This document shows, piece after piece, positions 1 to 41,085 of a DNA stretch of 41,085 bases. The position numbers and the translations under genes are program-made. Source of the DNA: Microcaldota archaeon (lineage in GTDB: Archaea; Micrarchaeota; Micrarchaeia; Micrarchaeales; Micrarchaeaceae); assembly GCA_021827525.1 (NCBI GenBank), contig JAKAVJ010000010.1, forward strand, positions 1 to 41,085, in the 5' to 3' direction. The notes beneath the pieces were generated by a model, which saw only the letters and a list, made by a program, of their open reading frames with translations, was not told the DNA's origin and did no database searches. The stretch's first letter is position 1; every line of letters begins with the position of its first letter.

Positions 1-2
1 TT

Positions 3-425
3 CTAGCCAAGGTGGAGAGGGGCAGCGTAGTCCCGAACTACAACATTGCCAAGAGGCTGCTTGAGAGGCTTGAGATGCTGGAGCATTCGCATGAAAGGAC
101 CGCGGGCAGCGTGATGCACAGGAAGGTTGTGGCGCTGAAGGCCTCCGACACCATAAGGCATATGACAGTCATGGCAAAGCGCGAAGGCATATCGCAGTTC
201 CCGGTATATGACGGAAAATCCATAGCAGGCTCTATAACAACAAAGGACGTGATGGATATTGACGGCGAGATAAATGTCGGAAGCGTTGCCAAAGCGCCCT
301 TCCCGACCATATCGGAGGATGTGCCCATAAGCACGGTAAAGGAGCTTCTAAGGTCTAGCAGCGCTGTCCTTGTTGTCAGGGGGTCGAAAGTCGTAGGGAT
401 AATTACCCCGGAAGACATAATTTGA
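3..425 (+). CDS. C-terminal part of XRE-type HTH + CBS-domain transcriptional regulator (5' truncated by window edge)
   Basis: Open frame continues to window start (LAKVERGSVVPNYNIAKRLLERLE resembles the end of an XRE HTH), followed by two CBS-like repeats (VMHRKVVALKASDTIRHMTVMAKREGISQFPVYD; KAPFPTISEDVPISTVKELL...VVGIITPEDII). Confidence 0.8.
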   Translation, partial: LAKVERGSVVPNYNIAKRLLERLEMLEHSHERTAGSVMHRKVVALKASDTIRHMTVMAKREGISQFPVYDGKSIAGSITTKDVMDIDGEINVGSVAKAPFPTISEDVPISTVKELLRSSSAVLVVRGSKVVGIITPEDII

Positions 426-450
426 TTTGGTTTCTTGGAAATCGCCCGTA

Positions 451-519
451 TTACGCTATTTCAACGACCTTGTCCCTGCCTGATGCTCCGGATATTATCG
501 TTATGTCGCGCTTCTTTAC
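451..519 (-). pseudogene. 3' fragment of DUF167/YggU-family gene, separated from its 5' part by the tnpB element
   Basis: Minus-strand translation VKKRDITIISGASGRDKVVEIA* matches the C-terminal pattern of DUF167 proteins (xKxDIxIxSGxxSRxKxVxI). Confidence 0.85.
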
Positions 520-537
520 AGAATGCATAGCAGAAAG

Positions 538-558
538 CCCACGATTTTCAATCGTGGG
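538..558 (+). repeat. Left-end hairpin of the tnpB element
   Basis: CCCACGATT-TTC-AATCGTGGG, perfect 9-bp stem; flanked by direct repeat AATGCATAG (522..530 and 569..577). Confidence 0.8.
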
Positions 559-619
559 ATGAATGCGAAATGCATAGATTATTAATTATATCTAAGTATA
601 TTGTACGGTAGTTGAGTAA

Positions 620-1825
620 ATGAAACTAACGCAGGTTGTAGAGGTAGAGGGCAATTATGAAATACTTGACAATCTTGCAAAGATAACCAACGGATTGTAC
701 AATTCTGCATTGTACGAAATCAACCAAAGATACAGTAAAGAACAGAAATTCTACTTCTACTACGATCTCTGCAATATTCTAAAGGGCAACACCCTCTACG
801 CCTTATTGCCCTCCCAGACCGCCCAGGCCGTGTTGCAGAAAGTCGACGGCGCAATAAAGTCATTCCTGAAACTCCGCAGAAACAATGCAAATGCGGCATA
901 TCCAAGATACCACAAGAAAGATACTGCCTGGGTAATACCGTTCAAATCGCAGCAGATAAAAATTGATGGGAATATTTTGACAGTTCCAATGTCCATGAAG
1001 TACAGAGAAGAGAAGGGGTTGTCGCATCTTGATCTCAAAATTCCTGACCTGCGATATAGCGGAACCGTAAAATACACTGAATTGTATAAAACAGACAGAT
1101 GGTATGCATCAATAGTGATTGACGTAAAAGAGCAGCAGGAATCTGTGCCAAAAGGCAACCTCTACATCGATCTTGGTATTAAGAACCTCGCAGCAGTATT
1201 CGATGGCAAAAAGGTTGCGATTTATTCAGGAGGAAAAACCAGTTCTACAAACAGGTATAGAAACAAAAAGAATGCAGAACAACAGGCCATTCTTTCAACA
1301 ATAGGGAGAAAGACAAGTAAAGAGAAGAGGCAAATTGCAAGAAAGGCGTTGCATCAATTGAAGCAGCAACTGCATTCAATGACAAAGGCGATTGTACAAA
1401 CAGCAAAAGTTGAGAACAAAGGAATAGTCGTCGGTGATCTGTCGCACATAAGAGACAGCGCCAATTATAATGACAATGCCAATCAGAAGATACACCAGTG
1501 GCAGTTTGCTGAGATAACAAAACAACTCTTCTACAAGGCAAAGGAGTTCGGGGTAAAGATAACGAAAATATCTGAGGAAGATACTTCAAAGACGTGCGCA
1601 CTGTGCGGCCAAGAAACAAACGGAAGGGTGCACAGGGGATTGTATAGATGTAAACTATACAGCAAACAGTTCAACGCTGATGCGAATGGCGCGTTGAACA
1701 TAATGAAAAGGTATCTCCAAATCCCGCTGCAGCAAGGCAGTGGGATAGGAGTAGTGGGTGTCCTGGCACACCCCGCGGTATATCATTGGAATGAACACAG
1801 ATGGTGTAATGATGCCAACGGTTGA
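620..1825 (+). CDS. tnpB: TnpB (OrfB) RNA-guided nuclease-like protein, IS200/IS605 family
   Basis: RuvC-I LYIDLGIKNLAAVFDG, VVGDLSHIRDS, EEDTSKTCALCG zinc knuckle and FNADANGALNI RuvC-III. Confidence 0.93.
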   Translation: MKLTQVVEVEGNYEILDNLAKITNGLYNSALYEINQRYSKEQKFYFYYDLCNILKGNTLYALLPSQTAQAVLQKVDGAIKSFLKLRRNNANAAYPRYHKKDTAWVIPFKSQQIKIDGNILTVPMSMKYREEKGLSHLDLKIPDLRYSGTVKYTELYKTDRWYASIVIDVKEQQESVPKGNLYIDLGIKNLAAVFDGKKVAIYSGGKTSSTNRYRNKKNAEQQAILSTIGRKTSKEKRQIARKALHQLKQQLHSMTKAIVQTAKVENKGIVVGDLSHIRDSANYNDNANQKIHQWQFAEITKQLFYKAKEFGVKITKISEEDTSKTCALCGQETNGRVHRGLYRCKLYSKQFNADANGALNIMKRYLQIPLQQGSGIGVVGVLAHPAVYHWNEHRWCNDANG

Positions 1826-1841
1826 AACGAACCTTGAAACC

Positions 1842-1881
1842 GTGAGGAACCCCACAGAATTTATTCGTGGGAGGATGTCAG
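1842..1881 (+). ncRNA. Right end / predicted 3' scaffold of the TnpB omegaRNA
   Basis: GTGAGGAACCCCACAGAATTTATTCGTGGGAGGATGTCAG immediately downstream of tnpB; hairpin CCCAC(A)GAAT-TT-ATTCGTGGG; ends at the reconstructed insertion boundary. Confidence 0.65.
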
Positions 1882-2031
1882 ATTGAAGTGCTCAGATAGC
1901 AGCGATATGACCGCTTCGTTGGCCTTCCCGCGCTCCGGCTTTGCCGTTACCTTTATCCTATAGGTGCCGTCGTCCAAGCGCTCCACGGCATTAGACTTTG
2001 AATTCGGCGTTACGTGAATCTTTATTCTCAT
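1882..2031 (-). pseudogene. 5' part of DUF167/YggU-family gene, interrupted by the tnpB element
   Basis: MRIKIHVTPNSKSNAVERLDDGTYRIKVTAKPERGKANEAVISLLSEHFN; beyond 1882 the frame runs into the element (TSSHE*). Confidence 0.88.
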
Positions 2032-2053
2032 GCAATAAACCTGCAATGACTCG

Positions 2054-3115
2054 TTATACGTTTGCCCCGGTTATCACTGCTGCCCTTATGCCTTTAGGTA
2101 CGCCTTTGCCGTTGCGTAGGAATGCAAGGGGAGCCACAGCTGCAAGTTCCACGGTCAATCCGTATCTTTCGGTGAATGACTGCTGCTCTTTGGACATGTC
2201 AGATTCGCTTACGGTTCCCATGGCCCCGCTGCGCTTTTGCATATATTCGAGCGCTTGGTTGCCGAAAGTAGGGTAGCCGACTGCTATTGCATCTGCCTTT
2301 GTCCTCGGCGTCTCGTATTCAACGCCCCTGCTTTCCTTAAATGCCTTGTACAGCGGGCTGCATGCTCTCGCCTCGACGCCTATTACTGCAGGCATGCTTG
2401 AAGTACGCTTTGCGGCTCTGATCTCTTCAATAGCCTTGAATGTGCCGCTGAGAAGCGTGGCGTTGCCTACGGGCACTAAGATTGAATCGGCGCCTATGCC
2501 TGATAGTATGATCTCGTATGCTATTGTCTTCTGGCCCTCCTTCCTGTAGCAATAGTCGCCGGCCAGGAACGCGCCGTTTCGCCTTGCGTAGGCCTCGGCA
2601 AGGCGCTGCGCCTTGTTGAAGTCGCCATCCACGCGCGTAACGTCGGCATCGTGCGTATCGCGTATGTCGCGCACCTTGTCCCTGCTCGCATTGCTGCTTA
2701 TGAATATCTTCGCCTTCATGCCGTAGAGCTTTGCATAATAGGCAACAGAATAAGCCATATTGCCTGTGGATGCACAGACTACCTCCTTGTAGCCGTAGTC
2801 GTGCGCCTTGCCAATCTCTATGACTGAGCCGCGGTCCTTGAATGAATGCGTAGGGTTGCCCACCTCGAGCTTCATGTATGTGTTTGAAAGGTCGGTGCTC
2901 TTTATTATTTTTGTCAGGCCTACCTCATACCTGCAGTAATTGCCTGAAGGCAGCACAGGCACGAAGTCCCAGAAGGATGAGAGCTTCTCCCTTCCCATGG
3001 CAGGCTTGTGCGCATATACAACCTCCAGTATGCCTGAGCATCTGCTGCATATTTGACTTCTGTAATCGCTCTCGAATGTGCTGCCGCACTTCGTGCATTT
3101 CAGATAGTACCTCAT
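2054..3115 (-). CDS. thrC: Threonine synthase (PLP-dependent)
   Basis: N-terminal zinc-ribbon-like CTKCG...CSRCSG, PLP-lysine region NPTHSFKDRGS, ASTGNMAYSVAYYAKLYG. Confidence 0.88.
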   Translation of the reverse strand: MRYYLKCTKCGSTFESDYRSQICSRCSGILEVVYAHKPAMGREKLSSFWDFVPVLPSGNYCRYEVGLTKIIKSTDLSNTYMKLEVGNPTHSFKDRGSVIEIGKAHDYGYKEVVCASTGNMAYSVAYYAKLYGMKAKIFISSNASRDKVRDIRDTHDADVTRVDGDFNKAQRLAEAYARRNGAFLAGDYCYRKEGQKTIAYEIILSGIGADSILVPVGNATLLSGTFKAIEEIRAAKRTSSMPAVIGVEARACSPLYKAFKESRGVEYETPRTKADAIAVGYPTFGNQALEYMQKRSGAMGTVSESDMSKEQQSFTERYGLTVELAAVAPLAFLRNGKGVPKGIRAAVITGANV

Positions 3116-3121
3116 AGCGCA

Positions 3122-4324
3122 TTACCTGTCTTCCATCTTAACAAATTTCAGCCCTATCTCGCCTGTGTAATTCTCCAACGGCCTGAGCAGCTTGTTGTTC
3201 TGCCAGTACTCCATTATGTGCGCACACCATCCCGGTATCCTGCTGGCTGCGAACAGCGGCGTAAAAAGCCCCGAAGGTATGCCAAGGTATTCGTATACGG
3301 GCCCGCTGAAGAAGTCTACATTGGGCCATATGCCATGAGTCTTGCCGAGCTTGTCTATCATCAGCTTCTCGGCCCGAAGCGCTATTGCGGTGACGTTCTT
3401 CACATCCTCGTCCGAGCCATTCATTATCTCCATCAGGCTCTCCTTTATTATCCTGGCCCTGGGGTCGTATGTCTTGTACACCCTGTGGCCGAAGCCCATT
3501 ATCCTCTTCTTGCCTGCGAGTGCCTGCTCTATGTATTCCTCCGTATTGTCGGGGCTGCCGATCTCATGCAGCATCGCCAGGGCATTCTCGTCGGCGCCGC
3601 CGTGCAGCGGCCCCTTCAATGCCGATACGCCTGCCACGGCCGAGAGGTACATATCGGAAAGCGTTGAGGCAGAAACGAGGCATGCAAACGTGGAGGCGTT
3701 TGAGCTGTGCTCAGCGTGCAGAATTAGCATCTTGTCGAGCATTCTGGACTTGCCTGCCTCTGGCTTCTTGCCGGTGAGCATGTAGAGGAAATTCTCCGCG
3801 TGGCCAAGCTCCTTGCTGGGCCTTGTATATCCATTCCCTGATGCAGCGCTGCCCATTGCCGCCACTATGCTCGAAAGCTTTGATATCAGCCTTATGCTCT
3901 TGCGCATGTTAGCTTCTGGGCTCTGGTCCTCCGTCTCTGTGTCGAATGCCGAGAGCGCCGAGAGCGCAGCGCTAAGTATGTGCATCTGCTTCTCCTTGCC
4001 TGAGAGCTTGACTATCATGTCCAGTATGAAATCCGGCAGGTCGCGCTCCGCAGCCATCGTTTTGGAGAATGTGTTGAGCTCTTCTTTCCTGGGCAGCCTG
4101 CCGTAAAGAAGCAGGTAGCATGTTTCCTCGAACGATGAGTATTTTGCTATGTCCTCTATCGCATACCCGCGGTAGTACAGCCTGCCGTTTATACCGTCGA
4201 CTTTGCTTATCTTCGAGTCGGTGAAATACACGCCTTCCAATCCGTAATGGACCTCGTTGGGTTTCTCCTCCATCACACCACACACATTGTAGCTCATAGA
4301 ACTAATAAATCCCTTTTCATTCAA
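3122..4324 (-). CDS. gltA: Citrate synthase
   Basis: GINGRLYYRGYAIEDIAKYSSFEETCYLLLYGRLP, GPLHGGADENAL, GFGHRVYKTYDPRA, FFSGPVYEYLGIPSGLFTPLFAASRIPGWCAHIMEY. An internal Met may be the true start. Confidence 0.95.
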   Translation of the reverse strand: MNEKGFISSMSYNVCGVMEEKPNEVHYGLEGVYFTDSKISKVDGINGRLYYRGYAIEDIAKYSSFEETCYLLLYGRLPRKEELNTFSKTMAAERDLPDFILDMIVKLSGKEKQMHILSAALSALSAFDTETEDQSPEANMRKSIRLISKLSSIVAAMGSAASGNGYTRPSKELGHAENFLYMLTGKKPEAGKSRMLDKMLILHAEHSSNASTFACLVSASTLSDMYLSAVAGVSALKGPLHGGADENALAMLHEIGSPDNTEEYIEQALAGKKRIMGFGHRVYKTYDPRARIIKESLMEIMNGSDEDVKNVTAIALRAEKLMIDKLGKTHGIWPNVDFFSGPVYEYLGIPSGLFTPLFAASRIPGWCAHIMEYWQNNKLLRPLENYTGEIGLKFVKMEDR

Positions 4325-4341
4325 TTTTATAATGTAATTAG

Positions 4342-5676
4342 ATGGAAAAGAATTTCGATGTTATAATAGTCGGAGGAGGCGTCACTGGGACCTCGCTGCT
4401 GTACATGCTCTCCAGGTACACCAAGATAAGGAGGGTGCTTCTCCTCGAGAAGTACGGCAGCATGGCTTCGCTGAACTCCAATAGCAGGAGCAACAGCCAG
4501 ACGCTCCATTTCGGCGACATAGAGACAAATTATACGCTTGACAAATCCAAGAAGGTGAAAGAGTACGCGGAATACCTGCTCGGATATACACGGAACGTGT
4601 TGGACAGGGGCGAATCCAGGAGGATAATACGCAAGTGCCAGAAGATGGTGCTCGGAGTGGGCCATGAGGAGGTTGAAGCGCTGGAAAGGATTTATGGATC
4701 TGGCATACTCGATATATTCCCGGGCCTGAAGAGGATAGAGAGGAGGGAGATAGCAAAGATTGAGCCAAAGGTGATAGAGGGCAGGAAGGGCAATGAACGC
4801 GTGCTTGCTCTGCTCTCTGACAAAGGCTACATGGTCGACTTCGGCAGGCTTGCGGGTACCTTCATAGACAAGGCGAGAAGATACAATAGGGGAGTGAGGG
4901 TAGATACGGGCGTTGAAGTCAAGAAAGCCCGCAGGACTAACGATGGATATGTAGTACATGCGGGCGGCAGGGAGCTCATCTCCAAATTCGTCGTGTTCGC
5001 GACCGGAAGCTACAGCCTGCATTTCGCAAAGATGTTCGGCTACGACGAGAACCTTTCTATACTCTCCATTGGGGGAGGGTTCTACTTCTCAAAGCGCATG
5101 CTCAGGGGCAAGGTATACAGGGTGCAGCATGGCCACATACCTTTCGCAGCCATACATGCAGATCCGGACATCAACAATGGCAGCGTCACGAGGTTCGGGC
5201 CCACCGTTACTGTGCCTCCGGTGCTTGAGAAGGGCCATCTTGGCACCTTGCCTGATTATGTCAGGTCATTCGACATAGACCTTCAGACCGCAATAAGCCT
5301 TAAGCGCATACTGCTGAACAAGGACATAATGCGCATAATAAGGAGGAATATGTCATATGGGCTCCCCATAGTAGGAAAGGGGCTTTTCCTCAAGAACGAA
5401 GCCTCAAAGATAATACCAACTATAAAGGCCGGCGACCTGTGGCTCGACAAGAGCACAGGGGGGATCAGGCCGCAGATAATAGATAAGACAAAGCACTTCC
5501 TTGCACTTGGTGAGGCGAAGATACAGCGCGAAGGGCTCATATTCAACATAACGCCATCGCCCGGCGCCAGCTCCTGTGTGGGCAGTGCACTGGAGGATGC
5601 AAGGTACATATCCAAGTATCTTGGAACAGACTTTAACGAAGGGCTTTTCAACAAGGAAATAGCAACAAAGGATTGA
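4342..5676 (+). CDS. mqo: FAD-dependent malate:quinone oxidoreductase-like protein
   Basis: FDVIIVGGGVTGTSLLYMLSRYTKIRRVLLLEK, NSNSRSNSQTLHFGDIETNYTL (Mqo-like), C-terminal PSPGASSCVGSALEDA. Confidence 0.8.
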   Translation: MEKNFDVIIVGGGVTGTSLLYMLSRYTKIRRVLLLEKYGSMASLNSNSRSNSQTLHFGDIETNYTLDKSKKVKEYAEYLLGYTRNVLDRGESRRIIRKCQKMVLGVGHEEVEALERIYGSGILDIFPGLKRIERREIAKIEPKVIEGRKGNERVLALLSDKGYMVDFGRLAGTFIDKARRYNRGVRVDTGVEVKKARRTNDGYVVHAGGRELISKFVVFATGSYSLHFAKMFGYDENLSILSIGGGFYFSKRMLRGKVYRVQHGHIPFAAIHADPDINNGSVTRFGPTVTVPPVLEKGHLGTLPDYVRSFDIDLQTAISLKRILLNKDIMRIIRRNMSYGLPIVGKGLFLKNEASKIIPTIKAGDLWLDKSTGGIRPQIIDKTKHFLALGEAKIQREGLIFNITPSPGASSCVGSALEDARYISKYLGTDFNEGLFNKEIATKD

Positions 5677-5679
5677 ATA

Positions 5680-6672
5680 GTGATATGCATGATTCACACC
5701 ACCATTAGGATCAGCAAGCTAAATAGGAGGATATTCGCCAAAGAAGCGAGGAGGCTGGCTTCCGGGAACGGATATATGGAGCTGCATTTTACCCCAGTCA
5801 AAGAACCCGATGTCAGCGTCATCGTGCGGGCACGCAAGGCGGGCAGGTTCATACTTGACGCATTGACATCCATAGCGAACCAGGACTTCGATGGGAGCAT
5901 CGAAACGGTGATCTGCTACCCTACTGACAATGCCGATGATACGCTCGACAGGATATACGATTTCGCCAGCCGATTGGCGGCATCTAGTATACGCAACATA
6001 TCGATAAAGGTCGTATTTACAGGCAGGGAAACCGCTTCAATGGCGTTCAGGACAGGGCTGAGGAATTCATCAGGCAGGTATACTGCGATACTCGACTATG
6101 ACAACATCTACAAGAGAAATAAACTGTCCGCACAGTTGGGCTTCATGGAGGAGACCGGTGCGCATTTCAGCTTTACCAATTATGACATGGTTGATGCAGG
6201 CCTCAATAGGATAAGGTTCAGGCTGCACAGGCCCGGCAAGGACTACAAAAATTTCAACAGCTTATTGGAAAAGTTCTATGTCGACGCCAACACGGTAATG
6301 TTCGACAGGCGCTTCAAGAAGCTCATGATAAAAGCGTATGATGTGATAAGCTCCAGCCTCTACGACAATTTGTTCGATGATTATCTGATGGGGTTCGTAG
6401 CGCTGCTCACAGATAACCTGAACCTATGCAGTAAATCACTTGTCCTGTACAGGGTTTCAGGATTCAATTCGTCAGTATTGAAAGGGGACGAATCTGCGGA
6501 GGTGCGTTTCGACAGGAATATTTTCCTGAATGATAATGCGCAGAAGACGTTTGCGGCGCTCATAAGGATAAACCACAGGCTGCACCTCACTAATAAAAGA
6601 CTGTATTTGGGCAGCAGGCTTTACCTTTCCAGCAAGCCGCTGAAGTCGGGCTTTGAAAGGTTCAGCAGGTAA
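5680..6672 (+). CDS. Glycosyltransferase family 2 protein
   Basis: PDVSVIVRARKAGRFILDALTSIANQDFDGSIETVICYPTDNADDT...GRYTAILDYDNIYKRNKLSAQLGFM (GT-A fold). Confidence 0.8.
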   Translation: MICMIHTTIRISKLNRRIFAKEARRLASGNGYMELHFTPVKEPDVSVIVRARKAGRFILDALTSIANQDFDGSIETVICYPTDNADDTLDRIYDFASRLAASSIRNISIKVVFTGRETASMAFRTGLRNSSGRYTAILDYDNIYKRNKLSAQLGFMEETGAHFSFTNYDMVDAGLNRIRFRLHRPGKDYKNFNSLLEKFYVDANTVMFDRRFKKLMIKAYDVISSSLYDNLFDDYLMGFVALLTDNLNLCSKSLVLYRVSGFNSSVLKGDESAEVRFDRNIFLNDNAQKTFAALIRINHRLHLTNKRLYLGSRLYLSSKPLKSGFERFSR

Positions 6673-6710
6673 AACACCGGGACAGACAAAACCGGCAGAA
6701 AATCTTTATA

Positions 6711-6762
6711 GGCGAGGCGGCAGCAGCCGCCCCGTTTCTGGGTGTGCTAGGAAAAACCCAGC
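6711..6762 (+). ncRNA. Candidate structured RNA: two adjacent hairpins downstream of a TATA-like box
   Basis: CG-A-GGCGGC-AGCA-GCCGCC-C-CG hairpin (6713..6734) followed by CTGGGT-N12-ACCCAG (6738..6761); CTTTATA just upstream; AT-rich downstream. Could instead be a terminator. Confidence 0.35.
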
Positions 6763-6932
6763 AATATTATTTTGTAAATCAAGATATTTAAATGATTGTA
6801 TTAAAGTATATGATTTAACCTATGGGTATATAAGCATGTAGCACAATAAAACTATACTGAGGAGAGCGATGCCAACGCTATATAAGAAGGCAGGCGAGGT
6901 AAGGCAGTAGGTCTTGTTCTCTGGGTGATGGA

Positions 6933-7271
6933 GTGGAAGAAACAACAGCAAAGAGGGGGCTAGCGTGCGCAAAGTTCGAGAAGGCAGTCATGGATTTTGC
7001 CGATGAAATCCTGGACGGCCACATACCGTACGAGATAGACGAGAAGGCAGCGGAAAGCATATGCAGGGCAGTGAGGGAAGCCATAGAATCCTATGCGGTA
7101 GCGAAGGACTACGCCATATATGGCTTCGTGATCGCCTACAGCATAACGATGCACATGACCAGCAAGGGCATAGGCATAGCTGGACCGGAACACACAGCGC
7201 CAGTCGTGGATGGCTCATCGGCCATCCCGGCCCCCTCATCTCCATCCGTCACCTGCATGGTGATGCGATGA
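6933..7271 (+). CDS. Small hypothetical protein, coupled to the downstream HerA-like ATPase
   Basis: GTG start preceded by GGTGATG; stop overlaps the downstream start as ATGA (7268..7271). Confidence 0.65.
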   Translation: MEETTAKRGLACAKFEKAVMDFADEILDGHIPYEIDEKAAESICRAVREAIESYAVAKDYAIYGFVIAYSITMHMTSKGIGIAGPEHTAPVVDGSSAIPAPSSPSVTCMVMR

Positions 7272-9010
7272 TGATAGATAGTTTGAAACGTTTCATATTC
7301 GGCGAGGACGAGAGAGGCTTGTATATAGGCGACTTCGCCTACGAGCTCTCGAGAACCCGCACCTATTCCCTCAGGCAGGGAATAATGAGCCCGTACAAGA
7401 ATATTGCCGCATTGTGGATGTGGAGGGGGAAAGGCGGAAAGTTAGTTATAGACCTAAGCATGGAGCCCAATCCGCACATGCTCATAGTAGGCTCTTCAGG
7501 CTACGGGAAAAGCACGCTGCTCAAGAGGGTTTTGCATGAGATAGAGAGGCATAAGGTGCCTGCAATACTGCTCGATGCGCACAATGAGCACGAAGGCATA
7601 ATCAAGGAAGTAGGAGGCAAGGTGTATGATGCAGTAGACCATGGCATAAACATATTCGCCCTCGACGGCCTTGATGTCAAGGAGAGGGCAGATTCGCTGG
7701 CGCACCTGCTTGCCGATGTCTATGGGCTGGGGTACCTGCAGGAATTTTCGCTCAGGCAGTGCATAAACTACATGTACAGGAAGGTGTACAACAGGATAGA
7801 GGGCAGGCTAGAGCGCGTGCCGAAGATGCATGACCTGATACACGAGATAGACATATTCATAGCGAATTCGAAAAGCGCATCCGAGACGAACAGGTTGAAG
7901 CACATACGCAGCAGGATATCGCTGCTGGAGGGCAAATCGTTCTTCAGCGACAGCAAAGGCGTGGAAAGCCTGATGGAATCGGTAAGCTCGTTCTCGCTTG
8001 CCGGGATACATAGCGAGGAGGCGAAGACGATATACATACACGAGTTGCTGGAGAGGCTTTACAGAGGCATGAAGAGAAACGAGAAGGAACGGGGGGTAAG
8101 GCTCTATCTCATAATAGACGAGGGCGACTTCCTGGTAGAAAAAGGCTACCAGACGAGCGGCGTGATGGCCAAGCTGATAGCCGAAGGCAGGAAGTACGGG
8201 CTCGGGGTGATAATAGCGGCGCATAGCGCATCGGCACTGAGGAGTGAGATAGCCGGCAATATGAGCACCATAGTATCGTTCAGGCCAAGGGAGCCTTCGG
8301 ACATAAACTACATATCGAACATCATGTCTGAGGGCGACAGGGACAAAGCGGACGCGATAAGGATGATGTTAGGCAAGCTCAGCCAGCACAGCGCTATGCT
8401 CGTGAACTACACACTAAAGGGGCCGGTGGTATTCAAGGGGAGCAGGTTCCTGCCCGACAGCACAGGCATAAAAAAGGCAGAGGATAAAGCAGGCATTGAC
8501 AACTTTATAGTGATAGAATCGCGAAGGCCGATGAAGCTCGAGGCGCTTGAAAAGAGCGTGAAAGGCGCATTCGGGGATGCAGGTCTCAATGAAGTAAAGA
8601 GGCTGCTTGAGGCAGGGGCACTCAAATCATTTGATGCTGACGATGGAACATGGATTGGCATAAAGCCAAATCCTGGCCTTGAGCACGAGGTGATGCTGCT
8701 CAAGATAGCCGGCAGGCTGCAGGAGCTCGGGGTTAGATATTACGTGATGGACAACCCAAATAATCCGGATATAGCCATCAGCTACAAGGGCAGGAGGATT
8801 GCGCTGGAATACGAGACAGGCAAGAAGAGCCTAAATGAGACGAGCGGCATGCTCTCGCGCAGGCTTGACGCATACGACGCAGTGATTGTTGTAACGAACG
8901 CGCAGAGCTACGGCAAGTATAAGGGAATAATGGGCAGCTTAGGCAAAAAGATGCATGTGCACCTGTTCAAGGAGATTGGGCTTGATCTTCTGAATGGAAT
9001 CACTTCATGA
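7268..9010 (+). CDS. HerA/VirB4-like (DUF87) ATPase with C-terminal PD-(D/E)XK-like nuclease domain
   Basis: Walker A VGSSGYGKSTLLKR, Walker B-like LYLIIDEGDFLV, IIAAHSASALRSEIAGNMSTIVSFRPREPSD; C-terminal NNPDIAISYKGRRIALEYETGKKS...AVIVVTN. The ORF-track start at 7061 is too long; MMIDSLKRF at 7268 is preferred. Confidence 0.85.
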   Translation: MMIDSLKRFIFGEDERGLYIGDFAYELSRTRTYSLRQGIMSPYKNIAALWMWRGKGGKLVIDLSMEPNPHMLIVGSSGYGKSTLLKRVLHEIERHKVPAILLDAHNEHEGIIKEVGGKVYDAVDHGINIFALDGLDVKERADSLAHLLADVYGLGYLQEFSLRQCINYMYRKVYNRIEGRLERVPKMHDLIHEIDIFIANSKSASETNRLKHIRSRISLLEGKSFFSDSKGVESLMESVSSFSLAGIHSEEAKTIYIHELLERLYRGMKRNEKERGVRLYLIIDEGDFLVEKGYQTSGVMAKLIAEGRKYGLGVIIAAHSASALRSEIAGNMSTIVSFRPREPSDINYISNIMSEGDRDKADAIRMMLGKLSQHSAMLVNYTLKGPVVFKGSRFLPDSTGIKKAEDKAGIDNFIVIESRRPMKLEALEKSVKGAFGDAGLNEVKRLLEAGALKSFDADDGTWIGIKPNPGLEHEVMLLKIAGRLQELGVRYYVMDNPNNPDIAISYKGRRIALEYETGKKSLNETSGMLSRRLDAYDAVIVVTNAQSYGKYKGIMGSLGKKMHVHLFKEIGLDLLNGITS

Positions 9011-9281
9011 TGCTGAATGAGTCCATATCACCTTTGTCAACGAAGCCTTTATCGCCCTCTTTGTGCTTTTCTATGTAGAAGACGTCGGGGCCATGCTCCT
9101 CGTTAACATGCAGCATGCTGGCGAACTCAGCCAGCTTGCCTTCCTGACCTATAGCAAATATTTCGACGCTCCCATCATCCATGTTCTTCACATAGCCACT
9201 GATGGAGCTCCTGTCCGCCTGCGCCTTGACGAATGCACGATAGCCTACCCCCTGCACTATTCCATGCACTATAATATACAT
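9000..9281 (-). CDS. acyP: Acylphosphatase
   Basis: MYIIVHGIVQGVGYRAFVKAQADRSSISGYVKNMDDGSVEIFAIG is the acylphosphatase signature. Confidence 0.93.
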   Translation of the reverse strand: MYIIVHGIVQGVGYRAFVKAQADRSSISGYVKNMDDGSVEIFAIGQEGKLAEFASMLHVNEEHGPDVFYIEKHKEGDKGFVDKGDMDSFSIMK

Positions 9282-9309
9282 CTTCAACCAATCACTATAT
9301 CTATACGGC

Positions 9310-9543
9310 TCAGAGCCTCGCCGGTATCCCTTTGACCAGGTCTGATTGCGCCTTGGGCACCATCTCACCATAATCTTCGCAGCAATACGCTTCCGGTGCG
9401 AGCTCCGGAAGTATTCTACTCAATCCCTTCTTTACCTCCAGGTCGAGCGACGAACTGCGCTTCTGCACTGCCTCTAGGTTTTCGATGGATTCTGCAAGCC
9501 CATGCCGCACAAGCCCAGTTCTATCCTCTTTCTTGTACACCAT
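9310..9543 (-). CDS. Small hypothetical protein
   Basis: 77-aa ORF in same orientation directly upstream of acylphosphatase; charged composition compatible with a real gene. Confidence 0.55.
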   Translation of the reverse strand: MVYKKEDRTGLVRHGLAESIENLEAVQKRSSSLDLEVKKGLSRILPELAPEAYCCEDYGEMVPKAQSDLVKGIPARL

Positions 9544-9639
9544 GCAAGCACGAATTTATAGTGCACAGCAATATTATTATATTTAGCCCGCTCGGGCAGA
9601 AAGCTTTTATAGCTTAGATTCTGAATTTTACCTGATTGC

Positions 9640-11070
9640 ATGAACAAAGGATTGGCTTACGCGATAGGTATAATAATAGTCATAGCGATTGCTGCGGTTG
9701 CATACAAGGCTATTGTGCCCTCTGTCAGCGTTCCGGTAACTACTATAGCGCCATCGTCTGCGAACAGCACTGTGATGGTCCAGCTTACCGACCCTCCGGC
9801 AGTGCCCAATGGCACGCAGGCCCTAGTGCTCTATTATTCCAATATAGAGCTGCACACTGCAGGCAAGTCCAACAGCACAGGGTTCGTATCGCTCAACGCT
9901 TCGGGCTCTGTCAACCTTATGAACCTGACCAACCTCACACAGACAGTTGGAGTAGGCAAGGTGAGCAAGACAGCCAACTTCGACCTCCTCAGGCTCAATA
10001 TAAGCGGAGCTACGATAACCATAGGCAATGCGACTTACAATGTGAGCGTGCCGAACAATAGGTTGCTTGTCAGGCTGAGCAGCCTTATGAATGCAACGTC
10101 TCCTACTGCTTTAATAGATTTCTACCCATCGGTATTGCAGATATATGCTGCGAATCAGACAATATTTGTGCTCGTGCCGTCGCTCAAGGGAGTGGTGATA
10201 AAGGGACTGCCGCTCAATAGCACTCAGGCGCATGTTGGCGCAAAGGCGAGGATAGAGAACAGCGCAAGGGCTGAGATAGAGAGGCTTACGCCCAACATCA
10301 CGATAACGCAGTCCAAGCTAAGCGTGCATAACACGAGCGTGGACTTCTCAGTTACAGTAAGGGACAACTCGAACAGCTCAGTAATGGTCAAGGATGTGAT
10401 GCTATCAGGGTATATGCGCAGGCTAGGGCCCATAGCAATGCCGATAGTGAGGAAGGCCCCGACCAGCGTCGATGCTGGAAGCAGTGGATTCGGTGATGTG
10501 TCAGGGGGATTCGATTTGGGATCGCTTGGATCCCTTCTAGGAAGCCTGAATCTGAGCGGCATGAACTTGACCAACGTTAGCAGCATCATGTCCAGAGTGG
10601 GCAACGTGCTTTCCGCACACGGGATAAACATATCAGACATGCACGGATTTGACATAGGCAACTTGTCGAACTCATCTGTTGAAGACCTGGGCAACGTGCT
10701 CAAGAGCAGGATGAACGCCTCTGTTCTAGAGGACATAAGGAACATCAACATATCGAATGCGAGCGTTGAAGGCATACTCCATGAGGTCGGCAATTTCAGC
10801 ATGAACTACCACAACGTTCTCAACTTCATAGTACTGAGCAACGGAACTCTTTCGCTGCCTTTCGACAGCGCTGAATTTGAGGGCGGGCAGGCAAATGGCC
10901 AGAATGGGTACAACCTCAGTGCCGGCAGCAGCGAGACATTCAGCTTCAACGGCACGATAGGATTCGGCAGCAGCCCGATACGCATACTGCCCCTGGCGAA
11001 CCAGACCTACTCCATAAGGGTCGTAGGAGAGGAGGGTGCTAGGGCTAGCGCAAACGTGACAGCCGGCTGA
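9640..11070 (+). CDS. Membrane-anchored secreted protein with DUF4382-like domain
   Basis: N-terminal TM GLAYAIGIIIVIAIAAVAYKAIV; VMVQLTDPPAVPNGTQALVLYYSNIELHTAG is DUF4382-like; many N-x-S/T sequons. Confidence 0.75.
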   Translation: MNKGLAYAIGIIIVIAIAAVAYKAIVPSVSVPVTTIAPSSANSTVMVQLTDPPAVPNGTQALVLYYSNIELHTAGKSNSTGFVSLNASGSVNLMNLTNLTQTVGVGKVSKTANFDLLRLNISGATITIGNATYNVSVPNNRLLVRLSSLMNATSPTALIDFYPSVLQIYAANQTIFVLVPSLKGVVIKGLPLNSTQAHVGAKARIENSARAEIERLTPNITITQSKLSVHNTSVDFSVTVRDNSNSSVMVKDVMLSGYMRRLGPIAMPIVRKAPTSVDAGSSGFGDVSGGFDLGSLGSLLGSLNLSGMNLTNVSSIMSRVGNVLSAHGINISDMHGFDIGNLSNSSVEDLGNVLKSRMNASVLEDIRNINISNASVEGILHEVGNFSMNYHNVLNFIVLSNGTLSLPFDSAEFEGGQANGQNGYNLSAGSSETFSFNGTIGFGSSPIRILPLANQTYSIRVVGEEGARASANVTAG

Positions 11071-11082
11071 TTGCTTCAGCCG
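11064..11082. terminator. Hairpin between convergent genes containing both stop codons
   Basis: CGGCTGA-TTGCT-TCAGCCG; TGA of the + gene at 11068..11070 and TGA (rc of TCA 11076..11078) of the - gene lie in opposite arms. Confidence 0.5.
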
Positions 11083-11459
11083 CGCTGCATGTATGCAAAT
11101 ACGTAGTCAATTAGCCTCTTCGCTGCATCTCGTTTCTCGATAGTTGAGTCGATGCTCGGCTCCTTGTCCACTGAACTGAATGCCTGCCTGGAGTCATAGT
11201 ATGCAGCGCCTGTGCCTTCTGCTGCATCAGCTACGTTCTCCGGTATCAGCATCTCGTTCTCAATCTCTTCGGCAACCTCAGTGCCACCCTTCCTGCTCCT
11301 TGAAAGCGCGTTCAGCACCTCCCTTATCACAGAAAGATAGGCGGCGGAAGCCGCTGCGTAGTCCCTCGACTTCAGGTACGACTCCGCCATAGCGAAATCG
11401 TTCCTGGCCTTTTCGAGAAGCGCGGATGCCTTCGAAAATCTCCTTCCCATGTCCACCAA
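11076..11459 (-). CDS. Hypothetical protein, possibly HEPN-like helical
   Basis: KASALLEKARNDFAMAESYLKSRDYAAASAAYLSVIREVLNALSR is helical and HEPN-like; no RxxxxH nuclease motif was seen. Confidence 0.6.
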   Translation of the reverse strand: MVDMGRRFSKASALLEKARNDFAMAESYLKSRDYAAASAAYLSVIREVLNALSRSRKGGTEVAEEIENEMLIPENVADAAEGTGAAYYDSRQAFSSVDKEPSIDSTIEKRDAAKRLIDYVFAYMQRG

Positions 11460-11555
11460 TACGCAAATCAGAAAGCAGGAATAAATACTTATCCGGGCAA
11501 GATATAGAATCGTATATATGCAGCGGTAATTCCCTACAATTCCGCTGACTGGTGC

Positions 11556-13769
11556 ATGAGCATGGATGGAGGGCTGACCGTATCGAAAGTTGTCTCGGAG
11601 ATGCTTGAGATAGCGAACAGCTCGCTCCCGAGCTCCGCGCTCCTGTCCAAGTTCGTCGAGACCATGAAGGGCACGTTCGGGATTGATGATGTGAAGGCGC
11701 TGAGCCTGTCGGGGAGCACTGGAGGGCAGCTTGACGAGTATGTATCTAACACCAAGAAGCCGTACATAGACAACCAGCTCAGCGAGTTCTCCGCCTTCCC
11801 GGAGCTCATACAGTACAGGAATTCCGGATACCTTAGCTGCGCCGTAATACCCGTGTCGGCTAATGGCAAGGTCATACTCACCCTCAAGGCGCTCTCCAAG
11901 GAGGAGAACAAGTTCAACGAAGAGCTCGTAGGTATGCTCAGCCTGGTTTCATCCATATTCTCTTTCTCGTTCGCGTACAAGGAGGAGTTCGGGAAGAACC
12001 TGCGCCTCGCAGAATATTTCGATGCATCATTCTTCGCGTCGCCAATACCTCAGTTCATAGTATCGAAGGACAACAAGGTAGTCAGGGAGAACAAGGAGTC
12101 AGCAAAGGCATTCGGCCTGTCGGGCTCTGATATGAAGAGCGCAATAGGCCTGGACTACGAAGCGCTGAAGGCGGCATCCGCATATGGCAAGGCGATTGCA
12201 AAATTTGTCGGCAGGGAAGGCACGGGAGAGCTTTACAGCTTCACGCCGAAGAAGATGGGCGATTCCCTGCTGCACGTGGCCGCAACCAACGTCACAGGTA
12301 AGAGGCTCTATGAGGGCATCCTTGGAATGCTTGGAAGGAGCAACGACGTATACATTGCGCTCATAGATGAAAGCTATTCGGTCAGATCGTACAGCTACAA
12401 CCTGGACAGCGCATTCGCAAGCCAGGACGGCTTCAGGGACGGGAGGAAGTTCACAGACATACTTGATGAGAGATCTGCTGACACGCTCAGAGAGATGATG
12501 GGCAGGTGCGCAGACAAGCCTGCAATTGGGGACCTGAGCCTGGCGCTAGGCACGGGCAAGGTGCCGGTCCACTGCGTTATGTCCAAGGTTGAGGCAGGCT
12601 ATCTCATCGCTGCGTCAAACATGAAGGCTGAGGAATATGCGAACAGGGCAGTGCAGGACATGAACGACTTCATAGAAGGCATATCGGAAGTCGCTATGAA
12701 GATAGACGACCAGGGGTTCATAAAGGAGTGCAATATGCCCGTAGAAGCGGTTCTAGGCTACGCAAAGGAGGAACTCGTTGACAAGCAGCTTAGCTCCATA
12801 TACAAGGATTCCTCGACGCTCAGCCGCGACGTCAGCTATGTGTACAACGGCGGCAAGGTAGACAATTCCTATGTGGACCTGATAAGGAAGGACGGAACTG
12901 CAGTGGCTGCAACGCAGACGATACGCAAATTCAGGAGCATGGAGAACAGCGACGGCTATATAGTCATATTCAAGGAGCTCGAGACAAAGAGGAGGCTGGA
13001 CGACCTGGAGGACCAGTTGAGGGAGAAGGATGTAGAAGTGCGCAAGTACAAATCGGCGAGCGACCTCAAGTCGCAGTTCATAGACAACATGTCTCACGAG
13101 CTGAAGACGCCGCTCACGAGCATAAGAGGGTATTCGCTCTTCATGTACGAGGGCCAGGGAGGGGAGCTGAGCGAGGCGCAGAAGGACTGGCTGCGCATAG
13201 TTATAGACGAATCGGACAGGCTGCTGCTCATAATACAGCAGGTGCTCGACGCGGCGAAGCTCGATGCCAACAAGATAAAGCTCGAGACGAAGGAGGTAGA
13301 CCTGAAGGCGATGGGTGAGAACCCGAGCATAAAGGGCCTCGAGGAGATGGCGAGGGCGAAGGGCCTGGAGTTTGAGTGGAAGGTAGATTACAACGTGCCA
13401 ACCATAATTGCGGACCCGAACAGGGTCATACAGGTGTTCGTGAACCTGATAGGCAATGCAATAAAGTTCACAGAGAAGGGGAGCGTTAAGGTCCATATTT
13501 CGCAGAAGAGCAGGAAGTTCGTGGAATGCAGCGTCGAGGATACCGGCATAGGCATAGCTGATGACGACAAGCGCAAGCTGTTCAGGAAATTCTACCAGGC
13601 GCAGAAGAAGGCGCAGCTGGTAAGGCAGGACGGCGCAGGCACGGGCCTTGGGCTGGCAATAAGCAAGGACATAGTGAAGCTGCACGGAGGCAAGATATAC
13701 TTCGAGTCGAAGCTAGGAAAAGGAAGCACGTTTGCTTTCACCCTGCCGGTGAACAAGAAGCAGAAATGA
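11556..13769 (+). CDS. Sensor histidine kinase (GAF/PAS-like N-terminus, PAS, HisKA, HATPase)
   Basis: H-box FIDNMSHELKTPLTSIRGYSLFM, N-box NLIGNAIKFTEKG, G1 DTGIGIADDD, G2 GAGTGLGLAISKDIVKLHGGKI. Confidence 0.95.
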   Translation: MSMDGGLTVSKVVSEMLEIANSSLPSSALLSKFVETMKGTFGIDDVKALSLSGSTGGQLDEYVSNTKKPYIDNQLSEFSAFPELIQYRNSGYLSCAVIPVSANGKVILTLKALSKEENKFNEELVGMLSLVSSIFSFSFAYKEEFGKNLRLAEYFDASFFASPIPQFIVSKDNKVVRENKESAKAFGLSGSDMKSAIGLDYEALKAASAYGKAIAKFVGREGTGELYSFTPKKMGDSLLHVAATNVTGKRLYEGILGMLGRSNDVYIALIDESYSVRSYSYNLDSAFASQDGFRDGRKFTDILDERSADTLREMMGRCADKPAIGDLSLALGTGKVPVHCVMSKVEAGYLIAASNMKAEEYANRAVQDMNDFIEGISEVAMKIDDQGFIKECNMPVEAVLGYAKEELVDKQLSSIYKDSSTLSRDVSYVYNGGKVDNSYVDLIRKDGTAVAATQTIRKFRSMENSDGYIVIFKELETKRRLDDLEDQLREKDVEVRKYKSASDLKSQFIDNMSHELKTPLTSIRGYSLFMYEGQGGELSEAQKDWLRIVIDESDRLLLIIQQVLDAAKLDANKIKLETKEVDLKAMGENPSIKGLEEMARAKGLEFEWKVDYNVPTIIADPNRVIQVFVNLIGNAIKFTEKGSVKVHISQKSRKFVECSVEDTGIGIADDDKRKLFRKFYQAQKKAQLVRQDGAGTGLGLAISKDIVKLHGGKIYFESKLGKGSTFAFTLPVNKKQK

Positions 13770-13792
13770 GCACGCTTGGAAGCATTTGCGGA

Positions 13793-14785
13793 TCATACAG
13801 CTATGCTGCAGTATCCGCCTATTTTCGTAGCATTGATATAGTTGGAGAGCATGCCTGCCGCAGTCTGGCCGGAGAACGCGCCCTCAAGCTTGTAGCTAGA
13901 AACGCTGTCCGATGCCATGTCGATGTAGATTATCGCCGCTGTGCCGTTCGTGACCGATGAGTCAGAAGCGGTGCTGAACACTATCGAATATATGGATGGA
14001 TTGACATAATTTATGGAGTAGGTCATTGCGTGCGGCGTTATGCTTGATGCATTGTAGTATGTGCTTGGCCCCGACGGGTATGAGCCCGTATAGGATATGT
14101 ATGTGGAATTGTATAGGGCGGGGGTGCACTTGGACATGTTCGAATATGCGGCTGCATAGTCCTGCAGCGTGCCGAATAGGCCGTAATTGCCTGCTATAGC
14201 CATTATTTTCTCCTTGGTTGTATTGACATTGCTTACCGTAGTGGTGGTTGTGCTCACTGTTGTAGTTGTTGATGACGATGCATTCTTCTTCGAAACCGTG
14301 CTGTTGGATGCAGGCGCTACAACTGGCGCATGCTTGAGCACGCGTATGCCGCCCGATGACACCGGTATCGAGAGGCTTGGGCTAACGTATGATATGCTTA
14401 TGGTTGCTGTGCCGTTGCCTGCGCTCAAGAGCTTCAGCTCCATGCTGGCGACATTTCCTAGGGTAGGGCTCACGAACGTGCCTGCAGAGCTTGACACATT
14501 GATCTCAAGCACCGGGTTGAGCAGTATGGGCTGGCGCTCGAGGTATATCACTGCAGAGCTGCTGCCTTCACTGCCCACATAGGCAAGGTAATACGATCCG
14601 GCGAACGAGAAAGTGGTATCGGGCTTTGAAGAAAGCTGCAATGAGCTTATGCTCGTGACCTGGGCGCTTGACAGCTCGAACTCAGCTATTATAGCTGCGA
14701 GCACTATTACAAGCACAACTAGCAGCGCCGTCGATAAGCCAAAGCGCGCACGCGGTTTCCTTGCCTCTTTGTGTTCAGTCGCCAT
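13793..14785 (-). CDS. Membrane-anchored extracytoplasmic protein with Ser/Thr-rich linker
   Basis: Basic N-terminus then TM STALLVVLVIVLAAIIAEF; linker SSSTTTTVSTTTTTVSN. Confidence 0.75.
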   Translation of the reverse strand: MATEHKEARKPRARFGLSTALLVVLVIVLAAIIAEFELSSAQVTSISSLQLSSKPDTTFSFAGSYYLAYVGSEGSSSAVIYLERQPILLNPVLEINVSSSAGTFVSPTLGNVASMELKLLSAGNGTATISISYVSPSLSIPVSSGGIRVLKHAPVVAPASNSTVSKKNASSSTTTTVSTTTTTVSNVNTTKEKIMAIAGNYGLFGTLQDYAAAYSNMSKCTPALYNSTYISYTGSYPSGPSTYYNASSITPHAMTYSINYVNPSIYSIVFSTASDSSVTNGTAAIIYIDMASDSVSSYKLEGAFSGQTAAGMLSNYINATKIGGYCSIAV

Positions 14786-14950
14786 AATAACATGCCTTAT
14801 GATATTGATGAATAAGGTTTTATATTGTTTTGCTATCCCTGCATGGCGGCTGCGTCACTACGGACTAGCTATAGACGCGCAAGTGTTATGCATCAGAGCC
14901 CGCATAAGCTATAATAATGCTTTTTGCGTTCTATAATTTAGGTGACTTGC

Positions 14951-16141
14951 ATGGCGGTTCTTGACAATTCCGAAGTGGAGAATAGGGTGCTTTCCGCTAT
15001 GGCGGACAGGCAGCAGATGTCCTACGGCGAGATATACGACGTGTGCTCGAAGGAGGGCATCGGGAAGGACGCGCTCTCAGGGGCGCTTGAGAGGATGGAG
15101 AAGCAGGACATAATAGCCTCGAGAAATACGGGAGGCATAATGACGTACTACCTTCTCGACGAGAACCCGCTCAGGAAGGTCCTCATAGTTGAAGATGATA
15201 GGAACATAAATCAGCTCATGGCGCTTTCGATAGGCAAGGAGTTCGAGGTAAACCAGATATACGATGGGGGAGAGGCGGTCCCGTTTGTGAGGAAGAGCCA
15301 TCCGAATCTCGTGCTCCTGGACCTCATGCTGCCGCACAAGGATGGGCTGGACATATGCCAGACGATAAAGAGCGATCCAGATACGAGCAGCACTATAGTT
15401 ATACTCATAAGTGCTATGGACCCGACGAGCAACAGGTTCACTGGCATAAAGAACGGCGCCGATTACTATATCAAGAAGCCGTTCGACCCGAAGGAGCTCA
15501 GGGCCCTGGTCAACCTGTTCCTCAGGAAGAAGGGCAAGAGGTTCGACCCGTTGATAGACCTCCCTGATGAGGAAAGGATATCGAAGGAGGTGGAGCGCTC
15601 ACTCAATGAAGGAGGGAACTACGTCATAGGCACATTAAGGATAGCGCATCTTGGCGAATATGCGCGCAGGATCGGCGAAAAATCTGCAATGGTGATAATA
15701 AGGCTGGTGTCGCAGCTGCTGCAGGACAAGATAAAGAACCGTGCGCAGGGCCTTTTCGTGGGCTTCCTGAGCAACGACGAGTTTATAATAACAGGCACAA
15801 AGGACGACGTCAGCAAGGCCGTGGAAGACGTGAAGGGCGAGTTCGCCGCGGTTATGCCGTTCGTGCTACAGGATGCCGGTTACAAGCCGGGCATGGAGAA
15901 CTTGGAGAGCATGTTCGAGTCTGAGGACTTCCCGAAGCTCGAGCTGGTGTTCTCAGAATCGGACAGGAAGGAGATAGCCGCTAAGAGGGACAAGATACTC
16001 ACTGACAAGGGGGTTGGGAGCAGCGACATAAGCTCGTACACGTACGACGAGCTGCAGAAGATGCTGGGCAACGGCGACCTGGACATAGTGATAACGCGCG
16101 ACCCAGACGGTATAAAGCTCAGGGTAGGGAGAGATGCCTGA
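14951..16141 (+). CDS. Response regulator: N-terminal winged-helix-like domain, REC, C-terminal degenerate GGDEF-like domain
   Basis: REC: KVLIVEDDRNINQLM...PNLVLLDLMLPHKDGLDI...IVILISAMD...GADYYIKKPFDPKEL. C-terminal: RRIGEKSAMVIIRLVSQLLQDKI...GLFVGFLSNDEFIITG. Confidence 0.88.
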   Translation: MAVLDNSEVENRVLSAMADRQQMSYGEIYDVCSKEGIGKDALSGALERMEKQDIIASRNTGGIMTYYLLDENPLRKVLIVEDDRNINQLMALSIGKEFEVNQIYDGGEAVPFVRKSHPNLVLLDLMLPHKDGLDICQTIKSDPDTSSTIVILISAMDPTSNRFTGIKNGADYYIKKPFDPKELRALVNLFLRKKGKRFDPLIDLPDEERISKEVERSLNEGGNYVIGTLRIAHLGEYARRIGEKSAMVIIRLVSQLLQDKIKNRAQGLFVGFLSNDEFIITGTKDDVSKAVEDVKGEFAAVMPFVLQDAGYKPGMENLESMFESEDFPKLELVFSESDRKEIAAKRDKILTDKGVGSSDISSYTYDELQKMLGNGDLDIVITRDPDGIKLRVGRDA

Positions 16142-16730
16142 TGGGAAACAGCCTTTGCTAGCACCGCACAAGTCTGCACATGCATGCGCACGTGGCTTTA
16201 GGGCACAGGAAGCGCTCGACTTCATGCTGTCCTATGGGGTCGCGATACTCATAATAGCCATAGCAATATATGTGGTAGCGCAGCTGGGCGCTTTCAACCC
16301 AAGCATAGCGCCGGTATCGTGCACCCCTTCGCCTGGATTCGCATGCATATCTTATGCAATTGACACCGACGGCACGCTTATAGCAACCATATCGCAGGCC
16401 ACAGGCGGCACAATGACTATAGTTGGGGCTGCCTGCTCTTCTTCGGTCAACGCCACGGGCAACAAGCCGGAATATGGCAACATAGGCGTGCTCGGATGGT
16501 CTTCGGCGCCTTCTTATTATCCAGCAGGCATATCCTCGGGAGCCATAACGTCCTACAGCGGCGGCTCCTTCCTCATTGAGGTGAGGTGCTATAATGGTGC
16601 AGGAATAGCAAGTGGCAACCTTGGCAATGTATTCACTGGGTACCTGTGGCTCAATTATACGTTTTCCGGCTTGCCTTCATCAATTTACCACGTAAACAAC
16701 ATAGCGACATTCACTGCCAAGTACACCTGA
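16134..16730 (+). CDS. Type IV pilin-like protein with class III signal peptide
   Basis: GFRAQEALDFMLSYGVAILIIAIAIYVVAQL resembles archaeal pilin N-termini (xAQxALEFxxxYG); Thr/Ser/Gly-rich exported domain. Confidence 0.7.
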   Translation: MPDGKQPLLAPHKSAHACARGFRAQEALDFMLSYGVAILIIAIAIYVVAQLGAFNPSIAPVSCTPSPGFACISYAIDTDGTLIATISQATGGTMTIVGAACSSSVNATGNKPEYGNIGVLGWSSAPSYYPAGISSGAITSYSGGSFLIEVRCYNGAGIASGNLGNVFTGYLWLNYTFSGLPSSIYHVNNIATFTAKYT

Positions 16731-16777
16731 GCAAGTTATTTATTACTGCTTGGAACAATTTAGATAAGGATGCTAAA

Positions 16778-17611
16778 ATGAAAGCCTATGCATTTGCCTT
16801 TGCGATAATCGCTGCAGCCTCGATGGCAGGGATAGCCGGCGCCTCTTCATATCTCAGGGTTGTTGAGCCTTTCAACTCAACGCTCCACAACGGCGGCAGC
16901 ATATACCTTGGCAATGACGGGCCGGGGCAGCCGTTCTTTATAAATGCCTTGGCAAACACGACCAACAGCACAGGCGTGCTCATATACAAGGGCTGGAGTT
17001 TTATGAATGTGACAGGGGAACCGTACGGCTGGATAGTCACCAACTCGTCAAAATATGAATACCTGATGTCGGTCGAAGTAACGCCTAGCCCAAATGCCAA
17101 GCCTGGCATATACGCGTTCAACGTCACTGCCGTCAACGTTGGCAATTACTCTAAGCTCGGCATAGTGAGGTTTACCGCTTATGTCAATATAACGCCGAAT
17201 GTTTTCAAGCTCTCGGTGTCGCCCAGAGTGCTGAGTTCGGGGCCGGGGCAGCCGAAGAGCGTATATATAACAATAAACAACACAGGGGTTTCGGACAGCC
17301 CGTTCGAGATATATGTAAGGGGATTGCCGGCGTTCAACAGGAGCCTTGAGGTAATAGCCCTGCACCATACTTCAAGGGAATTTACCTATCAGGTGTTCGA
17401 GAACGAGCCCGGATTGTATAAAGCGATGATGTATGTGGATTCTGTTGACAGCCCGCAGGTGCACGAGGAAGCGAACATAACGCTCAGCGTGAAGGCATCG
17501 ATACAGAATGACTACAATGCGCTCGGGTACGGCAGCAACGCCTTCCCGATAATATACGAGCCCGCATATGCGGTGATGTATTTCATAAACCTGATAGCCA
17601 AGCACATATGA
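16778..17611 (+). CDS. Secreted hypothetical protein
   Basis: Signal peptide MKAYAFAFAIIAAASMAGIAGAS; many N-x-S/T sites; Ig/CARDB-like beta-rich region (LSSGPGQPKSVYITINNTGVSDSPFEIYVRGL). ATG at 16778. Confidence 0.7.
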   Translation: MKAYAFAFAIIAAASMAGIAGASSYLRVVEPFNSTLHNGGSIYLGNDGPGQPFFINALANTTNSTGVLIYKGWSFMNVTGEPYGWIVTNSSKYEYLMSVEVTPSPNAKPGIYAFNVTAVNVGNYSKLGIVRFTAYVNITPNVFKLSVSPRVLSSGPGQPKSVYITINNTGVSDSPFEIYVRGLPAFNRSLEVIALHHTSREFTYQVFENEPGLYKAMMYVDSVDSPQVHEEANITLSVKASIQNDYNALGYGSNAFPIIYEPAYAVMYFINLIAKHI

Positions 17612-17650
17612 CATGCAGGGTCTAATTACAGGAAGTGAGGAGGTGTAGCG

Positions 17651-18334
17651 ATGATCAATATAAAATGGACAAGGCTAGTAAGCATTGCCGACCTCGTAAG
17701 GGATGCATGCACTTTCAGCGGAAATATGGGAGAGCTGTATGCAAAAAAGATTGGGGATAGCTACAGGTACATACTTGTAGGGGAGAAAGTAGGCAAGTCA
17801 AGGCTGGCCTTTTACTGTGATTATGACAAGGCAACGAATTATGTGGTGTACTCCGCAAGCGGCAAAGAATCGTTCTCGTTCGTGGACAGCATAGAGCGCA
17901 ATACGGGTTATCAGACGTATAAGATACAGGTGCTTCACATAAAGAACGATTCGTTCAGGATACCGAAGTCTGACAAGTTTACTGTATCGACAATCGAGCT
18001 GACCAACTACGAGGAGATAGTAAAGGGCATTGCCAGCAGCGCGGCGAGCAGCGAAACAATAGGCACGATGTTTGTCTTCCCTTACAATGGCACAAAGCAC
18101 GCGGGAGGGTTCGGATTCCTCACGGATGAAGATTCACTCACGTTCACGCACGCTGAGCTGCCGAATCCAGATGGTGATTTCGCCTTCTTCAAGTATGACT
18201 ACAACTCAGGCGCGGTGACGAGGACCAACGGCGTGGAAGACAGCACAGGCCTGTACACAAAGATAGTGAACTTGGCGGAGCCGTTCGGCTTCTTGGAGGA
18301 GCATGCAAAGCAAAAGAACGGCACTAATAAATAA
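17651..18334 (+). CDS. Hypothetical protein
   Basis: 227-aa ORF on the same strand as its neighbours, with good coding composition; no family recognised. Confidence 0.65.
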   Translation: MINIKWTRLVSIADLVRDACTFSGNMGELYAKKIGDSYRYILVGEKVGKSRLAFYCDYDKATNYVVYSASGKESFSFVDSIERNTGYQTYKIQVLHIKNDSFRIPKSDKFTVSTIELTNYEEIVKGIASSAASSETIGTMFVFPYNGTKHAGGFGFLTDEDSLTFTHAELPNPDGDFAFFKYDYNSGAVTRTNGVEDSTGLYTKIVNLAEPFGFLEEHAKQKNGTNK

Positions 18335-18370
18335 TCCTCGCCCAGAATGTTATGCATAATAATCCTTAGT

Positions 18371-18442
18371 GCCCGAATAGCTCAGTGGTAGAGCGAGCGG
18401 CTGTTAACCGCTAGGTCGCAGGTCCAATCCCTGCTTCGGGCG
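18371..18442 (+). tRNA. tRNA-Asn (GTT)
   Basis: GCCCGAA/TTCGGGC acceptor; D arm GCTC-AGTGGTA-GAGC; anticodon arm AGCGG-CTGTTAA-CCGCT; T arm GCAGG-TCCAATC-CCTGC. Confidence 0.95.
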
Positions 18443-18559
18443 ATGCGCTTCAAGCATGGCTCCTGCTTCACAGCTATAAATATCCGTATATAGGGCAATG
18501 CCGCTCTCGAAAGACTTAAAATATATAGTACGTCATACACTAACTATTGGTGTTGTATA

Positions 18560-18781
18560 ATGCCTGAGGAAATAATTACCATACGGCTAAACAAGTCGGT
18601 GGTTAAGGCCCTGAAGCAAATCAAGGGATACTCAAAGGAGACTTACAGTGAGGTAGTCTTAGGCCTTATAGAAAGCGCAGGGGGGATGGAAGGGTTAGAT
18701 AAGTTTGTTCAGGAAGCCCAGAAAACCAAGATGAAAGAGTTATGGCGTAGGGGCAATTACTCTGCGTGGGAACGTGCATAA
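18560..18781 (+). CDS. RHH/VapB-type antitoxin-like small protein
   Basis: EEIITIRLNKSVVKALKQIKGYSKETYSEVVLGLIESAGG...MKELWRRGNYSAWERA resembles archaeal antitoxins. Confidence 0.65.
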   Translation: MPEEIITIRLNKSVVKALKQIKGYSKETYSEVVLGLIESAGGMEGLDKFVQEAQKTKMKELWRRGNYSAWERA

Positions 18782-18798
18782 GATTGCTTTCAATTATC

Positions 18799-19338
18799 TT
18801 ACCACTTTAGATCGTCGGAATTTATTATTTTGCCGACACACGCCTTCATAAATCTGATTGCGACTTCCTGTCTTAGCCACCCTCTTGTAAAGCAGCAATC
18901 TTCTATTACAAATACATTAAATCCAATCTGTGCGGCCGTTACGCCGGTTTCTCTCACGCAGCAGTCTGTCTGTTGCCCGGTTAAGTAAATATCACTTATA
19001 TTTAATTTTTTAAGAAGCTCGTCCAAACCGCTTTTCCAAAAGCCATCATAGCCTCTCTTTTCAAGGGCATAATCCTTACTGGTGGGCTCTAGTTCAGCGA
19101 TTGTTTGCGCTCCTTTTGTTCCTTTCATTGCTTGAGGCCTATGTCCGATAATTTTTAGAACTGGGTCGCCTTCTATAAATGCGCTATTGACGTAAATAAC
19201 TGGCACGGCTTTTTCATGCGCTAAATCAATCGCTTTTCTTATGTTTTTAATTAACTTCTCCCTGTCCTCTATTGGTATAAGGGGTTTTTCTCCGTAGATA
19301 TATTCATTAACCATATCCATTACAAGCAATGCATCCAT
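18799..19338 (-). CDS. Isochorismatase-family cysteine hydrolase
   Basis: DALLVMDMVNEYIYG, VPVIYVNSAF, LEKRGYDGFWKSGLDELLKKLNISDIYLTGQQTDCCVRETGVTAAQIGFNVFVIEDCC. Confidence 0.9.
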   Translation of the reverse strand: MDALLVMDMVNEYIYGEKPLIPIEDREKLIKNIRKAIDLAHEKAVPVIYVNSAFIEGDPVLKIIGHRPQAMKGTKGAQTIAELEPTSKDYALEKRGYDGFWKSGLDELLKKLNISDIYLTGQQTDCCVRETGVTAAQIGFNVFVIEDCCFTRGWLRQEVAIRFMKACVGKIINSDDLKW

Positions 19339-19541
19339 CTAACCGCCTATTCAAATCTTCTGAATGGTTCCTTTTTGATAGCTTTTATAATGTATATAAA
19401 TTTTTAGATATTTGGGCATCTGATTGCATTTTGCGCGTGTAGGTTTGCGATATAACTATATCTTTATAGCACATATAAGAACTTAAGGCAGAGGGGCTTT
19501 CTGCTATGGATTCTGTAATGCATTCCTAGCGCATCAACATA

Positions 19542-19557
19542 ACATATTTATATATGT
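19542..19557. promoter_or_regulatory. Palindrome overlapping AT-rich promoter region of the PadR-TRASH gene; candidate operator
   Basis: ACATAT-TTAT-ATATGT, 26 nt upstream of ATG 19583. Confidence 0.45.
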
Positions 19558-19582
19558 CATAATGTGATATATAGTGACTGCG

Positions 19583-20008
19583 ATGCCCGACATTGAGATA
19601 AAGAATATAGTGAAGCTCTTCGCCGTCCTTTTGCTCAGCGAGAAGGAACATTACGGCTACGAAATAATGAAGGAAGTAGAGAGGAGGACGGGAAAGAAGG
19701 CCAGTCCGGGACAGGTATATCCGTTCTTGAAGCAACTCAAGAAGTATGGTTATGTTGAAACTAAGGGCAGGGCTGAGAGGGACAAACAGGCTTACTATCT
19801 GACTCCGGAAGGCAGGAAGTTTGTGACAAGGCTCACAAATAAGTTCGGAGATATGTTTGAGATTGCAATAAAACCGAAGCTAACTGTGTGTGCGCATTGC
19901 AACTGTGAAATATACAAAGGAGGCTACAAAGAGAAAATTGGCGGAAGATATTTGACCTTCTGTTGCGAGAACTGTGCTAAGGGCTACAGGGCAATGAATG
20001 CCAAATAA
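19583..20008 (+). CDS. PadR-family transcriptional regulator with C-terminal TRASH-like metal-binding domain
   Basis: PadR: FAVLLLSEKEHYGYEIMKEVERRTGKKASPGQVYPFLKQLKKYGYVE; C-term: CAHCNCEIYKGGYKEKIGGRYLTFCCENCAKGY. Confidence 0.88.
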   Translation: MPDIEIKNIVKLFAVLLLSEKEHYGYEIMKEVERRTGKKASPGQVYPFLKQLKKYGYVETKGRAERDKQAYYLTPEGRKFVTRLTNKFGDMFEIAIKPKLTVCAHCNCEIYKGGYKEKIGGRYLTFCCENCAKGYRAMNAK

Positions 20009-20038
20009 TATTGACAAGGATAGATAAAAGGTGGAAAA

Positions 20039-20179
20039 ATGAAAGATCCTGTATGTGGAATGGATGTAGGCGAGGACTCCAAGTTTAAGAGCAGCTATAA
20101 GGGCAAGACCTATGTTTTTTGCTCTGCTAACTGCAAACAGAACTTCGATAAACAGCCAGAGAGCTACGTGAAGGGTTAA
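20039..20179 (+). CDS. Small YHS-domain protein (46 aa), absent from the ORF track
   Basis: Translation MKDPVCGMDVGEDSKFKSSYKGKTYVFCSANCKQNFDKQPESYVKG*. Confidence 0.88.
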   Translation: MKDPVCGMDVGEDSKFKSSYKGKTYVFCSANCKQNFDKQPESYVKG

Positions 20180-20181
20180 GC

Positions 20182-20322
20182 ATGGGATACAACTGCATCG
20201 TACGCAGATTGCATTTCAGAAGCAAAGAATTAGCCAGCGAAGGCCAGAGGTGGTGCTCTATACACGACAGCCGCAGGGTGGAAATAGCACGGCATTCCGT
20301 TGAAGCCGGCAAGAAAAGGTAA
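20182..20322 (+). CDS. Small hypothetical ORF (46 aa) between YHS protein and Cu ATPase
   Basis: MGYNCIVRRLHFRSKELASEGQRWCSIHDSRRVEIARHSVEAGKKR*; starts 2 nt after YHS stop and ends 4 nt before the ATPase ATG. Confidence 0.4.
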   Translation: MGYNCIVRRLHFRSKELASEGQRWCSIHDSRRVEIARHSVEAGKKR

Positions 20323-20326
20323 GATT

Positions 20327-22396
20327 ATGGCAACTGACCCTGTATGCGGCATGTATGTTGATGAAAAAAGCTCGACGTTGACTACCGAAATGGAAGGCAG
20401 GAAGTATTATTTCTGTAGCGCAAACTGCAAGCTTCAGTTCGAGAGGCCTGAGAAGGAGCTCAGGAACCTAAAGATTGCACTGATGGTTTCATGGCCCCTC
20501 ACTATTGCAGTTGCAGTACTTACTTACGTTCTGCGCCTTGGATTTGGCAACTACATAATGTTGGTTCTGGCAAGCATAGTGCAGTTCTACGCTGGGCAGA
20601 GGTTCTACGCCGGCATTGCGGATGCGATAAAGAACAGGTCTGCCAACATGGATACGCTGATTGCAATAGGCACAAGCGCAGCGTGGGCTTACAGCGCAGT
20701 GGTTACGCTGTTCCCATCAATCTTCCCCGCTGGAGGAGTATACTTTGATACCTCCACAATTATAATCTCCCTGATACTCACCGGAACATACATGCAGAGG
20801 CTCGCGGAATCAAGGGCATCGGTTGCAGTTTCGGCATTAATAGCGTTGCAGCCAAAGATAGCACATAGGATTGAAGGTGATAGAGTAATAGACACCCCCG
20901 TAGAGCAGGTTAAGGAGGGATATATTCTGCTAATAAAGCCGGGGGAGAAGATACCTACTGATTCGGTGGTCTTAGAGGGTGAAAGTGCGGTTGATGAATC
21001 GTTGATCACAGGGGAGAGCATGCCACTGGCTAAGAAGGCAGGAGACAAGGCTATAGGTGGCACCGTAAATTTGACAAGCTCGCTGAAGGTCAAGGCTACA
21101 AAGGTAGGCGAAGACACTGCACTTGCGCAGATAATAAAGATAGTCAAGGATGCCGCATCAAGTAAGGTGCCGATACAGAAGCTTGCTGATAAGGTCTCAT
21201 CGTATTTTGTGCCCGTAGTGGTGCTCGTGGGCATTTTGGCGTCATTGTACTGGTACCTTTTTTGGGGTGTAGGTGTAAACACCGCGATCCTGATATTTGT
21301 CAGCGTGCTGATAATCGCATGCCCGTGCGCTCTGGGTATAGCAACGCCAGCTGCATTGCTAGTTTCCTCGGGCAGGGCGGCGAAAGCCGGGATACTCATC
21401 AAAAGCGGCGAAAGCCTGCAGAGGGCAAGCAAAGTCACTGCGGTTGTGCTGGATAAGACAGGCACGCTTACAAAAGGAACGCCGGAAGTTACCGACATAG
21501 TCGCAGCTGCAGGATATGATAGGATGGAGGTTCTAAGGCTCGCTGCCATAGCAGAGGCGAATTCGGAACACGTCATTGGGAAGGCCATTGTCTCGAAGGC
21601 GCAGAGCATGAAGATCAAGAGCGAGTTTCCAAAGAAGTTTGCTTATGCCCAGGGCAGCGGGGTAACTGCGCTTACTAAAAGCGATAAGAAAATAATTGTT
21701 GGCAACAGGGACCTATTTGGTAATATGCAACTTTCAGGTCTTGACGCAACGCTGCAGGAGTTCGAGTCGGAAGGCAAAACAGCACTCATAATAGGGGAGG
21801 ATGAAAAGGCAATCGGTCTTATAGCAATAGCGGACGCGCTCAAGGAGGACAGCAGGAAGGCGATAGATTTGTTTAAGAATGGAGGGTACAGTGTATGGCT
21901 CATAACTGGCGATAATCAGAAGACCGCAGATGCGGTTGCGAAGAGCTTGGGCATAGAGCACGTGATGTACCAGGCAAAGCCCAAGGACAAGCTGGACAAG
22001 ATAGCGGATCTGCAGAGGGAAGGCAGTGTGGTCGCCATGATCGGCGATGGCGTTAACGATGCACCAGCGCTGACAAAGGCCGATGTTGGGATAGCCATAG
22101 GAGCAGGCACCGATGTTGCAATACAGGCAGGCAGTATTATCTTGATAAAAAACAGCGTCTACGACGCGTTCGTGGCCCTCCGGCTAGGGAAGAGGACTAT
22201 GTCAAAGATAAGGCAGAATCTTTTCTGGGCCTTTGGCTACAATATAGTACTAATCCCGATTGCAGCTGGCGCGCTTATACCTGTTTTTTCAATAAGCATG
22301 TACAATCTCTTACCCATGCTCGCCGCTTTGGCAATGGCATTCAGCTCTGTGACTGTAGTCTCCAACTCGTTGTTGCTTGCGCGGTTCAAAGACTGA
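20327..22396 (+). CDS. copA: Copper-type P1B ATPase with N-terminal YHS domain
   Basis: TDPVCGMYVDEKSSTLTTEMEGRKYYFCSANC (YHS); CPCALGIATPAAL; DKTGTLTKG; MIGDGVNDAPAL. Start MATDPVCGM at 20327 preferred over 20300. Confidence 0.95.
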   Translation: MATDPVCGMYVDEKSSTLTTEMEGRKYYFCSANCKLQFERPEKELRNLKIALMVSWPLTIAVAVLTYVLRLGFGNYIMLVLASIVQFYAGQRFYAGIADAIKNRSANMDTLIAIGTSAAWAYSAVVTLFPSIFPAGGVYFDTSTIIISLILTGTYMQRLAESRASVAVSALIALQPKIAHRIEGDRVIDTPVEQVKEGYILLIKPGEKIPTDSVVLEGESAVDESLITGESMPLAKKAGDKAIGGTVNLTSSLKVKATKVGEDTALAQIIKIVKDAASSKVPIQKLADKVSSYFVPVVVLVGILASLYWYLFWGVGVNTAILIFVSVLIIACPCALGIATPAALLVSSGRAAKAGILIKSGESLQRASKVTAVVLDKTGTLTKGTPEVTDIVAAAGYDRMEVLRLAAIAEANSEHVIGKAIVSKAQSMKIKSEFPKKFAYAQGSGVTALTKSDKKIIVGNRDLFGNMQLSGLDATLQEFESEGKTALIIGEDEKAIGLIAIADALKEDSRKAIDLFKNGGYSVWLITGDNQKTADAVAKSLGIEHVMYQAKPKDKLDKIADLQREGSVVAMIGDGVNDAPALTKADVGIAIGAGTDVAIQAGSIILIKNSVYDAFVALRLGKRTMSKIRQNLFWAFGYNIVLIPIAAGALIPVFSISMYNLLPMLAALAMAFSSVTVVSNSLLLARFKD

Positions 22397-22434
22397 CATC
22401 CTCCCACTAATGAATTCTGCAGGGTTTCCCTCAC
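22393..22434 (-). mobile_element. Orphan right-end / omegaRNA-like remnant of an IS605/IS1341 element
   Basis: Minus strand GTGAGGGAAACCCTGCAGAATTCATTAGTGGGAGGATGTCAG closely matches the RE at 1842..1881; the terminal 15 nt GTGGGAGGATGTCAG are identical. Confidence 0.75.
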
Positions 22435-22538
22435 TTTGCTAAGTATACATCGCTTTGAGCTGGTCAACCCCCCAGCCTTCTAGGAAAAGGGAATTTGTGA
22501 AAATGTTGCTTTGCAACTGCAGGCAGTATAAATAGGGA

Positions 22539-22556
22539 GAAGGGCAAGCGCCCTTC
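22539..22556 (-). terminator. Hairpin downstream of the DUF5679-like gene
   Basis: GAAGGGC-AAGC-GCCCTTC perfect 7-bp stem just after the stop of the minus-strand gene. Confidence 0.45.
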
Positions 22557-22561
22557 AATGC

Positions 22562-22702
22562 TCACTTGCCGCCTATCTTGAACATCTTGGTGCCGCACAC
22601 GGGGCACACGCCTTCGAACGCCTTCTTGCCGTTCTTCATGGTTACCTCTTTAGCATCCTTCATCTCCCTCTTCTGCTTGCATTTCATACAATATGCTTCC
22701 AT
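22562..22702 (-). CDS. Small zinc-ribbon protein, DUF5679-like (46 aa), absent from the ORF track
   Basis: MEAYCMKCKQKREMKDAKEVTMKNGKKAFEGVCPVCGTKMFKIGGK*. Confidence 0.88.
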   Translation of the reverse strand: MEAYCMKCKQKREMKDAKEVTMKNGKKAFEGVCPVCGTKMFKIGGK

Positions 22703-22781
22703 GGTCTCACCTTTATGCCTTTAATAGATTGTATGCTAGGTTTTTAAATCCAGTGCCTTTTGGGCTTTCTTATGCCCGTTT

Positions 22782-23330
22782 TCAAAGGTACTTGAATATT
22801 CCGCCTATATCGGTGATCTTCCTGCGCACCCTTAAATGGCGGCGGTCCTTCCTCTCGTATGTGAAGCCGTCTATCATTACTGCTGATATGCCGGCCTTCT
22901 TTGCCGGGACATAGTCGCTTCCGTACTGGTCGCCGACCATCAATGCCGACGACTTGGGCAGATGCGCCTTCTTCAGTATCTTCAGTATCTCGTTGTCCTT
23001 GCTATCCGGCTTTGTATGGTGCGCAATGACTTTGGACGCTTCGACATAGTCGAAGAACTGCGCTATGCCGAAATGCTTCAGCTTCGTGTGCAGCCTCGCA
23101 TCCCTTTCTGCTTTAGTCCCGTCTGGCTGCGTGGATATTATGGCAAGCCTTATTCCTCTTTTCTTCAGGCTTCTGAGCGTCTCCTTCACGTTTGGCATCA
23201 GCATCTGGCGCTTCATCTCCACGTGCATGTCTCCGTCCTTTTCATAAATGATCCATGGAGGCGCGCTGAACTTTGTCTTCCTCGGGTACCAAAGGGTCCC
23301 ATCGCCGTCGAAGAATATTATCTTTTTCAT
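22782..23330 (-). CDS. HAD-superfamily phosphatase (MDP-1-like)
   Basis: MKKIIFFDGDGTLWYPR...LRSLKKRGIRLAIISTQPDG...ALMVGDQYGSDYVPAKKAGISAVMIDG. Start at 23330 preferred. Confidence 0.88.
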   Translation of the reverse strand: MKKIIFFDGDGTLWYPRKTKFSAPPWIIYEKDGDMHVEMKRQMLMPNVKETLRSLKKRGIRLAIISTQPDGTKAERDARLHTKLKHFGIAQFFDYVEASKVIAHHTKPDSKDNEILKILKKAHLPKSSALMVGDQYGSDYVPAKKAGISAVMIDGFTYERKDRRHLRVRRKITDIGGIFKYL

Positions 23331-23522
23331 CGCTACCAACTGTGTATTATAGGCGGATGACCACTGCATTTACAAGTGACATACGCACACGCATGCAGTG
23401 CGGGCTTTATGTTGCATGGATGAAAGCATACGTGCATGCCAGATACAGCTTTCTGATGAGAGCGCACACTTAAATACTTTACGATTGATTGGTGGAATAT
23501 ACAATATATGTAAAGTGGTGGA

Positions 23523-24104
23523 ATGGCAACTTTCATAGATCCGCTCACAGTGATGCTGCTGAGCTTAGGCATGAGCGCCCTGCTTCTCGCCTTGTATTAC
23601 TTTAAGGTGGGCAGCGGCAAGAAAGACATAAGCTCGCTGGTGGTGCCAGCGTTCATTCTCGGTTTGTTCAATGCGGTAAGCGGCTTCCTGATGTCGTTCA
23701 CATGGCCCCTTCCGGGATCCTACAACATGCTGTTCGGGGACCCGTTGCTGGTGCTTGGCCTGCTGATGATAGCCGGCTCGTACATGATAAGCAAGGGCAT
23801 GGACGTGAAGGTGCTCTCGCTCCTGGGATTTCTGCTCGGCGTATACCTGATCGTTGGGATGATAGGCATAACGCAGTTCGGTATGGAGTCAGGCAATGAC
23901 TGGCTTACTGCAACAGGGCTTTATGCATTCAGCATGCTTGCAGCAATATTCTCGCCGATACTGTATCTTAAGCCAAAGGGCTCGGGCAAGTATGCGTACT
24001 ACTTCGAAGTGTTCCTGCTCGTGGTAGTGATGCTCTTCGCATTGCTCATAGGGTATATGGGATTGGACGAGCACCTAGGTGCGTTCAGCACGTACTTCCC
24101 GTGA
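23523..24104 (+). CDS. DUF981-like integral membrane protein
   Basis: Multi-TM: MATFIDPLTVMLLSLGMSALLLALYYF...FTWPLPGSYNMLFGDPLLVLGLLMI. Confidence 0.78.
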   Translation: MATFIDPLTVMLLSLGMSALLLALYYFKVGSGKKDISSLVVPAFILGLFNAVSGFLMSFTWPLPGSYNMLFGDPLLVLGLLMIAGSYMISKGMDVKVLSLLGFLLGVYLIVGMIGITQFGMESGNDWLTATGLYAFSMLAAIFSPILYLKPKGSGKYAYYFEVFLLVVVMLFALLIGYMGLDEHLGAFSTYFP

Positions 24105-24116
24105 ATGGACTTTGAT

Positions 24117-24150
24117 GGCTATGCAAGTGCATAGCCCGTTTCTTTTTATA
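24117..24150 (+). terminator. Hairpin plus T-tract terminator
   Basis: GGCTATGC-AAGT-GCATAGCC followed by CGTTTCTTTTTATA. Confidence 0.6.
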
Positions 24151-24203
24151 CTATTTGATAGGGTATTTTATATCTATCAATTGGTTAAGTATCTACTGAT
24201 TCT

Positions 24204-25232
24204 ATGCGTATCTCCGATCCGCTGTATGGAAAGTTTGAGATTGAGGATGGAGCCATAATCGACCTGATGAAATCCAAGCCGATGGAGAGGATAAAGCACG
24301 TATCGCAGCAGGGCATACCAAAGGAATTCGACTTTGAGGGTGCAACGAACCACGGCAGGTACGAGCATTGCGTAGGTGTGATGCTCCTACTCAGGAGGCT
24401 GGGCGCAAGCGAGGAGGAGCAGATCGCAGGGCTGCTACATGATGTTTCGCATACCGCATTCTCACATACTGCAGATATGGTGTTGGGCAGCTATGCCGAC
24501 CAGGGGCTACAGGACTCGCTGCACGAGGAATATTTCAATAAGGGTGAGCTCAAGGAGGTGCTAGAAAAGCATGGTTTCGACCCGAGCAGGATATCCAACG
24601 AAAAGCTTTTTGGACTGCTGGAGAGGGACATACCAGACATGTGCGCTGACAGGGTTGACTACTCGCTCAGGGGCTATTATTACCAGGGCCATTCCGAGCC
24701 TATAGAGATGGTCAAGCACATAGTAAATCATGAAGAGGAGATGGTATTTGATTCCAAGGAATATGCAGTAAGATACGGGAAGCTCTTCATGCACATGCAG
24801 AGGAGCGAATATGGCAACAGGGACAATATAGCGATAAGGTACGCATTCGCGACAGCCATAAAGAGGGCTTTCGATGAGGGTGCAATAACCAGGGATGACA
24901 TAGTGTACGGAACCGATGACCAGGTGGTCGAGAAGGCAAAAAACGCGCACATCAAGTATGTCGACGATGTATTTGACGCCCTGAGGCGCGGGAAATTCTC
25001 AGTGGAGGATGGCGGAAGCGTGAAGCTGAAGGCAAAGTCGCGCTATGTTGACCCTAAGTTTCTGGATGGCAGAGTGCTCAGGAGGGCGAGTGAAGCCGAC
25101 AGCGATTTCAGGGAAAGCCTGGAAAAGTCAAAATCCGAGGATGTCAGCGGCTATAATGTCATGATAAGGATTGGCGATATAGCGGCTATAACTCTTGGAA
25201 AAGTCAAAATCAAAGGATGTATGACAGGATAA
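24204..25232 (+). CDS. HD-domain phosphohydrolase
   Basis: NHGRYEHCVGVMLLLRRLGASEEEQIAGLLHDVSHTAFSH (H...HD); PDMCADRVDYSLR. Confidence 0.9.
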   Translation: MRISDPLYGKFEIEDGAIIDLMKSKPMERIKHVSQQGIPKEFDFEGATNHGRYEHCVGVMLLLRRLGASEEEQIAGLLHDVSHTAFSHTADMVLGSYADQGLQDSLHEEYFNKGELKEVLEKHGFDPSRISNEKLFGLLERDIPDMCADRVDYSLRGYYYQGHSEPIEMVKHIVNHEEEMVFDSKEYAVRYGKLFMHMQRSEYGNRDNIAIRYAFATAIKRAFDEGAITRDDIVYGTDDQVVEKAKNAHIKYVDDVFDALRRGKFSVEDGGSVKLKAKSRYVDPKFLDGRVLRRASEADSDFRESLEKSKSEDVSGYNVMIRIGDIAAITLGKVKIKGCMTG

Positions 25233-25263
25233 GAATTGGCGGTATTATCATTGGCTGAAATCA

Positions 25264-25300
25264 TAAAAAAGAAAAAGAATGGCCAAAGCGTGCTTTGGCC
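25264..25300 (-). terminator. Hairpin plus T-tract on minus strand between convergent genes
   Basis: GGCCAAAGC-GT-GCTTTGGCC (25281..25300); on the minus strand it is followed by ATTCTTTTTCTTTTTT. Confidence 0.65.
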
Positions 25301-25334
25301 GGTTTATGCATAACTGCTTGCTTCTTCTGCCACT

Positions 25335-26309
25335 TTATATCAAGCCGCTTGTGGATGTGTTCACCACAGGGCCTGGCAGCGTCGTTATTGATGGACTCAC
25401 TGACGTGCTCAGCGAGGTCTCATTGAGCTGCAGGTTCACAGTACCTGATAGGCCCGGCAGGCTGGTGCTTGCAGAGCCGCTGTTCAAAACCTCTTGGATG
25501 GACATCGTCAGCGGCACATAGTACGTATCTGACAGGCACATGCTGAACGATGCGTTCATGTTAGCACCGGTAGGTATGATAGAGCTTACTGTTGAAACCG
25601 TGCTGGTTGAGCTCAATGCGCTCGCATTTATGTCCATATAACCGGAGGTCATCACGCAGCTGTAGCCGTTGTATGAAGACTGCTTGACTGAAGTGAAGTG
25701 CATGCTGCCGTTGAGTTTGTTTAGTGTTGTAGTGTTTATCAGGCCGGATGTTGACACAGGCGGCTGGCACTGGTAGCTCGAGTTAGTAGAAGATGAATTC
25801 AGGCCGAAGGAACTGAGAAGCGATGATTTGGCGCAGGAGTACATCTCGCCGTTATTAAGGATGACAACGAGCGTCAGGTTGCCTAGAAACGGAATTTTAG
25901 ATACATTGACGTCTGCCCTGACGTTAGAATTGTACTTCATCAGGTCTATCTTCATTGGCATTTTCATTGTCAGATTTGTGCCTCCGCTTACCGCATTTAT
26001 GTCTGCGACACCGGAATAACTTATGTTAAGCTGGCTAGTGTTTGTGAATTTTGAGTCTACGCTCTGTGCAAAAGTCTTAATCGGCATGTTCTTGTTCGAT
26101 GATATGAGGTTATATAGTGGGTTTGATTGCTGCGACTTAGGAAGCATGAGCACTGCTGCCGCTATTATCACTACAATAACCACTATTGCAATGGCATAGA
26201 TGGCTGTCTTGCCACCCTTCTTCGCGGCTTTTACCGGATTAGGCTGCGGTGTGGGCGTCGGTGTAGGCGCTTGCGCAGCGTTCCCGCTTTGTGGATTCTG
26301 CCCGTACAT
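25335..26309 (-). CDS. Membrane-anchored extracytoplasmic protein
   Basis: MYGQNPQSGNAAQAPTPTPTPQPNPVKAAKKGGKTAIYAIAIVVIVVIIAAAVLML then Ser/Thr/Asn-rich exterior domain. Confidence 0.75.
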   Translation of the reverse strand: MYGQNPQSGNAAQAPTPTPTPQPNPVKAAKKGGKTAIYAIAIVVIVVIIAAAVLMLPKSQQSNPLYNLISSNKNMPIKTFAQSVDSKFTNTSQLNISYSGVADINAVSGGTNLTMKMPMKIDLMKYNSNVRADVNVSKIPFLGNLTLVVILNNGEMYSCAKSSLLSSFGLNSSSTNSSYQCQPPVSTSGLINTTTLNKLNGSMHFTSVKQSSYNGYSCVMTSGYMDINASALSSTSTVSTVSSIIPTGANMNASFSMCLSDTYYVPLTMSIQEVLNSGSASTSLPGLSGTVNLQLNETSLSTSVSPSITTLPGPVVNTSTSGLI

Positions 26310-26457
26310 AATATCACGATCTCTTAGTAGCATTAAAGGTATTTAAATTGATAGGAATACGGGTTGGCCATGCCACGGGAGGGACGGATCCGACACCGCA
26401 TGCCCGGCATAGAATGCCTGTGATCCGCCAGGGTAGCTTATTACCTGTCCAGACTAT

Positions 26458-27228
26458 TCATTCAAAATCTGCATATAATGGCAGATGGTCGGACACAACA
26501 TCGTTTAGAACATCGAATTTGTTGATTTTTATTTTATCCGAAGCAAAGATATAGTCTGCAAACCTGCCTTTATTTGATGGTGCAAGAGCACTGCGCGTAG
26601 AATTTATCTTGAATTCTTTTACTAAATTTATCATCTCTTGCTCCAGCATGTGCACACTTTCTGTAGATATGTCGAGGTTAAAATCTCCGCATAATATCTT
26701 GCGCCCGCCAAAACCTGACATCATCCTTAAAATGTTCGTCGACTGCTCTATCCTTTCCGGTGTATCGCCCTTTCCGCCACCCTGCCAGAGCCCGTGCACG
26801 TTTGCTATAAAATATGTATTCCAATCATTCGAAATTTTTGCATATTGCATAATGCTGCCTACCTCGAAGGGTTTTCCTTCATATACAACTCTGATCTGCT
26901 TGTGCACCCAAGCGGCCCGTACGTCGGCTTCCATTCCGTCCCTTACAAACATCGCCAGCTTCTCGGAACCTTCGCTATAAGACTCCGACAAGAAGCCCCG
27001 GAAGCCTGTTAGCACGTTCTCTAGTCTACCATATAAGTCCTGAACCTCTTCAGACTTAGTCCCTTGATATAGCCGCTTTATAGCTTCGGCTTCTTTTCCG
27101 GCTTTGGAATTGGCGTCTAAAACCTCCTGGAAACAGAAGATGTCTACCTCCTTTTTCTTACGCTCGAGAAATTCGGCAAGTTTGCTGTATACCCTTCCGC
27201 CCCATACATTCAAAGAGATTAGCCTCAT
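26458..27228 (-). CDS. Endonuclease/exonuclease/phosphatase-family protein
   Basis: MRLISLNVWGGRV...VDIFCFQEVLDA...NVHGLWQGG...KILCGDFNLDIST...FADYIFASDKI...VSDHLPLYADFE. Confidence 0.88.
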   Translation of the reverse strand: MRLISLNVWGGRVYSKLAEFLERKKKEVDIFCFQEVLDANSKAGKEAEAIKRLYQGTKSEEVQDLYGRLENVLTGFRGFLSESYSEGSEKLAMFVRDGMEADVRAAWVHKQIRVVYEGKPFEVGSIMQYAKISNDWNTYFIANVHGLWQGGGKGDTPERIEQSTNILRMMSGFGGRKILCGDFNLDISTESVHMLEQEMINLVKEFKINSTRSALAPSNKGRFADYIFASDKIKINKFDVLNDVVSDHLPLYADFE

Positions 27229-27298
27229 ATATTATTACCAGCCAGTAACTTCATCCAAAAGTTTCACACTATTTACTGAAATTTGCCTATACGGCATG

Positions 27299-27423
27299 CG
27301 CCAGGGTAGGGATTTGAACCCTAAAGCCCTTGCGGGCACCGGTTGCCTTGTTTGCATCACTGATCAGCTCTTGATGTTTTCAAAACTCAAGACCGGCGCG
27401 ATACCGGATTCCGCCACCCTGGC
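27299..27423 (-). tRNA. tRNA-Ser (TGA) with about 41-nt intron (27345..27385) at canonical position 37/38
   Basis: GCCAGGG/CCCTGGC acceptor, discriminator G; anticodon stem CCGGT/ACCGG; loop CTTGAG|intron|A; long variable arm GCCC-GCAA-GGGC; T arm TAGGG-TTCAAAT-CCCTA. Confidence 0.88.
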
Positions 27424-27503
27424 ATAACTAACTATTTATTCTGCGAAAAGTAGTTATTAAGCTTTTGCTTATTGCCGATATCCGCTAGCCTTGAAGGCGT
27501 GCA

Positions 27504-28850
27504 TCATGCGGTGGTGACCTTTACGCCTTTCACGAGCACGTCTGGCATTATGGAGTAATCTGGAGCGTCCCAGGAGCTCGCCTGCTTAGACGAAGAGCTG
27601 ACAGCCTCTATGTTCCTTATCATGCGGAGCATGTTGTCGTGTATCCTTATTCCAACTATCGACCGGACATCAAGCTGCTTTATGGCGAATTTGGGCTCGC
27701 CGTTTTCTATGTATATTGCAAGATTGCGGGGCACTGTCGAGAAATCGCCATTCTCTTCGTTGTCGAATCTAGTATACCATGTGCCCGTTACCAGTATCCC
27801 GCGCTTGATTTCTCTTATTAGCGAGTCTTCGTCCCTGACCTTCGACTTGTAATCGAGTACAAGGGTGTTGGTCCTTGGGTCTATAAGGCCCGCATTGCCT
27901 GTGCTTTTGACACCGTACTTCTTGGCTGTAGACCAGTTATGCAGGTAGTTCTTGAGGACCCCATTTTCTATCACAGGCGTCTTCTGAGTTGGATAGCCCT
28001 CATCATCAAACGGAGATGAGCCAATGTACGCATCGTTTGCCCCGTCATCATATATGCTGAGGCCATTGCCCCCTACCTCCTTTCCAAGCTTCCCCGACAG
28101 GAAGCCGCCGGTTTCAACGCTCGATATGAGTGCCATGTCGGTTATGTTCTGCATCAGGTTTGATGCGGGCGATGGGGAGTATAACACATCGTAAGTGCCT
28201 GATTTTATCTTGCCGAATCCTGATGCCCTGTCAAGCATTGCGGAGGTTTCCCTCCCGAATTTCCCTGGATTGAGCTTGCTGAGGTATTTCGAGGCGGCTA
28301 CATCCTGGTATGAGAAGCCTTTGCCGTCCACCCTGAGAGAAAGCCTTATGTTCGCAGAATCGTAATGCCCCATTATGCCATTGCTCGTACCCATACTGAA
28401 CCTCATATTTTCTACTATGACCATGCCTGATACGTTTTCGACCTTGCCTGTCAGCGCCCCGTTGATGGCTGCAGATGCAACATCCGCTATGTCGCTGTTT
28501 TCAAGGCTTTCGAGCCTCTTGTCATATTCTGGGGCCTTGCCGTACTTGAACTTCCCAGCCGCTATGCCGTTGTAGTCGTCCTTTGGCTTTACGAGCTTTA
28601 GTGTTGTCTTGGCATTCCGTATAGCTGTGCGCATGCTCTGCATGTCGACCTTAGGCACGTCGCTAGCAACTATCCTCTTATCATGCGTAAGGTACACCTG
28701 CCCCGATGCATCGCGGTCCTCGACCATCGAATTGACCTCTGAGTTGGCAATCTTCAGATAGTGCACCGATGATTGCTCTATGCTTACTATTACGTCTTCA
28801 AACCCCAATGACTTGGCATACTTTATGCTATCTCTTATTATGTCCATCAA
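27504..28850 (-). CDS. tldE: TldE/PmbA-family metalloprotease subunit
   Basis: SLGFEDVIVSIEQSSVHYLKIANSEVNS...FDDEGYPTQKTPVIENGVLKNYLHNWSTAKKYG...STGNAG. Confidence 0.85.
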   Translation of the reverse strand: MMDIIRDSIKYAKSLGFEDVIVSIEQSSVHYLKIANSEVNSMVEDRDASGQVYLTHDKRIVASDVPKVDMQSMRTAIRNAKTTLKLVKPKDDYNGIAAGKFKYGKAPEYDKRLESLENSDIADVASAAINGALTGKVENVSGMVIVENMRFSMGTSNGIMGHYDSANIRLSLRVDGKGFSYQDVAASKYLSKLNPGKFGRETSAMLDRASGFGKIKSGTYDVLYSPSPASNLMQNITDMALISSVETGGFLSGKLGKEVGGNGLSIYDDGANDAYIGSSPFDDEGYPTQKTPVIENGVLKNYLHNWSTAKKYGVKSTGNAGLIDPRTNTLVLDYKSKVRDEDSLIREIKRGILVTGTWYTRFDNEENGDFSTVPRNLAIYIENGEPKFAIKQLDVRSIVGIRIHDNMLRMIRNIEAVSSSSKQASSWDAPDYSIMPDVLVKGVKVTTA

Positions 28851-28851
28851 A

Positions 28852-30237
28852 CTACCTATTGAACTTCAACAATGCTGATGCGCCGCCATTAGTTACTGGA
28901 ACGCCCTGCTCCGGCTCGCCCTTGCCGCATGTCGCAAGGTATAGATTGAAATCCTTGCCGACCAGCGCCACTGCGTGCCAAAACTTCAAAGTGCTTGTCT
29001 CGAGCTTGTAGTTCATGACCGGCTCGGCTATTCTTCCATTCCTTATCATGTAAGCCTCATTGCCCTGGTACATTGAAAAGCTCCTCGTATCGTCTATGTT
29101 CCAGCCGTTGAAGCTCTTCACGTATATCCCGTTGCGGGCCTCGCTAACAAGCTCGTCAAAAGTGGCGCTGCCCTTCTGCAGGTATGTATTGGACATGCGC
29201 ACTATGGGCTCGAAGGAGTATGCGCTCGACCTCGCTGAGCCGTTGCTCCTGATGCCAAGCATGGCGGCGTATTCCCTGTTTGTGAGCAGCTCGTTCTGTA
29301 TGCCTCCCTTTATTATTGTCTTTTTTCTGCCTATGACCCCTTCATCGTCATATTTGTAGTATCCGTTGGACCCGCTTATCTGCGGCTCGTCCATTATGGT
29401 AACCGCTTCGCTGCCTACTTCGAGGCCAAGATTGCCGCCGTTTATGTAGCTGGTGCCTGCCTGCGCTGCCTCCCTGCCGAAGACCCTGTCTGATTCGTTT
29501 GGATGGCCTATGCTCTCGTGCACCGCTATGCCGCTTATCTCAGGCGATATCACGACGTTCTTTATTCCGCGCATCTCCTGCGCGCTAAGGTTCTTCCCAT
29601 TCTGTGCAGCCTCGTACAAGCCGGATATCTCATCATCGAGCCTGCGCTCCAATGTATTCATTGATAGAGCCTCGAGACCGCCCACGCCGCCAAGCTGCAT
29701 GAACCTTGAGCGCGTTCCCTTCTTGCCGGCAATTATGAAATTGGAGTACACGTTGATTATGGGCATGCGTGCCTCTATCCTTGACCCGCAATCGTTCATG
29801 AATGCGCTTTTGGCATGCGAGAAGTTTATGTATACGCTCCTGTATTTGACGCGCTTGTCCTGCAGATAATTGTCAATTTCAAGTATTGCATCCTTTATTC
29901 CGTCTATATCAGGCTCCTTCTTCCCCTTGACAATATCCTTGCCCTTTACCGCCGGCTCGTCAGACATGCCGACCTTCCTGCCTGGAAGGCCGCGGGCTCT
30001 GGATACCATGGACTTTACAGATTGCTTATCGATGAGATTTGTCGACATGGAATATAGGTTGCCCTTTGACATCATGCGTACTCGTATACCGGAGCCGCTG
30101 GATGAGAATATTCCGTTGAACTTCCCCTGCTCTATGGCAGCGCCCATCGCTGCATATTCCTCTGCATATGCCTCGGCGAATCCATCGCTCCTCTTTGATG
30201 CTTCTGAATACGCGTAATCGATGATGTCTGTTGCCAT
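28852..30237 (-). CDS. tldD: TldD-family metalloprotease subunit
   Basis: HExxxH motif AVHESIGHPNESDRVFGREAAQAGTSY; start at MATDIIDYAYSEASKR (30237). Confidence 0.9.
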   Translation of the reverse strand: MATDIIDYAYSEASKRSDGFAEAYAEEYAAMGAAIEQGKFNGIFSSSGSGIRVRMMSKGNLYSMSTNLIDKQSVKSMVSRARGLPGRKVGMSDEPAVKGKDIVKGKKEPDIDGIKDAILEIDNYLQDKRVKYRSVYINFSHAKSAFMNDCGSRIEARMPIINVYSNFIIAGKKGTRSRFMQLGGVGGLEALSMNTLERRLDDEISGLYEAAQNGKNLSAQEMRGIKNVVISPEISGIAVHESIGHPNESDRVFGREAAQAGTSYINGGNLGLEVGSEAVTIMDEPQISGSNGYYKYDDEGVIGRKKTIIKGGIQNELLTNREYAAMLGIRSNGSARSSAYSFEPIVRMSNTYLQKGSATFDELVSEARNGIYVKSFNGWNIDDTRSFSMYQGNEAYMIRNGRIAEPVMNYKLETSTLKFWHAVALVGKDFNLYLATCGKGEPEQGVPVTNGGASALLKFNR

Positions 30238-30352
30238 GCAATCAATTTGCATGCAACGGAAAAAAAGATATATTGTTGTTGGATGCACGTTTATCTTAGG
30301 TAAACTGCATGGTTAGGCAACTTCTATAAATATTGATTGAGATTCGGAGTGC

Positions 30353-31192
30353 ATGGATTCTTTCTTCCTTTCGGGATACCACATTGAACGCATACTCGGC
30401 CTTGGCAGGGGCGAGTTCGCAATCAGTCTCGACCTTGGTGTATCGAATGGCAGCATACGCGTATACGATGACAGGATAGAGATGCCTGACGGGCAGGATG
30501 TGATGGTTGAAACCCTGTCCAAGCTCCATAAAAGGCGCTCGCGCAACGACTGCTTCATGGTTGCCGATGGCGACATCAAATGGCTCTATGCATTCGAGGG
30601 CAACTCGACATACAAGCTCTATGAGCCGAAGATGGACTGGCCCACAACAATAGAGATAAACGGCAGCTTCATGCACACTGTATCTACGTCTACGCCTAAG
30701 CAGGAGGCGAATGCCAAAGTGAGTGCGTTGGGAAAGGTGAAGGGCGAGGCATTGGATACGGTGTTTGGCTTGGGGTATACATCCGCGCTGCTGAACGAGG
30801 GAGGCGCATCAGGAGTGCTGAGCTACGAAATATCGGATACTGTGCTTGAGCTCGCAAGAGTTAATCCATGGTCAAAGGGCGCGTTCGGCAGCAGCATACA
30901 CGTAATTAAGGGGGATGTGGCTGAAGAAATACGCAATCTTGAGAGCTCCAGGTTCGATGCCGTGCTGCACGATCCCCCTACACTGCAGAGCACTACCAGG
31001 CTTTATTCGGGGGAATTCTACAGGGAGATGTACAGGGTGCTCAAGCCTGGAGGAGTGCTCTACCATTTTATAGGCACAAAGGTGCAGAACCCGAAGCACA
31101 ATTACAGGAGGGGCATAATAAGCAGGCTGCGTCAATGCGGATTCTCTGTAAAGGATGCATATAGGGGAGTAAGGGCGGAGAAACCAGCATGA
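30353..31192 (+). CDS. SAM-dependent methyltransferase (predicted)
   Basis: VFGLGYTSALLNEGGASGVLSYEISDTVLELARVNP...FDAVLHDPPTLQST...EMYRVLKPGGVLYHFIG. Confidence 0.82.
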   Translation: MDSFFLSGYHIERILGLGRGEFAISLDLGVSNGSIRVYDDRIEMPDGQDVMVETLSKLHKRRSRNDCFMVADGDIKWLYAFEGNSTYKLYEPKMDWPTTIEINGSFMHTVSTSTPKQEANAKVSALGKVKGEALDTVFGLGYTSALLNEGGASGVLSYEISDTVLELARVNPWSKGAFGSSIHVIKGDVAEEIRNLESSRFDAVLHDPPTLQSTTRLYSGEFYREMYRVLKPGGVLYHFIGTKVQNPKHNYRRGIISRLRQCGFSVKDAYRGVRAEKPA

Positions 31193-31208
31193 GTCATGGT
31201 GTTTCAGC

Positions 31209-32486
31209 ATGAGCATAAAGGAAAGGCTAAGCAAGGACATGTCAAAGCGCGACGTATGGATGTATTCGACGCTCCCATATCAGATAGCATACGGGCCTAT
31301 AGGCACCATAATAGCACTGTTCATACTTGACCTTCACGGCACTGTCATAGACGTATCATACGCAATGGCAACGTTCTACCTTGTATCCATAATCGCTTCG
31401 GTGTTCTGGGGCTGGGCGATAGATGCATACAATAGCCGCAGGGTATTTGTGTTCATTGCCTACGCGGGAGTAGGGGCTGTGCTCGCAGTGATGGCTTATG
31501 CAACAAGCATAGTAGAAGTGATAGCCCTCTTCGGCGTGCTATCATTCTTCACCGCTTCGGCGGCTACGCCGCTGAGCCTTCTGGTCATGGAAACGATAGA
31601 GAAAAAGCTGTGGGCTAGGGGATTCTCGAAGCTGCAGATGCTGGGCAGCATAGGCGGGGCCCTTGGACTGCTTGTGGCTTCGGTAGTCACTGGCTTCCTG
31701 CCGCTGAGGATCCTCATGCTCATACTGATACCTTTCACCATAGCCTCGTTGATCATAGCCTTCGCGATAAGGGAGCCGAAGAAGGCGCTTGAGAGGAGGG
31801 AGATAATCAAGAACAGGCTTGCGCTCAGGGTAAGGCTGATGATGCACAGCCTGCTATTCATAAGGCTGCCGAGCCCGCATTTCATAAAGTCGGTATTCGC
31901 ACCAATCGGGGCAAAAAGGATGCAGGACCTGACGCTCGTATATATAGCGCTGTTCGCCTTCTACCTGGGCAGCGGGATATTCAACACAGCGTACGTGCCT
32001 GGGCTCAGGAAGGTCGGCCTTCTCAATATCTACGTATTTGTAGTTATATTCGGCGGCTACGCAGTGCAGACTATGGCGTTCTACCTCTCAGGTAGGTATA
32101 CAGAGGCAAAGGGGGAGCGCAGGACCATAATCGAATCGCTCTGGCTCAGGGCAGCGGGGTATATAGCCATAGGGCTGGTTTTCGTACTTGTATCTGGATA
32201 TGCTGGCTTCATAGTCAACCTGTTCATATACGCCATGGCGGCAGGACTGGCATATGCAGTTTTCTACACGGCATCGAACACGCTGCTGTTCGAAGAGATA
32301 GGCAGCGAAAAGAGAGGCAGGAAGCTAGGGGTCTACAGCGGAATTGTGGGCTTGGGCTACCTGCTCGGCTCGTTGATTGCCGGATATGCTGCGTTTTTCA
32401 TTGGGTACTGGTTTGCATTCGTTGCCTCTGGCGCATTGATAATATGCTCTATAGCTGTATTCTACAGATTCTACGGCAGCAGTTAG
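31209..32486 (+). CDS. Major facilitator superfamily transporter
   Basis: Polytopic; WGWAIDAYNSRRVFVFIAYAG and C-terminal EEIGSEKRGRKLGVYSGIVGLGYLLGSLIAGY. Confidence 0.88.
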   Translation: MSIKERLSKDMSKRDVWMYSTLPYQIAYGPIGTIIALFILDLHGTVIDVSYAMATFYLVSIIASVFWGWAIDAYNSRRVFVFIAYAGVGAVLAVMAYATSIVEVIALFGVLSFFTASAATPLSLLVMETIEKKLWARGFSKLQMLGSIGGALGLLVASVVTGFLPLRILMLILIPFTIASLIIAFAIREPKKALERREIIKNRLALRVRLMMHSLLFIRLPSPHFIKSVFAPIGAKRMQDLTLVYIALFAFYLGSGIFNTAYVPGLRKVGLLNIYVFVVIFGGYAVQTMAFYLSGRYTEAKGERRTIIESLWLRAAGYIAIGLVFVLVSGYAGFIVNLFIYAMAAGLAYAVFYTASNTLLFEEIGSEKRGRKLGVYSGIVGLGYLLGSLIAGYAAFFIGYWFAFVASGALIICSIAVFYRFYGSS

Positions 32487-32547
32487 ATGCGCGCAATTGG
32501 CAGTCAGATATTAATATTTGAACAGCGCAAGCAGGATTGTGCTTAGC

Positions 32548-33660
32548 ATGATGGAATCCTACCCGTGGGCAGACGATGACAACTGGCTGGACCATGTAAA
32601 CAGCGAGATAACAAGAATCATGCTGTCCTATCTGCCGTACAAGAACAGGGGCGAGTACTACAAAGGCCTTACAGACTATATAGACAGGGGAGGCCATTTC
32701 ACGAGGCCCAAGCTCTTTCTGCTCACTGCGAGAGCGCTCGGCGCGCCTTTCGATAGCAGCCTTATGCTCATGGCTGCCACCATAGAGATGTCTGAGGAAG
32801 CGATACTGAAGTATGACGACATACAGGACCATTCAGTAAAAAGGAGAGGCATAGAGACAACCAACCGCAAATACGGAGATGAGAAAGCGATACTTTTTGC
32901 AGCCATGCTGCATGACAAGAACAGGCAGATGTTTGAGGATTACATCGCACTGCTCGATGACAGGATGATTAGTCTCAGGCTGAAGGGCAAATATGACGAA
33001 ATAGCCGATGCCACTGCATACGGGCAGTACCTCGACCTCGATTTCATATATAATGTGCGCAGTTTCTCCGCAGTAGAGGAATTGATGCGTGTTGAAGGCA
33101 GGCCGGATTTCAGCATGTATTACGATATAGTAAAGGGTAAGACCTGCGCTTATTCGACGTGGGGGCCGATGCAGATGGCAGCAATAGTGGCAGACAAGGA
33201 CGACACGCTGCTACAGCTCATCAAGAGGGTAGGCACTTATGCCGGCATAGCGTTCCAGATAAATGATGACGTAGAGGATGTAATCAATTTCAGGAAGGAC
33301 AAGGAGCGCGATGGGGACCTAAAGGAGGGCAAATACACGCTGCTGATGGCGTATGCGTATAAGAACGCAACCGTTGATGAACGGGCCTTCATAGACATGG
33401 TATACGCGAAAAGCAAGGAGCAGAAGACCGATGATGACATAGAAGGGCTGAAGGGGATAATAGGAAGGACAAATGCCGTGAAGTACGCCTTGGATGTCAG
33501 GGACGCCTACATGAAGCGTACCATAAATGAGATAGCGAAATACAGGAGCATACTTCCATCGAACACGTACGCGCTAAAGCTGGCGGAGATGATAGCGGGA
33601 TTGCTCTCAAGAGAAGGCGTGAATATGAGCGACGTTGTGCTGAACAGGTCGAAAGTGTGA
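32548..33660 (+). CDS. Polyprenyl (geranylgeranyl-type) diphosphate synthase
   Basis: FARM KYDDIQDHSVKRRG and SARM FQINDDVEDV; GKTCAYSTWGPMQMAA. Confidence 0.9.
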   Translation: MMESYPWADDDNWLDHVNSEITRIMLSYLPYKNRGEYYKGLTDYIDRGGHFTRPKLFLLTARALGAPFDSSLMLMAATIEMSEEAILKYDDIQDHSVKRRGIETTNRKYGDEKAILFAAMLHDKNRQMFEDYIALLDDRMISLRLKGKYDEIADATAYGQYLDLDFIYNVRSFSAVEELMRVEGRPDFSMYYDIVKGKTCAYSTWGPMQMAAIVADKDDTLLQLIKRVGTYAGIAFQINDDVEDVINFRKDKERDGDLKEGKYTLLMAYAYKNATVDERAFIDMVYAKSKEQKTDDDIEGLKGIIGRTNAVKYALDVRDAYMKRTINEIAKYRSILPSNTYALKLAEMIAGLLSREGVNMSDVVLNRSKV

Positions 33661-33734
33661 TTTATCATGAACCGCGAAAATGCATATAGCATGGTCAATC
33701 CGCTGCTATTTATGGATCTCCCTATGGCGCTAAG

Positions 33735-35174
33735 CTAGCACGTGCTGTTTTCAGGCATCAGTATCTCAAACCCGCTGTAGTTGTACGTTTTTGATATGCT
33801 AAGCTCAGCAACGCTGTTGCCTGTTCCTATGAAAGAACTGAATACCAGTATCGGATACCGGTACATGGTCGAATTGTAGTAGTATGGATTATGGGCCTTT
33901 ATGCCGTAGAGCTGCAGGTAGGGCCACGCATTCGATATGAAGCCGCAATCCGCCAGGCCCAATGAATGCACCTGCTGCACAGCGTTAAGAAGCACGGGGC
34001 TTCCGGAGCCCATCACTTCGAACGGATGGCTGCCCATCTGGGCATATGCGAAGAATGTCAGCGCAAAGAATGCCAATATGATGAATGAATAAGAGGCGTA
34101 CATTATTGCATTCCTTGCCAGGGGGCTTTTATACAGTTTGCCTGCCTCGTGCATTAGGCCGTATATGAGCAGCGCGAGGAACGGCACTATGCCTGCATAT
34201 ACGATGTAGCCCCAGCGCGGCAGTGTATTTATCGACCCGTGCACGGCGAAGGCGAACCAAGCCAGAAGGGATACGGCGCAGAACGCCGCGGTTATCTTGT
34301 ACTTGTAATCGACGCTTTTCGGAAGCCTGCGGCGCTTTGCGTACACCAATGCGGCGAGGAGCACAGCAAGGAGCATGAAAGGTACAAGACTATAGAATAC
34401 ATCTGACATCGATATCAGCAGCGCAGCGTGCACTGATGTGGGTGATGGAGGGGGTGCTACGAATACCTGCTCTATCGCATCTATATAGCTGAACATCGGG
34501 TTGCCGAATATAAAATAATTGGCGGCAAGCCATGGCATGGTGGTGAAAAAGCCGGCGGCAAGAGTATTCCACCTAGTTCCCTTGGGCATGAACAGGATAG
34601 GCAGAACGAACACCAGTGAGCTGTACTTTGCCATTGCGGCTAGAGCTATCAATACGCCGCTCTGCCATTTTCCCCTCACGGCGAGGCCTATGGCGAATAT
34701 CGCAAGTATCAGTGACAGCATTTCAGTGCCGTTGAGCACCGTCAGGTATATCATCGTATATGGAACCATCAGCATCGGTGCGACAACCAGGGGGTTTACG
34801 TTCATGCCCTTGGCGAGGTATATTGCCGAGAGCAGCAGCAGGATTACCTCGAAGACCAGGTATGAGGGTATTGAGTTCTGCGCGAACGCCAGATCAAATG
34901 GAACGAGGAATATCGACATGAGGGGCGCGCGGAAGGGCTCAATGTAGAAATGGTTTTCGCTCTGTATTGCGAGAGGCAGTGTGCCGCTGAGCATGGACTT
35001 GTAGAAGTAGCTGCTTATCAAGGCCTTTGAGTATAGGTAGTGCGTTATGAAGTCCCAGTACACGCCTTGCTGGTAGTACAGGTGCAGAACAAGTGCAGAG
35101 GACGCTACAAGCATCGCCAGAAGCAGTGCCGCATATGCATATTTCTTGCTGCTTCGAACCTGCTTCATATCCAT
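33735..35174 (-). CDS. Polytopic membrane protein, GT-C/DUF2029-like mannosyltransferase candidate
   Basis: Many TMs, early acidic loop QQGVYWDFITHYLYSKAL, GKWQSGVLIALAAMAKYSSLVFVLPILFMPKG (GT87/GT39-like pattern). Confidence 0.7.
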   Translation of the reverse strand: MDMKQVRSSKKYAYAALLLAMLVASSALVLHLYYQQGVYWDFITHYLYSKALISSYFYKSMLSGTLPLAIQSENHFYIEPFRAPLMSIFLVPFDLAFAQNSIPSYLVFEVILLLLSAIYLAKGMNVNPLVVAPMLMVPYTMIYLTVLNGTEMLSLILAIFAIGLAVRGKWQSGVLIALAAMAKYSSLVFVLPILFMPKGTRWNTLAAGFFTTMPWLAANYFIFGNPMFSYIDAIEQVFVAPPPSPTSVHAALLISMSDVFYSLVPFMLLAVLLAALVYAKRRRLPKSVDYKYKITAAFCAVSLLAWFAFAVHGSINTLPRWGYIVYAGIVPFLALLIYGLMHEAGKLYKSPLARNAIMYASYSFIILAFFALTFFAYAQMGSHPFEVMGSGSPVLLNAVQQVHSLGLADCGFISNAWPYLQLYGIKAHNPYYYNSTMYRYPILVFSSFIGTGNSVAELSISKTYNYSGFEILMPENSTC

Positions 35175-35321
35175 CGGACCAATCCCATGAAGAATATAGA
35201 GGGATTATGAAGTCAACGTATTTATTATGTTGAGGATGCTCGTTTTCACCGCACGTATACGCAAACTTTGGCAACAGTATAAAGCCTTAGCTGGTCTAAA
35301 TTGCTCTATATCAGTGATTGT

Positions 35322-36536
35322 ATGGAGGGAAATATAACCTTTAAGAATGGAAAGTGGTCTGTTCCTGATAGCCCTAGGATTCTTTTTGCATATGGCGACG
35401 GGATAGGGCCGGAGATAATGGCTGTAGCTAAGAACGTCGTAGATGCTGCGGTCGAGAAGGCGTACAAAGGCAGCAAGCGCATAGAATGGGTGGAGCTCCT
35501 GCTCGGCGAGAAGGCTGAGAAAGAGAGCGGATCTGGGCTCCCTGATGCGGCAAAGGAGGCGCTCAAGGACTACAAGGTTCTGTTCAAGGGGCCGCTCACC
35601 ACGCCGGTTGGAGGTGGATTCAGGTCGCTCAACGTCTCGATACGCATGCTACTCGACCTTTATGCCAACATACGCCCAGTCAAGTACATAGATGGCCTGG
35701 ACAGCCCGCTTAAGAGGCCTCAGGACGTTGACATGGTAATATTTAGGGAGAATACGGATGACATATACACTGGCATAGAATGGAAGTATGACGATCCAGA
35801 ACTGCCGAAGCTGAAATCGTTCCTCGAATCGGACATGAGGATAAAGGTTGACAATGATGCTGGTGTGGGAATAAAGCCGATAAGCAAGAGCAAGACTGAG
35901 AGGGTCGCGAGGATGGCGATAAAATACGCGATAGACAACAACAGGAAATCGGTAACGATAATGCACAAGGGCAATATAATGAAATACACCGAAGGCGCGT
36001 TCCGCGACTGGGCTTATAATGTAGCAGTCACAGAATTCAGGGACAGGGTGGTAACAGAAGACGAATTGAACACCAAGTACAATGGCACCATGCCGAGCGG
36101 CAAGATACTGATAAATGACAGGATAGCAGACAACATGTTCCAGCAGATAGTGACAAAGCCGAGCCTGTATGATGTAATACTTGCGCCAAACCTCAACGGC
36201 GATTATATATCGGACGCTGCGGGGGCGCTCATAGGCGACATTGGAGTGCTCGGAAGCGCTAACGTGGGAGACAGCGGAGGCATGTTCGAGGCTTCGCACG
36301 GCACAGCCCCGAAATATGCAGGGAAGAACGTAGCGAACCCGATGGGAATGATAAAGGCTGGAGAGCTCATGCTCACATTCCTGGGATGGAAGGAAGCTGC
36401 AGAAGCGGTTGCGAATGCTGTAGGCACGGCAATGAAGTCAAAGAAGGTTACGTCAGACATAGCGAGGTTCGTTGGAGTCGAACCGCTTGGGACAAAGGAG
36501 TTCGGCGAATTCCTGGTAAACAGCATGAGAGGGTAA
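35322..36536 (+). CDS. icd: Isocitrate dehydrogenase (NADP-type)
   Basis: FAYGDGIGPEI, NVSIRMLLDLYANIRPVKYIDGLDSPLKRPQDVDMVIFRENTDDIYTGIEW, HKGNIMKYTEGAFRDWAY, FEASHGTAPKYAGKNVANP. Confidence 0.93.
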   Translation: MEGNITFKNGKWSVPDSPRILFAYGDGIGPEIMAVAKNVVDAAVEKAYKGSKRIEWVELLLGEKAEKESGSGLPDAAKEALKDYKVLFKGPLTTPVGGGFRSLNVSIRMLLDLYANIRPVKYIDGLDSPLKRPQDVDMVIFRENTDDIYTGIEWKYDDPELPKLKSFLESDMRIKVDNDAGVGIKPISKSKTERVARMAIKYAIDNNRKSVTIMHKGNIMKYTEGAFRDWAYNVAVTEFRDRVVTEDELNTKYNGTMPSGKILINDRIADNMFQQIVTKPSLYDVILAPNLNGDYISDAAGALIGDIGVLGSANVGDSGGMFEASHGTAPKYAGKNVANPMGMIKAGELMLTFLGWKEAAEAVANAVGTAMKSKKVTSDIARFVGVEPLGTKEFGEFLVNSMRG

Positions 36537-36552
36537 TGCAGCAAGGTGGAAT

Positions 36553-37137
36553 CTAGCGGCGCAGAAAACCCTTAACCACGGCGTAGACATCTTCGTGGAC
36601 CTCTTCCAGGGACTTGGTGGCATCTATGAACACCGCATCGGGGAACTCGCGCCTGTATGCAGCCTGCACCTTGTTGAGGAACTCAACATGCTCGAATATC
36701 TCCTTCTGCCCCCTTCTTCTATCAATCCTTTCCATGACCACCTCCGGCTTTGCCTCGAATATTATGGATAGGTCAGGCTTGGGCAATATGCTGTTTATGA
36801 GCTTCAGGTATTCAGCGCTTATGCCGGATGCCGAGCCGTAGGCAACTGTGGAAAAGTAGTAGCGGTCGCTCACTAGTATTACATCTTTGCTCTCTATAAT
36901 GCCCTTGTAGGCAATCACATGCTCGTTCCTGTCTGCAGTAAAGAGAAGCTGCATGGACAGCAGCGAAGGCCTTTCCGCGGAAGAGGATAGCATCGACCTT
37001 ATGATAGAGCCTATGAGCCCATCTGTTGGCTCTTTTGTGAGCTCGGCCTTGAATCCTTCGTCGTTCAGCCTCTTTATAAGCTTGGCGACCTGCGTCGTCT
37101 TCCCGGACCCGTCTATCCCATCTATCACTATGAACAT
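36553..37137 (-). CDS. tmk: Thymidylate kinase
   Basis: MFIVIDGIDGSGKTTQVAKLIKRL, LLFTADRNEHV, SDRYYFSTVAYG. Confidence 0.92.
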   Translation of the reverse strand: MFIVIDGIDGSGKTTQVAKLIKRLNDEGFKAELTKEPTDGLIGSIIRSMLSSSAERPSLLSMQLLFTADRNEHVIAYKGIIESKDVILVSDRYYFSTVAYGSASGISAEYLKLINSILPKPDLSIIFEAKPEVVMERIDRRRGQKEIFEHVEFLNKVQAAYRREFPDAVFIDATKSLEEVHEDVYAVVKGFLRR

Positions 37138-37157
37138 AGTACCACCAATAGTGAATC

Positions 37158-39011
37158 TCACAATCTTGATAGCTTGCCCTCTTTCCTCTTCTCTGCGTCG
37201 AGCCTCTCCAGACCGTAGCTGTTAAGGTCTATGAATTTCATGCTGCTCCCTACAAGGCTTGGATTTGCATATGAAAGCTCGTAGAATGATTCCTGCATCA
37301 GCTTCCTGTAGTCCGGATGCCCCTGCCTAGAGGTCCTCAGCTCATGCATCCATACAGCCTCGCGCAGGTCGAATGAAGCGTACCACCTAAGCCTGTAGGC
37401 GAAAGGCACGACAGATTGCGCAAACTGCGGGAGCTTGGCCTTCATGTCTTTGTACAGGCTTGCTGCAGCTTCGATCTTATCCTTGTAGAAACCATCTGCA
37501 TTAATCCTGTATATCTCCGCAGGCATGGTGTATCCCTCGTCTATGCCGAGATCCTTCCTCACCTGCATCGCAAACCTGTTCCTCTGCAGATCCCTGAATA
37601 TGCCGAAGTTGCCCCTCCATTCCTCTATGTAGTTGGCGTTCTCGAAGGACCTCGGGGGCTTCTGCCTCCTATTAGTCCTACCCTGTACGGAAGCGCTTAT
37701 TATGGCTTCTGCATTCACATCCGATGACTTGCCTAGATCAGATCTCAGGAGCGAAACTATTCTCTTGAACGGCAATGAGCTGTATGGGTATACGCTTGCC
37801 GCAGCCACTGTGTAGAGGGACTTTTCATCGCCTTCGGAACTTACGAGTTCAACTTCCCTTCCATCATCTTTTTGCCGCCTTAGCATTCTTGCGCTATTCT
37901 CTTCGACCGATCTGCTGCCATCTGCCTTGCGCGCATATAGCCTGTCTATCTCATGGCCTAGTCTTTCCATGAGCTGCCTCTGCTCGCGCATGAATTTTAT
38001 CTCCTCCGTGCCGTGCTGGCTCATGACTCCCCCTATCAGGTATTCATTGTCCTTCCTGAGCTCATTGTAGCACTGCGTTGCCGTCTGTATTATAGGAGGA
38101 TAGTCCAAGGACAGCATCTTCTTCAGCGAATGGTCAAAGCTCCTGAAACTTGCATACCATCCAAGGTTGGTCATTGTTGACGCTGGAAGCAGGCCCCTTG
38201 CGAGATCGAGCGACTTGGCCTTTACAGAGCTCTTGTATGCAGAGCGGGCGCGCTTCTCCTCGTTCTCCGCATCATCAACCTCTCCTGCCTGTATTGCGCT
38301 GAACTTTGCTGATTGCGGCACCCCGTTTACCTTTACCGAGAATACCTCCTCCTCTATGGGCATCGACCTGTATAGATATGCCTCAATGTCTGAGCGCAGG
38401 CGCTTGACCGAATCGAACAGAAGGTCCATTGTCTGCGTATATTCCCCGGACAGCGGTGACTGCATCACGAGCTCGTACTCCTTGTACGGATAGCTGCCTG
38501 TTCCGTCCTTGCTCTTGCCTATTATATAGCCTTCACTGTCGATCTTGTATTTTGATGTGAAATCCACATACCTGGTGGATTTCTCTATATAGCCGGCAAG
38601 CCTTCCATCCTCTATGTATTTCGCTTCGAGCTGGTCGACCCCCTCAATGGCTATATGGGCTCCGGCGTTGTCTATTACGGAATCGTCGCCATACTCTGCA
38701 AACACCCTCTTGAAGAACGCGTTTGCCCTCTTCCCGCCTATCGAGAAGCTGTTTGCCCTCTTTATCGCATCTATTGCCTCGTGGATGTCGCTGTAGTAGC
38801 TGCCTGTCTCTGGATCTGTGGCGAACTCCTTTAGGAAAAGCCTTCGCATGCTCATCTCGGACCTGGAATACCTGGCTACGAGCGCCGCCTTCGTAACCTC
38901 AGGCATGCTTTGTAATACGAATACATTGCTGTCGACATTGCTGAAAAATGCGGATAGCACATCTTTCTCTTCATCAGTATATCTCTCTGTGAACTTAGTA
39001 AGACCCGGCAT
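37158..39011 (-). CDS. ThyX-like (FAD-dependent thymidylate synthase-like) long two-part protein
   Basis: ALVARYSRSEMSMRRLFLKEF, AEYGDDSVIDNAGAHIAIEGVDQLEAKYIEDGRLAGYIEKSTRYVDF; second half NFGIFRDLQRNRFAMQVRKDLG; overlaps the tmk ORF region. Confidence 0.75.
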   Translation of the reverse strand: MPGLTKFTERYTDEEKDVLSAFFSNVDSNVFVLQSMPEVTKAALVARYSRSEMSMRRLFLKEFATDPETGSYYSDIHEAIDAIKRANSFSIGGKRANAFFKRVFAEYGDDSVIDNAGAHIAIEGVDQLEAKYIEDGRLAGYIEKSTRYVDFTSKYKIDSEGYIIGKSKDGTGSYPYKEYELVMQSPLSGEYTQTMDLLFDSVKRLRSDIEAYLYRSMPIEEEVFSVKVNGVPQSAKFSAIQAGEVDDAENEEKRARSAYKSSVKAKSLDLARGLLPASTMTNLGWYASFRSFDHSLKKMLSLDYPPIIQTATQCYNELRKDNEYLIGGVMSQHGTEEIKFMREQRQLMERLGHEIDRLYARKADGSRSVEENSARMLRRQKDDGREVELVSSEGDEKSLYTVAAASVYPYSSLPFKRIVSLLRSDLGKSSDVNAEAIISASVQGRTNRRQKPPRSFENANYIEEWRGNFGIFRDLQRNRFAMQVRKDLGIDEGYTMPAEIYRINADGFYKDKIEAAASLYKDMKAKLPQFAQSVVPFAYRLRWYASFDLREAVWMHELRTSRQGHPDYRKLMQESFYELSYANPSLVGSSMKFIDLNSYGLERLDAEKRKEGKLSRL

Positions 39012-39149
39012 TATTTCACCCTGACAAAGGGGCTTTGCTCACAGTAATATTTATGCGTTGCGCAGCCCTTTCAGCTAATAATGTTTCGCACGCATGGCTT
39101 TGGCTTATGGACTTGTAAGAATTAGCATTATGGCATGGGAATGAATGAT

Positions 39150-39908
39150 TTACCTGGAGCGTGATGTGCGCTTTCTTGCACTGCCCCTTGAAGCGGCTTT
39201 CCTTGCTGGGCCTTTGGCCTTTGAAGCGCCCTTCTTGCGCGCAGAACCCTTGCTGGCAGCGGGCTCCCTCGCAGGCTTCCTGGTTGCAGCAGGCTTTCGC
39301 GTAGCGCGTTTCCTTGCGCTCTTTACAGATGCTGCGGTCCTGCTTGCCCTTGCCACCATCCTTGTGCGCGCCTTGCTGGAGCGCCTAAGTATGACTGCGG
39401 ATATCACAGCAACTATCACTATTACTACAACCACTATTGCTATTATGTAGTATATCAGAGGCATGGGCTTTGGCGCAGCAGAGTATATGGTAAGTATCTT
39501 GGCCACGCCTGCGGTTATTACGGCGCCCTCTCCAGAAGAGGTTATCCTTGTTGGCGCAGCCTCGACGACCTGAACGATGCCCTGCCATTTCAAGCCGGGC
39601 TTGTCGCTGCTCGGCATATTTACCTTTATGCTTATGAGGCGGTTTGACTCTGGTGCAAGGGTGCCGTTCATCGGAGTTACTGTGACAATAGGAGTAGCAT
39701 TATGCGGTATTGTATTCAGAGTAGGCAGTATCACCGTGAAGTTTATGGGTGTGCTGCCGCTGTTTAGTATTGAATAGTTGAAGGCTGCGCTGCTGCCTAC
39801 GCTCACGTTCATCGTTGGCTGGCCCGCCTGCTCGCCCAACTGGGCATATGATATGGCAAGGAAGCTAAGCGAAAGAAGCATTAACAAGCTAACGTACTTG
39901 GAATTCAT
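39150..39908 (-). CDS. Single-pass membrane protein with exported beta domain and very basic Lys/Arg/Ala-rich C-terminal tail
   Basis: Signal peptide LLMLLSLSFLAISYA; TM PLIYYIIAIVVVVIVIVAVISAVIL; tail RRSSKARTRMVARASRTAAS...RKPAATRKPAREPAASKGSARKKGASKAKGPARKAASRGSARKRTSRSR. Confidence 0.8.
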   Translation of the reverse strand: MNSKYVSLLMLLSLSFLAISYAQLGEQAGQPTMNVSVGSSAAFNYSILNSGSTPINFTVILPTLNTIPHNATPIVTVTPMNGTLAPESNRLISIKVNMPSSDKPGLKWQGIVQVVEAAPTRITSSGEGAVITAGVAKILTIYSAAPKPMPLIYYIIAIVVVVIVIVAVISAVILRRSSKARTRMVARASRTAASVKSARKRATRKPAATRKPAREPAASKGSARKKGASKAKGPARKAASRGSARKRTSRSR

Positions 39909-39916
39909 CGCAACAC

Positions 39917-40909
39917 TTAGCAGCTGTTCTCTATGGTTATGGTCTGCTCATACGACCCTGCAGGAGTCCCTCCAGGAACACCAAGGCCGAAGTAGATGTC
40001 ATTGCTGGTTAGCGTATCCGTCGGCGTAGGTGCAGGTATTGTTATGCCTGTAATGCCTGTAGCAAGCGAATTTGTCAAGGCAATTCCGTTATATGTGGTT
40101 TGTGAGGTAGCATCGTAGAGTGTGTTGCTAACACCGAAGCTGGTCAAAAGTGTATTCCCATTTAGGTACCAGTTTGTACCTTCTACAAGCAGTGATGCCG
40201 CTACGTTGCCGCCGTTGTCATTATCAGTAACCACTACGTTTGTTGGCACATTTGCAGAAGCCACTATGGGGCCTAATGATATGGAGTTTGGAGACAGGGA
40301 TATGTAGCACGTTCCCTGTACACTCACTTCTGCGGTTATGGTGTTTGCTGTTGATGGTTTATTGTATATGCCCTGTGAAGCGTTGTAGTTTTCAAATGAT
40401 ATCGTCTGTATGTAGTTGCCCTCAGGCGTACCGCCGGGTACATTCACACCGAAGTATATGCTGTTGCTGGCATAAGGCGTTGTTAGAGTTGGTGCGGCTA
40501 TGGTTATGAGAGTATTGGCAAATATCGATGTTAGCGCATTAGTGCCCAAGTTTGTCAATGAAGTCGGGCTCCAGAATGTGTTGCTCACTCCGAAGGTATC
40601 GCTTGTGCTTGCATTTAGCCAAGTAGAGCCTTCGACAAGTATGTTTGCGCCTATGTTGCCACCTATGTCATTGTCCGTTACTAATACATTGGTATCATAA
40701 TAAGCGTCAGAGAATTTGCTGCCGAAGTTTATCACGTTGCCCGCATTTACATTGGCAACTGTCAAGTATATTACATTGCCTACGTTAACATTGGCAGTCA
40801 GCGTATTAGAAGAGGACGCAAATGCGGGGCGCATGTACGCCTCGAACGCTATAATAGCGACAATTAACGCCAGCCATAACCCTAATGTTATAAGAAATTT
40901 AGTTTTCAT
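39917..40909 (-). CDS. Secreted/S-layer-like protein with two tandem homologous repeats
   Basis: TM/signal FLITLGLWLALIVAIIAFEAYMRPAFA; repeats NVLVTDNDIGGNIGANILVEGSTWLNASTSDTFGVSNT and NVVVTDNDNGGNVAASLLVEGTNWYLNGNTLLTSFGVSNT, each ending NxIYFGxxVPGGTPxGxYxQTIxxEN. Confidence 0.82.
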   Translation of the reverse strand: MKTKFLITLGLWLALIVAIIAFEAYMRPAFASSSNTLTANVNVGNVIYLTVANVNAGNVINFGSKFSDAYYDTNVLVTDNDIGGNIGANILVEGSTWLNASTSDTFGVSNTFWSPTSLTNLGTNALTSIFANTLITIAAPTLTTPYASNSIYFGVNVPGGTPEGNYIQTISFENYNASQGIYNKPSTANTITAEVSVQGTCYISLSPNSISLGPIVASANVPTNVVVTDNDNGGNVAASLLVEGTNWYLNGNTLLTSFGVSNTLYDATSQTTYNGIALTNSLATGITGITIPAPTPTDTLTSNDIYFGLGVPGGTPAGSYEQTITIENSC

Positions 40910-40979
40910 AATAGCCGCCCTTGATCGATATAAGCTTCTATAATTGTATTTAAATACGTTTCGGAAAAGCGGAAGCGAG

Positions 40980-41085
40980 TCATGCGCTTCGCGCGTCAAT
41001 GGCTGTCCTTTTCCTTCGCCCGAATATTGACAGCATCCTGCCGCGCTGGGGCTGGGTCTTTGACGGCTTGTTGAGCGTGTACATG
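40980..41085 (-). CDS. Possible 3' end of a CDS entering from the right edge
   Basis: Open minus frame MYTLNKPSKTQPQRGRMLSIFGRRKRTAIDARSA*; too short to assign. Confidence 0.25.
   Translation of the reverse strand, partial: MYTLNKPSKTQPQRGRMLSIFGRRKRTAIDARSA

What the first reader, a model, noticed from the sequence alone, without database searches (positions are those of the whole stretch)
451..2031. tnpB element precisely splits a DUF167/YggU gene; the pre-insertion allele can be rebuilt
Seen: minus-strand halves (1882..2031 and 451..519) flank the element. Removing 520..1881 joins ...GAG CAC TTC AAT | GTA AAG AAG CGC GAC... in frame, giving a 72-aa protein MRIKIHVTPNSKSNAVERLDDGTYRIKVTAKPERGKANEAVISLLSEHFNVKKRDITIISGASGRDKVVEIA. 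It fits the DUF167 family end to end. This fixes element boundaries at base resolution, shows TTTAC as the left-flanking target, and suggests insertion without target-site duplication. Inference: the insertion is fairly recent because both halves remain intact.
Basis: partly seen in the sequence, partly recalled or inferred. Interest (0 to 1): 0.75.

Follow-up and report, generated by a model that had tools for sequence, protein, structure and literature searches.

The report
TnpB-only transposon interrupting archaeal DUF167 gene
A small transposon that carries only an RNA-guided nuclease gene (tnpB) has jumped cleanly into a dispensable archaeal gene; its ends are nearly identical to those of transposase-bearing cousins with a very different nuclease, so it most likely moves by borrowing their transposase.

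Summary
Window 520..1881 (1362 bp) is a discrete insertion in a DUF167/YggU gene. Removing it restores a 72-aa protein matching PF02594 end to end (E=3.5e-25). Two same-genus genomes carry the uninterrupted gene at the syntenic place, and the alignment breaks exactly at 520/1882. Copies in two other Micrarchaeota-type genomes fix the same ends.

The element belongs to the IS200/IS605 superfamily: TTAC target, no target duplication, subterminal hairpins, and IS608-type guide/cleavage-site pairing that covaries across related ends. It is tnpB-only. Its ends are 100% (left) and 95% (right) identical to those of autonomous tnpA+tnpB elements whose TnpB is only 27% identical, while closer TnpB relatives have other hairpins; transposition in trans by a borrowed Y1 transposase is therefore likely.

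The TnpB lacks the usual RuvC-II glutamate but has the invariant alternative one ('Ealt'), evolves under purifying selection (dN/dS about 0.1) and overlaps a predicted ωRNA (RF02656, E=5.6e-5). The insertion postdates the split from its congeners; 'fairly recent' is only weakly supported. New member of a known kind, with one twist: ends shared across the Ecan/Ealt TnpB divide.

The parts
1882..2031 (-). 5' part of the interrupted DUF167/YggU gene (codons 1-50)
   Evidence: PF02594 match; syntenic intact gene in G001 and G002
451..519 (-). 3' part of the interrupted DUF167/YggU gene (codons 51-72 plus stop)
515..519 (+). TTTAC: target (TTAC) retained at the left flank; predicted TnpB TAM
   Evidence: TTAC at 25 of 25 left ends with guide AAAG that have a TTAN target at the expected distance
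520..1881 (+). whole tnpB-only IS200/IS605-superfamily element, 1362 bp
   Evidence: empty site in congeners; two other 1362-bp copies with the same ends
520..569 (+). left end: AGAATGCATAGCAG, guide AAAG (534-537), hairpin CCCACGATT-TTC-AATCGTGGG (538-558)
   Evidence: (DNA fold z=-4.6)
620..1825 (+). tnpB, 401 aa, RuvC D184 / Ealt E319 / D354, G272 in place of the canonical Glu, second zinc-finger CxxC reads CxxY
   Evidence: NF040570 guided_TnpB 168 bits; dN/dS 0.05-0.11
1709..1881 (+). predicted ωRNA scaffold overlapping the 3' end of tnpB; the guide would be the flank from 1882 (ATTGAAGTGCTCAGATAGCA...)
   Evidence: RF02656 (archaeal ωRNA, 'sot') E=5.6e-5 at 1709-1871, below Rfam's gathering score; fold z=-2.8; reduced synonymous change in the last 40 codons
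1847..1881 (+). right end: guide GAAC (1847-1850), hairpin CCCAC-A-GAA-TTTA-TTC-GTGGG (1851-1871), right cleavage site TCAG (1878-1881)

Best explanation
Window 520..1881 is a non-autonomous, tnpB-only transposon of the IS200/IS605 superfamily that inserted 3' of a TTAC in a DUF167/YggU gene of a Micrarchaeota-type archaeon and truncated it. A Y1 (HUH) TnpA encoded by an autonomous element with the same ends most likely excised it as a single-stranded circle and pasted it next to TTAC, chosen by base pairing with the left guide AAAG; this leaves no target duplication. Once in place, TnpB with an ωRNA made from the 3' end of tnpB, the right end and the adjoining DUF167 sequence would cut empty copies of the site (TTTAC + ATTGAAGTGCTC...) and so help to keep the element there. 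Shown: insertion, boundaries, target, end structure, guide/cleavage covariation, shared ends, TnpB family and selection. Inferred: TnpA acting in trans, TnpB activity through the alternative glutamate, ωRNA limits and homing.
For: Empty site in two congeners. Same 1362-bp element with the same ends in L034 and L035. Shared ends: 42-nt left and right ends are 100% and 95% identical to those of L049, which encodes a Y1 TnpA (its homologue in L048 matches NF033573), with TnpB identity of only 27%; the 77%-identical TnpB relative L103 has different hairpins. Guide code: right-end pairs TCAG:GAAC, TCAC:GAAG, TCAA:GAAT in 41 of 43 distinct ends; left-end TTAC:AAAG 25 of 25 and TTAT:AAAA 4 of 4; same scheme as IS608 (PMC5934647). 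Internally deleted copies keep both ends next to TTAC (L146, L152). TnpB. ωRNA.
Against: No TnpA of this type is found in the 69%-complete own assembly, and the near-complete G009, which also carries the element, has only a divergent IS200 TnpA; so the helper is not seen in the same genome. The structure model is too poor (pLDDT under 50 over most of 319-401) to place E319 in the active site. RF02656 is below its gathering score. Copy L034 lacks TTAC; it abuts an IS200-type element.
Confidence: 0.87

Rival explanations
1. The DUF167 gene was broken by an assembly error or by chance adjacency of two gene fragments, not by transposition.
For: The window is from a fragmented assembly (31 contigs).
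Against: The break falls exactly between TTAC and an element end known from independent genomes; both congeners have the uninterrupted gene.
Confidence: 0.02
2. The TnpB is a nuclease-dead, domesticated regulator (TldR-like) because the canonical RuvC-II glutamate is missing.
For: G272 replaces the canonical Glu, and the fourth zinc-finger Cys is Tyr or His in the whole lineage.
Against: D184, D354 and E319 are invariant; E319 lies six residues before the zinc finger, as in Ealt TnpBs and Fanzors; the gene still sits in an element with both ends, in several different sites, with deletion derivatives, rather than at a fixed host locus.
Confidence: 0.1
3. The element arose in place from an autonomous IS605 element by loss of tnpA and is now immobile; its shared ends are only inherited.
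For: More distant Ealt relatives L036 and L038 have a tnpA directly upstream.
Against: Three copies of identical length (1362 bp) in different sites and genomes, plus an empty site in congeners, mean that the tnpA-less form itself moved; its ends match the Ecan autonomous elements better than those of its own more distant Ealt relatives.
Confidence: 0.05

Closest known systems
IS608 / ISDra2 (IS200/IS605 family)
   Same: TTAC target retained on the left (IS608), no duplication, subterminal hairpins, left guide AAAG identical to IS608's, right guide/cleavage pair of the same form
   Different: No tnpA in the element; right pair is GAAC:TCAG instead of GAAT:TCAA; TnpB is Ealt, whereas ISDra2 TnpB uses the canonical glutamate
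IS1341-group (tnpB-only) elements with ωRNA/sotRNA of haloarchaea (RF02656)
   Same: tnpB-only, sense-overlapping structured RNA at the 3' end
   Different: RNA match is below the gathering score; different lineage; an autonomous partner with the same ends is identified here
Ealt, D-hydrophobic-G TnpBs (Yoon et al. 2023, PMC10711439), relatives of Fanzors
   Same: Glutamate six residues before the zinc finger, DLG at RuvC-I
   Different: Not DPG, so not a pro-Fanzor; second CxxC is CxxY/H; linked to Y1 TnpA ends, not IS607
tnpA-less IS605 copies of Halanaerobium hydrogeniformans (PMC7290912)
   Same: Intact ends without tnpA, inferred mobility in trans, signs of recombination between elements
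   Different: There all copies are one IS605 group of one genome; here TnpBs of about 27% identity share the same ends

Membership tests
DUF167 / YggU (PF02594) | Match of the rejoined protein to the family profile along its length | tested here: met
   E=3.5e-25, residues 2-71 to profile 3-75 of 76
DUF167 / YggU (PF02594) | Contiguous gene at the same place in relatives | tested here: met
   G001 and G002
IS200/IS605 superfamily element | Subterminal hairpins instead of terminal inverted repeats; insertion 3' of a short target without duplication | tested here: met
IS200/IS605 superfamily element | Guide tetranucleotides matched to left and right cleavage sites | tested here: met
   covariation across related ends; the biochemical pairing itself was not testable
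IS200/IS605 superfamily element | Y1 (HUH) TnpA encoded in the element (autonomous members only) | tested here: not met
   none in the element or own assembly; present in elements with the same ends. Hence 'non-autonomous, IS1341-like'
RNA-guided TnpB nuclease | Profile match and RuvC D-E-D triad | tested here: met
   NF040570 168 bits (cut-off 100); D184, E319 (alternative position), D354 invariant
RNA-guided TnpB nuclease | RNA-guided cleavage next to a TAM | not testable with these tools
   needs protein and RNA
RNA-guided TnpB nuclease | Structured ωRNA at the right end | tested here: inconclusive
   RF02656 E=5.6e-5 but below gathering; fold z=-2.8; 8 pairs with changes on both sides, mostly in the terminal hairpin, which TnpA also constrains
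pro-Fanzor / Fanzor | DPG at RuvC-I together with Ealt | tested here: not met
   DLG

The most novel reading that the evidence does not exclude
In this archaeal order one set of transposon ends and one Y1 transposase family serves interchangeable TnpB nucleases from both sides of the Ecan/Ealt divide, so that tnpB genes are swapped as cassettes (or spread as tnpB-only satellites) independently of the mobility module, and ωRNA 3' ends are made to converge on the shared right end.
Probability: 0.4. Interest if true: 0.55.

Novelty: new member of a known kind. Interest (0 to 1): 0.42.

Why it matters
It is a clean natural experiment: filled and empty alleles of one site, the predicted guide read directly from the flank, and an autonomous partner with nearly identical ends. 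It makes two questions testable: whether Ealt TnpBs from archaea are active nucleases, and whether a tnpB-only element is carried by another element's TnpA. A 401-aa Ealt TnpB with a degenerate zinc finger is also an unusual compact enzyme.

Tried and rejected
AlphaFold2 model of TnpB from 8 sequences: mean pLDDT 57.7 and under 50 over most of 319-401, so it was not used for active-site geometry or fold search. A first translation reference was out of frame. PDB search places the C-terminal region with Cas12f, TnpB and the Fanzor-like L79 but printed no alignment to an Ealt enzyme. The idea that G272 and the CxxY motif mark a decaying gene was rejected: the Gly is fixed and the fourth Cys is absent in all seven relatives, with dN/dS about 0.1. 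Missing TTAC at L034 looked like a counterexample, but that copy abuts an IS200-type element. Dating the insertion was not possible beyond an upper bound.

Full report
Observation. The minus-strand parts 1882..2031 and 451..519 and the intervening 520..1881 are as stated. It matches PF02594 at E=3.5e-25 over residues 2-71; the N-terminal 50 residues alone reach only 54.7 of the 88.4 bits, so the match continues across the junction. The truncated gene as it stands reads six residues into the element (LTSSHE) and stops.

Empty site. Of 99 related genomes searched, 40 have a DUF167 gene (22 of 46 good-quality ones), so the gene is often absent and its loss tolerable. The two same-genus genomes carry it unbroken between the same neighbours (by eye, a threonine-synthase-like gene and a CBS-domain gene). 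blastn of the G002 locus aligns 1650 bases down to window 1882 and resumes at 520. A520 and A1882 are the same letter, hence one base of ambiguity. The congeners have TTGAC where the window has TTTAC, so they lack the TTAC target at this place.

Boundaries from other copies. Their right ends stop at GTCAG with unrelated DNA after it. This settles the ends as 520 and 1881. Micrarchaeota as the host is inferred from these same-family genomes.

Family of ends. The last 18 bases (up to one mismatch) occur in 39 of 164 genomes of the order, against none for the reversed pattern. Around these sites there are: autonomous elements of about 1.8 kb with a 130-aa Y1 TnpA, usually a small hydrophobic ORF of about 79 aa, and a 339-aa TnpB (L046-L050, L120, L150, L159); tnpB-only elements like the window's; and internally deleted forms from 54 to about 420 bp. 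Nearly all follow TTAC.

Guide code. At the right end, the fourth base of the guide next to the hairpin is complementary to the last base of the cleavage site in 41 of 43 distinct ends: GAAC with TCAG, GAAG with TCAC, GAAT with TCAA. Of the two exceptions one is a hairpin register shift in my script (L157) and one a left-right fusion (L112). At the left end, guide AAAG goes with TTAC 25 of 25 times and AAAA with TTAT 4 of 4, among ends with a TTAN target. These are not independent events, since related copies are counted, but three right types and two left types all obey the rule. IS608 uses AAAG with TTAC and GAAT with TCAA (PMC5934647). This supports single-strand Y1 transposition for this family.

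Borrowed transposase. The window's left end is identical over 42 nt to that of L049, and its right end 95% identical, although the TnpBs share 27%. The TnpB relative L103 (77%) has other hairpins, and its right hairpin resembles that of the Ecan element L060. Ealt elements with their own TnpA exist (L036, L038; TnpA 77-78% identical to that of the Ecan elements). So ends and TnpB have separate histories. No such TnpA was found in the own assembly, which is only 69% complete; transposition in trans is therefore inferred. The same inference was made for tnpA-less copies in Halanaerobium (PMC7290912).

TnpB. NCBIfam NF040570 matches at 168 bits. In all eight lineage members the canonical RuvC-II glutamate is Gly (G[DN]L) and a glutamate lies six residues before the first zinc-finger Cys (E319); in all 14 other TnpBs examined the canonical glutamate is present and that position is Pro or Ala. 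This is the Ealt arrangement of Yoon et al. 2023 (PMC10711439); with DLG instead of DPG the protein is not a pro-Fanzor. The fourth zinc-finger position is Tyr or His throughout the lineage. dN/dS between copies is 0.05-0.11. Together this argues for a working protein, but activity is untested.

ωRNA. The 3' end of tnpB plus right end matches RF02656, the archaeal sotRNA family now called ωRNA (PMC12558985), full length at E=5.6e-5 though below the gathering score; it folds better than shuffles (z=-2.8); and the last 40 codons show fewer synonymous changes than the rest in comparisons with L103 (6 of 30 against about 48%, p about 0.004; one chosen stretch, so mild evidence). RNAalifold also pairs TGGCA in tnpB with TGTCA at the right end, mostly invariant pairs. 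The guide would start at 1882, so the target is the empty DUF167 allele behind TTTAC, as in the ISDra2 model (PMC8612924).

Verdict. The finding is correct and well observed. The element is a new member of a known kind. The added point of interest is that the same ends carry TnpBs from both sides of the Ecan/Ealt divide.

Noticed in passing
window 22393-22434 (-): Solo right end of this family (86% over 42 bp) abutting the 3' end of a copper-type P-ATPase gene, whose TGA stop lies inside it; no tnpB beside it. G001 has the same at 98% identity; G002 instead has about 4 kb with several ORFs there.
   Followed up: partly
window 22100-22800 compared with G001 (L097): 98% DNA identity to G001 here but only 83-86% at the DUF167 locus; possible recent exchange between congeners or uneven conservation.
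   Followed up: no
L046, L048, L049, L050 and others, between tnpA and tnpB: Small ORF of about 79 aa with two hydrophobic stretches in the autonomous elements, conserved; function unknown.
   Followed up: no
L126, L140, L141 (about 420 bp), L142 (377 bp): MITE-like family with the same ends, an open frame of about 112-126 aa in four copies and no recognisable transposase.
   Followed up: no
L101, upstream of the copy in G009: IS200-type, tnpA-only element with other ends directly abuts the left end of the tnpB-only copy.
   Followed up: partly
window 37158-39011 (-): 617-aa ORF that by eye looks like a double ThyX-type thymidylate synthase, followed by a thymidylate-kinase-like ORF; not checked against profiles.
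   Followed up: no
G000:C8:6664-6795 and G000:C29:26-169 (L064, L065): Two weak, sub-threshold TnpB zinc-finger matches in short ORFs, probably remnants of other TnpBs.
   Followed up: no
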